From contig CANBWX010000001.1 of the NCBI GenBank assembly GCA_947373225.1, forward strand, positions 62,001-126,000: DNA of 64,000 nt, written 5' to 3'. The number at the start of each line of letters is the position of its first letter. Within the stretch, counting starts at the first letter, position 1. The DNA is from Flavobacteriaceae bacterium. Lineage in GTDB: Bacteria > Bacteroidota > Bacteroidia > Flavobacteriales > Flavobacteriaceae. A program made the position numbers and the translations under genes. Below the pieces are notes generated by a model. The model searched no databases, was not told the origin of the DNA, and saw only the letters and a program-made list of their open reading frames with translations. Of the stretch, positions 1 through 64,000 are shown piece by piece.

Positions 1-662
<662 letters not shown>

Positions 663-716
663 TTAATCGTTTATTACTATTTTAATTACTATTTCAAGGA
701 CTAAACCTTAAATTTT

Positions 717-1703
717 TTATATTGACATTATATCAGAAACGCGCAATAAATCTCTGTCTATTTCTGTATGTCCTTTTATGGCTTGTTCTAATGGCGTAAG
801 TTCAATCTTATCATTTAAAATTCCAACCATATAATTTGATTTTCCTTCTAATAAGGATTCTACAGCTCTAACACCTAATCTACTAGCAAGAACTCTATCA
901 TAACAAGAAGGTGATCCTCCGCGTTGCATGTGTCCTAAAACCGAAACACGTACTTCGTACTCAGGTAAATTAGCTTCAACATAATCTTTTAATTCGAATA
1001 CATTTTTACCTATTTTATCTCCTTCGGCAATAACAACAATACTGGATGATTTTCCTGCTGCTTTACTTTTTCGAAGTGATTCTACTAATCTTTCCAATCC
1101 TAAGTCTTCTTCAGGAATCAAAATTTCTTCGGCACCAGCACCAATTCCGGCGTTTAATGCAATATGTCCTGCATCACGTCCCATAACTTCTACAAAAAAT
1201 AGACGATTATGTGAACTTGCAGTATCACGGATTTTATCAATACATTCTATAACTGTATTCAAAGCCGTATCATACCCTAAAGTATGACTGGTTCCAAAAA
1301 TATCGTTATCAATTGTACCAGGAATACCCATTACCGGAAAATTGTATTCATTATTAAAAATTTCAGCACCAGTAAAACTTCCATCTCCACCGATAACTAC
1401 GAAGGCATCTATTTCTGCTTTAACCAACTCTTCATGAGCTTTTTTACGACCTTCAACAGTCATAAACTCCTTAGAACGAGCAGATTTAAGTATTGTCCCT
1501 CCTTTATTAATAATATTATGTACACTTCTAGGCCCCATTTCTTTGAAATCTCCTTCGATCATTCCTTGGTATCCTCTATAAATTCCAACACATTGTATAT
1601 TGTGATAAGCACATGTACGTACTACTGATCTAATAGCTGCATTCATACCTGGTGAATCTCCACCTGAGGTTAGTACGGCAACTTTCTTAATTGTTTTTGG
1701 CAT
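717..1703 (-). CDS. pfkA: ATP-dependent 6-phosphofructokinase
   Basis: This enzyme phosphorylates fructose 6-phosphate to fructose 1,6-bisphosphate, the committed step of glycolysis. The 328-residue length is normal for the bacterial PfkA family. Visible motifs are LTSGGDSPGMNAAIR near the N-terminus (nucleotide site), VIGGDGSFTGA (the GGDGS form typical of ATP-dependent enzymes rather than PPi-dependent ones), GIPGTIDNDI with the catalytic Asp, and EVMGRDAGHIA (substrate binding). The ATG at 1701-1703 gives the expected N-terminus. It is the upstream gene of a likely pfkA-gapA pair. A 220-base gap separates it from the tamB-like gene, leaving room for its own promoter. Confidence 0.97.
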   Translation of the reverse strand: MPKTIKKVAVLTSGGDSPGMNAAIRSVVRTCAYHNIQCVGIYRGYQGMIEGDFKEMGPRSVHNIINKGGTILKSARSKEFMTVEGRKKAHEELVKAEIDAFVVIGGDGSFTGAEIFNNEYNFPVMGIPGTIDNDIFGTSHTLGYDTALNTVIECIDKIRDTASSHNRLFFVEVMGRDAGHIALNAGIGAGAEEILIPEEDLGLERLVESLRKSKAAGKSSSIVVIAEGDKIGKNVFELKDYVEANLPEYEVRVSVLGHMQRGGSPSCYDRVLASRLGVRAVESLLEGKSNYMVGILNDKIELTPLEQAIKGHTEIDRDLLRVSDIMSI

Positions 1704-1860
1704 TATTTAAGTATTAAAGTGTAAAATTAATAAACATTCAGCACTATTGAAGCTATGTTTTTAATAAATTAGTAATTGAGGGCTAAATTCAAACGTTTTA
1801 GTTAATAAGTTTATTTTTTACAAATAGGAATGTTACTAAGTAATATATATAAAAGTCAAA

Positions 1861-1896
1861 TATTTTGATATAATATTCAAAATACTATATTATAGT
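1861..1896. repeat. AT-rich palindromes between tamB-like gene and pfkA
   Basis: In the 220-base gap, TATTTTGA (1861-1868) is repeated inverted as TCAAAATA (1877-1884) across eight bases. It is followed at once by the palindrome ACTATA-T-TATAGT (1884-1896). The elements sit just after the tamB-like stop codon in the direction of its transcription. They could act in termination or as a protein site, but there is no clear T-tract and AT-rich DNA yields such repeats by chance. Confidence 0.3.
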
Positions 1897-1923
1897 CAAC
1901 AAATTGATGCTTTTTCTACTTAA

Positions 1924-4900
1924 TTAATCTTCTTCTGGTATAACTCCTTCTTGGTTTTGTTTCTGAATTTTAGTATTTGGCGTCTTAGATTTAGAAGAAT
2001 TAATCAATTCTGGAGACAAACTTGAGTCTTGAAAAACAGGATTTGAATTAGATACTTTATCTATTTTTTTATTTTTAAAAATTTTATTAGCAAGTTCTTT
2101 AAAAGTATCAAAATCAACTTCATAAGAAACCCCTACTCCTTGTGTGTAACCGATGCCTTCTCCTATATAATTGATGTCGTTTTCTTTATTAAAAATTCGT
2201 AAATTTAAAGTTCCATCTTCATTAACTCGATACAACACTTCAACATTTCCAATAACTGCAGTTTGACTGATTCCTCCAAACGGAACACCAACTTTTCCAT
2301 TAATCGTAATTCTTTCATTGACTTTCGACGAAATAGAAGCTACAAATCTTCCATCGGCTTCTTTTCCAATAGTTTTATCGGCCGAAATGATATCAATATC
2401 GACTTTAAATTTTTCATCATCTGAATGTATAATTCCGCTCAACAAGCCTTTGGCAGTTTCAAATGCATTTCCTGAAATAGCAGATTGACTTACCCCTTCC
2501 GCACTCAAAAAACTACCTGTTGAAAGTAAATACAAAGCTTGAGTTTGTCGAATATCTTTATCGTTTAGCTTGTATTCAATTTCGGATTTTAACACATTAC
2601 TTACATTTGGAAATTCGAAACTAAAATCGGGTTCAGGACTTGTCAAATCACCTCGAACACCAATAACAACATTCACATCTACCTTCTTATTAAACGATGA
2701 ATTGTCTAGTAAAACCGCAGGATTTGCCGATGTTTTATAAACTGCTTCAAGATTTAAACGAGCTTTCATGGGATCTCCTTCCCATGCTATATAACCTCCT
2801 TTTTTTACGGTAAATTTCTTATCAATAATACCGCCATATTTAAAGTTATAAGTACCCTCGTATGCCTGAAAATCGCCCCACATATTAAATTTACCCAAAG
2901 TATTTATTTTAAATAATAAGGTTCCATTTCCTTTACCTTTCATTCCATGACCTGAATTTCGATCAAGAATTACTTCGACTTCGGCATTTGGTGTAATATC
3001 AAGATCAAACTCTAATTCAAGTCCTTTATATTTTCTTGAATTATCTACAATTCCTTTTTTAATATTATATTTTTCTTTCGTGGTTAAAAAATGAATGAAC
3101 TCATTTTCACTTACATTTTCAGAATCATTTATTGGGATTTTTAATGCCGATCCTTTTTCTGATTTTGCGTCAACTTTTATAAACAATGCGTTTGTGGGGC
3201 CTTTGATTGTAGCATTTCCGTTGATATATGCAATACCGTAATATGCTGCACCTTCGTGGTCTTTTGTATCAAGCACTAATAATCTTTTTGAATCTATAGC
3301 CAAATCTAATTTCCAATCTGCAAAAATTTTATGTTCTATACTCCCGTTTAAAATTCCTTTTGTACCAAATTTTGTATCGGTAAGCACATTATTCCTGAGC
3401 AAAAACTTTTCATCTGTTAAATCTACAATCGATTTGTCTTCTATTTTATAATCCACATTCAAATACGGAATTGTCATTCCTGCATTATCCACAAAAAGAC
3501 GACCATTAATTTCAGGTTTATCTAAGTTGCCACCAATACTAGCATTTCCTGACGCAAATCCCCTAATATTAGACAAGACATCTCCACCAAGAGAACTTAA
3601 AATTCCGAGATTAAACTTATCCAATTTTAATTTTAAGTCTAGAATTGTTTTATTATTGACAATTTCGAAACTTCCATTGGCATTGAAAGATTCTAAGTTT
3701 TCATTTTCAATATTGGAGTTTACAATAAATTTTCGAAAGGTTTCATCACCAACAATATCTAAATTCAAATTACCTAAATCCGTTTTATTAATATTTAAAC
3801 GGTCTATTTTTATCGAAGCAGTAGGCTGAAATATAGCATTATTTTGTTTATAATTAACAGCTGCATTTATATTTCCGTTAAAAGTAAACTTAGGATCTGT
3901 GGGAGTAATTCCATTTAAATCTACATTTTTTAAACTCACTTTTAAATCTTTGTATGTACTCCCTTTTACATCTCCTATTAAGGAAATTTCTTGGTTTTCA
4001 TGAGACATTATAATGTTATCAAAGTTGAAATTATGCAATGATTTATCAAATACTATTTTATTATCCGTAGCATTTTTTTCATTCAAATACCACAAATAAT
4101 CTTTCAACTTAACCTCAGATTTACTAATTCCAACAACATTATTATTGTCCTTATTTATAGTATGATATAAGTTCAGGTTAAAATAATCTTCTCCTTTTGT
4201 ACCTCCTTTAAACTCAGATCTAAAGAACAAAGTATCTTTCTTGGTTATGTTTATTAAACTGAAATCACGAATGGTGTAATGTTTATTTTTTACACTATCA
4301 AGCTCAACATAAGCATTATAAAGTGGGTTTTTATTGTCGATTTTTACTCTAATATTATCAAAAGTATTTTGATAAGCAACAATTTGTGGCGAATTGAAAT
4401 TGAGTTTAAACTCTTGATTATCAGAATTGATATTTCCTTTGACAATTGTATTCGAACCAATGGCAATTTCTGGATATAATATCTCGACAATTTTATTATA
4501 AATGGTAAAATTGAATTTCAAAAATTGTCCTTTATTAACCTTAATTGGCTTATAATTAGTATAAAGACTTCCAAGCGAATTAACAATCAAATTATTTAAT
4601 TGTTTAAACTGAAATTTTCCTGTAATATCGCCTTCTACAATATCGGGGGAATGGAAGGTAATATTCCGTAATCTGTCTTTATCAAAAGTAGAATTTATTG
4701 TAAAATCATCAAAATTATAGGTGTTTTTTACATTTTGATACGATGTTTTTTTAATAATTACATCGCCGTAAAGATCTTCAATAGAATTCCCAGAAACTTG
4801 AACAACCACATCTCCTTTAAATTTTGAAATAGAGTCATTTACAAATTTTAATTTATGCAAATCCCCATTTTCAACATTAATATGAAAATCATATTTACTC

Positions 4901-6354
4901 TCTTTTTGACTCATATCAACCAAACCATCAAAGGTCATATTCAAATTCGGATCATTTACCGAAACTTGACCTTTATAGAGTCTGTTTTTAAAATTTCCGT
5001 TTAAAGCTACATTATTGTAAGTATAACCATTATAATCTACTTTGGTCACATCTCCTTTAATAGAAGTATTCAAATATTTTTCGGAAAATCCTACACCATC
5101 TACATCAATATTCAAACTTGCTTTTCGAATATCTTTCCTGTCTAAAAATGTTCCAATATCAAAATTGGCTAAAACAACATTTCCTGTATAAGAAGCATTA
5201 TCAATAAAATCGATGTTTTTCATGGACAAATCCGATTTTACATTTCCTAAAACGGTTGTCATTGAAAAATTAGCATCTATTACAGATTGTGTAAGTTGTG
5301 TATCACCAACGATTGTGAATACCCCCAGTTTCTTTAAATTACTGGGTAATCTTTTGCCCAAAACATTTGGAAGTAGCGTTACAAGATCATCATAAGTCGA
5401 AGAAAGTTTGTCAAATTTTCCATTCATATAAAACCGTTGTTCTTTTTTTGGAAAAAGATTTTTGAAATTAATGTAGCCAATAATTTGAGAATTCTTAGAA
5501 TCAATTAATCTCAAATTATATAGTTTTAAATCGTTCAAAGTTCCTTTCACAGTAGCTTTCATATTAAAATGCTGGTTTTTTCCCATTTCTTTATAAAAAC
5601 ACCGAATATCATTTGTTCCAATTGATGACGAATTAATTTTAGCATCAAACTGGACTTTATCATTGAAATTTCTGAAATCTTCAATTTTATAATTGAGATA
5701 AACCGTTCCTTTCAACTTTGATTCCTTAGTCAATAAATCAAGATTATCTAGTTGAATTCGCTTTTTAGTATAGCTAAATTTCGAACTTAAATTAACCACA
5801 AATATGCCGCGATGATCTAAGAATGACATTTTATTGATATTAGTATTCACATCAGGTCCATACAATTTAAAATCACTTATAGAAGCATTCAACTTCGTAA
5901 AATCGACATCTTTAGGAATATCACGATTTTCATCTGTTAAAATAAAATGACCATTTGTAATTGTTGCATTTTTGGCTGTAAGCAAAAAATGTTTACCATT
6001 AGGTTTTCCTACACCAAAAGCATTAATAAATTTATCGATATTAGTTTCATCTTCGTTTTTATAGGTTTTCAAATTAAAATATAATCCATCCAAGTCTAAA
6101 TCACCAAAAATCAAATCACCATCTAATAATTTTTTTCCTCCTAAAATATTAGTTTTAACCCTATTGGCATAAATTAAAGTATCTTTGTGATGATCTAAAA
6201 TCAACACTTTTTTAAGTTTCACACCACCAAAAATAGATACTGCAACTTCATCAATAGCAATATTTGTCCCGAAGTCTTTATTGATACTTTTAGTAAAATA
6301 CTGTGCTATTTCAGTCTGAACAAAAGGCAAGGAAAGAGCTATGCCAAGTACCAA
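1924..6354 (-). CDS. TamB-like translocation and assembly module protein (DUF490 C-terminus)
   Basis: This is a very large (about 1476-residue) protein of the AsmA/TamB class, which spans the periplasm as a beta-rich groove. Members are implicated in outer-membrane protein assembly or lipid transport between membranes. The N-terminus is a hydrophobic anchor (ALSLPFVQTEIAQYF). The body is made of repeated beta segments such as NLDLLTKESKLKGTVYLN. The C-terminal part (ANPAVLLDNSSFNKKVDVNV to VGVSYEVDFDTFKELANKIF) fits the DUF490/TamB domain. No ATG or GTG begins this frame. The given start is TTG at 6354-6352, inside the membrane anchor. The frame stays open upstream to about 6444 and encodes a basic stretch plus hydrophobic residues (KKFKKIVFRSLLGLILLLL), so the true start is probably upstream at an unusual codon. 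It is divergent from tsaD. Confidence 0.85.
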   Translation of the reverse strand: MVLGIALSLPFVQTEIAQYFTKSINKDFGTNIAIDEVAVSIFGGVKLKKVLILDHHKDTLIYANRVKTNILGGKKLLDGDLIFGDLDLDGLYFNLKTYKNEDETNIDKFINAFGVGKPNGKHFLLTAKNATITNGHFILTDENRDIPKDVDFTKLNASISDFKLYGPDVNTNINKMSFLDHRGIFVVNLSSKFSYTKKRIQLDNLDLLTKESKLKGTVYLNYKIEDFRNFNDKVQFDAKINSSSIGTNDIRCFYKEMGKNQHFNMKATVKGTLNDLKLYNLRLIDSKNSQIIGYINFKNLFPKKEQRFYMNGKFDKLSSTYDDLVTLLPNVLGKRLPSNLKKLGVFTIVGDTQLTQSVIDANFSMTTVLGNVKSDLSMKNIDFIDNASYTGNVVLANFDIGTFLDRKDIRKASLNIDVDGVGFSEKYLNTSIKGDVTKVDYNGYTYNNVALNGNFKNRLYKGQVSVNDPNLNMTFDGLVDMSQKESKYDFHINVENGDLHKLKFVNDSISKFKGDVVVQVSGNSIEDLYGDVIIKKTSYQNVKNTYNFDDFTINSTFDKDRLRNITFHSPDIVEGDITGKFQFKQLNNLIVNSLGSLYTNYKPIKVNKGQFLKFNFTIYNKIVEILYPEIAIGSNTIVKGNINSDNQEFKLNFNSPQIVAYQNTFDNIRVKIDNKNPLYNAYVELDSVKNKHYTIRDFSLINITKKDTLFFRSEFKGGTKGEDYFNLNLYHTINKDNNNVVGISKSEVKLKDYLWYLNEKNATDNKIVFDKSLHNFNFDNIIMSHENQEISLIGDVKGSTYKDLKVSLKNVDLNGITPTDPKFTFNGNINAAVNYKQNNAIFQPTASIKIDRLNINKTDLGNLNLDIVGDETFRKFIVNSNIENENLESFNANGSFEIVNNKTILDLKLKLDKFNLGILSSLGGDVLSNIRGFASGNASIGGNLDKPEINGRLFVDNAGMTIPYLNVDYKIEDKSIVDLTDEKFLLRNNVLTDTKFGTKGILNGSIEHKIFADWKLDLAIDSKRLLVLDTKDHEGAAYYGIAYINGNATIKGPTNALFIKVDAKSEKGSALKIPINDSENVSENEFIHFLTTKEKYNIKKGIVDNSRKYKGLELEFDLDITPNAEVEVILDRNSGHGMKGKGNGTLLFKINTLGKFNMWGDFQAYEGTYNFKYGGIIDKKFTVKKGGYIAWEGDPMKARLNLEAVYKTSANPAVLLDNSSFNKKVDVNVVIGVRGDLTSPEPDFSFEFPNVSNVLKSEIEYKLNDKDIRQTQALYLLSTGSFLSAEGVSQSAISGNAFETAKGLLSGIIHSDDEKFKVDIDIISADKTIGKEADGRFVASISSKVNERITINGKVGVPFGGISQTAVIGNVEVLYRVNEDGTLNLRIFNKENDINYIGEGIGYTQGVGVSYEVDFDTFKELANKIFKNKKIDKVSNSNPVFQDSSLSPELINSSKSKTPNTKIQKQNQEGVIPEED

Positions 6355-6463
6355 TAAAAGTAGGATTAGTCCAAGTAGGGAACGAAATACTATTTTTTTA
6401 AATTTTTTGATACCTATTAATGTTTTAAATTTGTCAAATATAATTCAAAATTTGTGCCTTTTT

Positions 6464-7486
6464 ATGCAAAATTCCGAGGTTTTTATTCTTGCTATCGAAA
6501 GTTCATGCGATGATACTGCCGCAGCGGTATTATATAACGACAAAGTATTATCGAATGTTGTTGCCAATCAGTTGATTCACAATCAATACGGCGGCGTGGT
6601 TCCAGAACTTGCATCTCGAGCGCATCAACAAAATATTGTTCCCGTGATCGATGCTGCAATTCGCAAGGCAAATATACGAAAAGAACAGCTATCAGCAATC
6701 GCTTTTACTCAAGGTCCTGGACTTATGGGTTCGCTTTTGGTAGGAAGTTCGTTTGCTAAATCATTGGCTTTGGCATTACAAATTCCGCTTATTGCCGTAA
6801 ATCACATGCAAGCACATATTTTGGCACATTTTATAAATGATGACGGAAACGAAAAACCTACTTTTCCTTTTCTAGCTTTGACGATTTCTGGCGGACACAC
6901 TCAAATCGTGAAAGTTAATGATTTTTTTGACATGGAAATTATTGGAGAAACCACTGATGATGCCGTGGGAGAAGCTTTCGACAAAAGTGCCAAAATTCTA
7001 GGCCTTCCCTATCCTGGCGGTCCTTTAATTGACAAATACGCACAATTAGGAAACCCAAAAGCTTTTGCTTTTACCAAACCTAGAGTTCCCGGTTTAGATT
7101 TTAGTTTCTCGGGGTTAAAAACTGCCATTTTGTATTTTGTTCAAAAGAAAAAACTAGAAAACTCTAATTTTGTCGATGAAAATCTGAACGATATTTGTGC
7201 CTCGATTCAATATACCATCATCGAAATTTTGATGGACAAATTAAAATTGGCGGTAAAAGAAACTGGAATCAAACAAATCGCAATTGGCGGAGGTGTTTCG
7301 GCAAATTCAGGCATTCGAAACGCTTTGACCGAAGCCGAAAAAAAATATGGATGGAAGACTTTCGTCCCAAAATTTGAATACACCACCGATAATGCCGCAA
7401 TGATTGGAATTGTGGGTTATCAAAAATTTTTATCACAAAATTTCGAAACTTCTGCCGTTGTTTCTAAAGCACGAATTCAATTCTAA
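6464..7486 (+). CDS. tsaD: tRNA N6-adenosine threonylcarbamoyltransferase
   Basis: TsaD transfers the threonylcarbamoyl group to A37 of ANN-decoding tRNAs, forming t6A, working with TsaB and TsaE in bacteria. The 340-residue product has the family hallmarks: ILAIESSCDDTAAAV at the N-terminus, the metal-binding HMQAH histidines, TISGGHTQ, LPYPGGP, FSFSGLKTA, IGGGVSANSGIR and TDNAAMIG near the C-terminus. The reading frame extends 41 codons further upstream, but the ATG at 6464 was chosen because the family begins just before the ILAIESSCDD strand. It is followed after three bases by rsmE, so the two are probably co-transcribed. It diverges from the tamB-like gene. Confidence 0.97.
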   Translation: MQNSEVFILAIESSCDDTAAAVLYNDKVLSNVVANQLIHNQYGGVVPELASRAHQQNIVPVIDAAIRKANIRKEQLSAIAFTQGPGLMGSLLVGSSFAKSLALALQIPLIAVNHMQAHILAHFINDDGNEKPTFPFLALTISGGHTQIVKVNDFFDMEIIGETTDDAVGEAFDKSAKILGLPYPGGPLIDKYAQLGNPKAFAFTKPRVPGLDFSFSGLKTAILYFVQKKKLENSNFVDENLNDICASIQYTIIEILMDKLKLAVKETGIKQIAIGGGVSANSGIRNALTEAEKKYGWKTFVPKFEYTTDNAAMIGIVGYQKFLSQNFETSAVVSKARIQF

Positions 7487-7489
7487 ACT

Positions 7490-8197
7490 ATGCAATTATT
7501 TTATAATCCGAACATAAACGAAGCAACCGAAAACTTTTCTTTTGACAAAGAAGAAAGCAAACACATTATTAAAGTATTACGCAAGAAAGATACTGATATT
7601 TTATTTGTAACCAATGGTTTAGGTTTGTTATTTAAAACTGAAATTACATTAGCCTCGGACAATAAATGTACCGTGAAAATTCTCTCTTTCGAAAAAGCAG
7701 CGCCTTCAAAATTTCATTTGCATTTGGCTGTTGCACCTACAAAAATGAATGACCGTTTTGAATGGTTTTTAGAAAAAGCTACCGAAATTGGCATTCACGA
7801 AATCACGCCCATTTTCTGTGATCGCTCCGAACGAAAAGTAGTAAATGCAGAAAGATTCGATAAAATTTTATTAACGGCAATGAAACAATCGAATGTGTTG
7901 TTTCTTCCAAAATTGAATAATGCCATATCTTTTAAAGAGTTTATAAAACAAAAAAATCAAGGTTTTCAATTGATTGCTCATTGCGAGGAAACCGATAAAA
8001 AATCATTGAAATCAGTTTTGAAACCCAATGAAAATGTAACTTTATTGATAGGTCCTGAGGGTGATTTTTCGGAAAAAGAAATCGCTTTGGCACTCGAAAA
8101 TAACTACATTCCAGTTTCATTAGGAGAAACAAGATTAAGAACCGAAACCGCTGCAATTGTAGCTTGCCATAGCGTAGTTTTTGTAAATGAAGATTAA
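7490..8197 (+). CDS. rsmE: 16S rRNA (uracil-1498-N3)-methyltransferase
   Basis: RsmE methylates N3 of U1498 in the decoding region of 16S rRNA using S-adenosylmethionine. The 235-residue length fits. The N-terminal PUA-like part contains EESKHIIKVLRKK. The SPOUT (trefoil-knot) methyltransferase part carries EKATEIGIHEITPIFCDRSE, LLIGPEGDFSEKEI and the C-terminal knot LGETRLRTETAAIVACHSV, which are characteristic of the family. The ATG at 7490 lies three bases after the tsaD stop, implying translational coupling or at least one transcript. Confidence 0.96.
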   Translation: MQLFYNPNINEATENFSFDKEESKHIIKVLRKKDTDILFVTNGLGLLFKTEITLASDNKCTVKILSFEKAAPSKFHLHLAVAPTKMNDRFEWFLEKATEIGIHEITPIFCDRSERKVVNAERFDKILLTAMKQSNVLFLPKLNNAISFKEFIKQKNQGFQLIAHCEETDKKSLKSVLKPNENVTLLIGPEGDFSEKEIALALENNYIPVSLGETRLRTETAAIVACHSVVFVNED

Positions 8198-8203
8198 AAA
8201 TAG

Positions 8204-8254
8204 CACGCGGATGTAACTGATTTACTTCGTAAAGACACGGATAAAAACAGATTT
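8204..8254. repeat. Intergenic imperfect direct repeat with small hairpin
   Basis: The short gap between rsmE and the DUF4159 gene holds two related segments, CGCGGATGTAACTGATTT (8206-8223) and CACGGATAAAAACAGATTT (8236-8254). Between them is a small stem TTTAC/GTAAA (8221-8233). Its wording resembles the cacggat...cagattt elements dispersed between genes in many Bacteroidetes genomes, so it is probably a copy or remnant of such an element. That link rests on memory of the pattern, not on a search. Confidence 0.45.
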
Positions 8255-8277
8255 TAAAAAAATGATTTCAGAAGTTT

Positions 8278-8919
8278 ATGAAAAGACTATGCTTAGGTTT
8301 GATTTTATTATTTTATGTTGCTTCATTTTCCCAAGAAATTGCTTTGGTAAAATACGGCGGTGGAGGCGATTGGTATGCCAATCCCACTTCATTACCGAAT
8401 TTAATAAAATTTTGCAACGCTAATATCAACACCAAAATAAAACCAAAACCAGGATTAGTTGAACCTAGCAGTCCTGATTTATTTTCTTATCCTTTTGTTC
8501 ATATGACAGGTCATGGAAACGTAGTTTTTAACGATGCTGACGCAAAGAATCTTAGAAATTACTTGACTTCTGGAGGTTTTTTGCACATTGACGATAATTA
8601 TGGAATGGATGAATATATTAGAAAAGAAATCAAAAAATTGTTTCCAAAAAATGATTTAGTTGAAATTCCTGGAAATCATGCTATTTTTCAAAAACCATAT
8701 TTATTTCCGAATGGATTACCAAAAATTCACGAACATGACGGAAAACGACCTCAAGCATTTGGGGTTTTTATCGAAAACAAATTAGTTTTACTTTATACCT
8801 ATGAATGCGATTTAGGTGATGGTTGGGAAGATCCCGAAGTTCATAATGACCCAAAAGAAGTTCGGGAAAAAGCACTAAAAATGGGCGCCAATATTATGAA
8901 TTATATTTTTAATAATTAA
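8278..8919 (+). CDS. Exported DUF4159 domain protein
   Basis: A 213-residue protein with an N-terminal signal peptide (MKRLCLGLILLFYVASFSQ). After cleavage it begins EIALVKYGGGGDWYANPTSL, typical of DUF4159 proteins of Bacteroidetes. The core FVHMTGHGNVVFNDADAKN and GGFLHIDDNYGMDEYIRKEI resembles the class I glutamine-amidotransferase-like fold to which DUF4159 is related. I see no clear catalytic cysteine, so enzymatic activity is doubtful. It probably acts in the periplasm. Six bases separate it from the next methyltransferase gene. In Bacteroidetes DUF4159 proteins are often near RNA-modification genes, as here, but no function is established that I know of. Confidence 0.85.
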   Translation: MKRLCLGLILLFYVASFSQEIALVKYGGGGDWYANPTSLPNLIKFCNANINTKIKPKPGLVEPSSPDLFSYPFVHMTGHGNVVFNDADAKNLRNYLTSGGFLHIDDNYGMDEYIRKEIKKLFPKNDLVEIPGNHAIFQKPYLFPNGLPKIHEHDGKRPQAFGVFIENKLVLLYTYECDLGDGWEDPEVHNDPKEVREKALKMGANIMNYIFNN

Positions 8920-8924
8920 ATTTA

Positions 8925-10106
8925 ATGCTAAATAATCCCCTTTTAAATACTGCTATTCAAAACTTTATCAATGCTAATATTGATACTTCTTTAACAAAAT
9001 TAGCGCTTCAAAAAAATCCATTTCCTGAAGTAGAATGGATTCAAATTCTGAATCAAATGGAAGCCAAATCAAAAGCGAAGAATAAACTTCCGACTTGGTT
9101 TTCAACCAAAAATATCATTTATCCAAGCAAAATATCGGTCGAACAAACTTCATCCGAAAAAACAGCTTTATGCAAAAGCAAAATCATTTCTGGCGAAAGT
9201 CTTATTGATTTAACTGGAGGTTTTGGTGTAGATGATTATTATTTTGCAAAAAGAATAAAAAAAGTGGTTCATTGCGAAATAAATCCGGAGCTATCCAATA
9301 TCGTAAAACACAATTTTGAACAATTAAACGCAACCAATATTTCTTGCCTAGTTGGTAATAGTTTAGCAACTTTGACTCAACTAAACACAAAATGGGATTG
9401 GATTTATATTGATCCTTCGAGACGGAATGACGCCAAAGGAAAAGTTTTTATGCTCCAAGATTGTTTGCCAAATGTTACCGAAAATTTTGATTTATTTTTC
9501 GAATATTCGAATAATATTCTAATTAAAACAGCGCCATTACTAGATATTTCTGCAGGATTATCAGAATTAAAAAATGTAAAAACAATTCATATTGTAGCGG
9601 TCGAAAATGAAGTAAAGGAATTGTTGTGGGAATTAAATAAAGATTTTGTTGGAAAAATAACCCTGAAAACTGTCAATTTATTAAAAGAAAAAGAAGACGC
9701 ATTCGAATTTATTTTGGATAAAAATCTGAAAGATTCTTATTATGGTTTACCTAAAAAGTATTTATATGAACCCAATAGTGCCATAATGAAATCAGGAGGA
9801 TTCGATGAAGTTGGCGTTTTTTATAATCTTGAAAAGTTACATAAACATTCCCATTTATATACTAATTCAAGTCTAATTACTTTTCCCGGAAGGATTTTCG
9901 AAATTGAAAAAATAATTTCTTATAGCAAAACAGACATGAAAACAGTATTAGAAAATAAGCAAGCCAATATAACTACTCGGAATTTTCCAGATTCGGTGGA
10001 AAGTATTCGGAAAAAATGGAAAATTAAAGACGGCGGAAATCAATATTGTTTTTTTACAACTGATGTAAATGATAATAAAATTGTCTTAATTTGCACAAAA
10101 ATATAA
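8925..10106 (+). CDS. Class I SAM-dependent methyltransferase, PG_1098 type with THUMP-like C-terminus
   Basis: A cytoplasmic 393-residue protein. An N-terminal helical region of about 90 residues is followed by a Rossmann methyltransferase core. The SAM-binding motif I is LIDLTGGFGVDDYYFAKRI, an acidic residue follows in VVHCEINPELS, and the motif IV-like segment is WDWIYIDPSRR. The C-terminal third fits the ferredoxin-like and THUMP-like domains seen in the Porphyromonas gingivalis PG_1098 family, which suggests RNA binding. The IDPSRR form of the catalytic motif suggests an RNA substrate, but the target is not known to me. It lies in a tight plus-strand cluster with tsaD and rsmE, both RNA-modifying enzymes, which supports that reading. 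Confidence 0.88.
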   Translation: MLNNPLLNTAIQNFINANIDTSLTKLALQKNPFPEVEWIQILNQMEAKSKAKNKLPTWFSTKNIIYPSKISVEQTSSEKTALCKSKIISGESLIDLTGGFGVDDYYFAKRIKKVVHCEINPELSNIVKHNFEQLNATNISCLVGNSLATLTQLNTKWDWIYIDPSRRNDAKGKVFMLQDCLPNVTENFDLFFEYSNNILIKTAPLLDISAGLSELKNVKTIHIVAVENEVKELLWELNKDFVGKITLKTVNLLKEKEDAFEFILDKNLKDSYYGLPKKYLYEPNSAIMKSGGFDEVGVFYNLEKLHKHSHLYTNSSLITFPGRIFEIEKIISYSKTDMKTVLENKQANITTRNFPDSVESIRKKWKIKDGGNQYCFFTTDVNDNKIVLICTKI

Positions 10107-10110
10107 ACAG

Positions 10111-10677
10111 ATGAAACAAGCAGCACTCCTATTTTTTTTCTTAATAAGTAGCCATTTATTTGCACAAAAACCTTGCGAATATAGTGTAAACGTTACCGAT
10201 TCGATTGGAACTTATAAATCGACCAAGGAATATATGATTTATGAAAAAAATTTCGCAGGAAACACCAATTACATTTTTTTTACATTAGCCCTCACTGACG
10301 GTCTGCCAACTTTAAATCTACAGCTTATTCAAAAAAGCAAGGCGTTCTTAAAAGCGGATTGTTTTGATAAAGAATCCAAATTATTTTTGCAGTTAAATAA
10401 CGGTAAAATAATTACGCTTCTTCATATTGACCAAGAAAATTGTGGGACAATGATTCGTGACGATAAAGGATTTGATAACAGAATTCTTACTGGTACTTTT
10501 ATGTTTATAAAAGGTTCAATGGAAGATTTGAAAAGTTCTCCAGTGAATTTGATACGAATAAAATATTTGACAGACATTGACGATTATGTGATGCAAAAAG
10601 AATTCAAATCAGAGTTAAATAATCAGGTATATCAACCTGAAACTTATTTTATAAATAATTTAAATTGCATTCAATAA
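10111..10677 (+). CDS. Secreted protein of unknown function
   Basis: A 188-residue protein I do not recognise. It has a signal peptide (MKQAALLFFFLISSHLFAQ) followed by a mature part of mixed beta character with cysteines in KPCEYSVNV, KADCFDKES, QENCGTMI and LNCIQ. An even number of spaced cysteines would fit disulfide bonds in the periplasm. It begins four bases after the methyltransferase stop, so it is probably the last gene of the tsaD-side run. Its stop is one base from the convergent dipeptidase gene's end. Confidence 0.8.
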   Translation: MKQAALLFFFLISSHLFAQKPCEYSVNVTDSIGTYKSTKEYMIYEKNFAGNTNYIFFTLALTDGLPTLNLQLIQKSKAFLKADCFDKESKLFLQLNNGKIITLLHIDQENCGTMIRDDKGFDNRILTGTFMFIKGSMEDLKSSPVNLIRIKYLTDIDDYVMQKEFKSELNNQVYQPETYFINNLNCIQ

Positions 10678-10678
10678 A

Positions 10679-11338
10679 CTAATCACATTTCCATTTGGCA
10701 TTAGAAACTTTGTCATTTAATGCCGATTTTAAATTATAATGCCACCATTCGGAATCTAAGGATTTAAAACCTTTATTGATCATTATTTTTTTTAATAATG
10801 CTCTATTTTCTTTTATTTCTTGCGAAAAATTAGAATAATTATGACTTGCTTCTATGCCAAAAAAATCGAAAGGCGTGCCCATTTCGAGTTCTTTTCCTTG
10901 TGAATCGACTAAGGTAATATCGACGGCTCCACCTCTATTATGAATAGATCCTTTACTTGGATCAGCTACATAAGAAGGATTTGGAACGATTTTCCACATT
11001 TTTTTCTGAATATCTAAAGGCCGATAACAATCGAAAATTTTGATTTTGTAGCCCATTTTCATAAACAAATCATTGGCTTCTATCAAAGATTTTACGGTTT
11101 TTAAACGCAAAAAACATTCGGCACAATCATAGACTTTAGACTTCAAAAAATTATCTGAAGTGGCATATTTCATGTCATAAACAAAGTCTTTGCCATATGC
11201 TTTCAAATTTACAAAAGTAGTATCATTAATTTTTAATTGCTTTTCTAAGGGGGAATTAGCAATTGTTTTTTGGGCATAACAATGTGTCAAAACAAGAAAA
11301 AGGCTAAGGATAAATAATTGTCTTACGAAAAATGTCAT
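10679..11338 (-). CDS. ddpX: D-alanyl-D-alanine dipeptidase, VanX/DdpX family (M15)
   Basis: A zinc peptidase of family M15D that cleaves D-Ala-D-Ala dipeptide. In non-resistant bacteria it recycles cell-wall dipeptide. The 219-residue product has a signal peptide (LFILSLFLVLTHCYAQ, possibly a lipoprotein with the Cys in THC). It has the VanX-type opening YDMKYATSDNFL, the Arg of DCYRP, the zinc ligands in GSIHNRGGAVDIT (His and Asp), and EWWHYNL (catalytic Glu and zinc His). All expected active-site residues are present. No VanA/VanH-like ligase is nearby, so there is no sign of a glycopeptide-resistance cluster. Confidence 0.93.
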   Translation of the reverse strand: MTFFVRQLFILSLFLVLTHCYAQKTIANSPLEKQLKINDTTFVNLKAYGKDFVYDMKYATSDNFLKSKVYDCAECFLRLKTVKSLIEANDLFMKMGYKIKIFDCYRPLDIQKKMWKIVPNPSYVADPSKGSIHNRGGAVDITLVDSQGKELEMGTPFDFFGIEASHNYSNFSQEIKENRALLKKIMINKGFKSLDSEWWHYNLKSALNDKVSNAKWKCD

Positions 11339-11405
11339 AAATCTATTTTTTATAAAAATAGAATAATTACAGGAATTATTAGAACATAAAATAAGAAAAA
11401 ATGAA

Positions 11406-14180
11406 TTAATTCATACCTCTATTTCCCATTTCACCTTGATAATTATTTCTCCCCGGTTTTTTCAATCCTGAAAGATTCTGAATTTTGTATGTTAGCGAAA
11501 ACATAGCATACCTTTTTAAAACTGTATTTTCTTCATCCCGAATTGTGGTTGCCGAAATTGTTCTGGAATAGCCTTGATTTTGATTTAAAAGATCATAAAT
11601 TTTCACTTTGGCAACCATGCTTTTTTTTAAAAAAATATAGGATAAACTCGTATTCCATAAATAGAAATCTTTCTTAAAACCATCACCAATTTTTGAATTG
11701 TAAGTATATCCAAAATCATTTCCAAAAACCCAAGCATCAGGCCAATAAATAGTAGTTTGCAAATTTACTCTATGAATAACATTTGAACTTGATTGAACTA
11801 AATAATTAGAATATCTTGCCTCATTATAAGTCAAACCATAAGATGGTGCAATGGTTAATAGTTCCCCATAATCATATGCAAAATATATTTTTGGTGTGAT
11901 TCCCAATGATTTTGCATTGTATAAAACGGCATTTGTAAACCCTTTATCTAGTGCATAAGTCCCGTTTAAATTGAGTCCGTATCGCAAAACATGAGCGTCT
12001 CTTTTTATAGATTGATTCCAATTCCAACCTAAAGAAGTAGCATAAGTTCCAGAAACATTTTCATAAGTGGTGTTCTTTTTTCCACTGGCATCATAAACAG
12101 TTGTCGTCACCACTTGGCTGTCGTAAAAATCGCCTCTTAGATACAAACTATACCCAGAACGGGTACGAAAATCATAATTTCTAAAATTAAAATTCACGTT
12201 ATGTTTTTCAATTGGATTCAAATTTGGATTTCCAATAATTGTATTCAAAGGATTAGCCAAGTTTTCAACGGCTAATAATTGACTGGATGTGGGAAGACTA
12301 TTGGTATATTCATAAACTAACGAAATAAATTTGGATCGCGCAATCTTGTATCTAATTTGTGCTCTACCAAGCGGCAAAAGATATTTCTTATTGAGATCCG
12401 TAATTTTATTGAGATAAAGAGAATGATTATCAAACTCAATAATCGATGCGCCAGAATTCAAATTAAAAGTGAATTTATTCTTCTCGAAAGTAAGCCCCAA
12501 TTTTGGACTAACTGTATTTTGTTTTGAAGACGTATAATTAGAAAGTAACTCATTTTTAGCTGAATACGATTGATAACCACCATCAAAATCATAGGTTTTT
12601 AGATCATTTTTAATGTTTTCCCATCCAAAATCTGTTCCAAATCGAACCCGCAAGGAATCGGTTATAGGCTGAGTAAATTCAATGTCTGCCGAATAGGAAT
12701 CATAGGTATTTCCGTTCTTGCTTTTTTGATTTCTATCATCATTTGGTTGACCAGTTTGATAAAAAATAGTTTTAGATTGGTTTAAAACATCCGAATCACT
12801 TTGTGTATTATTATTACTAAAAACGAAGCTAAAATTTTGAGCTTTTTTCTCGAATGCCTTATTAAAATTGATCGTATTAGAAAAATTAGATGATGTGTTT
12901 TCTTTGAATGATTTCGAAGTACTTTCGTTTAATGATTGGTCATTCTCGTCTTTTGAAATACTCGAAGAATCAGAATTACTATTTGAATTGGTTTGATTCA
13001 ATTTTGGTGCAAAAGAAATCCTGGTGGTTGGATTTATTTTATAATCAAATTCTAAATTTACTTTATTCACCGTACTTTCGTCCCTTGTTTTCGATTCCGA
13101 TTCAGTTGTAAAGGAACTTGTTGGTAAGAAATTGATTTGTTTTGATTTATTGTCATTATTCGTAATCGTATTCGCCAAAGAATAACTTACGTTTGAGTCA
13201 AAATTATTGAACCATTCGTCGGAATAATTAAGTCCAGCCAAATTAGATTGGGTAATTCCTTTGGCATTTCCAGAGGAATTATTATTTCCCTTATTATTTC
13301 TTCCACCACCCATATTGTCAAAAACTTCGTCCATAGAAAAGCCCGATGAATTGATATTATTTGAGGAGGCTAGAACACTTATTTTTCGTTTATCGTTAAA
13401 ATAATTCATTACAAAACTGCTTTCGTAACGATCATCAGTACCAAAACCTCCCAAAAATTTACCAAAGAAACCTTTATATTTATTGTTGTCAATTGTAAAA
13501 TTGATACTTGAATCATCCGAACTTGCCTCCTGTCTGGACAATTCTTCCTTTTTAGTTTTTAAATCTGAAACTTGAACTTTCTTGATGATTTCTGCTGGAA
13601 GATTTTTTAAGGCAACTGCCCCATCTCGGTCGAAAAAAGGTTTGCCATTTACCAAAAACTGGCTAACTGTCTTTCCGTTTACAGTTACTTTTCCATCATT
13701 GTCAACTTCAACTCCTGGTAATTGTTTTAATAATGTTTCTACATTAGAATCTGGACGAACTTTAAAAGATTGGGCATTAAACTCTAATGTGTCTTTTTTG
13801 ACTGTAATTGGTGGAGCTTCATTTTTTACTATTACATCTTTCAACGCATTCGTATTTACTACTAAATATATTTTTCCAAAATCTTTATTAGCTAAAATTC
13901 CTTTTTGATCTTCAACATAATTTTGATAGCCTATATAACTAACTTTCAAAAATACAGGTTTATCATGCTTTTTGGTGGCAATTTCAAAAAATCCATTTTT
14001 ATCCGTGGTAGCATATTCAATTACTGTAGAGTCCTTAACATTAGAAAAATATACCGTAGCCGACTCTAAAGGTAAATGAGAAGTAAAATCAAGTATTGAT
14101 CCTTTAATCAGGAATTTATCTTGTGCATTTACAGAAAAAAAGAAAAGAAAAAACAGAAAAAAAGAGTAGCCTTTAGTCAT
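11406..14180 (-). CDS. Outer-membrane beta-barrel protein with carboxypeptidase-regulatory-like and plug-like domains
   Basis: A 924-residue exported protein with a signal peptide (GYSFFLFFLFFFSVNAQ). Residues about 22-115 form a carboxypeptidase regulatory-like beta-sandwich (LIKGSILDFTSHLPLESATV). Next comes a TonB-receptor plug-like part (LLKQLPGVEVDNDGKVTVNG, then FLVNGKPFFDRDG). The rest is a long barrel with alternating strands, ending in a region rich in Gly and Asn. This is the TonB-receptor-related outer-membrane beta-barrel family common in Bacteroidetes. I see no obvious TonB box and no SusD partner, so it is unlikely to be a standard SusC glycan importer. The ligand is unknown. 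It stands alone, 67 bases upstream of the dipeptidase gene on the same strand. Confidence 0.87.
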   Translation of the reverse strand: MTKGYSFFLFFLFFFSVNAQDKFLIKGSILDFTSHLPLESATVYFSNVKDSTVIEYATTDKNGFFEIATKKHDKPVFLKVSYIGYQNYVEDQKGILANKDFGKIYLVVNTNALKDVIVKNEAPPITVKKDTLEFNAQSFKVRPDSNVETLLKQLPGVEVDNDGKVTVNGKTVSQFLVNGKPFFDRDGAVALKNLPAEIIKKVQVSDLKTKKEELSRQEASSDDSSINFTIDNNKYKGFFGKFLGGFGTDDRYESSFVMNYFNDKRKISVLASSNNINSSGFSMDEVFDNMGGGRNNKGNNNSSGNAKGITQSNLAGLNYSDEWFNNFDSNVSYSLANTITNNDNKSKQINFLPTSSFTTESESKTRDESTVNKVNLEFDYKINPTTRISFAPKLNQTNSNSNSDSSSISKDENDQSLNESTSKSFKENTSSNFSNTINFNKAFEKKAQNFSFVFSNNNTQSDSDVLNQSKTIFYQTGQPNDDRNQKSKNGNTYDSYSADIEFTQPITDSLRVRFGTDFGWENIKNDLKTYDFDGGYQSYSAKNELLSNYTSSKQNTVSPKLGLTFEKNKFTFNLNSGASIIEFDNHSLYLNKITDLNKKYLLPLGRAQIRYKIARSKFISLVYEYTNSLPTSSQLLAVENLANPLNTIIGNPNLNPIEKHNVNFNFRNYDFRTRSGYSLYLRGDFYDSQVVTTTVYDASGKKNTTYENVSGTYATSLGWNWNQSIKRDAHVLRYGLNLNGTYALDKGFTNAVLYNAKSLGITPKIYFAYDYGELLTIAPSYGLTYNEARYSNYLVQSSSNVIHRVNLQTTIYWPDAWVFGNDFGYTYNSKIGDGFKKDFYLWNTSLSYIFLKKSMVAKVKIYDLLNQNQGYSRTISATTIRDEENTVLKRYAMFSLTYKIQNLSGLKKPGRNNYQGEMGNRGMN

Positions 14181-14517
14181 TTATAAATTTGTGATGTTCA
14201 AGTATTAGATGTGATAATTGACAAAAGGTTTAATATAATGTCAAAATAACACTTATTTTTAAATTTAATATTCGTTTTTCAGATCTAGACCCTTAATGAA
14301 TTTAAGGACTTTTGCTTTATCCAAAAACTGATATAATTATAGCTATTTATGTAAGCTTACACTTCGATTTATATTATTCTCAATATAAAAACTCAAAATT
14401 ATCAATTTGGAGATATTTTAAACCAAAACACATTCATTATTATCATATAAATTCGATAAACGGTGATTTTTTTTCAATATTTGTAATTGAAAAATAATAT
14501 TGTAAAAAGCATCATTT
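14181..14517. other. Divergent intergenic region upstream of the amidoligase island
   Basis: These 337 bases between the divergent barrel gene and the transglutaminase-DUF2126 gene must hold promoters for both. I see a small inverted repeat CCTTAA/TTAAGG (14291-14307) and the stronger one listed separately at 14470-14494. A 61-codon open frame at 14312-14497 has low-complexity, Tyr/Ile/His-rich content and no recognisable features, so I do not call it a gene. No convincing complete TTTG / TAnnTTTG promoter was found. TAATATTG at 14495-14502 is a near match to the -7 element. Confidence 0.6.
14470..14494. promoter_or_regulatory. Inverted repeat upstream of the transglutaminase-DUF2126 gene
   Basis: TTTTTCAAT (14470-14478) and ATTGAAAAA (14486-14494) form a perfect 9-base inverted repeat with a 7-base spacer. 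It ends 23 bases before the ATG at 14518 and directly precedes a near-consensus -7 element (TAATATTG, 14495-14502). A dyad in this place could bind a regulator of the island. The sequence is AT-rich, so chance is a real alternative. Confidence 0.4.
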
Positions 14518-17500
14518 ATGTCAGTAAAAATTGCCATTTCACACAAAACAACATACAAATTTGACCAAAGTGTTAAATTATTCCCTCATATTTTTAGACT
14601 TCGCCCAGCGGTACATTCTAGGACAGCTATTGAGGGATATTCTTTTAAAATTAGTCCCGAAAATCATTTTATAAATTGGCAACAAGACCCTTTTGGAAAT
14701 TATCAAGCTAGAGTTATTTTTCCTGATAAAATTAAAGAATTAAAAGTCGAAGTCGAAGTAATTGCAAAACTTCAAGTCATCAATCCATTCGATTATTTTG
14801 TAGAAGAATATGCTGAGAAATATCCATTTAAATATGATAATACTCTCAAAGACGAATTAGTTCCTTATTTAAAATTAAGTGAAGAAAGTCCTATATTTTT
14901 AAGATATATTGAAAACATAAAATTAAAGGATTCTATAGAAATAAATGATTTTTTGGTTTACCTGAACCAAGAAGTGTATAAAACGCTTACTTATAATCTA
15001 CGGATGGAAGTTGGCGTGCAAACACCAGAAGAAACATTGAGAATAAAAAGTGGTTCTTGTAGAGATTTTGCTTGGCTATTAATTCATGTTTTGCGACACT
15101 TTGGCTTAGCCACCCGATTTGTTTCGGGTTATATTGTACAATTAGCACCAGATATAAAATCGCTTGACGGACCATCTGGACCCGAGAATGATTTTACCGA
15201 TTTACATGCTTGGGTCGAAGTTTATCTTCCTGGCGCAGGTTGGATTGGACTGGATCCTACTTCGGGACTTTTTGCCAGCGAAGGACATATTCCATTATGC
15301 TGTACGCCTCATTACGAAAGCGCAGCGCCAGTAACTGGTGCTACAGGAAAATGTGAAGTAACCTTTGATTTTGAAAATAAAGTAACTCGTATTCATGAAG
15401 ACCCAAGAGTAACTAAACCCTATTCGGACAGGCAATGGGAAGATATCATGGCGGTAGGAAATGTGGTTGAAAACGATTTGATTCAAGGTGATGTAAGACT
15501 AACAATGGGTGGAGAACCTACCTTCATTTCTATTGATGATTTTGAGGGAGCCGAATGGAATACCGCTGCAGATGGCCCTCTAAAACGAAAATTAGCTTAC
15601 GATTTGGCTCTTCGTTTAAAACAACGATTTGCTCACGGAGGTTTACTGCATTTTGGTCAAGGAAAATGGTATCCGGGAGAATTATTCCCGCGGTGGCAAT
15701 ATGGATTATATTGGAGAAAAGACGGATTCCCTTTATGGAAAAATGATGCGCTGATAGCAAAAGAAGGGGAAACTCAATTTACTTTTCATGATGCTGAAAA
15801 ATTTGCTAATGAGTTAACCAAATTTTTAGGAATTGACACTAAAAACATATTACCTACTTATGAAGACCCGATTTATTGGGCTCTTGAAGAAGGTAAACTT
15901 CCGGTGAATTTAGACCCGATGAAAGTGAATTTAAAAGATTCTATCGAAAGACATAATCTTGCAAGGGTTCTAGAAAAAGGCTTAAATAATCCATCTGGAT
16001 TTGTTTTGCCCATTCAAAAAAATTATACGCAGGATAATTGGGAAAGTTGTGCATGGGAATTTAGACGAGGCAATTGCTTTTTGATTCCTGGGAACTCGCC
16101 AATTGGTTTGCGTTTACCATTAGATTCCTTACCAAAGGTTTCCGTAAACAAGAGAGAAACAGTTGTCGACAGAAGTTTATTCGAAGATTTACCTCCTTTA
16201 GAAGATTGCTCTGAAAAAGTAAAAAATCGTTATGGAACTATTTCAAAAATTGTTAAAGCAGTCAAAAAAGTATTGTCTAAAAAAGAGGAAATAAAGAAAG
16301 AGGACTCCTTATTATTTGAAGTCGACACTTTTATTACAGCAATGTGTGTGCAAGAACGTGATGGAATATTATATGTTTTTCTTCCACCAACGGATTATTT
16401 AGAAGACTATATCGACTTGATTACTTCGATCGAAATTACTGCCGAAAAATTACAAATGCCAGTACGAATTGAAGGATATGAACCAAAAAAGGATTACAGA
16501 GTCGAGAAAATGATGGTTACTCCAGATCCTGGTGTTATTGAGGTGAATGTGCATCCGGCCAAATCTTGGCAAGAAATTGTAGACAACACAACAGCGCTTT
16601 ACGAAGAAGCTTTTCTATCTCGTTTGGGCACCGATAAATTTATGGTTGATGGTCGCCATACTGGAACTGGCGGAGGAAATCACGTAACATTAGGTGCCGA
16701 AAGACCTGAAGATAGTCCCTTATTAAGAAGACCTGATTTATTGCGAAGCTTAATTACTTATTGGCAACATCATCCCGTTTTAAGTTACCTTTTTGCCGGA
16801 CCATTTATCGGACCAACAAGTCAAGCGCCAAGAATTGACGAAGGTCGTGATGAGCGTCTTTACGAAATGGAAATTGCTTTTGACCAAATCCCAAAAGATA
16901 AAGAAGTTCCTTTTTGGATGGTGGACCGGATTTTTAGAAACCTATTGACAGATATCACTGGAAATACACACCGTTCCGAGTTTTGTATAGATAAATTATA
17001 TTCGCCAGATTCATCTACAGGGCGTTTGGGAATATTAGAATTAAGAGCTTTTGATATGCCTCCGCACAAACATATGAATTTAGTTCAAAATTTATTAGTT
17101 CGTTCCTTAGTAGCCAAATTTTGGAAAAACCCTTACGAGAAAAAATTAGTGCGTTGGGGAACTGAATTGCATGATAAATTCTTGTTGCCACATTTCGCCT
17201 ATTTGGATATGATTGATGTGGTTAATGATTTAAAAGATGCTGGATATAATTTTGACATTTCATGGTTCGATCCTTTCTTCGAATTTAGATATCCACACCA
17301 TGGTAACGTGACTATTGATAATATTCAATTAGAAATTCGTTTAGGAATAGAGCCTTGGCACGTACTTGGCGAAGAACAATCTAGTTCTGGAACCTCTCGA
17401 TTTGTAGATTCCTCATTAGAACGCTTGCAAGTAAAAGTTTCTGGAATTGTACCTGATCGTCATATTTTACTATGCAAAGGATGCAGAATTCCGTTAAGAA

Positions 17501-17934
17501 GCACCGGTACAAAAGGAGAATTTGTTGCCGGAATACGCTACAAAGCATGGAATCCGCCCTCCGCATTGCATCCTAATATTGGAATTGATGTGCCACTTGT
17601 TTTTGACTTAGTCGATACTTGGAACAATAAAGTAATTGGTGGTTGTACCTATTTTGTCACTCATCCTGGCGGAAGAAGTTTTGACAGTTTCCCTGTGAAT
17701 AGTTTTGAAGCTGAATCAAGAAAAATAAGTCGATTTTGGGATTTTGGTCACACACCAGATCCAGGACTTGAGGATATGGAAAAAGAGAAAGAAATGACTG
17801 CAAATAATTCAGCAACTTCTCGTTTTTTAGTAGAATCTAAATCAAATTTACAACTTGACACGCCCATAGAGCTCATTGACCCTGAATATCCATACACCTT
17901 AGATTTAAGACATTATTGGAAAGCAAAAGAATAG
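14518..17934 (+). CDS. Transglutaminase-like protein fused to DUF2126 putative amidoligase
   Basis: A 1138-residue two-part protein. Residues about 1-90 are the bacterial transglutaminase N-terminal beta domain (MSVKIAISHKTTYKFDQSVK). Residues about 150-290 are the transglutaminase/papain-like core with a complete triad: Cys181 in SGSCRDFAW, His230 in DLHAWVEVY and Asp246 in GLDPTSG. From about residue 320 to the end is DUF2126, which begins VRLTMGGEPTFISIDD and is regarded as an amidoligase (amine-carboxylate ligase) related to the glutamine-synthetase/GCS fold. There is no signal peptide, so it is cytoplasmic. It is first in a four-gene run with an ATP-grasp/alpha-E gene 75 bases downstream. 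Comparative genomics groups these families as predicted peptide-bond-forming systems, but the product is unknown. Confidence 0.92.
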   Translation: MSVKIAISHKTTYKFDQSVKLFPHIFRLRPAVHSRTAIEGYSFKISPENHFINWQQDPFGNYQARVIFPDKIKELKVEVEVIAKLQVINPFDYFVEEYAEKYPFKYDNTLKDELVPYLKLSEESPIFLRYIENIKLKDSIEINDFLVYLNQEVYKTLTYNLRMEVGVQTPEETLRIKSGSCRDFAWLLIHVLRHFGLATRFVSGYIVQLAPDIKSLDGPSGPENDFTDLHAWVEVYLPGAGWIGLDPTSGLFASEGHIPLCCTPHYESAAPVTGATGKCEVTFDFENKVTRIHEDPRVTKPYSDRQWEDIMAVGNVVENDLIQGDVRLTMGGEPTFISIDDFEGAEWNTAADGPLKRKLAYDLALRLKQRFAHGGLLHFGQGKWYPGELFPRWQYGLYWRKDGFPLWKNDALIAKEGETQFTFHDAEKFANELTKFLGIDTKNILPTYEDPIYWALEEGKLPVNLDPMKVNLKDSIERHNLARVLEKGLNNPSGFVLPIQKNYTQDNWESCAWEFRRGNCFLIPGNSPIGLRLPLDSLPKVSVNKRETVVDRSLFEDLPPLEDCSEKVKNRYGTISKIVKAVKKVLSKKEEIKKEDSLLFEVDTFITAMCVQERDGILYVFLPPTDYLEDYIDLITSIEITAEKLQMPVRIEGYEPKKDYRVEKMMVTPDPGVIEVNVHPAKSWQEIVDNTTALYEEAFLSRLGTDKFMVDGRHTGTGGGNHVTLGAERPEDSPLLRRPDLLRSLITYWQHHPVLSYLFAGPFIGPTSQAPRIDEGRDERLYEMEIAFDQIPKDKEVPFWMVDRIFRNLLTDITGNTHRSEFCIDKLYSPDSSTGRLGILELRAFDMPPHKHMNLVQNLLVRSLVAKFWKNPYEKKLVRWGTELHDKFLLPHFAYLDMIDVVNDLKDAGYNFDISWFDPFFEFRYPHHGNVTIDNIQLEIRLGIEPWHVLGEEQSSSGTSRFVDSSLERLQVKVSGIVPDRHILLCKGCRIPLRSTGTKGEFVAGIRYKAWNPPSALHPNIGIDVPLVFDLVDTWNNKVIGGCTYFVTHPGGRSFDSFPVNSFEAESRKISRFWDFGHTPDPGLEDMEKEKEMTANNSATSRFLVESKSNLQLDTPIELIDPEYPYTLDLRHYWKAKE

Positions 17935-18009
17935 GAAATTACATTGTTGTTCGCTTTAAAAGTCTTTATTTTGTCAAATATAAAAACGCCATTCATTTAC
18001 AATTAACAA

Positions 18010-20601
18010 ATGATTCAAGATATTTCATTGGGACTACTCCAATCTTATAAAGAAAAAATCAATTCCTACGACGAAGTGATTGACCAAAATGGCAATATAA
18101 AGCCGCATTGGAAAGGCCTTTTTGATACCTTAGAATCTATTGGTATTAAAGAATTAGAATTGCGTAATCAAGAAATTATAAAAAAATTAAAAGAAAACGG
18201 GGTTACTTATAATGTTTACGATTCTAATGAAGAAGCAGATCGTGCTTGGAAACTGGATCCAATTCCGTTTTTAATACACGAATCCGAATGGAAAACCATA
18301 GAAAAAGGATTAAAACAAAGAGCCCGTTTATTAGATTTGATTTTAAAAGACCTTTATGGCCCGCAAACATTAATCAAAAAAGGGATTATTCCTGCCGAAT
18401 TAGTTTTTGACAATTCGGGTTTTCTTTTGCCTTGTTTTGACATTAGACAAAAACAAGACAAACAATTACTCAATTATGCCGTTGATTTAGCGCGTGGTCC
18501 TGACGGAAAAATGTGGCTCATTGATAACCGAACTCAATCTCCATCAGGAGCTGGATATGCGCTCGAAAATAGAATTGTGATGAGTAAGGTTTTTCCCGAA
18601 CTCAACAAAAAAACCTATCGAAGCCGGCTTTCCCCCTATTTTAGTCAGTTGCAACAAACTGTTGACGCACTAGGAAATAATACCAATGAAAATCCAAATG
18701 TGGTTTTCTTGACTCCTGGCCCCGGAAACGAAACGTATTTCGAACACGTTTACCTTTCGTCTTATTTAGGTTATACATTGGTTCAAGGAAGCGATTTGCT
18801 CGTTAGAGATGGTTTTTTATACTTAAAATCTATCGACCAACTCGAACGCGTAGATATCATTATCAAGCGATTAGATGACGAATGGTGCGATCCTCTCGAA
18901 TTACGAAGAGATTCGTTGCTAGGAATTCCCGGTTTATTACAAGTGATGCGTTTAGGAAATGTTGCCGTTTTTAACCCTCCAGGAACTAGCGTTTTAGAGA
19001 ATTATGGTCTAATGGCATTCATGCAAAATGCAAGCAAATTTTTACTCAAAGAACCATTATTAATGAGTTCAGTGGCTACTTGGTGGTGCGGACAAACGAA
19101 AGAATTAAATTATGTTATCGCTAATTTGCCCAAATTAATTATAAAGAAAACCAATCGGAAACAAGGTTTTAGATCCATTTACGGGCGCTTATTGAATGAA
19201 CAAGAACTCGAAGATCTGAAAAAACTAATTCTGAAAAATCCGAAAGATTTTGTTGCCCAAGAAGAAGTTAGTTTATCAACAACACCTTCCTTTATTGATG
19301 GAAAAATAGAACCAAGATTGGCTTCAATTCGAGCGTTTTTAGTAGCTGACGGTGATGATTACCAAGTCATGCAAGGTGGTTTAACACGTAGTTCTGCCGT
19401 GAAAGGAAAGTTCGAAATTTCGAACCAATTCGGAGGAATTTCAAAAGATACTTGGATATTATCCGATAAACCATCTGCCTATATTGAAAAAGTTATCGAA
19501 CGAAAAAACAACTACAACCTACTGAATAATTCGTTGACAAGCCGAAATGCCGAAAATTTATTTTGGGTAGGTCGCTTGTGCGAAAGAACAATGGCGCTCC
19601 GTAGTTTTCTGAGAATTATTCTGAATAGACTGAACGAAAACGTAACCAAAACAGATAAAAAACAACCGGAATTTTTAGTAGTTTTATTAAAATCGCTGAC
19701 CCATCTTACTCAAACTTATCCTGGATTTGTTGGGAAAGAATTCAAAGAAGGTGAAGTATTTGATAATGAGGCTATTTTCGAAAATCCAATTGCAGAGTTA
19801 CTGCTTTTGATTAATGACACCGAAAAAGCCGGTTCGGTAGTTTATAATATTCAATCACTGCTCATCACGATTAATCAAGTCAGTGAAAAATGGAATCATG
19901 ACACCAGACGTATTATTAACTTAGTTCAAGAAAGCTTTTTTGCACTTAAAAATACAAATACTGGCAGCATCAATGAAGTGAATCATTCTTTAGATAAATT
20001 ACATATTCGACTTTTTTCTTTTTATGGAAATATCTACGAAACTTTACCGCGAGATAATGGTTTTTATTTATTGGAAACAGGAAAAAATGTAGAACGTATT
20101 TTATCCTTAATCTCCGTTTTTCGTTCTACTTTCAATTACGAAAAAATTGAGGAAGAAGAAGGCATGTTAATCGAAGCTATTTTAGAAAACCATAATTTAT
20201 TGACTCAATATCGAAATATTTACAAATCGCATTTGAGCTTGAAAGCAGTTATAAATATGGTGTTTTTAGAAAAAAACTTGCCATACACCCTATCTTTTTT
20301 ATTGGATAAACTTTCCTTTTATCTTTCTAAATTGCCCAAAACAAATGAACCACACCGATTGAGTATTGCCGAAAAATCAGCTTTGGAAGCCAGTACTATT
20401 GTCAAATTAATTAATGCCGATACTTTGATAAAAGTAGAAGAAAGTACCCAATTTCGACCTGAATTAGATGAAACACTTTCGAGAGTTTTTGAACTGATTT
20501 CGAATGTTTCCAACAATTTATCTAGTCTGTATTTTAACCATTCTGTAATGCAACATTCTGTTTTAGAAACCCTTGAAAATAGAGAGACAGATGAAATATA
20601 A
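18010..20601 (+). CDS. Circularly permuted ATP-grasp ligase fused to alpha-E domain
   Basis: An 863-residue cytoplasmic fusion. The first ~480 residues are a circularly permuted ATP-grasp domain: PFLIHESEWKTIEKGLKQRA, LPCFDIRQKQDKQLLNYAVD, LARGPDGKMWLIDNRTQSPS and the later RLASIRAFLVADGDDYQVM. The last ~350 residues are the helical alpha-E domain beginning NSLTSRNAENLFWVGRLCER. ATP-grasp enzymes form amide bonds through acyl-phosphates, and alpha-E is a helical partner almost always linked to this ligase type. In other bacteria the two parts are often separate genes; here they are one protein. Its 3' end overlaps the next transglutaminase gene (ATG at 20591) by 11 bases, so the two are translationally coupled. 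The substrate is unknown. Confidence 0.92.
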   Translation: MIQDISLGLLQSYKEKINSYDEVIDQNGNIKPHWKGLFDTLESIGIKELELRNQEIIKKLKENGVTYNVYDSNEEADRAWKLDPIPFLIHESEWKTIEKGLKQRARLLDLILKDLYGPQTLIKKGIIPAELVFDNSGFLLPCFDIRQKQDKQLLNYAVDLARGPDGKMWLIDNRTQSPSGAGYALENRIVMSKVFPELNKKTYRSRLSPYFSQLQQTVDALGNNTNENPNVVFLTPGPGNETYFEHVYLSSYLGYTLVQGSDLLVRDGFLYLKSIDQLERVDIIIKRLDDEWCDPLELRRDSLLGIPGLLQVMRLGNVAVFNPPGTSVLENYGLMAFMQNASKFLLKEPLLMSSVATWWCGQTKELNYVIANLPKLIIKKTNRKQGFRSIYGRLLNEQELEDLKKLILKNPKDFVAQEEVSLSTTPSFIDGKIEPRLASIRAFLVADGDDYQVMQGGLTRSSAVKGKFEISNQFGGISKDTWILSDKPSAYIEKVIERKNNYNLLNNSLTSRNAENLFWVGRLCERTMALRSFLRIILNRLNENVTKTDKKQPEFLVVLLKSLTHLTQTYPGFVGKEFKEGEVFDNEAIFENPIAELLLLINDTEKAGSVVYNIQSLLITINQVSEKWNHDTRRIINLVQESFFALKNTNTGSINEVNHSLDKLHIRLFSFYGNIYETLPRDNGFYLLETGKNVERILSLISVFRSTFNYEKIEEEEGMLIEAILENHNLLTQYRNIYKSHLSLKAVINMVFLEKNLPYTLSFLLDKLSFYLSKLPKTNEPHRLSIAEKSALEASTIVKLINADTLIKVEESTQFRPELDETLSRVFELISNVSNNLSSLYFNHSVMQHSVLETLENRETDEI

Positions 20602-21460
20602 TTTAAAACACAAAACCATTTACACCTATGTAAATGAAGTACACAATTATCAAAGTATTTTGTGTCTGCAACCAAGAAATTCAGAAAAACAAAAATGTAC
20701 CAATTTCAAAATCGAGATTGAGCCTGCGCCTTCAAAAATATATTCACGAACGGATTATTTTGGAAACATCCAACATTATTTTTCGCTTCATGAATCGCAT
20801 AAATCACTAAAAGTTGTTGTTTCTAGCGAAATCGAAGTTTTAAATAACCTAGTTCAGCCTTTAAACCCAATTACTTGCGAGGAAGCCAGACAAAAATTCC
20901 GCAACGATCTTGAACTAAAAATCCAAGTTTTACAATACCAATTGCCGAGTCAATTCATTAGTTGGGATGAAGAAATTGTAGCTTTTGCCGAAACCTGTCT
21001 GATTCCGAATGTGTCGCTTTTTGAAGCAGTTTTAGATTTAATCAAAAAAATATTTACTGAATTCCAATTTAAATCTGGCGCGACTAATGTTAATACTCCA
21101 TTGAAAACGGTACTAAAAGAAAGAAAAGGCGTTTGCCAAGATTTCTCTCATTTGGCAATAGCCAGTTTGCGAAGCGTTGGAATTCCTGCTCGATATGTAA
21201 GCGGATATATTGAAACGCTTCCGCCAAAAGGTAAAGTAAAACTAGAAGGTTCTGATGCTTCACACGCTTGGATATCTGTTTATATTCCGGAAATGGGCTG
21301 GTGCGAATTTGACCCGACTAACAACATGATTCCGCAACAACGCCACATTGTAACGGCATACGGAAGAGATTTTGCTGACGTATCACCAATGAAAGGAATT
21401 ATTTTTAGTTCTGGTGATCACAAAGTAAAAGTTGAAGTAGATGTAATTCCTGTAGTTTAA
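20591..21460 (+). CDS. Transglutaminase-like cysteine protein, second copy in the island
   Basis: A 289-residue stand-alone transglutaminase-like protein. It has the bacterial N-terminal beta domain (MKYNLKHKTIYTYVNEVHNY) and the core with Cys182 in RKGVCQDFSHL, His225 in SDASHAWISVY and Asp241 in CEFDPTNN, a full triad. Such prokaryotic domains can be peptidases, amidases or cross-linking enzymes. The ATG at 20591 was preferred over an upstream TTG at 20573 because the family starts at this point and it overlaps the ATP-grasp stop. The partner transglutaminase in the DUF2126 protein is diverged. No signal peptide is visible, so it acts with its neighbours in the cytoplasm. Confidence 0.92.
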   Translation: MKYNLKHKTIYTYVNEVHNYQSILCLQPRNSEKQKCTNFKIEIEPAPSKIYSRTDYFGNIQHYFSLHESHKSLKVVVSSEIEVLNNLVQPLNPITCEEARQKFRNDLELKIQVLQYQLPSQFISWDEEIVAFAETCLIPNVSLFEAVLDLIKKIFTEFQFKSGATNVNTPLKTVLKERKGVCQDFSHLAIASLRSVGIPARYVSGYIETLPPKGKVKLEGSDASHAWISVYIPEMGWCEFDPTNNMIPQQRHIVTAYGRDFADVSPMKGIIFSSGDHKVKVEVDVIPVV

Positions 21461-21500
21461 TTTATTAAAAAAAAGCAATATTAAAAAAAGACATCCCCTT

Positions 21501-22391
21501 TTGACGCCTAGAAAAGCTTCAATAATCGATCTAAATACAGCGAACACTTTATTTGTAGAAATTATTAATTCGGGAATTCCATTTGGTTATCAACAAGCCA
21601 ATTGCCATAATATTTCACATTATATAAGTTTACTATTAGAATCTAAAGGATATATATGTGCCAAAATTTGGGCATTTGCACCAGTGGTTTATTCTACAAA
21701 CAGCTCCCGTTTGATTTCGTTTGTTGATAAAAAAAATCTATCTCCAAATGGAGCTATCGATTGGGGCTATCACGTGGCACCGGTCCTTCAAGTTCGGATT
21801 GGTGATAAAGTGCGTAAAATGGTAATTGATCCCGGACTTTTCCCGAAAGGACCAGTTCGCTATAGAACTTGGCTTGCGAAACTTAAAACAAGAAAACTCA
21901 TTTATTTAATCATGGATTCGGAGTGGTATTTATACAATTCCTCGATGATACCCAATTCGCAATTGCTAGCCGATTCTAATGGATTCTTAAATATAAATCC
22001 ACCCAATATTAAACTCCCAGATTGGTTTTCGGACAAACTTATTACCGATTTTTTTAAATATGAAGATGATGCACTAAACCAACATTGGATAGAAAAAGGA
22101 TTGGCGGTAAATGAAACCACGGATATTTTCTACACTACCGAAATTCAGCCAATATTGCATTCGAACCTTCACCAAGATTTAGTAAATGATTATAAAATGC
22201 TTGTTGGTAACGTTTTTAATTTCGAAACTGTTTTTAGAGATAATAATTGGAATTATGAAATGAATGATGACTTCCAATTTAAACATCTAGAAATAATTGC
22301 TAAATACCGCGAAATATACTTTTCTAATCTGTCGAAATGGAAAGAATCACTTTTGATATTAAATGAAATTATAAAGAAAAACTCTCTTTAA
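21501..22391 (+). CDS. Protein-glutaminase-like (protein glutamine deamidase) family protein
   Basis: A 296-residue protein. Its first ~150 residues match the pattern of bacterial protein-glutaminase, known from Chryseobacterium proteolyticum. Cys35 lies in ANCHNISHYISLLLESKGY, His91 in WGYHVAPVLQV and Asp110 in VIDPGLFPKGPV, in the order Cys-His-Asp used by that enzyme with similar spacing. Protein-glutaminases deamidate protein-bound Gln to Glu. The family call is from motif recognition, not a search. The C-terminal ~140 residues are unrecognised and end in a helical stretch. Unlike the secreted enzyme it has no signal peptide or propeptide. No ATG is available: TTG at 21501 is used, and the frame is open back to 21456. 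It lies 40 bases after the transglutaminase gene. Confidence 0.7.
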   Translation: MTPRKASIIDLNTANTLFVEIINSGIPFGYQQANCHNISHYISLLLESKGYICAKIWAFAPVVYSTNSSRLISFVDKKNLSPNGAIDWGYHVAPVLQVRIGDKVRKMVIDPGLFPKGPVRYRTWLAKLKTRKLIYLIMDSEWYLYNSSMIPNSQLLADSNGFLNINPPNIKLPDWFSDKLITDFFKYEDDALNQHWIEKGLAVNETTDIFYTTEIQPILHSNLHQDLVNDYKMLVGNVFNFETVFRDNNWNYEMNDDFQFKHLEIIAKYREIYFSNLSKWKESLLILNEIIKKNSL

Positions 22392-22432
22392 AACCTTAAA
22401 ATTTCAAAGAATTAGGATCTAAAAAATACACT

Positions 22433-22477
22433 ATGACTAGTCCTAAATAATCTGCATCGTTTTATAAGACTAGTCAT
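22433..22477. repeat. Paired GACTAGTC palindromes between convergent genes
   Basis: ATGACTAGTC (22433-22442) and GACTAGTCAT (22468-22477) form a perfect 10-base inverted repeat with a 25-base loop. Each arm contains the self-palindrome GACTAGTC. The element fills the gap between the convergent ends of the protein-glutaminase-like and TSUP genes. It could be a bidirectional terminator, though no T-tract follows, or a protein site. Confidence 0.4.
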
Positions 22478-22487
22478 GATAATATAT

Positions 22488-23270
22488 TTATGTAATCAGC
22501 TTGAAACCCACGAAAAACAACATGATGGCCAACGCATTTCTAAGAAACAAATCCGGTACTTTACCAGCCAACATACTTCCGACATAAATACCCGGAAGTG
22601 ATCCCATTAATAATTGCCCTAACAAAGCCAAATCTAGATTCCCCATAGAAGCGTGACCTAATCCCGCCACAAGTGTCAATGGCACGGCATGAGCAATTTC
22701 GGTTCCTACTAATCGATTCGTAGGCAAAAGTGGGTATAAAAAAAATAGGGTAACTGTTCCTAAAGCTCCTGCTCCAATTGATGTTAGAGTAACTGTAACT
22801 CCCAATAAAACACCAATAGCAACTGTTAGGAAATTTTGAGTTTTACTTTCTCTATGAAATTTATCTCCAGCGTGTTTTTGTGAAAATGCCAAGATTATCT
22901 TTTTGAATAAAATGGCAACCGAGGTAAATACTAACGCCCAACCCAAACTATATTTTATAACTGCATTCAAAGCTGTAGTATCCGCATTCAAAATATGAAG
23001 TACATATAATGTCAGTAAAGCTGCAGGAATACTCCCTAAAGAAAGCCAACCCGTAATAGTCCAATTGATGTTCTTTTTTTTGTTGTGAACGTAAACTCCA
23101 CCACATTTGGTTATTGCGGCATACAATAAATCGGTTCCTACGGCTGTCGTAGGGCTAATTCCAAACCACAACAAAATAGGCGTCATCAATGAACCTCCAC
23201 CTACTCCTGTCATACCAACAATAAAACCAACTACTAAACCAGCAACTACTAAACCTATTTGAAAATTCAT
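22488..23270 (-). CDS. TSUP family (TauE/SafE) membrane transporter
   Basis: A 260-residue integral inner-membrane protein of the sulfite exporter TauE/SafE family, which moves sulfite, sulfonates or related organic anions. The N-terminal half starts GLVVAGLVVGFIVGMTGVGGGSLMTPILL with the Gly-rich signature and ISPTTAVGTDLLYA. The second repeat carries VTLTSIGAGALGT and LVGTEIAHAVPLTLVAGLGHA. About eight hydrophobic segments are visible. It diverges from a sulfurtransferase gene across a 381-base gap. The shared sulfur theme is suggestive, but the true substrate cannot be told from sequence. Confidence 0.9.
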   Translation of the reverse strand: MNFQIGLVVAGLVVGFIVGMTGVGGGSLMTPILLWFGISPTTAVGTDLLYAAITKCGGVYVHNKKKNINWTITGWLSLGSIPAALLTLYVLHILNADTTALNAVIKYSLGWALVFTSVAILFKKIILAFSQKHAGDKFHRESKTQNFLTVAIGVLLGVTVTLTSIGAGALGTVTLFFLYPLLPTNRLVGTEIAHAVPLTLVAGLGHASMGNLDLALLGQLLMGSLPGIYVGSMLAGKVPDLFLRNALAIMLFFVGFKLIT

Positions 23271-23651
23271 AAAGCAATCTAATTTTTGGCAAAAATAGAT
23301 AAAACGGCTTACAAAACAACTGCAAGTTAGTTAGCACTTGCTTCATCATTTGTTTTCTAAATTTAAAAAATACCTACTTTAATCTCATAAAAATCAGTAT
23401 TTACATTGACTTAATTCAATAAATTTATTTTTTAATGAATAAATATGAATATTATTTAATAACTCTATCGAATATATAGACTAATGAGAATAAATATAAA
23501 TTAAAAAAAATAACTTTGAAATAAAAAAATATTACAAAAGCAGTCTTATTCGTACGTTTTAAAAGAATAAAAAAGTATAAAACCTAAACACTATTTTTTA
23601 AGGTTTAAATACTATATTTATGGACTTTGATTTGAAACTAAAAAAAAAGAA
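23271..23651. other. Divergent intergenic region, TSUP transporter / sulfurtransferase
   Basis: This is 381 bases of very AT-rich DNA. It contains TAACTTTG at 23511-23518, an exact match to the Bacteroidetes -7 element TAnnTTTG on the plus strand, about 130 bases ahead of the sulfurtransferase ATG. I see no TTTG at the expected upstream spacing. A weak inverted repeat AAACCT/AGGTTT lies at about 23580-23606 in the predicted leader. I found no open frame or RNA gene that I could support. Confidence 0.45.
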
Positions 23652-24500
23652 ATGAAAACAACAACTTCTCCAATTATTCAAGCATCGGAATTAATAGAAT
23701 TATACAAATCCGAAGATTTGATTATTATTGATGTTCGAAATGCAAAAAAAAACTACGACGAAAAACATTTAAAAGGTGCATTATTTGTAGATTTAAATAC
23801 TCAGCTAGCGGATATAAAAGAGGATTTATCTATTGGAGGAAGACATCCTTTACCAAAAATTGAAGATTTTGCGGCAACTTTATCCCATCTTGGAATTACT
23901 ACAAAAAGTCACGTTGTAATTTATGATGACAAAAACGGGGCAAATGCAGCTGCAAGATTTTGGTGGATGTTAAAAGCGGTTGGACATGAAAAAGTTCAAG
24001 TTCTTAATGGCGGATTTCAAGAAGCCGAAAAAATAAATTTTCCAACAAGTTCGAAAACAGAAATTTATATTAAAGCAGAACCTTATAAAGTTGACAATTG
24101 GAAACTTCAAATAGCTGATATTAATGATGTGGAAGCTGTTTCGCAAAACGAAAATTATATTGTAATTGATGTTCGTGACGTGGAGCGTTATAATGGCGAA
24201 ACGGAACCTATCGATTTAATTGCCGGACATATTCCGGGAGCAATAAATATTCCTTTAACAGAAAACTTAAACGAAAATGGACTGTTTTTATCACCTGATG
24301 AACTTCGAATTAAGTATGAAAATATCTTTGGAAATATCAAAAGCCAGAATACGATTGTTCATTGTGGTTCAGGAGTTACCGCTTGTCACACACTATTAGC
24401 CATTGCTTATGCGGAACTAGAAATCCCGAAACTGTATGTTGGATCTTGGAGCGAATGGAGCAGAAACAATAAACCAATAGCAACTAAAAATAAAAACTGA
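23652..24500 (+). CDS. Sulfurtransferase with two rhodanese domains (thiosulfate/3-mercaptopyruvate type)
   Basis: A 282-residue tandem-rhodanese enzyme that transfers a sulfane sulfur from thiosulfate or 3-mercaptopyruvate to a thiol or cyanide acceptor. The N-terminal inactive domain has LIIIDVRNAKKNYDEKHLKG and VVIYDDKNGANAAARFWWML. The C-terminal catalytic domain has YIVIDVRDVERYNGETEPID, GHIPGAINIPLTEN and the active loop HCGSGVTACHT with Cys238. The CGSGVT loop is closer to that of 3-mercaptopyruvate sulfurtransferases than to the CRKGVT loop of thiosulfate enzymes. This points to MST, with modest confidence. There is no signal peptide. Confidence 0.92.
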   Translation: MKTTTSPIIQASELIELYKSEDLIIIDVRNAKKNYDEKHLKGALFVDLNTQLADIKEDLSIGGRHPLPKIEDFAATLSHLGITTKSHVVIYDDKNGANAAARFWWMLKAVGHEKVQVLNGGFQEAEKINFPTSSKTEIYIKAEPYKVDNWKLQIADINDVEAVSQNENYIVIDVRDVERYNGETEPIDLIAGHIPGAINIPLTENLNENGLFLSPDELRIKYENIFGNIKSQNTIVHCGSGVTACHTLLAIAYAELEIPKLYVGSWSEWSRNNKPIATKNKN

Positions 24501-24583
24501 ATATTTCATTAAAATGATTCTAAATAAATCGTTACATTTAACACAAAATAACATTAAGAACCCCAAATTCATATTTTAATAAA

Positions 24584-25363
24584 ATGAGAATAATAAAATA
24601 TATTTCTTTAATCATTCTAGTTTTAACCGTTTCTAGCTTTAAAAAAACAGCGCCAGAACGCGAATTTTATCAACTCAAAACCTATGTTTTACGATCAGAT
24701 CAGCAAGTTGCAGCCACTGATAAATACCTGAAAGAAGCTTTTCTTCCAAGTCTAAAAAGAATGGGATTCAAAGCTATTGGCGTTTTCAAACCCATCAAAA
24801 ATGAAAATGACTCCATTAAAAAAATTGTGATTTTAATTCCCTTTTCATCCATGACACAATTTTTAAATCTCGAAGATAAATTAGCCAAAGATAAAACGTA
24901 CCAAACTGCCGCTGCGGATTATTTAAACACATCATACAAACAACCTACATTCAAACGTATTGAATCTATTTTATTAAAAGCATTTCCTGATCATCCTACC
25001 CTAAAACCTTCAAAATTAAATAGTCTTAGAGCCAATAGAGTTTATGAATTAAGAAGTTATGAGTCCGCAACCGAAGCCTATTATAAAAACAAAGTAGAAA
25101 TGTTTAATGCTGGCGGCGAAATAAAACTCTTCGACCGTCTTGGATTTAATGCCGTTTTTTATGCAGAAGTAATTTCTGGAGCAAAAATGCCAAATCTAAT
25201 GTATATGACCACTTTTGACAATCAAGAAAGTCGTGATACACATTGGAAAGCCTTTTCGAATTCACCCGAATGGAAAACTCTAATCGCCATGGAAAAATAC
25301 AAAAACAATATGTCACATATTGATTTTACGTTTGTATATCCAACAGAATATTCTGATTATTAG
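24584..25363 (+). CDS. Exported NIPSNAP family protein
   Basis: A 259-residue protein with a signal peptide (MRIIKYISLIILVLTVSSF) and two ferredoxin-like NIPSNAP repeats. The first begins REFYQLKTYVLRSDQQ and the second RVYELRSYESATEAYYKNKV, with the end MTTFDNQESRDTHWKAFSNS. NIPSNAP domains are dimeric alpha-beta barrels of uncertain biochemical role. Exported versions are common in Bacteroidetes. It follows the sulfurtransferase by 83 bases and may share its transcript. Its stop is five bases from the convergent AI-2E transporter gene. Confidence 0.88.
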   Translation: MRIIKYISLIILVLTVSSFKKTAPEREFYQLKTYVLRSDQQVAATDKYLKEAFLPSLKRMGFKAIGVFKPIKNENDSIKKIVILIPFSSMTQFLNLEDKLAKDKTYQTAAADYLNTSYKQPTFKRIESILLKAFPDHPTLKPSKLNSLRANRVYELRSYESATEAYYKNKVEMFNAGGEIKLFDRLGFNAVFYAEVISGAKMPNLMYMTTFDNQESRDTHWKAFSNSPEWKTLIAMEKYKNNMSHIDFTFVYPTEYSDY

Positions 25364-25368
25364 TTTAA

Positions 25369-26448
25369 TTAAGGCTCAGTTTCTGTATCAATTTCTAACC
25401 ACATCATCAAAAGTTTGTATCCAATTGTCAGAACAATTGCGCCCAAAAATAATCCGATAAAACCATTATAAACAAATCCACCTATAGATCCTATGAAAAT
25501 TACCATCATAGGTGCAGGTGCATTTCTGCCTAATAAAATTGGTTTTAGAACATTATCCGACAAAAGTGCAATTGCCAACCAAACAGCAAGAATTATGGCT
25601 GAAGTAGTGTCTGTAACAGAAAACATATATATTGCAACCGGAATTACAATTGGCCCCACTCCTACTTGTACAATTGCCAAAATAAGACATAAAATTGTCC
25701 ATAAACCTGCAAAGGGAACACCAGCAATAAAGAAACCAATTCCTGCCATTACTGCTTGAATAACAGCAACTCCAAAAACGCCTTTAATCACATTTCGAAT
25801 TGTAATCACCGTTATCGACACAAAATTATCTCCGTTTGTTCCAGCTATTTTTCTAAATATTTTTCTGGAAACAACTACCGAGGAATCGGAATAAATTAGC
25901 AAAAAACCAGCTACAATTATCGACACACTAAAATATATAATTCCTTGGCCAAGACCTGCCAACGTTAGTAGCAACCAAGTTCCATACTCTTTTACCTGAT
26001 CAGAATATTTCAAAATTACTTCTTGTAAATTGTCTGACGATAGCTGCCAAAAATCAATAATGGGTTTTGCAATTGAAGGCCAGTTGGCTGTGCTTCCACC
26101 AGGAGGAGGAATCAAGGGTTTTCCTGCAGCATATATTTGCTGAAAATAATTTAAGCCTTCGTATAATGAATATAAAATTAGACCACTCGGAATTATTATT
26201 ATACTTAATAATAAGCTTATGAGAACCACCGTAGCAATTGTTTTTTTACCTCTAAAAATCTTTATGAATGTATTATGAATGGGATAAATGGATATGGCAA
26301 TTACCACAGACCAAATCAGAATTAAAATAAACGGTTTCAAAATAGCATAACACCACATCAATAATAAAGACAAAACGCCCAGTCGAATGATAATGTCAAC
26401 TGTTTTTTCGAAATTATCTTTCAACAAATTTGAATTTTTATGTTCCAT
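25369..26448 (-). CDS. AI-2E family transporter
   Basis: A 359-residue polytopic inner-membrane protein of the AI-2E transporter (formerly PerM/UPF0118) family. It has two hydrophobic segments near the N-terminus (LLLMWCYAILKPFILILIW), a soluble region at about 90-150 and a C-terminal membrane block including GVGPIVIPVAIYMF and LSDNVLKPILLGRNAPAPMM, the typical family signature. Members export autoinducer-2 or act as Na+/H+ antiporters; the sequence does not decide. It lies 56 bases downstream of the RND pump gene on the same strand, so it may be read through from that operon. Confidence 0.9.
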   Translation of the reverse strand: MEHKNSNLLKDNFEKTVDIIIRLGVLSLLLMWCYAILKPFILILIWSVVIAISIYPIHNTFIKIFRGKKTIATVVLISLLLSIIIIPSGLILYSLYEGLNYFQQIYAAGKPLIPPPGGSTANWPSIAKPIIDFWQLSSDNLQEVILKYSDQVKEYGTWLLLTLAGLGQGIIYFSVSIIVAGFLLIYSDSSVVVSRKIFRKIAGTNGDNFVSITVITIRNVIKGVFGVAVIQAVMAGIGFFIAGVPFAGLWTILCLILAIVQVGVGPIVIPVAIYMFSVTDTTSAIILAVWLAIALLSDNVLKPILLGRNAPAPMMVIFIGSIGGFVYNGFIGLFLGAIVLTIGYKLLMMWLEIDTETEP

Positions 26449-26504
26449 TGTTTTAAACCTTTTTGATTAAAGTAAATGTATAAATTATAATTGGGCAATC
26501 TCAA

Positions 26505-29500
26505 TTAATTCAAATGCTTAAAATGTTTTTCGTTTCTATAAACCAAACGTAATAAACTCGGTAATACAATCAGTAACAATGGCATCGCAATTATGAAACC
26601 TCCAATCACGGCAATAGCAAGTGGTTGATGCAATTCGGAGCCTGTTCCAATTCCTATTGCCAATGGAAGTAAAGCAATAATAGCGCCCAAAGCGGTCATT
26701 AATTTTGGTCGTAATCGTGTCGAAATAGAATAAACCAATGATTTATTTACATTTCGATCCAACTTGAATGTTTCTCGAAATTGCAGAAAGGTAAAAATGG
26801 CATTTTCGCTAATAATACCCACAATCATAATAATTCCAGTATAACTTCCCACATTCAGTGGCGTATTGGTAATAAATAGCAAAATGTAACTTCCTGAAAT
26901 TCCCAAAATTGAAATGAAAAGTATAACGATTGCTGCTCTAAAATCCCTAAACAAGAATAAAATAACACCAAAAACCAGTAAACTCGAAGCGATTAAAATC
27001 ATCAATAATTCTTTGAAAGATTGCTGTTGATCTTTGTAAGCACCAGCATATTCAATATAATAACCACTTGGCAAATGAATATCACTAGACACTTTTTGTT
27101 GAATTTCTGTCATCACGCTTCCTAAATCTCGATTGTTCAATCTTCCGGTAACAACACTCATCATTTGCAAATTTTCACGTTCTACTTCGGCAACTCCTTT
27201 TTGAGCAGAAATCGTAACCAAACTCGAAATAGGAATAGATTGACCATTTGGCAAAAATATTTTGAGTTTTTTAATATCTTCCAAGCTTCTTTTCTCCGAA
27301 TTTTTATAGATTAATCGAATTGGAGTTATGCGTTCATTTTCTAATAAGTTGCCTATAACATTGCCTTCAAGAGCAGTTTGCATTTGAAATTGCAAATCAG
27401 CAGGTGTGATTCCGTATTGCGCCAATTGTCGATAATTAGGAACAATAGTTATTGAAGGCCCGGCCAAAACAATTCCGTTGAAAACGTCAGCTGTTCCTTT
27501 TACATTTCCAATAATTCCAGAAACATTCTTGGCGATTTTTTGTAATTCTTTTTGGTCATTCCCAAAAATTTTCACTTCTATTGGCGAAACCGAAGTCATC
27601 AAATCACCCAACATATCACCTATTACCTGACCAAAATCGATGCGTAAAGCGGGTTGAGTCGCTTCCACTTTTTTGCGAATATAATCAATTACTTCGGTGC
27701 TGGTTTTACTTCGATCTTTCTTCAATTGAATCAAATAATCTCCCCGATTAGGCTCAGTTATAAAAAAACCCATTTGGGTTCCAGTTCTTCGGCTATACGC
27801 TTCAACTTCGGGAGTTTTAATGATAATTTTTTCGACTTCTTTCATCATTCTATCTGTTTCTTCCAGCGAGGTTCCCGGTGGAGATTGATAGTCAAAAATG
27901 ATGCTTCCTTCATCCATTTCGGGTAAAAAACCAGTTTCTAAATTGGGCAGAATTATAAAAATAGAAAGTACCAGTGTCAGACAAAAAACGATACTTATAA
28001 GTGGTCTTTCGATAAAATAATTAACCCAATTTTGGTGTTTTACACTGTGTATTTTGACTTCTTTTTTAACTTCAACATTATTGTTTTCATTTTTTGTCAA
28101 CAATAAATAAACTACAGGAAGTAATATCCAAGTAACAAAAAAAGAACAAACCAAAGTAATTATCATCGTGTCTGTCAACACTTTAAAGTATGAACCCGCA
28201 ACGCCAGTCATCAAAATAAAAGGAAAAAAAATCACAATCGTACTAATTGATGAACCTAACATGGCAGGAAACAAATAGTCAATTGCTTTTTTCAAAAGCG
28301 ATGCCGTTGGCTCGTCAGGATGTTCTTCATGTGTACGGTGAATTTGCTCTACCACAACAATAGCATCGTCAATAATTAACCCCAAAGCAGCAGCAATTGC
28401 ACCCAATGTCATAATATTGAAAGTCTGTCCGGTGAAATATAAAACGATCAACGTTAGTGATAAAGTTACGGGAATAATTATCAAAATTGTGGCACTGGCT
28501 TTCGCCGATTTTAAGAATAAAACGGCAACAATTATGGCCAATAATAATCCAATTAAAAGACTATCAGTGACACTTTTTACGGAATCATTTACGAAATTTG
28601 CTTGCTCATAAAATGGGGTAATTTTAATGTCTTTTGGAAGGATTTTCTTGAGCGCTTGCAACTTATCATTCATGGTATCATTGAGCGAAATCAAATTGGA
28701 ATTGGGTTGTTTCAATACCGCAACCAAGATACTTTCTTTACCATTGGCATTGACTTTTATATATTCCTTGGCTTCTCTAATTTCGACCAAAGCAATATCT
28801 TTCAAAGTCACAATTCCCTTGCCGTTATTGCTGATAACAAGGTTTTCGAGTTCGTCTTTTTTGTCAACCTGCGCATCCGTAATCGTAAGATATAAATACC
28901 GATAATCCGATAAATAGCCATTCGATTTGATAAAATTAGTCTGGCTTAAAACCTGCGAAATTGCATTTGGTGTAATACCAAGCGCACTCATTTTGCTATA
29001 ATCTAAGGACAACCAATATTCTTTTTCTTTACCCCCAATAATCCTGATTTCGGAAACACCATCAATCTGGGATAAAAAAGGTTTTATGGTGAAATTAGCA
29101 ATTTTCTTAAGCTCAATAGCGGTTCTCCCCTTGCCTTCTATGGCGTAACCAATAACGGGAAGAATGGAAGGATTCATTTTTTCGACCGAAATTTGAATAC
29201 CAGGAGGAAGATTATTCTGGATTTGACTGATTTGTTCTTGGATTCTGGTTTTGCCCAAATCAATATCGGAATTCCAATCCATAAAAGCCGAAATCTCGCA
29301 AGTTCCTCGGCTGGTGGTACTTCGAACGGTTTTTAAATCGGGTACTTTTTTGATCGCGTTTTCAAGCGGCTTTGTCACCGTAACCATCATTTTATCAACA
29401 GGTTGCTGACCAGCATCGGCGATGATTTTTATTTTCGGGAAAGTGATTTCGGGAAATAGACTGGTTTGCATTTTCGAATACGAAAAAAATCCTCCCAAAA

Positions 29501-29558
29501 TAATCAGGAAGATAATACTGCTTAATCCGTTTTTATGTCTGACAAAAAAGTTGTTCAT
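26505..29558 (-). CDS. RND family efflux transporter permease
   Basis: A 1017-residue inner-membrane proton-driven pump of the AcrB/MexB-CusA superfamily, normal in length. It has the N-terminal helix (GLSSIIFLIILGGFFSYSK) and periplasmic porter segments. Membrane helix 4 carries the proton-relay pair in ALGLIIDDAIVVVEQ. A second membrane half follows with SYTGIIMIVGIISENAIFTF. The Asp-Asp pair resembles drug-type (HAE) pumps. It lacks the CzcA/CusA-specific signature I would look for, so heavy-metal specificity is not supported. It works with the adaptor at 31027 and the outer-membrane channel at 31946. In the predicted operon it is separated from the adaptor by a 446-residue membrane protein gene. 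Confidence 0.92.
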   Translation of the reverse strand: MNNFFVRHKNGLSSIIFLIILGGFFSYSKMQTSLFPEITFPKIKIIADAGQQPVDKMMVTVTKPLENAIKKVPDLKTVRSTTSRGTCEISAFMDWNSDIDLGKTRIQEQISQIQNNLPPGIQISVEKMNPSILPVIGYAIEGKGRTAIELKKIANFTIKPFLSQIDGVSEIRIIGGKEKEYWLSLDYSKMSALGITPNAISQVLSQTNFIKSNGYLSDYRYLYLTITDAQVDKKDELENLVISNNGKGIVTLKDIALVEIREAKEYIKVNANGKESILVAVLKQPNSNLISLNDTMNDKLQALKKILPKDIKITPFYEQANFVNDSVKSVTDSLLIGLLLAIIVAVLFLKSAKASATILIIIPVTLSLTLIVLYFTGQTFNIMTLGAIAAALGLIIDDAIVVVEQIHRTHEEHPDEPTASLLKKAIDYLFPAMLGSSISTIVIFFPFILMTGVAGSYFKVLTDTMIITLVCSFFVTWILLPVVYLLLTKNENNNVEVKKEVKIHSVKHQNWVNYFIERPLISIVFCLTLVLSIFIILPNLETGFLPEMDEGSIIFDYQSPPGTSLEETDRMMKEVEKIIIKTPEVEAYSRRTGTQMGFFITEPNRGDYLIQLKKDRSKTSTEVIDYIRKKVEATQPALRIDFGQVIGDMLGDLMTSVSPIEVKIFGNDQKELQKIAKNVSGIIGNVKGTADVFNGIVLAGPSITIVPNYRQLAQYGITPADLQFQMQTALEGNVIGNLLENERITPIRLIYKNSEKRSLEDIKKLKIFLPNGQSIPISSLVTISAQKGVAEVERENLQMMSVVTGRLNNRDLGSVMTEIQQKVSSDIHLPSGYYIEYAGAYKDQQQSFKELLMILIASSLLVFGVILFLFRDFRAAIVILFISILGISGSYILLFITNTPLNVGSYTGIIMIVGIISENAIFTFLQFRETFKLDRNVNKSLVYSISTRLRPKLMTALGAIIALLPLAIGIGTGSELHQPLAIAVIGGFIIAMPLLLIVLPSLLRLVYRNEKHFKHLN

Positions 29559-29594
29559 TGTAATTTATTTTATAAATGTAGTCTCTTTAACGAC

Positions 29595-30935
29595 CTAAAC
29601 CGTTTCTCCATTAGCCAAAGTACTAAATTTCTTTCGCTTATTTAAAATCCGATTACATAATTCTGAATCTAATATAAAGCAAACCAAAAGGATTCCAATA
29701 AATTGAATCATAATATTAGTCACAAACAAATGACGCTCCACCTCCATGGAGTCAGCAATATAAAGTAGAAAAGCATTAAAGGTAAAAATGGCAATTAGTA
29801 CGGATGGCAAAAGCCAAATTACTCGCTTTTCTTTGATAAAAAGATAGATTAAAAATACATTCAACAGCAAGATAATCAATATATTAAATATTGGGAAAAT
29901 ATACTGACTAATCAAACTATATCCTCGTACTTCGTCAGTGTAACCAATGTCATAGGCGAAAATTCGGTTCAAATCGGACGGTCTTTCATTCAACAGAAAA
30001 AGATAAGACGGATGCGATAGTATAAATTTCGTGTAAATAGGTCTTCCTTCTTTGCCAGCCCAATCGGAGAATTTCGAAAGCGTTGAATCGGTGTAAATTG
30101 GATATATTTTTTCGTAAGCATCTAAATGTGAATAATGCATCTTCAACAAATCCACGCAAGGCATTCCTTTATCCGTAAACCATTGTAAATATTCTTTATT
30201 TGGCAATATTCGGAAAACTATATTATTCATAATCGGCAAGCGATATCGTTGTCCTATTTGTGCCGATTTCTGTTGAACCACAAAAATAGAACAACTTAAT
30301 AGTAGAAATAAAATACTGTTTTTTACCATTTTTTTGTCCCACAATAGTGCAATTATGCTAAACATTCCATAAAAAATAATCAGAATATAAGGCCAGCTAT
30401 CTCTAGTAAAAGAGAACAATATGGTTATTATAATATGGAAAATAATTGAGATTGTTGTTCTTTTATGGAATACGAACAAAAAAGAGGCAATCCATAAAAA
30501 CGTGAAGGACATACTAAGCGATTCGGAAAGTAGCATATTTGTCCAACCCAGAATATTCCACCATGACATTAGCAAATACCATAAAATTAGAAATATAATT
30601 TTTGAATGTGTTTTACTTAAAAATAATAAAATAACATAACCCAAGAAAAACGTACAAAGCGCGTGTAAAATCTTTTGCATGATGATAATCGTATCCGGAT
30701 CACTATTTGCCATTTTATAGAACAAAGGAACTGTAAAAGGTCTTGGGTAAAAATTAGGTTTTCGCTCTGGAAAATAAAAACTTTTATTCAATAATGACTT
30801 GTGTGATTGTTGAAGATAATCATAAGTATCCTCATATCCTTTCCAGATTGGAGGATCAAATTTGATCATAAAACTGAGAAGTAATGTTACAAAAAATAGT
30901 AAAAAATTAATTCGATGCGGTAATCTATTATTCAT
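29595..30935 (-). CDS. Polytopic membrane protein of unknown function within the efflux operon
   Basis: A 446-residue protein with about ten hydrophobic segments and a soluble loop after a third helix pair. I do not recognise the family. The N-terminal region, with a loop that includes WKGYEDTYDYLQQSHKSLLN and PNFYPRPFTVPLFYKMANSD, and the multi-helix layout resemble GT-C type glycosyltransferases or related lipid-linked sugar enzymes. No catalytic signature was found to support that. It starts 91 bases after the adaptor stop and ends 36 bases before the pump gene, on the same strand. This interrupts the usual adaptor-pump adjacency. It could be co-regulated cargo or a late insertion. Confidence 0.72.
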   Translation of the reverse strand: MNNRLPHRINFLLFFVTLLLSFMIKFDPPIWKGYEDTYDYLQQSHKSLLNKSFYFPERKPNFYPRPFTVPLFYKMANSDPDTIIIMQKILHALCTFFLGYVILLFLSKTHSKIIFLILWYLLMSWWNILGWTNMLLSESLSMSFTFLWIASFLFVFHKRTTISIIFHIIITILFSFTRDSWPYILIIFYGMFSIIALLWDKKMVKNSILFLLLSCSIFVVQQKSAQIGQRYRLPIMNNIVFRILPNKEYLQWFTDKGMPCVDLLKMHYSHLDAYEKIYPIYTDSTLSKFSDWAGKEGRPIYTKFILSHPSYLFLLNERPSDLNRIFAYDIGYTDEVRGYSLISQYIFPIFNILIILLLNVFLIYLFIKEKRVIWLLPSVLIAIFTFNAFLLYIADSMEVERHLFVTNIMIQFIGILLVCFILDSELCNRILNKRKKFSTLANGETV

Positions 30936-31026
30936 AAAATATTCTTTAATACATGCAGAATGCTTTTAAACAAATAAACATCTTCACCTTAATTACTGCA
31001 AAAGTTGGTGATTATAAATTGGGATT

Positions 31027-31941
31027 TTATTTTTTAATCAATTTAATCTTTATGGTGTCGGCAACACCATAATTTCCGGTAAGCAAAATTCGATCTTTTG
31101 GGGTTAAAACTGGCGATACAATTTCAACTTTATCGTCGGTTTCTACACCTTTTTCTATCGGAACTTTAACTGCGGTATTGCTGTTAATCATTTTCATAAT
31201 CCAAAAAACGGTTTCGGTTTCATCGCTTAAAACAGCGGCTTTTGGCAAAGAAGTTGTATTCGAATTGGATGCTTTTTTAATCCTCACTTTTACAATCAAA
31301 TTCTCTGGAATATCCTGTTTACCAATAACTTTCAAAACTACACTTTGCGTTTGCGAAACAGCATCGACGGTTGGCATAAATTTAAAAACAGTAGTTTTAA
31401 TCGCTTTTCCATCAGGTAAAATCGCCTCTAAAGTTCCTCCTACTTTAACGAATTTTTTCAATTCATAAGGCAAACTCAAAACAATGGCAAAACTATTGGC
31501 ATCATTAATTATTGCCAATTGATCACCATCCTGAACATAGTTTCCTTGTTGCACATTGATTGCATTCACAAAACCACTTGATGTCGCTTTAACCTTAATG
31601 TCATTACCAAAATTCAAACTAGGATCAATTTTATTGATAGTATTTCCCAAGACTTTTGATTCCCGTGTTTTTAAGGTAAAAAGCACTTTTCCTGAATTTA
31701 CATAATCATTTGAACCTACGTTTACCGAACTCAAATAACCAGTCGCATTAGCTTTTATAACGGTTTTTGCCAAATAAGTTGCCGTAGCATTCAGCTCTGT
31801 ATAACTTTCAATTCCACTTGTATCAATTGAAGTTAAAGTCACGGGAACACTAGCATCGACTTTTTTTTCCTCTTCGATTTTATCTTTACAAGAACTTAAA
31901 AAAAGGGGAATTATAGCAAAAAATAGAATCGTTTTCTTCAT
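31027..31941 (-). CDS. RND efflux periplasmic adaptor (membrane fusion) lipoprotein
   Basis: A 304-residue adaptor that bridges the RND pump and the TolC-like channel. The start at ATG 31939-31941 gives MKKTILFFAIIPLFLSSCKD, a lipoprotein signal with lipobox LSSC, rather than an upstream start that adds 16 unlikely residues. The lipoyl/barrel-sandwich halves are visible in IKANATGYLSSVNVGSNDYV and VKATSSGFVNAINVQQGNYV. These are followed by the beta-barrel and membrane-proximal parts ending in LLTGNYGVADTIKIKLIKK. There is little hairpin between the lipoyl halves, so the coiled coil is short. The start is four bases after the TolC-like gene's end. Confidence 0.92.
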   Translation of the reverse strand: MKKTILFFAIIPLFLSSCKDKIEEEKKVDASVPVTLTSIDTSGIESYTELNATATYLAKTVIKANATGYLSSVNVGSNDYVNSGKVLFTLKTRESKVLGNTINKIDPSLNFGNDIKVKATSSGFVNAINVQQGNYVQDGDQLAIINDANSFAIVLSLPYELKKFVKVGGTLEAILPDGKAIKTTVFKFMPTVDAVSQTQSVVLKVIGKQDIPENLIVKVRIKKASNSNTTSLPKAAVLSDETETVFWIMKMINSNTAVKVPIEKGVETDDKVEIVSPVLTPKDRILLTGNYGVADTIKIKLIKK

Positions 31942-31945
31942 AGTA

Positions 31946-33184
31946 TTATTCGTTAAAACTCCAATAATTAATTTCATTAATAACTTCAAGTTTGTTACTA
32001 TTATTCAGGGAAATTGCATTTTTTATATTGATTAAATTTCCAAGAGCAATCACAAAATCTGTTATTTGTGCATCACCAGTCGGTAACAATTTTTTGTTAG
32101 CTTCAATTAAAGCTTCCGAAATTAATAATTGTAATTGCAGTTGCTTTTCAATTTCGGCGCTTTGATTTAATTTTTGGTTCAGCATAAACAATTGCTGCTT
32201 ATATTGCTTATTGTAATTATTTTTATAAGCCAAATTTGTTGCTATAGCGGCTTCATTTTTTTGATGTTGCAACGTTCTTTGATTTCCATCATAAATTGGA
32301 ACCGAAAGTGCCAGACCAAAACTAAATCCTAAATTTTTATAGCCCATAGTAGCAAAACTCGACCAATATCCAGCATCACCAAGTAAGGAAAGCGAAGGTT
32401 TATAGGCATTATCAATGAGTTTATTTTGATTTTCGAGTTTCAACCTATCCATATCAAATTGTTTTAAAAACACAATTTGATCCGAATTTTGAATAGACTT
32501 TATTGCAATTTCTGGCTTTTTCAATTTTACCGAAGTCGTATCAGTCTCACCAGATAAATAATAAAGCAAAGCCAAATCATTCTGATTTTGTTGCTTCAAT
32601 TGCAACAAGGATAATTCTTGTTGTTGAACTGTGGCGCTAAAAATTAAATAATCGGTTTGTTTATAAATTGAATTTTGTGTTAGCTTTTTCAGAATTAAAG
32701 ATTCTTGTTTTAAAAGCAATTCCAATTTTTGATTATAAACAATCTGTTCTGCACTTGCCGAAGCGGTTATATATTGTGAAATGATACTTTTTTTCAAATC
32801 TTTAACAGCAATTTTTTTATTCAAAACTAAAGCGTCTTTGATCAACTTGAATGTTTCCGCTTGCGAATTAATTTGGTTTTTACTTAGAATTCGTTGGTTA
32901 ACTCCGACCATTCCTGAAACGGTGTGATTATTACTCAATGCCGAATCATAACCAAAATCAGCTATAACTGGCGCATAATTTGCCAATAAATTAGCTGCAA
33001 TTTGTGGTTTTCTGGTCGCTCTAAAAAGTAAACTATCCAAGGAAGCCGAATGAATCTGATTTTTCAAATCTGATAATAATGGGGAATTGGTTTGTGCTTT
33101 TTCAAGGAAATAGTTCAAATCCTTTTCTTGTGAATAGGATTTAACTAAAAATAGAAACACTATAAGGAGTAACTTAAATTTCAT
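31946..33184 (-). CDS. TolC family outer-membrane efflux protein
   Basis: A 412-residue outer-membrane channel protein with a signal peptide (FKLLLIVFLFLVKSYSQ) and the duplicated long helical hairpins of the TolC family. These are recognisable from NYFLEKAQTNSPLLSDLKNQ, VGVNQRILSKNQINSQAETF and GFSFGLALSVPIYDGNQRTL (the repeated S-P-I-Y/F-D-G turn). It is short for the family but has both halves. The adaptor gene begins four bases after its stop, confirming an operon with the RND pump. The upstream YncE-like gene is 69 bases away. Confidence 0.92.
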   Translation of the reverse strand: MKFKLLLIVFLFLVKSYSQEKDLNYFLEKAQTNSPLLSDLKNQIHSASLDSLLFRATRKPQIAANLLANYAPVIADFGYDSALSNNHTVSGMVGVNQRILSKNQINSQAETFKLIKDALVLNKKIAVKDLKKSIISQYITASASAEQIVYNQKLELLLKQESLILKKLTQNSIYKQTDYLIFSATVQQQELSLLQLKQQNQNDLALLYYLSGETDTTSVKLKKPEIAIKSIQNSDQIVFLKQFDMDRLKLENQNKLIDNAYKPSLSLLGDAGYWSSFATMGYKNLGFSFGLALSVPIYDGNQRTLQHQKNEAAIATNLAYKNNYNKQYKQQLFMLNQKLNQSAEIEKQLQLQLLISEALIEANKKLLPTGDAQITDFVIALGNLINIKNAISLNNSNKLEVINEINYWSFNE

Positions 33185-33253
33185 TCGGTAAAAATAAGAT
33201 TTATTTTAAGTAAAACGGCATCGGTTTTAAAAAGTCTATGCCGTTTTGTTAAA

Positions 33254-34276
33254 CTATTTTTTATGATTTTGAACTACTAAAACCACGAAAGAATTGGGTA
33301 CGATTGATGCACGTGGTCTTGGATTCTCGGTTGTTGGTTGTGGTTTTGCACCAAATTCGGCAGTAGGCAAATACAATTGGTTTGTGATTTTGTCTATGGC
33401 AATTGTCCTGGCTCCTTTTTGGGTTTTTATGGTTTCTAAAACCGAAAAAGTCGAAGCGTTATCTTCTTTAATAACCGTAATCGTTCCTTCTCCATTCGAG
33501 CTAAAAACTAATTTATTTTTGGCATCAAAAGTAACGCCGTCGCAACCATCACCAATAGGCAAAGTTTTAATTATTTTTCCGTTTAAAGCATCAACAACAA
33601 TCATTAATTTATTACCACAAACAGAAAACAATCGGTTAGTATCTGTATCAATTGCTAGTCCTGAAGGTTCATCACCAGGTGCAATACTCCAGGTATTTAT
33701 CACTTCAAGAGTTGCAGTATTTATGGTTTTTATTTCGTTTTTATCTTCAATATTTACATAAACTAATCCTTTATTATTAGTTACTGAAAACTCTGGTTTT
33801 CCGCCAAATGCAATTGTTTTTATAACTTGATTTGTATTCGCATCAAGAACGGTTGCATCCTTTGATTTTCCATTGTAAACAAACACTTTTGCGGAGAATT
33901 TATCATATAAAATCGCATCTGGATTGACGCCACTTATTTTGACTTTTTCGATTAATTCGAAGGTCTTCAAGTTGATAACTGTTATCGAATTGTCTTTTCC
34001 ATTACTGATAAAAGCTTTGTTTAAATCATTGGCAATCGCAATTCCGTGAACACCTTTTGTATCCAAAATCGTAGTAATTGTTTTATCTGATTTTAAATCA
34101 ATCACGTTGACAACGCTTCCGTGAGACAAAAATAAATGCTGATTAACATCATCAACAGAGAGATAATCCCAGCCTTCATTTCCTTCAACATTTATTTTTT
34201 TCGATACTTTATAATCTTGGCTTAAGCCATTTGTGATTGAAGCGATAATCAGTAAAGTGGTTATTATTTTTTTCAT
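33254..34276 (-). CDS. YncE-like beta-propeller protein, exported
   Basis: A 340-residue protein with a signal peptide (MKKIITTLLIIASITNGLSQ) and about seven repeated propeller blades. They have the YncE/40-residue pattern, for example VNVIDLKSDKTITTILDTKG, ITVINLKTFELIEKVKISG and ATVLDANTNQVIKTIAFGG. Such propellers bind partners or DNA/RNA or act as scaffolds. The start at 34276 is preferred because a further upstream frame adds only ten basic residues before the signal peptide. It is the first gene of the predicted efflux transcript. A role as an accessory of the pump is inferred from position only. Confidence 0.88.
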   Translation of the reverse strand: MKKIITTLLIIASITNGLSQDYKVSKKINVEGNEGWDYLSVDDVNQHLFLSHGSVVNVIDLKSDKTITTILDTKGVHGIAIANDLNKAFISNGKDNSITVINLKTFELIEKVKISGVNPDAILYDKFSAKVFVYNGKSKDATVLDANTNQVIKTIAFGGKPEFSVTNNKGLVYVNIEDKNEIKTINTATLEVINTWSIAPGDEPSGLAIDTDTNRLFSVCGNKLMIVVDALNGKIIKTLPIGDGCDGVTFDAKNKLVFSSNGEGTITVIKEDNASTFSVLETIKTQKGARTIAIDKITNQLYLPTAEFGAKPQPTTENPRPRASIVPNSFVVLVVQNHKK

Positions 34277-34303
34277 ACTATGTTTTTTAGATTTAATGCA
34301 ACG

Positions 34304-34311
34304 CAAAATTA
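34304..34311 (-). promoter_or_regulatory. Possible -7 element of the YncE-like/efflux operon
   Basis: On the minus strand TAATTTTG fits the Bacteroidetes -7 pattern TAnnTTTG, 28 bases ahead of the YncE-like start. I see no TTTG at the expected distance upstream, so the promoter is incomplete or of another type. Confidence 0.35.
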
Positions 34312-34542
34312 ATAGCTAATAAGTGATAAATTTTTAAAATGATGTGAACTGTGAAAATTTAGTGATAAAACAGATATTATAAAGGTTTTGACAAATAAAA
34401 AAGTGCTGATTTGCAACACAATCATTAATAAAAACCAATAATATAAAAATCAGTATTCCAATTTCACATCGAAAATACATTATTTAAGTTATTCAAGAAC
34501 TTTAAAAAGGAAATATTAACAATACCTTAAAGAAACTATTTA

Positions 34543-34578
34543 TTTGAATCAATTCTAAAATTCATTCTACTATATTTG
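34543..34578 (+). promoter_or_regulatory. Bacteroidetes-type promoter for L-serine dehydratase
   Basis: TTTG (34543-34546) and TATATTTG (34571-34578, exact TAnnTTTG) lie 24 bases apart, slightly wider than the usual 17-23. The ATG of the dehydratase at 34598 is 19 bases after the -7 element, giving a very short leader. The whole 321-base gap 34277-34597 otherwise shows no RNA gene or open frame that I could support. Confidence 0.6.
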
Positions 34579-34597
34579 TCTTACAAAATCTCTTGTT

Positions 34598-36025
34598 ATG
34601 GAAGAATGTATCTCGGTTTTTGATATGCTAAAAATTGGTGTTGGTCCATCAAGTTCCCACACACTTGGACCTTGGCGCGCTGCGGAACGTTTTCTGGAGG
34701 AATTGAGAGCTAATAACTTCTTTCAAAAAACAATCCAATTAAAAATAGATTTGTATGGTTCTCTTTCATTAACTGGAAAAGGTCATGCTACCGATCTAGC
34801 CATAATGCTGGGTTTGAGCGGTCAAAACCCCGAATATATTCCAATAGAAAATATCGCAGGAATTATAAAATTAATTAAAGACAAAAACGAAATCAATCTG
34901 GGAAATGATAAAATCATTCCTTTCAACTTTTCAAAAGACATTGTTTTCAATAAAAATTTTCTTCCTTTTCATGCAAATGGAATGACTTTTACGGCTTTCG
35001 CTAAAGACTTAAATAGTTATATTTCAACATTTTATTCCATAGGTGGTGGATTTGTAGTAAAAGAAGAACGCGTCAATGCCAAAAAGAAAATCCAAATAAA
35101 ATGTGCATTTCCGTTCCCAATAAACCATGCCGATGAACTTCTGAATTACACCATTCAAGAAAACAAAAGTATTTCGGAAATTGTGTATGAAAACGAAAAA
35201 TCGATGCGTCCCGAAGCCGAAATTGATCACGAATTAATGCGTATTTGGAACACCATGCTCGAATGTATATATATTGGTTGCCACTCCGAAGGCATTTTAC
35301 CTGGCGGTTTGAACGTTCGTCGCAGAGCTTTTGATATGCACCAACATCTCATTGGCTTAGCCAATTATGATTCGCCACAAACTTGGCTCGAACAAATCCG
35401 GTTAACGGAAGTAAAATTTCGTCAAATCCTGAAATGGGTTAGTTGTTTTGCATTAGCAGTAAACGAGGTAAACGCTTCTTTAGGTCGTGTGGTTACCGCT
35501 CCTACAAACGGAAGTGCTGGCGTAATTCCGGCAGTTTTAATGTATTATTTGGTTATAGAAAATCACGAAGCAAGTGAAAAAGAAATCAAGCAATTTTTGA
35601 TGGTTGCCAGCGAAATAGGAAGTATATTCAAAAAAGGGTCTACTATATCCGCTGCAATGGGAGGTTGCCAGGCAGAAATTGGTGTTTCCTCAGCAATGGC
35701 TGCTGCTGCATTATGCGAATTAATGGGCGGAACACCAGCTCAAGTTTTAATGGCTGCCGAAATAGCTATGGAACATCATCTGGGTTTAACCTGTGATCCC
35801 GTTGGCGGTTTAGTCCAAATTCCGTGTATCGAAAGAAATACAATGGGCGCAATAAAAGCGATAAACGCTGCGGAATTAGCTTTGGAAACCGATCCTAAAA
35901 ATGCAAAAGTACCGCTTGACAAAGTTATTAATACGATGTGGGAAACAGCTAAAGACATGAATAATAAATACAAAGAAACTTCTGAAGGCGGTTTAGCAAT
36001 TGCCGTGAATATGGCGGATTGTTAG
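34598..36025 (+). CDS. sdaA: L-serine ammonia-lyase, single-chain, iron-sulfur type
   Basis: This enzyme deaminates L-serine to pyruvate and ammonia using an oxygen-sensitive 4Fe-4S cluster. The 475-residue length fits the single-chain form with fused beta and alpha domains. The N-terminal serine-binding region has [20 protein letters not shown]. The catalytic alpha domain has [38 protein letters not shown] and [16 protein letters not shown] with the cluster cysteines. All expected cysteines are present. It has its own promoter (34543-34578). A thioredoxin-like gene follows 30 bases downstream and may be co-transcribed. Confidence 0.96.
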
Positions 36026-36055
36026 AATAAATTTAAAAAAATATAAATATTAAAA

Positions 36056-37402
36056 ATGAATAAAAAATTAACAATTTACCTATTATTATTAACGTTTTAC
36101 AACCTCCTATTTTCGCAAATAAAGAAGCCTATTGTAGCTCAAAATCCTGTAAATGGATATACAATAAACATAACAACCAAAAATTTAGCCAAAGAAAAAA
36201 TACTTTTCTATTTTGTATATGGTACCACAAAACAGAATGTCATTGTTGATAGTTTAACTATAAAATCTGATAGTCAAAAGGTGACTTTTAAAATGGATAA
36301 GAAAATTATTGGAGGAATATATTTTCTACAAATAGCCTCTAATCCGAAAACTGTTGAACTGGCAATTGATAATAATACCAAAATTAATTTAGAGCTTGGC
36401 AATAAAAATATAGAAACTATAAAGTGTACACTTTCTAGTGAAAATAAAGATTTTTTGGACTATCAAAACCAACTTAAAATGCTTGATATTCCTCAAAAAA
36501 ATGCTTTAAGAAATTCGTTATTAAAAAAATATCCTAATTCAATTTTGAATTTATATTTTAAAATAGAAAACAAAATTTCCGAAACTCAACCTCAAACTTT
36601 AGACGAAAAAATAAAATTTAGAAATTCATTTTTTAGTTTTATGGATAAAACGGATAAACGGATTTATTTAATCCCAAATATTTACAAATTATTATATAGT
36701 TATGTGAATATTTTACCCATTACTAATGAAAACTACATTCAAAATATAGATTTACTGCTCAACGGAATGGATTGTAAATTGACCACATATCCTGTGTATA
36801 CAAAATGGTTTATATCCAATTTGAATTATTTTGAATCTAAAAATTTAGAAAAGGCATATACTTATTTTTTTAAAAAATACGTTGATGATGTAAAATGTGA
36901 TATTCTGACAAACGTAGAAAAAAATGCAGAAAAAAACAGGTATATCACTTCTACAAAATTGCCAAATGGTTCTGTTATTCCTGATTTTACAATGGTTGAC
37001 AGCGATTTAAAAGAATATAAAATAGCATCCATTTGTCCTCAAAATGAATATACATTTATAGCTTTTTTCAGCCCATCCTGCATACATTGTCAAGAAACAA
37101 TTCCGAAAGTAAAAATATTATTTGACCAATTAATTGCCTTTTATCCAACTCATAAAATTAAAGTTGTTTCTATCCTGAATGATAAAGATGAATCTTTATG
37201 GAGTAAATTTATCGCTGACAACAAATTAGAAAACTGGCTTAATTTAAAAAATACTAATCCCGCTAATAAGTATCAAGAAACCCTAAATGCATATTCAAAC
37301 CCAAATTTCTTTTTGGTAGATACTACTGGAAAAATAATCCTAAAATCATTTAATCCTTTTGCGATAGCAGAAATATTTAAGCAAAACTTGAAGAAAAATT
37401 AA
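36056..37402 (+). CDS. TlpA-like thioredoxin-fold protein with N-terminal DUF4369-like region
   Basis: A 448-residue exported protein (signal MNKKLTIYLLLLTFYNLLFSQ). Residues about 22-120 resemble the beta-rich DUF4369 domain seen in Bacteroidetes redoxins, a helical middle part follows, and residues about 310-448 form a thioredoxin/AhpC-TSA-like domain. The active site FFSPSCIHCQETIPKVK has Cys342 and Cys345, so it is redox-competent. The cis-Pro region is in AYSNPNFFLVDTTGK. It probably reduces or oxidises periplasmic thiols or is part of cytochrome maturation; sequence alone does not decide. It lies 30 bases after L-serine dehydratase. Confidence 0.87.
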   Translation: MNKKLTIYLLLLTFYNLLFSQIKKPIVAQNPVNGYTINITTKNLAKEKILFYFVYGTTKQNVIVDSLTIKSDSQKVTFKMDKKIIGGIYFLQIASNPKTVELAIDNNTKINLELGNKNIETIKCTLSSENKDFLDYQNQLKMLDIPQKNALRNSLLKKYPNSILNLYFKIENKISETQPQTLDEKIKFRNSFFSFMDKTDKRIYLIPNIYKLLYSYVNILPITNENYIQNIDLLLNGMDCKLTTYPVYTKWFISNLNYFESKNLEKAYTYFFKKYVDDVKCDILTNVEKNAEKNRYITSTKLPNGSVIPDFTMVDSDLKEYKIASICPQNEYTFIAFFSPSCIHCQETIPKVKILFDQLIAFYPTHKIKVVSILNDKDESLWSKFIADNKLENWLNLKNTNPANKYQETLNAYSNPNFFLVDTTGKIILKSFNPFAIAEIFKQNLKKN

Positions 37403-37507
37403 TCCGTTTTCTGCATATATTTCGACATAAACAACAAATTAATTCGGTAAATCTATTAAGAAATAAAAAGATAAAAAGTAAAAAACTAATTTTTCAGAAT
37501 TGCAATT

Positions 37508-37544
37508 TTTGAATTTTTTTAAAATGTATAGTTTAGTATCTTTG
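37508..37544 (+). promoter_or_regulatory. Likely promoter of the GH13 phosphorylase gene
   Basis: TATCTTTG (37537-37544) is an exact TAnnTTTG element. TTTG at 37508-37511 lies 25 bases upstream, slightly wide for the family. The ATG at 37648 then has a leader of about 100 bases. I see no recognisable riboswitch in that leader. Confidence 0.5.
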
Positions 37545-37647
37545 AAGCCGATAATAACAAAAAAACAATACCCAAAGACAACAAAATCTTTGAGCAATTA
37601 CAACAAAACATTCTAAAGTTTCAAATCCCTAATTTTTAATAACCGAA

Positions 37648-39402
37648 ATGACAGCATTAAATAATAACAAAAAAAGCACAACAAATAGTAGTAATGGAGT
37701 CATGTTAAATGCTTATCCAGATAGCATTGGAGCTAATTTGAGTGATATCGTAAGCATGCTAAAAATGCCACAGTTCAAAAATACATTTTCACTTTTTTAT
37801 GTTTTACCAACCTTTTTCAACAGCGATTTGGATAGAGGTTTTTCGATTATAAATTATGACATCAATGAAGAATTGGTTTCAAAAGAAGATATAAAAGCTC
37901 TAAATGAATTAAATATTATGTTGAAATTTGACATTGTTTTAAATCATTTATCTGTTGCTTCCCCGCAATTTAAAGATTTAATCAAAAATGGAGAGCAATC
38001 AAAATTTAAAGATTTTTTCATCGATTGGAATGATTTCTGGCAAGGAAATGGAGACCTTAGCGAAGACGGAATTATTGTTCCGAAAAAGGAATTCTTAGAT
38101 AAGCTTTTCATGCGAAAATCAGGACTTCCTATTTTGAAAATTCTATTTCCTGATGGAACAGAAAAACCATATTGGAACACTTTTTATCAAAAAGTCACCT
38201 ATCAAAAAATTTTGGTCGACGATTTAAAATCAATTTCAAATTTGAATGCAGAAAATGCTTTACAAATTTGCGAAAAAGTAAACAAAGCTATTGATGAAAA
38301 TCAGGAATTACAAACTATCGATTTCGGAAATCAATCGGATTTTAAAGAGCAAGTTCTGAAGATTGTAAACAGCAATCGCACCTATTTAGGTCAGATGGAT
38401 GTTAATGCAAAATCGTCTTTGGTTTGGGAATTTTACGAGGATGTATTATCAAAAGTAGGAAGTTATGGTTGTCAAATATTGCGATTAGATGCTTTTGCCT
38501 ATTTACATAAAGAAGTGGGCGAAACTAACTTTTTCAACAAGCCGGGAACTTGGGATTATTTAGAAAGAATAAATCAGATTGCAAAAAAAAATAATTTAGT
38601 ATTACTTCCTGAAATTCATGCTGAGTTTGGGCTGCACTTACACGATGAAGTAGCTAATGAAGGTTATTCTATTTATGATTTTTTCTTGCCGGGTTTAACG
38701 ATTCATGCCATCGAAAAAGGGACAAATAAAGCAATAATGACTTGGGCTAAAGAAATCATTGCCAAAGGATTCAAAACTGTAAATATGCTTGGTTGTCACG
38801 ATGGAATTCCAATTTTGGATTTAAAAGGCAAAGAGGTAAATGGGGTTTACCAAAAAGGGCTTTTAGAAGATGAGGAAATCATAGAAATGATGGATCTTAT
38901 TATAGAACGCGGCGGACAAGTGAAAAATCTATATGGTGCAGACGGTAAAAAAATATCGTATTATCAAGTCAATGCAACTTATTTTAGTGCGTTAGGCGAA
39001 AACGAGCAAAAGCTGCTATTGGCAAGAGCTATTCAAATGTTTATGCCGGGAATTCCTCAAATTTGGTATTTAGATATTTTTGCTGGAGCAAATGATTATG
39101 ATGCTGTTGCCAAAGCAGGAAAAGATGGTCACAAAGAAATTAATAGAAGTACTTTAAGTATAAAAGATATTGAAGATGGGCTGAAAAAAGAAGTAGTTAC
39201 AAAACAATTAGATATTATTCGATTAAGAAATACCTCAAATGCTTTTCTTGGAAATGTTGCTTTTGATGAAACTATCGAGGAAGAAATTAATATTCTTTGG
39301 ACAAATGAGAAAGAATATGCTCATTTAATAGCCAACCTTAAAACCCTAGCTTTTTCGATTCGTTATTCCCAATCAGGGGAAGAAAAAAGCTTCCAATTTT
39401 AA
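37648..39402 (+). CDS. GH13 glycoside phosphorylase, sucrose-phosphorylase-like (GH13_18 type)
   Basis: A 584-residue cytoplasmic enzyme whose layout matches the sucrose phosphorylase subfamily of GH13 rather than hydrolytic amylases. The nucleophile Asp is in ILRLDAFAYLHKEVGETNFF, the acid/base Glu in LLPEIHAEFG and the stabilising Asp in GCHDGIPILD. The phosphorylase-like tail has YYQVNATYFSALGENEQK and MPGIPQIWYLDIFAGANDYD. Sucrose phosphorylases carry the same blocks in the same order. Phosphorolysis yields glucose 1-phosphate; whether the substrate is sucrose, glucosylglycerate or another alpha-glucoside is open. It stands alone with a good promoter, without SusC/SusD or transporter neighbours, and ends at a strong palindromic terminator. 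Confidence 0.85.
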   Translation: MTALNNNKKSTTNSSNGVMLNAYPDSIGANLSDIVSMLKMPQFKNTFSLFYVLPTFFNSDLDRGFSIINYDINEELVSKEDIKALNELNIMLKFDIVLNHLSVASPQFKDLIKNGEQSKFKDFFIDWNDFWQGNGDLSEDGIIVPKKEFLDKLFMRKSGLPILKILFPDGTEKPYWNTFYQKVTYQKILVDDLKSISNLNAENALQICEKVNKAIDENQELQTIDFGNQSDFKEQVLKIVNSNRTYLGQMDVNAKSSLVWEFYEDVLSKVGSYGCQILRLDAFAYLHKEVGETNFFNKPGTWDYLERINQIAKKNNLVLLPEIHAEFGLHLHDEVANEGYSIYDFFLPGLTIHAIEKGTNKAIMTWAKEIIAKGFKTVNMLGCHDGIPILDLKGKEVNGVYQKGLLEDEEIIEMMDLIIERGGQVKNLYGADGKKISYYQVNATYFSALGENEQKLLLARAIQMFMPGIPQIWYLDIFAGANDYDAVAKAGKDGHKEINRSTLSIKDIEDGLKKEVVTKQLDIIRLRNTSNAFLGNVAFDETIEEEINILWTNEKEYAHLIANLKTLAFSIRYSQSGEEKSFQF

Positions 39403-39437
39403 TAGTAGCGTCTTCAAATAAAGACAAAATAGAACAA

Positions 39438-39473
39438 AAAAAAACCATTTTAAATATTTAAAATGGTTTTTTT
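39438..39473. terminator. Bidirectional palindromic terminator between GH13 and kup genes
   Basis: A perfect 36-base palindrome: the arm AAAACCATTTTAAAT (39441-39455) is mirrored by ATTTAAAATGGTTTT (39456-39470), extended by three A:T pairs each side. It has A-runs before and T-runs after, so it should stop transcription from either convergent gene. Confidence 0.85.
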
Positions 39474-39502
39474 GTTTAAATTAATAATAAAAATTACAGT
39501 AC

Positions 39503-41446
39503 TTAAATGGATTGTTTTCTCTCTAATTCTAATTTTGTAATTGGTTGGTAAACAAAAGCAACTTCTTCAATTTCTACATCACTTTTATCTAATCCGTAGG
39601 CTCTTGTATCAGAAAGAGACCAATTTTTCAGCATGTAATACGAATTTAATAAGAATCCTTCTTTTACGGAAAATTCATTTTCGACAGACAAGAATTTTTC
39701 TAAAATAATGAATTTAAAATCAGGTTCCGCATTATATTTAGTAGAACCATCAGGGCGAATGTGCAAATTCAGTTCTTTATTTTTAACTAAATCTTGTACA
39801 ATTTTCTTGAAATATAATTCCACTTTTGGTTGAATTCTGAAACCAATATTTAGAACAATTTTCATTACTTTATCATCCATTAATTCTATAACTTCATAAT
39901 TCAAAGTAAAAGGATCATTGGTTCTATTGATATGGAAAAACCAGTAAACATCCGCTCTTTTCGGTTTTTTTGAAAAAATAGATTTCAATACTTTTTCCTC
40001 GATTTCATAATTTCTATCCGCTTTTGACAAATAAATTAAATGCGTGGCATATTTAGGAATAGTATCATCATGGCTCAACTCGTCAAGTTGTTTTGTATAT
40101 TCAACTAGATTAGTAAACTTCAAGAATTTGTTATTTGTTTTTCTTGCAAAATACCAAACATACATCGTCATAAAAATGAAAAGTTCAAAAAACAAGAACA
40201 TCCATCTTTCTTTAATTTTTATGATATTGGCAACAAAAAAGGCGATTTCAATAACACTAAAAACAGCAATAATAATACCTATCAAAAACCTATTCCATTT
40301 TTTAATATAAATTAAATAATAGTTCAAAAGTACTGTTGTCATCAGCATTGCAATGGTAATTGAGAAACCATATGCCGCCTCCATATTGGATGAATTTTTA
40401 AAATACAAAATCATCAAAATACATCCAAACCAAAGTATCGAATTTATAGATGGTATATATATTTGCCCCTTAAAGTTAGTTGGATTTTTAATTGTTACAC
40501 GAGGCCAAAAATTAAGCGACATTGCTTCATTTATCAAAGTATATGAACCACTTATCAATGCTTGAGAAGCAATAATTGCTGCAAATGTCGAAATAATTAC
40601 TCCCGAAAAAAGAAACCATTGTGGCATAATTGTAAAAAATGGATTTCTATCTCCTAAAAATTTACTTCCTTGAGTCATCAACCAAGATGCTTGACCTAAG
40701 TAATTAACAACCAAGGCTATTTTAACAAAAATCCATGTAATTCGAATGTTCTGTTTTCCACAGTGACCTAGATCCGAATACAAAGCTTCAGCCCCTGTTG
40801 TACATAAAAACACAGCACCAAGTAACCAAAAACCATTAGGATATTCGACTAATAATTCGTAACCCCACATTGGGTTTAATGCACTAATAATCGCTGGATG
40901 TTCCATTATTTGGACTACTCCCAAAACAGTAAGCATCGAGAACCATACTACCATGGCTGGTCCAAAAAAGAAACCTACTTTTTGAGTTCCAAATCGTTGA
41001 AAAAAGAATAAACCACACAAAATAACAATAATAATGGGTAGTGTTGGAATGCCAGGAACTACATCGCCTAAACCTTCTACAGCCGAAGCCACAGAAATAG
41101 GTGGTGTAATAATTCCGTCAGCAAGAAGTGTTGTAGCTCCAAGAATTGTTGGTATTACTAGTTTTCCTTTTCCAAATCTTTTTACTAGGGCGTAAAGTGA
41201 AAAAACACCACCTTCCCCGTGATTATCGGCAGAAAGTGTCAATAAAACATACTTAATTGTTGTCTGGAAAGTAAGTGTCCAAAAAATACAGGAAACTCCT
41301 CCATAAACGAGTAATTTAGTTATTTCCCTATCTTTAATAATAGCTTTCATTACATACAAAGGGCTTGTTCCTATGTCGCCATAGATGATTCCCAAAGCAA
41401 CTAAAAGCGATGCGGCGGTAATTTTTTGAATAGTAGATTTGTTCAT
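39503..41446 (-). CDS. kup: Low-affinity potassium uptake protein Kup
   Basis: A 647-residue inner-membrane K+:H+ symporter of the Kup/HAK/KT family. The N-terminal signature LLVALGIIYGDIGTSPLYVM is diagnostic and about twelve helices follow. Further family blocks are LTLSADNHGEGGVFSLYALV, GIITPPISVASAVEGLG and TGAEALYSDLGHCG. The C-terminal cytoplasmic region (YLSKADRNYEIEEKVLKSIF) is normal. It is the last gene of the potassium block, 102 bases downstream of kdpE, with a 12-base tandem repeat in the gap. Finding Kup next to the Kdp regulators suggests joint control of constitutive and inducible K+ uptake. Confidence 0.97.
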   Translation of the reverse strand: MNKSTIQKITAASLLVALGIIYGDIGTSPLYVMKAIIKDREITKLLVYGGVSCIFWTLTFQTTIKYVLLTLSADNHGEGGVFSLYALVKRFGKGKLVIPTILGATTLLADGIITPPISVASAVEGLGDVVPGIPTLPIIIVILCGLFFFQRFGTQKVGFFFGPAMVVWFSMLTVLGVVQIMEHPAIISALNPMWGYELLVEYPNGFWLLGAVFLCTTGAEALYSDLGHCGKQNIRITWIFVKIALVVNYLGQASWLMTQGSKFLGDRNPFFTIMPQWFLFSGVIISTFAAIIASQALISGSYTLINEAMSLNFWPRVTIKNPTNFKGQIYIPSINSILWFGCILMILYFKNSSNMEAAYGFSITIAMLMTTVLLNYYLIYIKKWNRFLIGIIIAVFSVIEIAFFVANIIKIKERWMFLFFELFIFMTMYVWYFARKTNNKFLKFTNLVEYTKQLDELSHDDTIPKYATHLIYLSKADRNYEIEEKVLKSIFSKKPKRADVYWFFHINRTNDPFTLNYEVIELMDDKVMKIVLNIGFRIQPKVELYFKKIVQDLVKNKELNLHIRPDGSTKYNAEPDFKFIILEKFLSVENEFSVKEGFLLNSYYMLKNWSLSDTRAYGLDKSDVEIEEVAFVYQPITKLELERKQSI

Positions 41447-41470
41447 TTTGAATTGTAATTTTAATTAATT

Positions 41471-41518
41471 TTATTTTGGTTATTATTTTGGTTATTATTT
41501 TGGTTATTATCTTGGTTA
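41471..41518. repeat. Four tandem copies of a 12-base unit upstream of kup
   Basis: Three identical units TTATTTTGGTTA (41471-41506) plus a fourth with one substitution, TTATCTTGGTTA (41507-41518). On the kup strand the unit reads TAACCAAAATAA. It fills almost half of the 102-base gap between kdpE and kup, ending 24 bases before the kup ATG. It may affect kup expression through length variation or as repeated protein sites. Confidence 0.85.
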
Positions 41519-41548
41519 TTATCTAATTTTTATTTCAATTTATGTAAT

Positions 41549-42235
41549 TTAATCCATATTAAATCGGTAACCTATACCTGATTCAGTTATGATATATTTA
41601 GGTCTATTGGGATCTAATTCAATTTTTTTACGCAGCTGAGCCACAAAAACTCGCAAATATTGTGTTTGATCTGAATAATTGTTTCCCCAAACTTCTTTAA
41701 GCAAATACTGATGTGTTAAAACTCTTCCTTCGTTCTTTACTAAAATCAAAAGCAAATTATATTCAGTTGTTGTAAGTTTTACAATCTCATTTTTTTTCTT
41801 GACAATTCTCGAAGTAAAATCGACCGAAATAACACCAAACTCAACTATTGGTTCATTTTCTAATCGAATTAAATTACGCAAAGCAGTTCTAATTCTTGCT
41901 AACAATTCTTGAGTTCTAAATGGTTTAGATAAATAATCATTGGCTCCATTGTCAAGAGCTTTAACAATTTCGGCTTCTGTATTTTTGACGGTCAAAATTA
42001 TAATGGGATTTTTGAACCATTCTCTCAATCTTTTTAAAACTACTTGTCCGTCTTCATCTGGTAAACCCAAATCTAAAATAATTAAATCGGGCTGATTATT
42101 GGCTGCCATCATCAAACCTTCTTTAGCATTTACAGCAAAAATAGTTTTATAATCATTTGAATCTAAAGTAATTTCAAGCAGTTTCCTGATTTGAACTTCA
42201 TCATCTATAATTAATATGGTGGCTTGATTACTCAT
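41549..42235 (-). CDS. kdpE: OmpR-family response regulator KdpE
   Basis: A 228-residue regulator with an N-terminal receiver (ATILIIDDEVQIRKLLEI, phospho-acceptor Asp55 in LIILDLGLPDEDG, Lys in DYLSKPF) and a C-terminal winged helix (LTTTEYNLLLILVKNEGRVL, KYIITESGIGYRFNMD). Such regulators switch on kdpFABC when phosphorylated by a KdpD kinase. It overlaps the preceding histidine kinase gene by eight bases, so the two are translationally coupled. The location in the Kdp block makes the KdpE name firm. Confidence 0.93.
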   Translation of the reverse strand: MSNQATILIIDDEVQIRKLLEITLDSNDYKTIFAVNAKEGLMMAANNQPDLIILDLGLPDEDGQVVLKRLREWFKNPIIILTVKNTEAEIVKALDNGANDYLSKPFRTQELLARIRTALRNLIRLENEPIVEFGVISVDFTSRIVKKKNEIVKLTTTEYNLLLILVKNEGRVLTHQYLLKEVWGNNYSDQTQYLRVFVAQLRKKIELDPNRPKYIITESGIGYRFNMD

Positions 42236-43340
42236 TTGAAATTGCTGCTGTATTCATGATTAATGCTGGAAATCCAATTTTGAAAATACAACCACGTTCT
42301 TCTCCATTTTCTAATGTTATTGTACCATTTTGCGCTTCAACAAATCCTTTAACAATAGATAAACCAAGTCCAGTTCCTCCTGTTTTTGAATTTTGCAATC
42401 TATAAAATTTATCAAAAACCTTATCGATTTCGGCTTCAGGAAAACCATTTCCGTCATCGGAAATTGTTATTATACAAGACATTAATTTATTGGGGTTGTT
42501 TTCAAAATTTACATCAGGAATGTATTCGACTTTTATTTTTATTTTAGCTCCTTTTGGCGTGTATTGTGAAGCATTAAAAATCAAATTATAAATTATTTGT
42601 TCCGTCAACCCATAATCTAGTTTGAAAAGAGGCAAATTATCATTGACATTAACTACAATTTTGTGAAACTGCAAATCTTCTTTTAAATGACCCAGAACGT
42701 TGTATATCAACTCTTTCAAATCACACCAATCCATTTTTGGTTGAATAACTCCAGATTCAAGTCGTGACATATTGAGTAAATTCTCTACTTGATGATTTAA
42801 TCTCAAAGAAGCTTTTTCGATTTCGGAATATAATTTTTGCCTATTTTCGTCAGAAATAATAACAGTTTTACTTTGAATGGTATCTATTGCACCCATGATA
42901 GTAGAAATGGGAGTTCGCAATTCATGAGATAAAGAATCTAATAATGCGTTATAGAGTTTCATGGTGTTTATTCGAATCTCTTTTTTTTGCACAATTCTTT
43001 CTGTTTTTCTAATTTTATAGGACAAAACACCATTTATAAGTGCAATTAGAAAAAACAAAATTAGTAATAAAGAATCTTCGACAGTATTAATATGTATAGT
43101 GTAATAAGGCACTATGAATAAAAAATCAAGAATTAAAGCACTCAAAAAAGCACTTAATAATACAGGGTAAATATCTAAAAATGTTGCTAAAAGGGTTACG
43201 ACAACCATTAATAAATAACCAACAAACTTATAATCAATAAAACTCCTTACAAACAAACACATTGAAGCAACTGCCAATACCGATAGTACTGATATTAGAT
43301 ATTGTTTCTTTTTTTGTATTTGGTCTAGAGAACTCTTCAC
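42228..43340 (-). CDS. Sensor histidine kinase with DUF4118 membrane domain (C-terminal KdpD portion)
   Basis: A 370-residue kinase corresponding to the membrane and catalytic half of KdpD. Four close helices at about 14-108 form the DUF4118 sensor (LISVLSVLAVASMCLFVRSF onward). A HisKA domain follows with His139 in LLDSLSHELRTPIS, then a HATPase with NLIFNASQYTPKGAK, GNGFPEAEIDKVFDKFYRLQ and GGTGLGLSIVKGFVE. It lacks the N-terminal KdpD/UspA module, which is a separate gene at 45294. The start is GTG (43338-43340), with no better in-frame ATG. It overlaps kdpE by eight bases, so it is the probable direct kinase for KdpE. Confidence 0.9.
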   Translation of the reverse strand: MKSSLDQIQKKKQYLISVLSVLAVASMCLFVRSFIDYKFVGYLLMVVVTLLATFLDIYPVLLSAFLSALILDFLFIVPYYTIHINTVEDSLLLILFFLIALINGVLSYKIRKTERIVQKKEIRINTMKLYNALLDSLSHELRTPISTIMGAIDTIQSKTVIISDENRQKLYSEIEKASLRLNHQVENLLNMSRLESGVIQPKMDWCDLKELIYNVLGHLKEDLQFHKIVVNVNDNLPLFKLDYGLTEQIIYNLIFNASQYTPKGAKIKIKVEYIPDVNFENNPNKLMSCIITISDDGNGFPEAEIDKVFDKFYRLQNSKTGGTGLGLSIVKGFVEAQNGTITLENGEERGCIFKIGFPALIMNTAAISNE

Positions 43341-43483
43341 AAATAATTAACGTTTTGACTTTGCAAACTTAAACGATTTGTTATAAGTATTTTATAATTT
43401 ATTGGTATTTTATATAAAGATTTTATAAAGATTTTAAGGGATAAGACAATTATAAAAATATTTTAAAAGTAATTGAAATAAAA

Positions 43484-45208
43484 CTAAACCGCATTTAATT
43501 TGAAATAAAAAGTGCTTCCTAAGCCCAATTCACTTTCTACACCTATATTCCCGTTTTGAGCTTCGATAAATTCCTTACTTATGGCTAATCCTAATCCAGT
43601 TCCTGATTTATGGCTGCCAGGAATTTGAAAATACTTGTCGAAAACTTTAGCTTTATATTGATTGTCAATTCCTTTTCCGGTATCGATTACCTGAAAAACT
43701 ACTTTGTTGTTTTCGGAGTTCAGTTTAACCATAATTTTGCTATTTTCGGAGGAATAAGTGATGGCATTAGTCAAGAAATTAATCAAAACCCAAGCTGTTT
43801 TTTCGTTATCTGCCTTTATATCAGGTATGTTTTCTTCGGTTTCAACGACTAATTCAATTTGTTTTTGCTCTGCTTGCACTTTGACTGCTTCGGTGGCATA
43901 ATGAACAATTTCATAGGGACTGCTTTTATCAATATTCAACTGAATATTTCCGGTTTCTAGTTGGGATAATTCAAGTAATTCTCCAGTAATTTTCAATAAT
44001 CGCTGACTATCTTCCTTGATACTGTCTATTAATTGTTTTTGTTCCTCGTTTATTGAACCTGTTTGGTCTTTTTCAAGTAATTGCAAACTTAGTTTTATGG
44101 ATGAAATTGGGGTTTTTAATTCGTGCGAAACGGTGGCAATAAAATTCGTTTTGGCAAAATCTAATTCTTTAAAAATGGTAATGTTTCGTAAAATAATAAC
44201 ATCACCAATATTAATAGTTTGCTCTTCTCCTGTGGGTTTTATGGTAATATTTACGATTTCTTTTTCAAAATAACTTTCTTTTCCGTCAGCAAAAATTTTC
44301 ATAGGAAGTGAATTTTGGCTTTCATTTTCCAATTCTTTCTCCATCAAGGATTTCATCAAATCATTTGTCAATGCCAATGTTTCGGATAATTGACCAACTA
44401 CATCTTCTGATTTCATTCCGATAATTTTCAATGCTTCATCATTTACAAACAAAATAACCCCTTTATTGTCTAAACCAATAATTGGATCGTGCATGTTATT
44501 GATTAAAGTTTCTAATCGTTTCTTTTCAAAAGACAATTTATACAAATTACTATTGTTGTATTCTTGTAATTTAACGGCCATGGTATTGAAAGAATTTGCT
44601 AAATCTCCAAATTCATTATGATTCATAAAATGCACCCGTTCCGAATAGTTTCCTGCGGCAATTTCCTGAATACTTTCGGTAAGTTCCTTGATAGGATTGG
44701 CAATGTTATTGGGCAAATTCACCAAAAGATTAAATGCAATCAAAAAACAAAGCGTTCCTGTTATAGCAATCCATAAGTTACCCGTTTCGGCAGTTTTATT
44801 GGCAATATCACTTTTGTTTTTTATGGCATTCATATTGAGTTTCATAATCTCAAAAATTTCCTTACGTATTTCATTTTTGGCCACTTCATTTGTACTGTTT
44901 GTTTTCAAAAGAACAAAACTATTCTGCAAATTATGTGTCGCAGTATCTTCCCCCGGCTCCGTAATATTTCCTAATTGATGGTTCAAATTAATTTCAAATG
45001 TTGCCAAAGCCATTTTTCCATTTACACTTATTTCATCCAATGAAAGCAACATATTTCTTGAATATTCTAAGGTTTCATAATTCGCTTTTAGAATGTTTTC
45101 AGTGTCTTTTTTAATAGAAAAAATATAAAAAGCACTTACTAATGCCAGGATTAAAATCATTAAAAATAATAATCCAACACCCAAGTTTAATTTGGTTTTA
45201 ATTTTCAT
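43484..45208 (-). CDS. HAMP-PAS sensor histidine kinase within the Kdp cluster
   Basis: A 574-residue membrane kinase. An N-terminal helix (LGVGLLFLMILILALVSAFY) and a second at about 145-168 bracket a periplasmic helical sensor. A HAMP follows (NIANPIKELTESIQEIAAGN), then a PAS (MHDPIIGLDNKGVILFVND), HisKA with His362 in FIATVSHELKTPIS and HATPase with GKGIDNQYKAKVFDKYFQ and GTGLGLAISKEFIE. The layout is that of envelope-stress-type kinases rather than KdpD, yet it sits between the KdpD N-terminal gene and the DUF4118 kinase. A second input into KdpE or another regulator is possible. Confidence 0.9.
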   Translation of the reverse strand: MKIKTKLNLGVGLLFLMILILALVSAFYIFSIKKDTENILKANYETLEYSRNMLLSLDEISVNGKMALATFEINLNHQLGNITEPGEDTATHNLQNSFVLLKTNSTNEVAKNEIRKEIFEIMKLNMNAIKNKSDIANKTAETGNLWIAITGTLCFLIAFNLLVNLPNNIANPIKELTESIQEIAAGNYSERVHFMNHNEFGDLANSFNTMAVKLQEYNNSNLYKLSFEKKRLETLINNMHDPIIGLDNKGVILFVNDEALKIIGMKSEDVVGQLSETLALTNDLMKSLMEKELENESQNSLPMKIFADGKESYFEKEIVNITIKPTGEEQTINIGDVIILRNITIFKELDFAKTNFIATVSHELKTPISSIKLSLQLLEKDQTGSINEEQKQLIDSIKEDSQRLLKITGELLELSQLETGNIQLNIDKSSPYEIVHYATEAVKVQAEQKQIELVVETEENIPDIKADNEKTAWVLINFLTNAITYSSENSKIMVKLNSENNKVVFQVIDTGKGIDNQYKAKVFDKYFQIPGSHKSGTGLGLAISKEFIEAQNGNIGVESELGLGSTFYFKLNAV

Positions 45209-45293
45209 AAGAAGATAATATTTGATTTTTAAAGGAATAGGATATCGCCATTCTTCATTTCATTTTACGTTTTAGAATCATGGTGATTTCATC

Positions 45294-46421
45294 TTAAGAT
45301 AGAATAACAAGATCAATATTTGATAAAGAAAGGTTATTCAATAATCGATTAAAAATTGTCGTTGATAAAATTACTCTAAATAAATTAAAATGCGGTTTTC
45401 CAATACAAACTGTTGTGATTTGTTTTTGTTTAACTACTTCTAACATTGCTTCAGTAATATTTTTATTTTTCACTTTAATCACTTCAGCACCCAATTGTGT
45501 GGCAAGTTTAAAATTATTTATCAAGTAACGTTGTTTATCAAGAGCAATAGTATCACTACTTTCTTTGGGCGTTTCTACATACAAAACATACCAATCACTA
45601 TTGTAATAACTGGCTAATCGAGCTGTTTTCCGAATAATATTTTTGGCGATTTTATCATTGCTGCTTATACATGCCAATAATTTTTCGTGGCGTAAAGCTA
45701 TATTTTGGGGTATTTCTTTTTCTACTTTTCGAACCACTTGACTCGCTACTTCCTTCAAAGCTAATTCTCTTAATTGTAGAATTTGATCTGATTTGAAAAA
45801 ATTATTTAAGGCGGTCTGAATTTTATCCTCGGTATAAATTTTTCCTTCTTTCAGGCGATCAATCAATTCATCCGAAGTCAAATCAATATTAACCACTTCA
45901 TCAGCAATTCGCAAAATAGTATCCGGAATACGCTCCTGAACATCAACATTGGTAATGCGCTTTACGTCTTGATTTAAACTTTCAATATGCTGAATATTCA
46001 CTGCCGAAATCACATTTATTCCTGCTTCGAGAATCTCCAAAACATCTTGCCAACGCTTTTCATTTTTGCTCCCTTCAATATTTGTATGCGCCAGTTCATC
46101 AACAATCACAACTTCCGGACGCAGATTAATAATCGCCTGAACATCCATTTCTTCAAGTTGTTTGCCTTTATAGAAAATTGTCCGCCGCGGAATCACAGGC
46201 AATCCTTCTAATAATTCGTGTGTTTCCTTACGATTATGCGTTTCAATATAACCTATTTTCACATCAATTCCGTTTTTCAACAAAGTGTGGGCTTCCTGCA
46301 ACATCCTAAAAGTTTTGCCCACACCAGCACTCATACCAATGTAGATTTTAAACTTCCCGCGACGTGATTTCTGAATTAATTCCAGAAAATGTTTAACGTT
46401 ATTTTCTTTTTCAGTATCCAT
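45294..46421 (-). CDS. kdpD: KdpD N-terminal sensor protein (KdpD and UspA domains, no kinase)
   Basis: A 375-residue soluble protein equal to only the N-terminal part of classical KdpD. Residues about 20-230 are the KdpD domain with Walker A GMSAGVGKT (29-37) and Walker B-like PEVVIVDELAHTNIEGS. Residues about 245-375 are a UspA-type nucleotide-binding fold (KLLACISSNDKIAKNIIRK, TTVCIGKPHFNLFRVILS). No membrane or kinase domain follows; these are encoded by a separate gene at 42228. In E. coli this part senses ATP/c-di-AMP-type signals and tunes the kinase, so here it must act in trans. The gene lies 91 bases after kdpC. Confidence 0.93.
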   Translation of the reverse strand: MDTEKENNVKHFLELIQKSRRGKFKIYIGMSAGVGKTFRMLQEAHTLLKNGIDVKIGYIETHNRKETHELLEGLPVIPRRTIFYKGKQLEEMDVQAIINLRPEVVIVDELAHTNIEGSKNEKRWQDVLEILEAGINVISAVNIQHIESLNQDVKRITNVDVQERIPDTILRIADEVVNIDLTSDELIDRLKEGKIYTEDKIQTALNNFFKSDQILQLRELALKEVASQVVRKVEKEIPQNIALRHEKLLACISSNDKIAKNIIRKTARLASYYNSDWYVLYVETPKESSDTIALDKQRYLINNFKLATQLGAEVIKVKNKNITEAMLEVVKQKQITTVCIGKPHFNLFRVILSTTIFNRLLNNLSLSNIDLVILS

Positions 46422-46512
46422 TGCTGTTTTAGTCTTTTGGGTATAATTTTGTCATTTCAACAAATAGCTGAATTTCATTCCTATTATGTTTTTTACCTAT
46501 TACAAGACTGAC

Positions 46513-47067
46513 TTATTTCAACGCATCCAAAGCAACATTCAATTCCAAAACATTTACTGTTTCAGTTCCCATTATAGCTGGTGTATTAATTTTACTTGCT
46601 ACCAAAGCTCTTACTTTTTCTTCTGGTAATTTTCTAGCTTGTGCCACTCTTTTCACCTGAATCAAAGCTCCTTGGGGAGAAATATTCGGATCCAATCCAC
46701 TTCCCGAAGCCGTAACCATATCCGATGGAATATCTGATTTTTTCAAGTAAGGATGCGCTATCAAAAATGTGTCAATTCTTTTTTGAACCAATGCTAAATA
46801 CTCCGCATTACTTGGTCCTTTATTGCTTCCTGCACTTCCGGCTGCATTATAATTCACTGCCGAAGGTCGTCCCCAAAAATAATTGATCTTGTCAAATTTT
46901 TGACCAATCTTTTGATACCCCACTACCTTTCCATTTACAGAAATAGTTTCCCCTTTTCCGTTATTTGGACTTAATTGTGCAATAAACCAAATTGCTACTG
47001 GATATATTGCTCCAAACAAAATTACTGTTAAAATTGTAAAGGTTACAATTGATACTAATTTTTTCAT
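46513..47067 (-). CDS. kdpC: Potassium-transporting ATPase subunit C
   Basis: KdpC is the single-pass subunit needed for assembly and high-affinity function of the KdpFABC K+ pump. The 184-residue product has one N-terminal helix (VSIVTFTILTVILFGAIYPV) and family blocks YFWGRPSAVNYNAAGSAGSN, GPSNAEYLALVQKRID, ASGSGLDPNISPQGALIQ and KLPEEKVRALV. An in-frame TTG seven codons upstream (47088) is possible, but the ATG at 47065-47067 gives the usual start. An inverted repeat lies between it and kdpB. Confidence 0.96.
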   Translation of the reverse strand: MKKLVSIVTFTILTVILFGAIYPVAIWFIAQLSPNNGKGETISVNGKVVGYQKIGQKFDKINYFWGRPSAVNYNAAGSAGSNKGPSNAEYLALVQKRIDTFLIAHPYLKKSDIPSDMVTASGSGLDPNISPQGALIQVKRVAQARKLPEEKVRALVASKINTPAIMGTETVNVLELNVALDALK

Positions 47068-47090
47068 TTTTTCTATTTGTTTTTTCAACC

Positions 47091-47121
47091 AACCTTTCAG
47101 GTTTTAAATACCTGAAAGGTT
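47091..47121. repeat. Inverted repeat (hairpin) between kdpB and kdpC
   Basis: AACCTTTCAGGT (47091-47102) and ACCTGAAAGGTT (47110-47121) form a perfect 12-base inverted repeat with a 7-base loop in the 88-base kdpB-kdpC gap. In the transcript it is a strong hairpin without a following T-tract. The AACCTTTCAGGT pattern resembles dispersed intergenic repeats of flavobacterial genomes. It could set relative levels of KdpB and KdpC. Confidence 0.75.
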
Positions 47122-47155
47122 TATTGATTATTTTAAATTACTAAATAATTAAGGA

Positions 47156-49189
47156 TTACATAAATAACGCCACAGCCAAATCAATTAATTTTATTCCAAT
47201 AAAAGGAACAATTATTCCTCCTAAACCATAAATCAAGAGGTTTCTTTTTAAGATAGCACTTGCACCAATTGGTTTATAATCAACACCACGCAACGCAAGC
47301 GGAATTAATATTGGAATAATAATTGCATTAAAAATCACCGCCGATAAAATAGCACTTTCTGGGCTATGTAATTGCATGATATTCAAGCCTTGCAAAGCTG
47401 GAATCGATGTGATGAAAAGCGCCGGAACAATGGCAAAATATTTGGCTACATCATTCGCAATCGAGAATGTAGTAAGCGTTCCTCGGGTCATCAATAGTTG
47501 TTTTCCTATTTCAATAATTTCAATTAATTTGGTTGGATCATTGTCCAAATCGACCATATTTCCGGCTTCTTTTGCAGCCTGAGTTCCGCTATTCATGGCA
47601 ACACCAACATCGGCTTGCGCAAGAGCGGGTGCATCATTTGTACCATCACCCATCATCGCCACCAATTTACCCAGTTGTTGTTCGTTTTTGATGTAATTCA
47701 TTTTATCTTCAGGCTTGGCTTCGGCAATAAAATCATCGACACCAGCAGCTTCGGCAATAAATTTGGCTGTCAAAGGATTATCACCCGTAACCATCACCGT
47801 TTTTACACCCATTTTTCGCAAACGGTCAAAACGTTCTTTCATTCCTGTTTTGATAATATCCTGTAATTCTATAACCCCTTGAACTTGATCGTTTTTCAAA
47901 ACTACCAAGGGTGTTCCTCCTTTAGTAGAAATTGCGATAACTGCTTGGGCGGTATCTTCTGGAAAAGTATTTCCTGCTTGAATTGATATATTTTTGGCAG
48001 CATCCTGAGCCCCTTTTCTTATGTTAGTTCCATCTCTCAAAACTACTCCACTGGTTCTAGTTTCGGCAGTAAATTTGATTAAAGTAGCTCCTTCAATAGA
48101 CAGTTTTTGTGCCACTTCTAATCCCGCTAATTCTACAATACTTTTTCCTTCTGGAGTATCATCGGCAAGTGAACTTAATACAGCCGATTTGATAAAATCC
48201 TCTTGAGAAATCCCTTTTGAAGGATAAAAATTAGTCGCTTTTCGGTTTCCAATAGTAATTGTGCCTGTTTTATCCAAAAGCAAAACATCAATATCGCCGG
48301 CAGTTTCCACCGCTTTTCCTGATTTTGTAATTACGTTGGCACGCAATGCTCTATCCATTCCTGCAATTCCGATAGCGGATAATAATCCACCAATTGTGGT
48401 TGGTATCAAACAAACAAATAAAGAGATAAAAGCGGCAATTGTAATTGGAGCTTTTGCAAAATCGGCAAACGGTTTCAGCGTTACGCAAACAATTACGAAA
48501 ATCAAAGTAAACGCTGCCAATAAAATGGTCAAAGCAATTTCGTTTGGTGTTTTCTGACGGCTTGCTCCTTCGACCAAAGCAATCATTTTATCTAAGAAAC
48601 TTTCCCCAGGCTCGGAGGTTACAATAACTTTTATTTTATCAGACAATACTTTTGTTCCTCCAGTTACTGATGATTTATCACCTCCTGCTTCCCGAATTAC
48701 AGGCGCACTTTCTCCGGTTATGGCACTTTCATCTATAGTTGCCAATCCTTCGATTATTTCGCCATCGGTGGCAATCAAATCTCCAGATTCACAGATAAAA
48801 ACATCGCCTTTTTTCAATTCAGAAGAACTGATATTTTTGATTTCGCCATTGGCTAAAACCTGTCTTGCGGGTGTTTCTTCACGTGTTTTTCTTAAACTAT
48901 CGGCTTGTGCTTTTCCACGGGCTTCGGCAATAGCTTCGGCAAAATTGGCAAACAAAAGCGTGGCTAATAAAATTAAGAATATAATTAAATTATAAACAAA
49001 ACTACCTTGATTTTGTGCGCCAAATAAAATGGAAATACACACAACAAACATGATAGCAGTTCCGATTTCTACGGTAAACATTACCGGGTTTTTGAACATT
49101 ACTTTTGGGTTAAGCTTTACAAAAGATTGCGCTAAAGCTTCTTTTACTTGCTTACTTTCGAATAATGAAGTGGATTTATTAGTACTCAT
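47156..49189 (-). CDS. kdpB: Potassium-transporting P-type ATPase subunit B
   Basis: KdpB is the ATP-hydrolysing P-type subunit of KdpFABC. The 677-residue length is normal. Visible are the actuator TGE loop ([20 protein letters not shown]), the phosphorylation motif [15 protein letters not shown], the hinge motif [20 protein letters not shown] and the C-terminal helices. Membrane segments near the N-terminus ([20 protein letters not shown]) and around [14 protein letters not shown] are present. It follows kdpA by eight bases, indicating co-translation. Confidence 0.97.
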
Positions 49190-49197
49190 TTTTTATA

Positions 49198-50919
49198 TTA
49201 TTTTAAAGTAAAGTATTCTGCCAATGGTCCTAAAGCCAAAGCGGGGAAGAAGGATAAGGCTGCGATAATGGCGATTACGGCAAAAACCATAATTCCGAAA
49301 ATAGTTGTGTCTGTTTTTAAAGTTCCCGCACTTTCTGGAATGTATTTTTTATTAGCCAACAATCCAGCAATCGCTAATGGTCCAATTATAGGAATGAAAC
49401 GTCCTAACAATAACACAATTCCTGTGCTGATATTCCAAAACGGATTATTATCACCTAAACCTTCAAAACCTGAACCGTTATTGGCAGAACTTGATGTGAA
49501 TTCATATAACATTTCTGAAAATCCATGATGCCCAGGATTATTCAGCCAGCCGGTCGCTTTACCAGGAAACCAATAACCCATTGCCGTATCATTTGCCGCA
49601 AAATAAGAAGCCAAAGCCGTTCCTGCCAATATCAATAATGGGTGGAGAATAGCAATGATAGCAGCAATTTTAACTTCACGAGCTTCAATTTTCTTTCCTA
49701 AAAATTCTGGTGTTCTTCCTACCATTAAACCCGAAATAAATACAGCGAGAATGATGAAAATATAGAAATTTAACCAACCTACACCGCAACCTCCATAAAA
49801 CGCATTGACCATCATAGCCAGCAGTTGCATCGCTCCAGAAACTGGCATCGAACTATCGTGCATACTATTTACCGAACCTGTAGAAATCACGGTAGTCGCA
49901 ATACTCCAAAACCCTGAAATAGCAGGACCAAAACGGACTTCCTTACCTTCCATGGCACCAGTAGCTTGAGTAATTCCCATTCTTTCGATAGCTGGATTTC
50001 CGTTGATTTCGCTTATAACTGTTGGTATTACGAGCAGTAAAAAACCCACAGTCATAACGCCAAAAACAATCCAAGACAATTTTCTTTTGTCAAGGAAAAA
50101 ACCCAAAGCAAAAATCATCGCAAACGGAATTAATAATTGTGCCACCAACTCCACCGCATCTGTAAAATAAGTTGGATTTTCTAATGGATGTGCCGAATTA
50201 GCTCCAAAAAAACCGCCGCCATTTGTACCAATATGTTTGATTCCGATAAATGCTGCGGCAGGACCTCGAGAAACTTCAACTTTATCGCCTTGTAAAGTGG
50301 TGATTTTATCTTTTCCTTCAAAAGTCATTGGCGTTCCGCTAAATATTAAAACAACAGCCACAATAGCCGAAAGTGGCAATAAAATACGGGTGCAACTTTT
50401 GATGAAATAATTGTAAAAATTTCCTAATTTATCGGTTGATTTTTCTCGCATAGCAACAAAAACCATTGCTGCTGCTGCCATTCCCGTACCTGCAGAAACA
50501 AATTGTAAGAACATTAAAAACAGTTGACCTAAATAAGAAAGTCCAGTTTCGCCTGAATAATGTTGTAAATTACAATTAACCACAAATGAAATAGCGGTAT
50601 TAAATGCCAAATCAGGTGTCATTGATGGGTTTCCGTCAGGATTTAGCGGTAAACTTCCTTGAAATAGTAAAACGAAAAAACAAAGAAAGAACCAAACCAT
50701 GTTTACACTCAAAAGTGCTTTTAGATGTTGTTTCCAGTTCATTTCTTCAGTAGAATCGATGCCACTAATTTTGAAAATAAATTTCTCGATTGGATTAAAA
50801 ATTGGATCTAATATTGTTTTATCACCCAAATATGTTTTGGCAATAAATTTCCCTATTGGAATAGCCAAAACAATTGAAATGATAAAAATACTGATGACTC
50901 CAAAAAGTTCTGTGTTCAT
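49198..50919 (-). CDS. kdpA: Potassium-transporting ATPase subunit A
   Basis: KdpA is the K+-selective channel-like subunit of KdpFABC, related to KtrB/TrkH. The 573-residue product has about ten helices and repeated pore-loop segments: AFNTAISFVVNCNLQHYSGE, IKHIGTNGGGFFGANSAHPL, and the later FYGGCGVGWLNFYIFI and SANNGSGFEGLG. The Gly residues expected in the selectivity filter loops are present. kdpB follows eight bases later. The gap to kdpF upstream is 76 bases and contains a repeat at 50928-50957. Confidence 0.97.
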   Translation of the reverse strand: MNTELFGVISIFIISIVLAIPIGKFIAKTYLGDKTILDPIFNPIEKFIFKISGIDSTEEMNWKQHLKALLSVNMVWFFLCFFVLLFQGSLPLNPDGNPSMTPDLAFNTAISFVVNCNLQHYSGETGLSYLGQLFLMFLQFVSAGTGMAAAAMVFVAMREKSTDKLGNFYNYFIKSCTRILLPLSAIVAVVLIFSGTPMTFEGKDKITTLQGDKVEVSRGPAAAFIGIKHIGTNGGGFFGANSAHPLENPTYFTDAVELVAQLLIPFAMIFALGFFLDKRKLSWIVFGVMTVGFLLLVIPTVISEINGNPAIERMGITQATGAMEGKEVRFGPAISGFWSIATTVISTGSVNSMHDSSMPVSGAMQLLAMMVNAFYGGCGVGWLNFYIFIILAVFISGLMVGRTPEFLGKKIEAREVKIAAIIAILHPLLILAGTALASYFAANDTAMGYWFPGKATGWLNNPGHHGFSEMLYEFTSSSANNGSGFEGLGDNNPFWNISTGIVLLLGRFIPIIGPLAIAGLLANKKYIPESAGTLKTDTTIFGIMVFAVIAIIAALSFFPALALGPLAEYFTLK

Positions 50920-50927
50920 ATATTTAA

Positions 50928-50957
50928 TTTTAGATTGTTGATTTTAGATTTTAGATT
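50928..50957. repeat. TTTTAGATT repeats between kdpF and kdpA
   Basis: TTTTAGATT occurs at 50928-50936, 50942-50950 and 50949-50957 (the last two overlapping). The same TTTAGA-rich wording recurs in the gap after panB (58379-58430), suggesting a family of short intergenic repeats in this genome. It lies inside the kdp transcript just upstream of kdpA. Confidence 0.55.
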
Positions 50958-50995
50958 TCTTCGTGACAATCTTAAATTCTAAAAATTACTTTTTT

Positions 50996-51073
50996 TTAAA
51001 ATTTTTCGGGTTTGATTAATACATAAACCAAATAGCCAAAAACGGCGAGGGAAATAATAAATAGTGCTGTCAT
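50996..51073 (-). CDS. kdpF: KdpF small membrane subunit
   Basis: A 25-residue single-helix peptide beginning MTALFIISLAVFGYLVYVLI and ending in KPEKF. KdpF peptides stabilise KdpFABC and share this pattern, a hydrophobic helix followed by a Lys-Pro-Glu-Lys-Phe tail. The gene is immediately upstream of kdpA on the same strand, the canonical position. It starts three bases after the stop of another tiny peptide gene. Its small size makes it easy to miss in automatic annotation. Confidence 0.88.
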   Translation of the reverse strand: MTALFIISLAVFGYLVYVLIKPEKF

Positions 51074-51076
51074 GAT

Positions 51077-51163
51077 TTAGATTTTTTCAAAAAATTCGAC
51101 GGATTTAAAACAAATGGCAAACAATAAAACGGCCAATGCGAGTAAAAGAATAGTGATTATCAT
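51077..51163 (-). CDS. 28-residue predicted membrane peptide upstream of kdpF
   Basis: A short frame encoding a peptide that starts MIITILLLALAVLLFAICF and ends KSVEFFEKI: one strong transmembrane helix and a short charged tail. The ATG is at 51161-51163 and its stop is three bases before kdpF, so it is likely to be translated in the same message. I do not recognise a family. It could be a second KdpF-like subunit or a leader peptide. The fit to codon and helix pattern supports a real gene, though at this length that is not certain. Confidence 0.55.
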   Translation of the reverse strand: MIITILLLALAVLLFAICFKSVEFFEKI

Positions 51164-51275
51164 AGTATGATTATTTAAGATTACTATCGCTTATGCCAAA
51201 AGGTGTTCCAAAAAAATAAAATAAACACAAAATACTACATTACAAATACATACAGATTTAAACAAAGTTTTAAAC

Positions 51276-51306
51276 AAAAAAAAGCCTATCAAAATGATAG
51301 GCTTTT
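51276..51306 (-). terminator. Rho-independent terminator after the NtrC-type regulator
   Basis: AAAGCCTATCA (51281-51291) and TGATAGGCTTT (51295-51305) form an 11-base perfect stem with a 3-base loop. On the minus strand it is followed by a run of T (complement of 51276-51283). It lies just downstream of the regulator's stop and separates it from the kdp transcript. Confidence 0.88.
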
Positions 51307-51324
51307 CTCAAAATAGTAGTTTTA

Positions 51325-52665
51325 TTATTGAATGTTATATTCGTCTAATTTTCGATAAAGTGTTGCTACTCCAATTTCTAAAAGTCTAGCCGTTTCGGCT
51401 TTATTTCCTTTGGCATAATTCAACACTTTTTGAATGTGGAGTTTTTCTATACTTTGCATCGAAAATGCCGATAGTATTTTGTTGTTAGTATCCGTTTGAT
51501 GCTGGATTTCATAAGGTAAAACTTCCGAAGTTAAAACGGTTCCATTAACCAAAATAACCGAACGTTCTATCACATTTTTGAGTTCCCGCACATTTCCAGG
51601 CCATTTATAAGTGCTTAATTTTTGGAGGAAATCAGGATCAATTGTAATTGTCTTTCTGTTGCCAGTATTAGAAAATTGGTCTACAAAATAACTTGTCAAT
51701 GGCTCAATATCTTTTATTCTCTCTCGCAATGGCGGGATTTTTATTTCAAAAATATTCAGTCTAAAAAACAAATCAGAACGAAAACGGTGTTCTTCGCTTT
51801 CGGTTTTTAAGTCTCTATTTGTTGCGGCAATCAGGCGGAAATTAGATTTTTTGGGTGTGGTATCGCCTATCGGAATATATTCGCTCGTTTCTAAAACACG
51901 CAGTAATTTTGCTTGCAATTCTAGTGGCATTTCCCCAATTTCATCCAGAAATAAAGTACCTCCGTTTGCTTCTTCAATAAATCCTTTTTTGTCTTTGATA
52001 GCACCTGTAAAAGCACCTTGCTTATGTCCGAACAATTCACTTTCAAGAATTTCCTTGCTAAAAGTACTGCAATTTAAAGCCACAAAAGATTTCCCTGCGC
52101 GATTACTATTTTCGTGAATGGCTTGTGCAAAAACTTCCTTTCCTGTTCCTGTTTCACCTGTTAAAAGTACTGTCGAATTGGTTTTGGAAACTTTTTGAGC
52201 CAAATCAATCACTTGTTCCAAACCTTTTGATTTTCCTATAATGGTATCAAAAGAATATTTATCAGAAATTCGTTTTTCGAGTTGTTTGACTTTCTTTTGC
52301 AATTGTACTTTTTCTAAAGCTTTGTACAAAAGCGGAATAATTTTATCATTGTCATCGCCTTTGACAATATAATCAAAAGCACCATTTTTCATGGCTTGAA
52401 CTCCATCCGAAATTTTGCCATAAGCAGTCAATAAAATCACTTCGGTTAAAGGGAAAGCTGTTTTTATTTTTTGAGCAAAATCAACACCATTCCCATCAGG
52501 AAGTTTGACATCGCAAAGTACCACATCAATATCATTTTGCTCTAGTTTCTTGAAACCTGATTTTAAATCGGCTGCTTCCAAAGCATCAAAACCTTCCGAT
52601 TTTACAATTCGAGCCAGAAGACTTCGTAGTTTGTCTTCGTCATCAATAATAAGGATATTTTTCAA
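51325..52665 (-). CDS. Sigma-54-dependent NtrC-family response regulator
   Basis: A 446-residue regulator in three parts. The receiver has LIIDDEDKLRSLLARI, phospho-acceptor Asp52 in VVLCDVKLPDGNG and Lys in FDYIVKGDDN. The AAA+ domain has Walker A LLTGETGTGKEVFAQA, the sigma-54 contact loop GAFTGA in HKQGAFTGAIKDKKG and Walker B NGGTLFLDEIGEMPLELQ. The C-terminal Fis-type helix-turn-helix has AKGNKAETARLLEIGVATLY. No partner kinase is adjacent. The translation start is TTG at 52663-52665, with no in-frame ATG. A terminator separates it from kdp, so the location next to kdp does not prove it controls those genes. Confidence 0.93.
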   Translation of the reverse strand: MKNILIIDDEDKLRSLLARIVKSEGFDALEAADLKSGFKKLEQNDIDVVLCDVKLPDGNGVDFAQKIKTAFPLTEVILLTAYGKISDGVQAMKNGAFDYIVKGDDNDKIIPLLYKALEKVQLQKKVKQLEKRISDKYSFDTIIGKSKGLEQVIDLAQKVSKTNSTVLLTGETGTGKEVFAQAIHENSNRAGKSFVALNCSTFSKEILESELFGHKQGAFTGAIKDKKGFIEEANGGTLFLDEIGEMPLELQAKLLRVLETSEYIPIGDTTPKKSNFRLIAATNRDLKTESEEHRFRSDLFFRLNIFEIKIPPLRERIKDIEPLTSYFVDQFSNTGNRKTITIDPDFLQKLSTYKWPGNVRELKNVIERSVILVNGTVLTSEVLPYEIQHQTDTNNKILSAFSMQSIEKLHIQKVLNYAKGNKAETARLLEIGVATLYRKLDEYNIQ

Positions 52666-52742
52666 AATAGATATTAGGTAAATTTATGTTTCAAAATTAG
52701 TGTTTTTAGGCATTTATTGAAGAAATTGACTAAAACATTTTT

Positions 52743-53489
52743 TTACCAACCTTCGTTTAAACCATTTTTCAAAGCCATTTGATATTTTTCAATGTCAAAT
52801 TTATATAAATCTGGTGCTTTATGCGCGCCGCCTTTTCTGCTCTCGTCCAATTTTAAAAGAATATCATAACGTAGCATTTTTCTAAAAAAGTTGCCACGAT
52901 TTAGCTTTTTACCGAGAATAATTTCATACAATTTTTGAAGTTCAGGCATGGTAAATTTCTCGGGCAATAAGTTTAAACCAATAGGTTTATAGTTTAATTG
53001 TTTTCGAAGTGTAATCAAGGCTTTGTCGAAAATGCTTCTGTGATCCATCATTAATTCGGGGATTTCATCTATTGATTTCCATTCGCAAGCATCCGAAAAA
53101 TTGTCTACAACTAAATTGACTAACGAAAAATCAACTAAAGCATAAAAGCCAACAGAGATAAATCGCTGCTTATGCCAAATAGTATCATCAAATTCTTCGA
53201 AGAATCCTTCGGAACGATTCAAATCACCAAAAACTCGAAATTGTTGCAAATAAATATTTTCGGCTCCCGTTCTTTGCTTAAGAATTCTATTGGCGGCATC
53301 ATTAATATTTTCCTCTTTTAAAACATAACCTCCGGGTAATGCCCAAAGATTATTTTCCTTCATCTTGGTAACCAAAACCTTTAAAGTAGCATCGTAAAAA
53401 CCAAAAACTACACAATCTAAAGACAAATGTGGCATGTAAATTTGCCATGCTTTATCTGACCCTTCTTTAATTATTTTTTTAAATTCCAT
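52743..53489 (-). CDS. Nudix-domain transcriptional regulator (NrtR-type), catalytic box lost
   Basis: A 248-residue protein with an N-terminal Nudix fold (CVVFGFYDATLKVLVTKMKE, ALPGGYVLKEENINDAANRI) and a C-terminal winged helix (LPEKFTMPELQKLYEIILGK, NRGNFFRKMLRYDILLKL). The Nudix box reads GYVLKEENINDAANRILKQR: the glutamates needed for metal binding after the Arg are replaced, so hydrolysis is unlikely. NrtR-type regulators use such a domain to bind a small ligand; in Bacteroidetes several control sugar-use genes. The divergent GH3 gene, with a 23-base palindrome in its promoter, is the obvious target. The ligand is unknown. Confidence 0.87.
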   Translation of the reverse strand: MEFKKIIKEGSDKAWQIYMPHLSLDCVVFGFYDATLKVLVTKMKENNLWALPGGYVLKEENINDAANRILKQRTGAENIYLQQFRVFGDLNRSEGFFEEFDDTIWHKQRFISVGFYALVDFSLVNLVVDNFSDACEWKSIDEIPELMMDHRSIFDKALITLRKQLNYKPIGLNLLPEKFTMPELQKLYEIILGKKLNRGNFFRKMLRYDILLKLDESRKGGAHKAPDLYKFDIEKYQMALKNGLNEGW

Positions 53490-53571
53490 TGTTATAAATT
53501 GGCTGTAAAATTACAAATTTCATCATAACTTTTCCAATATAAATACATTATTGAAAAAATACAATTCTTTT

Positions 53572-53603
53572 TTTGTAAATATTAAAAAAAATAATTAATA
53601 TTG
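53572..53603 (+). promoter_or_regulatory. Promoter of the GH3 beta-glucosidase gene
   Basis: TTTG (53572-53575) and TAATATTG (53596-53603, 7 of 8 to TAnnTTTG) are 20 bases apart, within the Bacteroidetes spacing. The -7 element runs into the palindrome at 53599-53621. Confidence 0.6.
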
Positions 53604-53621
53604 CTTCATAATGAAGCAATA
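53599..53621. promoter_or_regulatory. Palindromic operator in the regulator/beta-glucosidase gap
   Basis: TATTGCTTCAT and ATGAAGCAATA are exact inverses around a single central A (53610). The element covers the end of the -7 box and the predicted transcription start of the GH3 gene, the classic place for a repressor. The arms are 11 bases with no mismatch, well above chance. The adjacent Nudix-type regulator is the likely binder. Confidence 0.75.
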
Positions 53622-53646
53622 AAAATGCTGTTAACAAAAAAACCAT

Positions 53647-56124
53647 ATGAAAAAATTCTCATTTTCGAAAATTGCGAAAATTTCGCTTCTTTCAACATTA
53701 GTTGTTTCTGGAGTTTCTTGGAGTAAAAATCCTGAAATAAAAGATGCAAACGGTAACCCATTAATTACTGTTAATGGTTATACTTTTTCTGATTTAAACC
53801 AAAACGGAAAATTAGATAAATATGAAGATACGCGTCTTCCGATGGCTGATCGTATTCAGGATTTGATAAGCAAAATGACCGATGATGAAAAAGCAAATAT
53901 GCTTATCGGAATTGGAATGCCAGGTTTTGATGCAACTACTTTTAAGTTCACAACTGAAGGTTTCCAAGGAAAAGTACCAGGAGCTGCAGGTGGAACTTTT
54001 GAATTAAAAAGATTAGGAATTGCATCCGTTATTGTCTCAGACGGTCCTGCTGGATTGAGAATTAATCCAAAAAGAAATAACGATTCCAACTCTTATTATG
54101 CAACTGCATTTCCTGTTGGAACTTCATTGGCTTCGACTTGGAATACGGAGTTAATCAATACTGTAGGAAAAGCAATGGGTAACGAAGTAAAAGAATATGG
54201 TGTTGATGTTTTACTTGGACCTGGAATGAACATTCATAGAAATCCTTTGTGTGGTAGAAATTTTGAATATTATTCGGAAGATCCTTTACTTACAGGAAAA
54301 ATTTCGGCAGCAATCGTAAATGGTATTCAATCGAACGGCGTTGGAACTTCGGTTAAACATTTCGCTGCAAACAATCAAGAGCGCAATCGTATGGGTGTAA
54401 ATGCTCATGTTAGCGAAAGAGCTTTGCGTGAAATTTATTTAAGAGGTTTTGAAATCACTGTAAAAGAAGCACAACCTTGGACAATAATGTCTTCTTACAA
54501 CTTGATTAATGGAACGTATACTTCTCAAAGAAAAGATTTATTGACAACGGTTTTAAGAAATGAATGGGGTTTTAAAGGTTTAGTAATGACCGATTGGTTT
54601 GGTGGTTATGATGGATTTTTTGGTAAAAACTCTCCTTTTTCTCCAAATGCAGTAAGTGATGTTAATGCACAATTATCTGCTGGAAATGACTTATTGATGC
54701 CGGGAATGCCAGCTCAAAAACAAGCAATTTTAGACAATTTAAAAAGTGGAAAATTATCCGCAGCTGTTGTCAACAAAGATTTGACTCGCATTTTAGAATT
54801 GGTTATGAAATCGCCTTCAATGAATAACTACAAATATTCAGAGAAGCCAAACTTAAAAGAAAATGCAGAAGTTACTAGACAAGCTGCAGCCGAAGGAACT
54901 ATTTTATTAAAAAATGACAAAAACACTTTACCATTCACATCTAAATCTGCGCCGTTAGCAATTTTCGGATTAACATCTTATGATTTTATTTCAGGAGGAA
55001 CAGGAAGTGGTGATGTAAATGAAGCCTATACCATTTCATTAATTGACGGATTAACAAATTCAGGATTTTCAATTGATAAAGATCTTGAAGGTTTATACAA
55101 ACCATACGCAGCGGATCAAAAAGCAAAAGAATTGGATCGTCGTGAAAAAAATGGCGGATTAATGGCTACCCCAAAACGTCTTTTAGAATTAGAATTAAGT
55201 AAAGAAATTATCGCAAGCAAAGCCAATTCGTCTGAAGTTGCTTTAATTACAATAGGAAGAAATGCTGGTGAAGGTGCTGATAGAAATGTCGACGAAGACT
55301 TTAATTTAGCCGCTGACGAAGTAGCTTTAATCAACAATGTTTCTGAAGCTTTTCATGCCAAAGGCAAAAAAGTAGTTGTAGTTTTGAATATTGGTGGTGT
55401 AATTGAAACTGCTAGTTGGAAAGACAAAGTAGATGCAATTCTTTTGCCATGGCAACCGGGTCAAGAAGGTGGAAATTCTGTTGCGGATGTTTTCTCAGGA
55501 AAAGTAACGCCATCAGGAAAATTAACCATGACTTTCCCAGTGAAATATGAAGATACACCTTCTGCTAAAAACTGGATTGGAACGCCTGCCGAAAACCCAA
55601 CAAGCGTAACTTATGAAGAGGGAGTTTATGTTGGATACCGTTATTTCAACACTTTTAACGTAAAACCATCTTACGAATTTGGTTACGGATTATCGTATAC
55701 AAACTTTGATGTTTCTGGTTTAAAACTAAGCGCTGCCACTTTTGCTACTAAATTAACTGCAACAGTAACGGTTAAAAACACAGGAAATATAGCAGGAAAA
55801 GAAGTGATAGAATTATATCTTTCGGCTCCAGCCAAAAATATTGACAAACCAAGTTCAGAGTTGAAAGCTTTCGCCAAAACAAATTTGTTGCAACCAGGAG
55901 AAAGTCAAACCATTACTTTGACAATAAACCCTAAAGATTTAGCTTCATTTGTAACTGATAAAAATGCTTGGATTGCTGAAGCTGGTACTTACAAAGTGTC
56001 TATTGGAACTTCATCATTAAACATCAAACAAACGGCTAGTTTTTCTGTAGCAAAAGAATTGGTAGTTGAAAAAACAAATTCTTCGTTTGTTGCTGATGCT
56101 AAATTTTCAGATTTAAAACATTAA
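53647..56124 (+). CDS. bglX: Glycoside hydrolase family 3 beta-glucosidase
   Basis: An 825-residue exported GH3 enzyme (signal KISLLSTLVVSGVSWSKNP). Residues 49-60 (DLNQNGKLDKYE) form a canonical EF-hand calcium loop, common ahead of Bacteroidetes GH3 domains. The TIM barrel holds VSDGPAGLR, GPGMNIHRNPLCGRNFEYYS, KHFAANNQE and the nucleophile Asp316 in GLVMTDWFGGYDG. The alpha/beta sandwich has AIFGLTSYDFISGGTGSGDV. The C-terminal Fn3-like domain ends with YEFGYGLSYTNFDVSG and later strands. It releases glucose from beta-glucosides in the periplasm. It is under the palindromic operator at 53599-53621 and ends before a hairpin terminator. Confidence 0.94.
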   Translation: MKKFSFSKIAKISLLSTLVVSGVSWSKNPEIKDANGNPLITVNGYTFSDLNQNGKLDKYEDTRLPMADRIQDLISKMTDDEKANMLIGIGMPGFDATTFKFTTEGFQGKVPGAAGGTFELKRLGIASVIVSDGPAGLRINPKRNNDSNSYYATAFPVGTSLASTWNTELINTVGKAMGNEVKEYGVDVLLGPGMNIHRNPLCGRNFEYYSEDPLLTGKISAAIVNGIQSNGVGTSVKHFAANNQERNRMGVNAHVSERALREIYLRGFEITVKEAQPWTIMSSYNLINGTYTSQRKDLLTTVLRNEWGFKGLVMTDWFGGYDGFFGKNSPFSPNAVSDVNAQLSAGNDLLMPGMPAQKQAILDNLKSGKLSAAVVNKDLTRILELVMKSPSMNNYKYSEKPNLKENAEVTRQAAAEGTILLKNDKNTLPFTSKSAPLAIFGLTSYDFISGGTGSGDVNEAYTISLIDGLTNSGFSIDKDLEGLYKPYAADQKAKELDRREKNGGLMATPKRLLELELSKEIIASKANSSEVALITIGRNAGEGADRNVDEDFNLAADEVALINNVSEAFHAKGKKVVVVLNIGGVIETASWKDKVDAILLPWQPGQEGGNSVADVFSGKVTPSGKLTMTFPVKYEDTPSAKNWIGTPAENPTSVTYEEGVYVGYRYFNTFNVKPSYEFGYGLSYTNFDVSGLKLSAATFATKLTATVTVKNTGNIAGKEVIELYLSAPAKNIDKPSSELKAFAKTNLLQPGESQTITLTINPKDLASFVTDKNAWIAEAGTYKVSIGTSSLNIKQTASFSVAKELVVEKTNSSFVADAKFSDLKH

Positions 56125-56172
56125 ATTGGTGCATAAAATGCTTGTTACAACTTCTGTAAAGAAGTAGCTATT

Positions 56173-56200
56173 AAAAGCCTGACAGAAATGTTGGGCTTTT
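56173..56200 (+). terminator. Terminator after the beta-glucosidase gene
   Basis: AAAAGCC (56173-56179) pairs with GGCTTTT (56194-56200). Inside, ACA pairs with TGT around a GAAA tetraloop, with two G:T wobbles. The stem is about 12 pairs and ends in TTTT. Confidence 0.75.
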
Positions 56201-56269
56201 ATAACTAAAACTAAATTCGATTTTAATTTTAAGAGGACAACTATTTTCTGTTTTCGAAATATTAAAATA

Positions 56270-56277
56270 TATATTTG
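56270..56277 (+). promoter_or_regulatory. -7 element of the acyltransferase gene
   Basis: TATATTTG is an exact TAnnTTTG match ending 20 bases before the ATG at 56298. I found no TTTG at a standard distance upstream, so only half the promoter is supported. Confidence 0.45.
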
Positions 56278-56297
56278 ACGAAATAAAATTAAAACCT

Positions 56298-57407
56298 ATG
56301 AATAACAATACTATAACTTCAAAACCCCACTACCCTATTTTAGACGGATTGCGTGGTGTTGCGGCATTGATCGTGGTTGCTTTTCACCTTTTTGAAGCCC
56401 ACTCAAAAGGGCCTCTTTATCAAACATTAAATCACGGATACCTTGCTGTAGATTTTTTCTTTTTACTATCTGGATTTGTAATTGCTTATGCTTATGATGA
56501 TCGATGGGGGAAAATGTCGATTGGAAATTTTTTTAAACGACGATTAATCCGTTTGCAACCCATGATTATTATGGGAATGATAATTGGTGCTCTGTTGTTC
56601 TATTATCAAGATTCGGTATTGTGGCCTCATATACATGAGGTTCCCGTATGGAAAATGCTACTGGTTATGGCTATTGGTTTTACTTTGATTCCCGTTCCGC
56701 CGTCTTTAGACATTCGTGGTTGGACAGAAATGCACCCGCTAAACGGACCAGGTTGGTCTTTATTTTATGAATATATAGCTAATATTCTGTATGCTCTTTT
56801 TGTTAGAAAATTTTCAAAAACAGTACTTTCAATTCTCGTATTTCTTTCTGGATGTGCACTAATTTATCTTACTTTAACAACTCCAGAATGTGATGTAATT
56901 GGGGGTTGGTCATTAGAACCTGCACAAATGCAAATAGGTTTTTCTCGTATGATGTATCCCTTTTTTGCAGGAATATTGCTTTTCAGAATGGGGAAATTAA
57001 TTCAAATAAAAAATGCTTTCTTTTGGAGCAGTTTTCTAGTTATAATTGCTTTGGTTATGCCTAGAATTGGCGGAAGTGAGCATATGTGGATGAATGGTCT
57101 TTATGAATCTTTTGTAATTATATTCTTTTTTCCTTTCATTATATTTTTGGGTGCTGGAGGAGAAATAAAAAGTAAATTTTCTTCAAAAATATGTAATTTT
57201 TTTGGCGATATATCCTACCCCATTTATATAACACATTATCCTATAATATATATTTACACCGCTTGGGTTGCCAATACTAAAATTTCTATTAGTGAAGCCT
57301 ATCCTGTAACCATTTTAAGTTTTTTATCGGCTGTTTTACTTGCCTATATTTGTTTGAAATTGTATGATATTCCGGTAAGAAAATGGATTAATAAAAAACT
57401 TTCATAA
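56298..57407 (+). CDS. Acyltransferase family 3 (OafA/YrhL-like) membrane protein
   Basis: A 369-residue inner-membrane O-acyltransferase with about ten helices. The N-terminal YPILDGLRGVAALIVVAFHL contains the expected Arg and His of the family's first helix. GYLAVDFFFLLSGFVIAYAY gives the FF-LSGF block, followed by RLIRLQPM. The C-terminal YPIYITHYPIIYIYTAW matches the family's YPIYLTH end. Such enzymes acetylate sugars or lipids. The target is unknown and no polysaccharide genes are adjacent. Confidence 0.92.
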   Translation: MNNNTITSKPHYPILDGLRGVAALIVVAFHLFEAHSKGPLYQTLNHGYLAVDFFFLLSGFVIAYAYDDRWGKMSIGNFFKRRLIRLQPMIIMGMIIGALLFYYQDSVLWPHIHEVPVWKMLLVMAIGFTLIPVPPSLDIRGWTEMHPLNGPGWSLFYEYIANILYALFVRKFSKTVLSILVFLSGCALIYLTLTTPECDVIGGWSLEPAQMQIGFSRMMYPFFAGILLFRMGKLIQIKNAFFWSSFLVIIALVMPRIGGSEHMWMNGLYESFVIIFFFPFIIFLGAGGEIKSKFSSKICNFFGDISYPIYITHYPIIYIYTAWVANTKISISEAYPVTILSFLSAVLLAYICLKLYDIPVRKWINKKLS

Positions 57408-57471
57408 ACTGGATATTTATTTTTCTAAAGCAATAAAAAAATAAACAAATTTTCATTTTTGATAATGATAT

Positions 57472-57508
57472 AAAAAATGGATTCGGTATAAATCGAGTCC
57501 ATTTTTTT
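57472..57508 (+). terminator. Terminator after the acyltransferase gene
   Basis: AAAAAATGGA (57472-57481) pairs with TCCATTTTTT (57498-57507), extended inward by four more pairs (one G:T) around an 8-base loop. It ends in a T-run. The T-run also carries a TTTG (57506-57509) that can serve as the -33 part of the panB promoter. Confidence 0.85.
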
Positions 57509-57539
57509 GTTTTAAAAGGAATAGTTTTTACTACTTTTA
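57506..57539 (+). promoter_or_regulatory. Probable panB promoter
   Basis: TTTG (57506-57509) and TACTTTTA (57532-57539, 7 of 8 to TAnnTTTG) are 22 bases apart. The panB ATG follows 21 bases later. Confidence 0.5.
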
Positions 57540-57560
57540 CAGCCTAAATCTAAAGCAAAA

Positions 57561-58379
57561 ATGTCTGCATCTAAAAAAGATTACAAAAGAATTACCACAA
57601 AGTCATTAATAGAAATGAAATCTCATGGAGAAAAAATCTCTATGCTTACGGCTTATGATTACTCCATGGCAAAAATCGTTGATGCTGCCGGAGTTGACGT
57701 AATATTAGTGGGGGATTCTGCATCGAATGTTATGGCGGGTCACGAAACTACTTTGCCCATTACTTTAGACCAAATGATTTATCACGCATCGAGTGTGGTT
57801 CGTGCTATTTCAAGAGCTTTAGTTGTTGTCGATTTACCTTTTGGAAGTTATCAATCGGATCCAAAAGAAGCTTTGCGTTCTTCTATACGAATTATGAAAG
57901 AAAGTGGCGGACATGCTGTAAAATTAGAAGGTGGAAGTGAAATTTCAGCTTCTATCAAAAAAATATTAAACGCTGGAATTCCCGTTATGGGACATTTGGG
58001 TTTAACCCCACAATCTATCTATAAATTTGGAACTTATACCGTTCGTGCCAAAGAGGAAGAGGAAGCCGAAAAATTAATGGAAGATGCCAAACTGCTAGAG
58101 AAATTAGGCTGCTTTGCAATAGTTATCGAAAAAGTTCCTGCACATTTAGCCGAAAAAGTAGCCAAAAGTGTTGCTATTCCTATCATAGGTATTGGTGCTG
58201 GTGGCGGTGTCGACGGGCAAGTTTTGGTTATTCATGATATGTTAGGAATGAATAATGAATTCAGTCCTAGATTTTTACGTCGTTATATGGATTTGTACGA
58301 AGGAATGACAAAAGCAATTGGCCAATATGTTACTGACGTAAAATCAAGCGATTTCCCAAATTCTAGTGAGCAATATTAA
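57561..58379 (+). CDS. panB: 3-methyl-2-oxobutanoate hydroxymethyltransferase
   Basis: PanB makes ketopantoate from alpha-ketoisovalerate and 5,10-methylene-THF, the first step of pantothenate and CoA synthesis. The 272-residue length is normal. Motifs are [40 protein letters not shown] (metal-binding Asp), [30 protein letters not shown] and [20 protein letters not shown]. All active-site residues expected are visible. Its stop overlaps the first base of the inverted repeat that brackets the next gene. Confidence 0.97.
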
Positions 58380-58400
58380 TTTAGACTTCTTAGATTTTTA
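58379..58400. repeat. Left arm of a 22-base inverted repeat flanking the serine hydrolase gene
   Basis: The arm begins at the last base of the panB stop with ATTTAGACTTCTTAGATTTT and is the exact reverse complement of 59514-59535. It continues into TTAGA(C/T) units up to about 58430, spaced about every 9-13 bases, like the repeat near kdpA. Confidence 0.85.
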
Positions 58401-58475
58401 GACTAAACTTAGACAAATTAGATTTAAAAGTTGTAAAATATTATTTATTTTCTTAAGATAGAAAAATAGCTTGAA

Positions 58476-59516
58476 ATGAAACAAATATTCAGAATCACAT
58501 ATCTAATACCCTTTTTAGTTTTATTCATCAATTGCAATTCTTTTGGACAAAAAATTAATGATTATTCAACAAAAATTGACAGTTTAATAAAAACAACCAA
58601 TGTTAGACAATTTAACGGTGTTATTTTAATTTCTCAAAACGGAAAAATAAAATATTCAAAAGCATATGGCTTTTCAAATTTTGATACTAAAAGAGTATTA
58701 AATATTAATGATCTTTTTGAGATAATGTCAAATAGCAAACAAATAACAGCTGTTTTAATATTGAAAGAAGTTGAAAAAGGGAATATTGATTTACAATCGC
58801 CAATAAAAAAATATTTGCCTAATTTAACTCAAACTTGGGCAGATTCAGTTACTGTTCATCAATTATTAAATCATACTCACGGAATTGAAGCTATTGATAA
58901 ACCATTACTATTTAAATCAGGAACAGATTTTAAATATGGAAATTTATCAAATATACTTTTAGGGCAAATAATAGAATTTTCTTCAAAAAGAACTTATTCA
59001 GAAATGGCTAATGAACTTTTCAAAAATTTAAGAATGAAAAATACTTTTGCCTATTCAAAAGATAAGATGCAAAAAGTGGTTTCCGGACATATTAATAAAG
59101 AAAATTCATTTAAGGTTGTAAATTCAACACAAATTAAGGAAGAAAACATTCCTGCTGACGGAATAATTACAACGGCAAAAGATTTATCAATCTGGAACAA
59201 TAATCTTCATAAAGGGAAAATATTAAAATCCAAAACATATCAATTAATGACAACTTCAACAGTGTTTGCCCAACATGATGTTTTTGGAAAAGAAAAAGTT
59301 GGTTATGGTTATGGAATACGAATTTGCGAAAATGACAAAAAAAAATATATTGGTCATACAGGTTTGGGAGATGGATTTGCATCAATGAATTTATATTTTC
59401 CAAAAAAAGATATAAGCATAATCGTCTTGGAAAATCAAATGAATGAAAAGTTCGAATTGTCCTATTATTTCGGAATCGAAATAAAAAAAATAATACTGAA
59501 TACAGATCCACTTTAA
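58476..59516 (+). CDS. Serine hydrolase, class C beta-lactamase/penicillin-binding fold
   Basis: A 346-residue exported protein, probably lipidated (signal with INC at Cys20). It has the beta-lactamase-like fold: SxxK with Ser85 and Lys88 in FEIMSNSKQITAV, the YxN-type motif in FKYGNLSN and the HTG block in YIGHTGLGDGFAS. Family members are D,D-peptidases, esterases or peptidases; true antibiotic resistance cannot be inferred. The gene lies between panB and the pseudouridine synthase and is bracketed by a perfect 22-base inverted repeat (58379-58400 and 59514-59535), so it may be a recent insertion. Its stop codon is within the right arm. Confidence 0.88.
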   Translation: MKQIFRITYLIPFLVLFINCNSFGQKINDYSTKIDSLIKTTNVRQFNGVILISQNGKIKYSKAYGFSNFDTKRVLNINDLFEIMSNSKQITAVLILKEVEKGNIDLQSPIKKYLPNLTQTWADSVTVHQLLNHTHGIEAIDKPLLFKSGTDFKYGNLSNILLGQIIEFSSKRTYSEMANELFKNLRMKNTFAYSKDKMQKVVSGHINKENSFKVVNSTQIKEENIPADGIITTAKDLSIWNNNLHKGKILKSKTYQLMTTSTVFAQHDVFGKEKVGYGYGIRICENDKKKYIGHTGLGDGFASMNLYFPKKDISIIVLENQMNEKFELSYYFGIEIKKIILNTDPL

Positions 59517-59535
59517 AAATCTAAGAAGTCTAAAT
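59514..59535. repeat. Right arm of the 22-base inverted repeat flanking the serine hydrolase gene
   Basis: This exact reverse complement of 58379-58400 begins with the hydrolase stop codon TAA and runs into the first two bases of the next gene's ATG (59534). It therefore includes the likely ribosome-binding region of that gene. Confidence 0.85.
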
Positions 59536-60223
59536 GAAAATCGTTTCCACAAAAAACAACCTCCAAATTCTGTACGAAGACAACCATCTTATTGTGGTGA
59601 ACAAGCGTGTGGGCGATATTGTGCAAGGAGACAAAACGGGCGACAAACCCCTTTCGGATGTTGTAAAAGAATACATCAAAGACAAATACAACAAACCTGG
59701 AGAAGTTTTCTTGGGAGTGGTACATCGACTAGATCGACCAACAACCGGAATCGTAGTTTTTGCAAGAACAAGCAAGGCTTTAACCCGAATGAATGAATTA
59801 TTCAGCAACCGCGAAACCCAGAAAACCTATTGGGCAATCGTAAAAAATAAACCTCAAAATTCCGAAGATAAACTCGTTCATTACATCAAACGAAACGAGA
59901 AAAATAATACTTCAAAAGCACATAATAAAGAAGTTCCCGAAAGTAAAATGGCTAGTTTAGATTATAAAATAATCAAAGAACTGAACAATTATTTTGCTTT
60001 GGAAATCAATCTTCATACCGGAAGGCATCACCAAATTAGAGCACAACTTTCGGCAATTGGTTCGCCTATAAAAGGTGATTTGAAATATGGTTTCGACCGA
60101 AGCAATCCGGATGGCGGGATTCATCTTCATGCTCGAAAACTGATTTTTGTTCATCCTGTTTCTAAAGAAAACATTGCAATTGTTGCTCCAGTTCCAAATG
60201 ACGTAATTTGGAATGCTGTATAA
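59534..60223 (+). CDS. RluA-family pseudouridine synthase
   Basis: A 229-residue enzyme that isomerises uridine in rRNA or tRNA. The core has the catalytic-Asp motif in VVHRLDRPTTGIVVFARTSK (HRLDRxTTG). Other blocks are ILYEDNHLIVVNKRVGDIVQ at the N-terminus, LHTGRHHQIRAQLSAIGSPI and IHLHARKLIFVHPVSK. It lacks an N-terminal S4 domain, so it is the short form; the exact RNA site is not decided. Its ATG begins inside the right arm of the 22-base repeat. Confidence 0.93.
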   Translation: MKIVSTKNNLQILYEDNHLIVVNKRVGDIVQGDKTGDKPLSDVVKEYIKDKYNKPGEVFLGVVHRLDRPTTGIVVFARTSKALTRMNELFSNRETQKTYWAIVKNKPQNSEDKLVHYIKRNEKNNTSKAHNKEVPESKMASLDYKIIKELNNYFALEINLHTGRHHQIRAQLSAIGSPIKGDLKYGFDRSNPDGGIHLHARKLIFVHPVSKENIAIVAPVPNDVIWNAV

Positions 60224-60269
60224 TTATAAAAAAATGTAACTTTACATAAACCCTAAATAATAAATAAAC

Positions 60270-61622
60270 ATGAAAAAGATACCCCTAATTATCTGTTTAA
60301 TTTCTTTTTTGAATATCGCTGCTCAAGACCATTTTTCAGGCATAAATACTTCTCGTAGAGTCGGTATTTTGAATGCTGGAGTTAACCCCGCTGAACTTTT
60401 GAATTTAAGTTCAAAATATGAAACAAATTTATTTTCATTGAGTATTAATGCCTCCAACAATAAAATTGGATTTAGTGATATTGTAAACGGAAATAATATT
60501 GAAGACAAAATCTTAAAAGGAAATGAACCTATAAATATGCGCGTAGATGCTGAAATTTATGGTCCTGGATTTGCCATTAGAATGAATAAATGGGCTTTTG
60601 GATTTTCTACTAAAGCCTATGCTAAATTAAATCTTGTAGACGTTGACCCTAATTTAGGAAATGCAATAAATACAAGTATCAATAACCTTACTTTGGGTTC
60701 CTCCACTACAATAAATAATAATTACAATCAACGGTTGAACGGAACAAGTTGGGGAGAAATGGATTTTTCATTGGCAAGAAATTTATTCGAAAATGAAAAA
60801 CATAAATTCAATGCCGGTGCAACTTTAAAGTTATTATTTCCTGGTTCTTATACCAATTTTGGTTTAGATCAATTTCAAGGAACTATCAATGTGATTGGCA
60901 CAGAGGCGTATTTGAATAATACAAATGCTAAATTAAACATTGCTTATTCTGGAAATTTAAACGGAAATTTTGCTAATTTCAATGATTATACAAAATCAAT
61001 GTTTGGACAAATGAATGGAGTTGCAGCAGATTTTGGTCTTAATTACCAATTGAAAGATAAAAGCGGTTATAAAATAAACACTGGTTTATCGATTAGAAAT
61101 ATTGGCGGAATGACCTTTGACAATGCTGGAAATTCATCTACAAATTATTCCTTAAAAATTCAATCTACAATTGCTAACCCAAATGGATTAGCGATGAGCC
61201 AATTTCAAAATAGTAGCGATCTTAAAGGAATTGAAACTGTTTTGCAAAATAATGGTTACTTAACAAAAACTGAATCTAATACTAGCATCAAGGTAAAATT
61301 GCCAACAACATTCACCTTTTATGCTGATTTAAAAGTATATTCTAAATTGTACTTAACTCTTTACACCCAACAAAAACTTGGAAATGACAGCAAAGACAAT
61401 CAAGTAACTACACAAAATGTAGTTTCGGTGATTCCTCGATTTTCTTTAAAGAATTTTGAAATTTATTCCGCTTGGTCTGCGAATGAAATTTCTGGAACAA
61501 CTGGTGGTTTAGGATTTAGAGTTTATGGATTCTATTTAGGTTCTAGTTCAATCGTAACCGCATTGGTTAGTGATACAAAACAAGCCGATTTATATTTAGG
61601 ATATAGATTGGGATTAAAATAA
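60270..61622 (+). CDS. Exported DUF5723 family protein
   Basis: A 450-residue protein with a signal peptide (MKKIPLIICLISFLNIAAQ). The mature start DHFSGINTSRRVGILNAGVN is typical of DUF5723, a Bacteroidetes-only outer-membrane-like family. The later alternating-strand segments (ATLKLLFPGSYTNFGLD, SSSIVTALVSDTKQADLYLG) suggest a beta-barrel. The function is unknown to me. A near -7 element TAACTTTA lies at 60237-60244 within a small dyad ATGTAA/TTACAT. Confidence 0.85.
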   Translation: MKKIPLIICLISFLNIAAQDHFSGINTSRRVGILNAGVNPAELLNLSSKYETNLFSLSINASNNKIGFSDIVNGNNIEDKILKGNEPINMRVDAEIYGPGFAIRMNKWAFGFSTKAYAKLNLVDVDPNLGNAINTSINNLTLGSSTTINNNYNQRLNGTSWGEMDFSLARNLFENEKHKFNAGATLKLLFPGSYTNFGLDQFQGTINVIGTEAYLNNTNAKLNIAYSGNLNGNFANFNDYTKSMFGQMNGVAADFGLNYQLKDKSGYKINTGLSIRNIGGMTFDNAGNSSTNYSLKIQSTIANPNGLAMSQFQNSSDLKGIETVLQNNGYLTKTESNTSIKVKLPTTFTFYADLKVYSKLYLTLYTQQKLGNDSKDNQVTTQNVVSVIPRFSLKNFEIYSAWSANEISGTTGGLGFRVYGFYLGSSSIVTALVSDTKQADLYLGYRLGLK

Positions 61623-61647
61623 TTTCAATTTATAAAATTAATTATTG

Positions 61648-62976
61648 ATGAATTATAAAACTGATATTGGATACCGAAAAGAAAGTTTGATAAAGTTGCT
61701 GAATGCCGTTATCGTCTACGAAAACGAAATCATTCAAGCTTTATATGACGATTTCAAAAAGCCTGCTTTTGAAACTGTGCTTACCGAAACGAGCTATGTA
61801 ATATTAGAATTAAAAGACACTATTAAAAATTTGAAGAATTGGGCTAAGCCAAAAAGAGTTTTTCCATCCTTACTCAATTTCCCTTCAACTGATTGTATTT
61901 ATAAAGAACCTTACGGCAAAGTATTGATAATAGCGCCATGGAATTATCCATTTCAATTGGCGCTTTGTCCTTTAATTTCAGCAGTTGCAGCCGGAAATCA
62001 AGTGGTAGTAAAACCATCCGAACTTACTCCGAAAACCTCCGAAATAATTGCCAAAATAATCGCAAAAGTATTCGACAAAAACCATGTTGAAGTTATTGAA
62101 GGCGGTGTCGAAATTTCGCAAGAATTATTGGCGCAGCGCTGGGATTATATATTTTTTACAGGAAGTGTCGCCGTTGGTAAAATCGTGGCAAAAGCCGCTG
62201 CCGAAAATCTTACGCCAGTCACCCTTGAACTTGGTGGAAAAAATCCTTGTATTATTGACGAAACCGCTAATTTGAAATTGGCTGCCAAAAGAATCGTTTG
62301 GGGAAAATTTATGAATGCAGGACAAACTTGTATTGCGCCTGATTATATCTTGATTCAAAAGGATATGAAAAGTCATTTCGTAACCTACTTAATAGAAGAA
62401 ATTACCAAAGCCTACGGGCAAAATCCTGTTGAATCCCCTGATTTTGCACGAATCGTAAATACTAAAAATTGGCAACGATTGGTCAATATGATCGAGCCTA
62501 AAAAAGTAATTTTTGGCGGACAAACGGATATCGAAAATTGTTACATCGCTCCTACTCTACTTGAAGAAACGTCTACTGAAAGTTTAATCATGGCTGGCGA
62601 AATATTTGGTCCCATATTGCCCATTCTAACTTACGAAAGTGAAACAGATATTGAGGCGATTTTGTCCAAATACGAAAAACCGTTGGCTTTATATATCTTC
62701 ACCGAAAATCACGCATTTTCGAAAAAAATAATTCAGAATTATTCTTTTGGAGGTGGTTGTATCAATGACACAGTTGTTCATTTTTCGAATAAAAGAATCC
62801 CTTTTGGAGGTGTGGGTCATAGCGGAATTGGCGCTTACCACGGAAGCCTTAGTTTTGATATTTTTTCGCATCAAAAAGGAATTGTAAAAAAAGCAAATTG
62901 GCTAGATTTACCGATGCGTTATGCACCTTATAAAGGAAAATTAGCAACCATCAAAAAAATATTAAAATGGTTGTAA
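61648..62976 (+). CDS. Aldehyde dehydrogenase family protein
   Basis: A 442-residue NAD(P)-dependent aldehyde dehydrogenase, of the shorter class 3-like type. It has IIAPWNYPFQLALCPLI (cofactor region), VVKPSELTPK, FFTGSVAVGK, the catalytic Glu in PVTLELGGKNPCII and Cys228 in FMNAGQTCIAPDY. The C-terminus (FGGVGHSGIGAYHGSLSFDI) is typical of class 3 fatty-aldehyde enzymes. The ATG at 61648 was chosen rather than a TTG one codon earlier. It starts 25 bases after DUF5723. The substrate is probably a medium- or long-chain aldehyde, by family trend only. Confidence 0.94.
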   Translation: MNYKTDIGYRKESLIKLLNAVIVYENEIIQALYDDFKKPAFETVLTETSYVILELKDTIKNLKNWAKPKRVFPSLLNFPSTDCIYKEPYGKVLIIAPWNYPFQLALCPLISAVAAGNQVVVKPSELTPKTSEIIAKIIAKVFDKNHVEVIEGGVEISQELLAQRWDYIFFTGSVAVGKIVAKAAAENLTPVTLELGGKNPCIIDETANLKLAAKRIVWGKFMNAGQTCIAPDYILIQKDMKSHFVTYLIEEITKAYGQNPVESPDFARIVNTKNWQRLVNMIEPKKVIFGGQTDIENCYIAPTLLEETSTESLIMAGEIFGPILPILTYESETDIEAILSKYEKPLALYIFTENHAFSKKIIQNYSFGGGCINDTVVHFSNKRIPFGGVGHSGIGAYHGSLSFDIFSHQKGIVKKANWLDLPMRYAPYKGKLATIKKILKWL

Positions 62977-63033
62977 ATAATTGAAGCTTAACAACAAAAT
63001 TTTAAAAAATTAGAAATTAAATATTAATAAAAT

Positions 63034-63828
63034 ATGACACCAATAAAAGACCAAATAGCAGAAATAAAAACCAATGGATATCAACTTGATTTTGGAACTG
63101 TTTTCGAACATGCTTTCGAAAATTATAAAAAAATAGCCTTGTATGCAGGTTTACTCTTTTTTGTGTTTACAATATTACTTTACATTCTTATAACTGCTGG
63201 ATTTATCAGCTATATTGGAATTAAAAACATGGAAGAATTCCTTAATAACCTGAAAAGTTTTCAAACTCAAAAAACGATACCAACAAATATTCTACTACCG
63301 CTTAAAGCTGGTTTAATACTGTTTTCTAGTTTATTATCTCCTTTTATTGCTGGATTTTATAACATGGCGGATTGTGGTGAAAAAGGGAACGAATTTCATG
63401 TTTCAACGATGTTTAACTATTACAAAGCGCCTTATTTTTGGAATATTTTTAGCGCAACATTATTAATTTCGCTATTAAGTACTGGACTTTCTATTCTTTT
63501 GGAATTATCTGGATTCGAAATTACTGGACTTTTAATTTCTTTAACAATATCATTTCTGACCTTTTTGACAATACCATTAATCATTTTTGGAGACTTAAAT
63601 GCTATTGATGCAATAAAATCAAGTATTATAATTATTTCAAAACAACCAATTATCCTTTTAGGATTAGTTATAGTAGCCATTATTGCAGCACTAATTGGTC
63701 TATTCGGTTTATGTATTGGAATATTTTTTACCTATCCGTTTATGTTTTCAATGACATATGCTATTTATAGTTCTATTATTGGAATTAATTCCGAAGTAGA
63801 ATTGGAACAAGTAGATTTTGAAATTTAA
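63034..63828 (+). CDS. Integral membrane protein of unknown function
   Basis: A 264-residue protein with about six hydrophobic segments, starting with a short soluble part (KTNGYQLDFGTVFEHAFENY) and a helix (LYAGLLFFVFTILLYILITA). The pattern resembles a small polytopic family in Flavobacteria related to DUF-type membrane domains. I do not assign a function. Some genomes label similar proteins as a carotene oxygenase; nothing here, such as iron-binding His clusters, supports that. It lies 57 bases after the aldehyde dehydrogenase gene and is the last gene in the window. Confidence 0.78.
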   Translation: MTPIKDQIAEIKTNGYQLDFGTVFEHAFENYKKIALYAGLLFFVFTILLYILITAGFISYIGIKNMEEFLNNLKSFQTQKTIPTNILLPLKAGLILFSSLLSPFIAGFYNMADCGEKGNEFHVSTMFNYYKAPYFWNIFSATLLISLLSTGLSILLELSGFEITGLLISLTISFLTFLTIPLIIFGDLNAIDAIKSSIIIISKQPIILLGLVIVAIIAALIGLFGLCIGIFFTYPFMFSMTYAIYSSIIGINSEVELEQVDFEI

Positions 63829-64000
63829 TCTATTTAGAAATAACCTCGAAAATTTTTATTAATATTACAAAAAAACAATAACTAATCACAAGATAAGATC
63901 CCAAATCTAATCCTAACTTAACCAACAACGCCCCCAAATATGTTGAATAACATAATAGTATCAATTATTTCAACCGTAAATAATTATTTTTTGTTAAGTA

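Follow-up and report, generated by a model that had tools for sequence, protein, structure and literature searches.

An Amidoligase/Transglutaminase Island Containing a Predicted Protein-Glutaminase-Fold Gene with No Apparent Canonical Start Codon

Results

Layout of the Four-Gene Island

The window analyzed here, a 64,000-nucleotide stretch of DNA from a Flavobacteriaceae bacterium, contains four co-directional genes on its + strand, all of whose open reading frames lie where a prior sequence-only reading had placed them. Gene 1 (14518 to 17934, + strand) encodes an 1138-residue transglutaminase-like protein in which profile searches revealed the domains Bact_transglu_N (PF08379), Transglut_core (PF01841), and DUF2126 (PF09899; 1300 bits). 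Gene 2 (18010 to 20601, + strand; 863 residues) carries a circularly permuted ATP-grasp domain (PF14403; 469 bits) fused to an Alpha-E domain (PF04168; 143 bits), both matches being located in a single open reading frame and hence in one chain. Gene 3 (20591 to 21460, + strand; 289 residues), which overlaps gene 2 by 11 bases, encodes a second transglutaminase-like protein, TG2, with matches to PF08379 and PF01841 (82.5 and 79.3 bits). The same searches thus matched each identity that had been proposed for the first three genes, and the 11-base overlap was found as described. Gene 4 (21480 to 22391, + strand; 303 residues counted from an ATT codon) is predicted from PF18626 and a structural model to encode a protein-glutaminase-fold amidohydrolase that is probably cytosolic. 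The profile scores, combined with conservation in 21 distinct homologs, rule out a product of chance. The island contains together the circularly permuted ATP-grasp, Alpha-E, and transglutaminase domains by which an Anbu-type operon is recognized. No substrate gene was seen for the island.

Gene 4 Is Predicted to Adopt a Protein-Glutaminase Fold with an Intact Triad

Gene 4 scores 79.8 bits against Gln_deamidase_2 (PF18626; cut-off 25), placing it in this family, and 37.7 bits against the NCBIfam equivalog for Chryseobacterium-type protein-glutamine glutaminase (NF040782), below the cut-off of 250 bits. An AlphaFold2 model built on an alignment of 30 rows reached a pLDDT of 76.3 and a pTM of 0.80; these more diverse rows were used for the final model, as an input of 12 close rows had given a pLDDT of only 40.4. 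The best PDB match of the model, in a search in which residues 5 to 254 of 303 were covered, is the protein-glutaminase 2zk9 (Z 15.3, rmsd 2.9 over 166 residues). The next structural family after the protein-glutaminases scores Z 6.9, and the weaker matches include factor XIII and transglutaminases 2 and 3 (Z 4.0 to 4.5). Because secreted relatives were included in the alignment behind the model, the model and the fold match are not independent, but they agree on the protein-glutaminase fold that the sequence-only reading had put up for checking.

The Cys-His-Asp arrangement claimed for gene 4 is present and aligns with the solved enzyme. The predicted catalytic residues Cys42 (21603 to 21605, + strand), His98 (21771 to 21773, + strand), and Asp117 (21828 to 21830, + strand) are unchanged in 30 of 30 aligned rows and align with Cys42, His83, and Asp103 of 2zk9, which we take to be its triad. 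By this model, gene 4 is a protein-glutaminase-fold protein with an intact triad. It exceeds the mature secreted protein-glutaminase by about 120 residues, with a long helix modeled at its end, and its conservation begins about 14 residues ahead of the first modeled secondary structure. Inspection by eye of gene 4 revealed neither a signal peptide nor a pro-region, and no hydrophobic stretch. In the secreted enzyme, as described in the excerpted text of PMC6132073, a signal peptide and a pro-region precede the mature protein. The gene 4 protein probably works in the cytosol and probably cuts glutamine-type amides there.

Gene 4 Appears to Begin at an ATT or ATC Codon

The proposed start of gene 4 is an ATT codon (21480 to 21482, + strand), and ATT or ATC is conserved at the beginning of the core in 20 of 21 distinct homologs. 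In 18 of the 21, no ATG, GTG, or TTG separates the in-frame stop from the start of this core. Fourteen of these 18 have a canonical codon within the conserved stretch before the catalytic cysteine, so that an internal start, trimming 1 to 27 core residues, is possible there; in four of the 21, no canonical codon occurs even ahead of this cysteine. Ordinary open reading frame calling loses the catalytic cysteine in at least 4 of the 21 genomes. The other genes of the island begin with ATG in 52 of 52 cases (gene 1, 15/15 readable loci; gene 2, 18/18; gene 3, 19/19).

An A-rich stretch (21464 to 21479, + strand) lies ahead of the proposed start. Base counts in 20 homologs place A at positions −12 (85%), −11 (80%), −9 (80%), −6 (65%), and −3 (70%), compared with 41% overall across 30 bases in the same homologs. 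This is a context of the Flavobacterium type, which follows an A-rich rule according to the part of PMC8710568 available here. The infC gene of the window's own genome likewise has no canonical start at its N terminus.

Several other ways to begin gene 4 were rejected or, in one case, disfavored. The TTG at 21501 is very probably the wrong start, because conservation begins 21 bases upstream at ATT 21480 and the TTG is not kept: 11 further homologs among the first 12 have TTA or GTA instead. An ACG start at the Thr codon after HPLL is contradicted by L053, L055, and L059, where ACG is not retained. As for a frameshift into gene 4, 12 of 20 homologs have no canonical start running into the core in either other frame; the remaining 8 have at least one such frame, and a frameshift is disfavored rather than rejected there. 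Stop codon read-through from TG2 conflicts with the differing frames in the window and with spacing that varies among loci.

Judged by these comparisons, gene 4 appears to have no ordinary start codon, which suggests that its production is held down. The noncanonical starts of infC and Streptomyces sigR are repressed by IF3, and few genes with such starts have been characterized (both from the sections of PMC5472188 consulted). Translation of gene 4 is likely to be throttled via an AUU/AUC start, as for infC. The noncanonical start is new here and was absent from the sequence-only reading.

Gene 4 Lies within a Relocatable Unit in One Lineage

Among 249 genomes of the genus, 14 contain the fused ATP-grasp/Alpha-E island, and in all 12 that carry gene 4 the two share a contig, with the island a short way upstream; gene 4 is missing from 2 of the 14 islands. 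Across all scans, 19 of the 21 distinct close homologs follow the island's second transglutaminase gene, and in one metagenome-assembled genome the gene 4 homolog and the island are on separate contigs (L077 and L113). The linkage is kept even at a locus where a Gp49-like/HTH pair is inserted between TG2 and gene 4 (L050). The four-gene set is rare, however, occurring in 12 of the 249 genus genomes and in a single genome of a family-wide sample of 199. Flavobacterium fluvii DSM 19978 and F. aquicola DSM 100880 are among the carriers. A sample of 395 phylum genomes yielded 9 fused islands, of which 7 have no gene 4; one of these 7 belongs to the genus (G593) and six do not. Hence, the expectation that gene 4 is retained beside the other three genes held within the genus (12/12), whereas the set proved rare and its linkage was seen in this lineage only. 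In Cytophaga aurantiaca, a homolog with 53% identity occurs in a genome that has no fused island, and G567 has a more distant relative located away from its own fused island, which is on another contig; the gene 4 protein can thus exist without the island. Plasmids and viral contigs gave no gene 4 match. In addition, a promoter-like match is present in 4 of 21 gene 4 leaders, which speaks against strict co-expression.

The surroundings of the block vary. The gene preceding it belongs to 7 families in 16 loci, while the next gene past gene 4 belongs to 10 families in 16 loci, corresponding to about eight settings because three of the 10 families are neighbors in one region. A site without the block was found at L177, and a rearranged site without it at L172, in the window's own genome. 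The varying flanks and the relatives' sites without the block place gene 4 inside the unit. Gene 4 identities correlate with the identities of both ATP-grasp and TG2 (rho 0.71 in each case). Those of DUF2126 follow none of the other genes (rho 0.15 to 0.21), and gene 1 forms two discordant clades among the islands.

On an rpoB tree of 23 hand-chosen genomes, the carriers cluster, so that shared descent accounts for part of both the linkage and the distance correlation. Seven genomes, including the window's own, were left out of this tree: five in which rpoB went unmatched (G000, G443, G377, G449, and G447) and two that gave only fragments of it (G229 and G448). The tree rules out a single clade comprising all carriers; one gain with losses is a possible history. 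The four genes are a single inherited, relocatable unit within one lineage.

Discussion

The product of ATP-grasp/Alpha-E/transglutaminase operons is described as still unknown in the portions of PMC5666114 and PMC6376114 consulted, and our literature search found no paper linking a protein-glutaminase to ATP-grasp gene sets. Because the family of gene 4 has a known chemistry, the hydrolysis of glutamine side-chain amides, it provides a concrete chemical handle on the system. The start codon of gene 4 poses a second question, independent of the amide chemistry.

We consider the chances about even that the island is a unit in which gene 4 serves an amide-ligating system as its dedicated amide hydrolase, with its synthesis throttled by the AUU/AUC start. 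The ATP-grasp/Alpha-E protein would use ATP to activate a carboxylate and then form an amide, and both transglutaminase-like proteins may trim or transfer acyl groups. Gene 4 would hydrolyze a glutamine-type side-chain amide in the cytosol, and this amide could belong to the product, to a precursor, or to a protein that bears a tag. The AUU/AUC start, of the type repressed by IF3, would throttle gene 4 in place of a pro-sequence. We infer the substrate and the direction of the gene 4 reaction, and likewise the build/trim/deamidate order and the sharing of one substrate. A more specific version, which we regard as rather doubtful, is an amide-tagging system with a cytosolic glutaminase as eraser, in which the AUU/AUC start replaces the pro-sequence and links deamidation to the level of IF3. 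As such a safety catch, the AUU/AUC start of gene 4 would be kept across two orders.

A somewhat unlikely alternative is that gene 4 is a passenger: a protein deamidase of the cytosol, acting on a target of its own, whose gene joined the ATP-grasp/Alpha-E/transglutaminase unit in a single flavobacterial lineage and is inherited along with it while serving a separate pathway. The unlinked homologs in Cytophaga and G567, the 7 of 9 phylum islands without gene 4, the promoter-like sequence in some leaders, and the clustering of carriers on the rpoB tree fit this explanation. Against it, gene 4 stays at the same end of the block in about eight downstream settings, sites exist without the whole block, the linkage survives the Gp49-like/HTH insertion, and gene 4 matches ATP-grasp and TG2 in its pattern of identities more closely than DUF2126 does. 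It is far less probable that gene 4 transfers acyl groups to amines as a third, transglutaminase-type cross-linking or tagging enzyme rather than acting as a hydrolase. Factor XIII and transglutaminases 2 and 3 are indeed among its weaker structural matches, but protein-glutaminases, which are hydrolases, are much closer to it than any other solved structure.

Gene 4 might also be an eraser that stands in functionally for Anbu, although we find this improbable; it would then be a cysteine amidohydrolase, unrelated to Anbu, that cuts the kind of amide cut by the Ntn-type Anbu of classical operons. In such operons, ATP-grasp, Alpha-E, and transglutaminase occur together with a hydrolase of the Ntn type (PMC6376114 and PMC5666114, in the sections consulted), and a Cytophaga gene set (L114) includes a proteasome-family protein. 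None of 16 flavobacterial gene 4 carriers has an Anbu match, and G593 and G628, which have fused islands and no gene 4, do have one. This exclusion says little, however, because the Anbu search came up empty both for the window's genome and for all 249 genus genomes, gene 4 carriers or not, though the same query matches in G446, G593, and G628. Thus, the absence of Anbu from the island, noted before, extends to the whole genome of the window but is not special to this island. Moreover, Cytophaga aurantiaca has gene 4 plus two Anbu, and G309 has neither.

Comparison with Known Systems

Like infC and Streptomyces sigR, gene 4 would start outside ATG, GTG, and TTG, and repression by IF3 is expected for it (PMC5472188, in the sections consulted). 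In contrast to these genes, it is an enzyme of an accessory set, with a start read from comparison alone. The RimK/RimB and Rlo loci resemble the island in combining a hydrolase and an ATP-grasp protein in one operon, but their peptidases are aspartic, whereas gene 4 is a predicted cysteine amidohydrolase. Rlo differs further in its inactive membrane transglutaminase, and neither Alpha-E nor DUF2126 is named for these loci in the excerpts of PMC12239564 on which this comparison draws. With the secreted protein-glutaminases (Chryseobacterium proteolyticum PG, 2zk9, and Flavobacterium FBPG, 8z3i), gene 4 shares the Pfam family, the predicted fold, and the Cys-His-Asp triad. It differs from them in the lack of a signal or pro-region discernible by eye, its greater length than the mature enzyme, its score below the NF040782 cut-off, its apparent noncanonical start, and its linkage to amide-ligase genes. 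Finally, the island shares with an Anbu-type operon a run of genes for circularly permuted ATP-grasp, Alpha-E, and transglutaminase, but it fuses the first two, adds a transglutaminase-DUF2126 protein, has no Anbu, and ends with a gene of predicted protein-glutaminase fold.

Gene Organization and the Protein-Glutaminase Fold

The sequence-only reading described four codirectional genes forming an amidoligase/transglutaminase island with a protein-glutaminase-like gene; ORF calls recover all four at the same coordinates on the plus strand, and Pfam agrees with the claimed domains of each. Gene 1 (14518–17934, +) contains Bact_transglu_N, Transglut_core, and DUF2126; gene 2 (18010–20601, +) carries a circularly permuted ATP-grasp and Alpha-E in a single, fused chain; gene 3, or TG2 (20591–21460, +), contains Bact_transglu_N and Transglut_core; and gene 4 (21480–22391, +, counted from an ATT codon) matches Gln_deamidase_2. 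On reading, both transglutaminase domains appear to contain the Cys, His, and Asp motifs typical of such domains. Besides gene 2, the genome of the window (3.0 Mb, 178 contigs) encodes an unfused ATP-grasp belonging to the same family (L062, G000:C127:5317–6762); in its complete relatives (L115, L116), ATP-grasp, alpha-E-like, and transglutaminase genes lie together, and Anbu, the proteasome-like protein of classical operons, is not beside them. In a MAG contig of genome G434, the DUF2126 gene is present as two ORFs (L049:101–943 and 1030–3516), reflecting a break or an assembly error.

The predicted structure supports gene 4 as a protein-glutaminase-fold enzyme, as had been proposed. An earlier model from 12 close rows was uninformative, and the model used here, from 30 more diverse rows, has a pLDDT of 76.3 and a pTM of 0.80. 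In a Foldseek search of the PDB (E 0.001) it gave six matches, all protein-glutaminases, and VIA-align superimposed it on 2zk9 with Z 15.3 and an rmsd of 2.9 over 166 residues, compared with Z 6.9 for the next-best family, the N-terminal glutamine amidohydrolase NTAQ1; because secreted relatives are present in the model's alignment, the model and the fold match are not wholly independent. By sequence, all five PDB entries matched by gene 4 are protein-glutaminases, and it also matches the NCBIfam protein-glutamine glutaminase equivalog, at 37.7 bits, far under the 250 cut-off. The putative Cys-His-Asp triad corresponds to Cys42, His98, and Asp117, which are invariant in 30/30 aligned rows.

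Counted from the ATT codon, the gene 4 protein has 303 residues, and mature 2zk9 has 185. The structural match ends, with gaps, at residue 254, leaving a long C-terminal helix of the model (270–302) unmatched; in gene-4-type proteins, positions remain conserved along this region, one of these proteins being a relative at 30% identity that belongs to another family of the class. Inspection by eye revealed no signal peptide or pro-region, and the protein is therefore probably cytosolic, without a pro-sequence. In this it would be unlike the Chryseobacterium protein-glutaminase, which has a 21-residue signal and a 114-residue pro-sequence (PMC6132073).

Linkage of Gene 4 to the Island

Among 249 genomes of the genus, gene 4 gave 18 matches at E 1e-3, consisting of 12 close homologs (at least 59% identity) and 6 weak ones (29–37% over about 100–130 residues). 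The fused ATP-grasp/alpha-E gene (at least 67%) is found in 14 of the same genomes. All 12 close homologs lie on the same contig as the fused gene and start about 0.9–1.7 kb past it, after TG2, so that within the genus the proposed adjacency stands; gene 4 is missing from two fused islands, those of G229 and G309 (L060, L061). At L050, TG2 and gene 4 are separated by a probable toxin-antitoxin pair, two small genes whose domains are Gp49-like and HTH (L050:12774–13438). A further contig scan gave 17 gene 4 loci, 15 of them at the island, with eight contigs already seen. Over all scans, 19 of 21 distinct homologs are at the island. Of the other two, L077 is a MAG contig from a genome that carries the three-gene island on another contig (L113, of which 14 of 20.9 kb were covered). 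L079 comes from Cytophaga aurantiaca, in which ATP-grasp and alpha-E are unfused, in a set that includes an Anbu-like gene, and no fused gene is present. One MAG contig labeled Klebsiella pneumoniae (L075, CALPPA020000143.1) carries a clearly flavobacterial island, and the label is probably wrong.

Beyond the genus, the adjacency does not extend phylum-wide. Among 199 genomes sampled across the family, gene 4 was found only in that of the window. The full-length fused gene is present in 9 of 395 phylum genomes (ten match at E 1e-100, one being unfused), with gene 4 alongside in 2 and not in 7, one of these 7 belonging to the genus. PF18626 occurs in 12 of the same 395 genomes, 2 of them at the island (the window and G640); the other 10 showed no island gene in the flanking sequence covered, which reached about 7 kb at most on each side. 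In G567, the fused island lies on one contig and a gene-4-type protein is encoded on another. In two rearranged islands without gene 4, an extra transglutaminase-like gene (L061:9945–10880, L128:9756–10598; Pfam Bact_transglu_N_2 for L061 only) lies between the ATP-grasp/alpha-E and DUF2126 genes, opposite in direction to the former.

On an rpoB tree of 23 self-chosen genomes, which left out that of the window, the 10 gene 4 carriers need at least three changes, and placing all carriers in one clade was rejected (p-AU 1.2e-45). The carriers cluster all the same, and part of the linkage is thus due to common descent.

The Block Behaves as a Relocatable Unit

At 18 island loci (automatic ORF calls of at least 70 aa, some possibly spurious), the ORF following gene 4 belongs to 10 families in the 16 loci with a neighbor, and that preceding the block to 7 families in 16 loci. 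Three of the ten downstream families (EamA-like, 197-aa, and 485-aa; 7 loci) adjoin in one region, leaving about eight downstream settings. A GYF_2-domain gene directly precedes the block in 9 loci, as called by Pfam on the L050 copy (about 240 aa, L050:4814–5536) and by similarity elsewhere. It may be a fifth member of the block or a mere neighbor of the landing site.

Block-free counterparts of these settings were found. In G309, locus L177 has a 181-aa gene, a GYF_2-like gene (40% to the L069 copy), 19 bases, and then 197-, 507-, and 374-aa genes; L069 has GYF_2, the block, and 197-, 485-, and 372-aa genes, and L074 has a 186-aa gene, the block, and 198- and 485-aa genes. L177 is thus the surroundings of the block in L069 and L074, minus the block. 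In the window's genome, where the block is elsewhere, L172 holds a GYF_2-like gene (G000:C135:1731–2459) with EamA-like and 485-aa genes, an arrangement shared by L173 of G434. The EamA-like gene at both is oriented opposite to that at L050 and L058, indicating a rearranged site rather than a clean empty one.

Pairwise identities over 15 loci correlate between gene 4 and ATP-grasp (rho 0.71), gene 4 and TG2 (0.71), and ATP-grasp and TG2 (0.78), while those of DUF2126 track none of the other genes (0.15–0.21). In L053 and L056, both MAGs, DUF2126 does not adjoin the ATP-grasp gene; in the genome of L053 it is on another contig together with a GYF_2-like gene (L171). Given these correlations and displacements, the tie of gene 4 to genes 2 and 3 is no looser than that of DUF2126. 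A DUF2126 tree (short search) contains two strongly separated, supported clades discordant with the other genes of similar islands, which suggests exchange of the DUF2126 gene alone. The block behaves as a unit.

The absence of Anbu, noted from the sequence, holds, yet it is nearly genus-wide. No match was found in 16 flavobacterial gene 4 carriers, several of them incomplete MAGs, or in the 249 genus genomes; the same query matches C. aurantiaca (twice), G628, and G593, the last belonging to the genus, though not among the 249. A replacement of Anbu by gene 4 is therefore only weakly supported.

A Putative Noncanonical Start Codon

The gene 4 protein becomes conserved abruptly, from I-K-K-(R)-H-P-L-L onward. 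Between the conserved Pro and the in-frame stop upstream of it, 18 of 21 homologs lack ATG, GTG, and TTG altogether; of the other three, L049 and L052 have a distant TTG and L074 has GTG at −7. Four of the 18 (L051, L055, L058, L064) have no canonical codon before the catalytic Cys either, and their ORF calls begin past it. The other 14 have an internal ATG, GTG, or TTG between Pro and Cys at differing positions, from which initiation is possible at the cost of conserved residues. ATT or ATC lies 4–7 codons ahead of the Pro in 20 of 21 homologs, Cytophaga included, and the other island genes start with ATG in 15/15, 18/18, and 19/19 loci (genes 1, 2, and 3). Aligned on ATT/ATC (n = 20), A reaches 85% at −12, 80% at −11 and −9, 65% at −6, and 70% at −3, against a mean of 41% over 30 bases. 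These leaders are close to the Flavobacterium johnsoniae initiation context of A-3, A-6, and A-12/A-13 (PMC8710568), except at −13 (40%).

The infC gene of the window's genome (L117, G000:C20:35220–35726) also has no ATG, GTG, or TTG at its N terminus; judging by the IF3 N terminus, ATA is its likely start. The Bacteroidetes-type promoter pattern TTG-N17-23-TAnnTTyG is matched in 4 of 21 gene 4 leaders (500 single-base shuffles: mean 0.3, maximum 3), and gene 4 may therefore be transcribed separately at those loci. Published work describes infC starts of ATT in Escherichia coli and ATC in Streptomyces, and repression of such codons by IF3 (PMC5472188).

Proposed Function and Comparison with Known Systems

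Read most economically, genes 2 and 3, often with gene 1, would make or transfer an amide, gene 4 would hydrolyze a glutamine-type amide connected with it, and the start codon of gene 4 would hold its level low. We infer the direction and substrate of this pathway and its control by IF3. The literature searched gave no account of a relocatable block that joins a fused ATP-grasp/alpha-E with transglutaminases and a probably cytosolic enzyme of the protein-glutaminase fold, or of the conserved noncanonical start. The classical operon is, according to two papers, a proposed peptide-forming or protein-tagging system, its function unconfirmed as of 2017; the ATP-grasp protein releases phosphate from ATP, peptidase activity was not seen for Anbu, and stable complexes were not found (PMC6376114, PMC5666114). 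PF18626 is noted, in the available part of a classification paper, only adjoining type IVb secretion genes (PMC10318531). The constituent parts of the block are known families.
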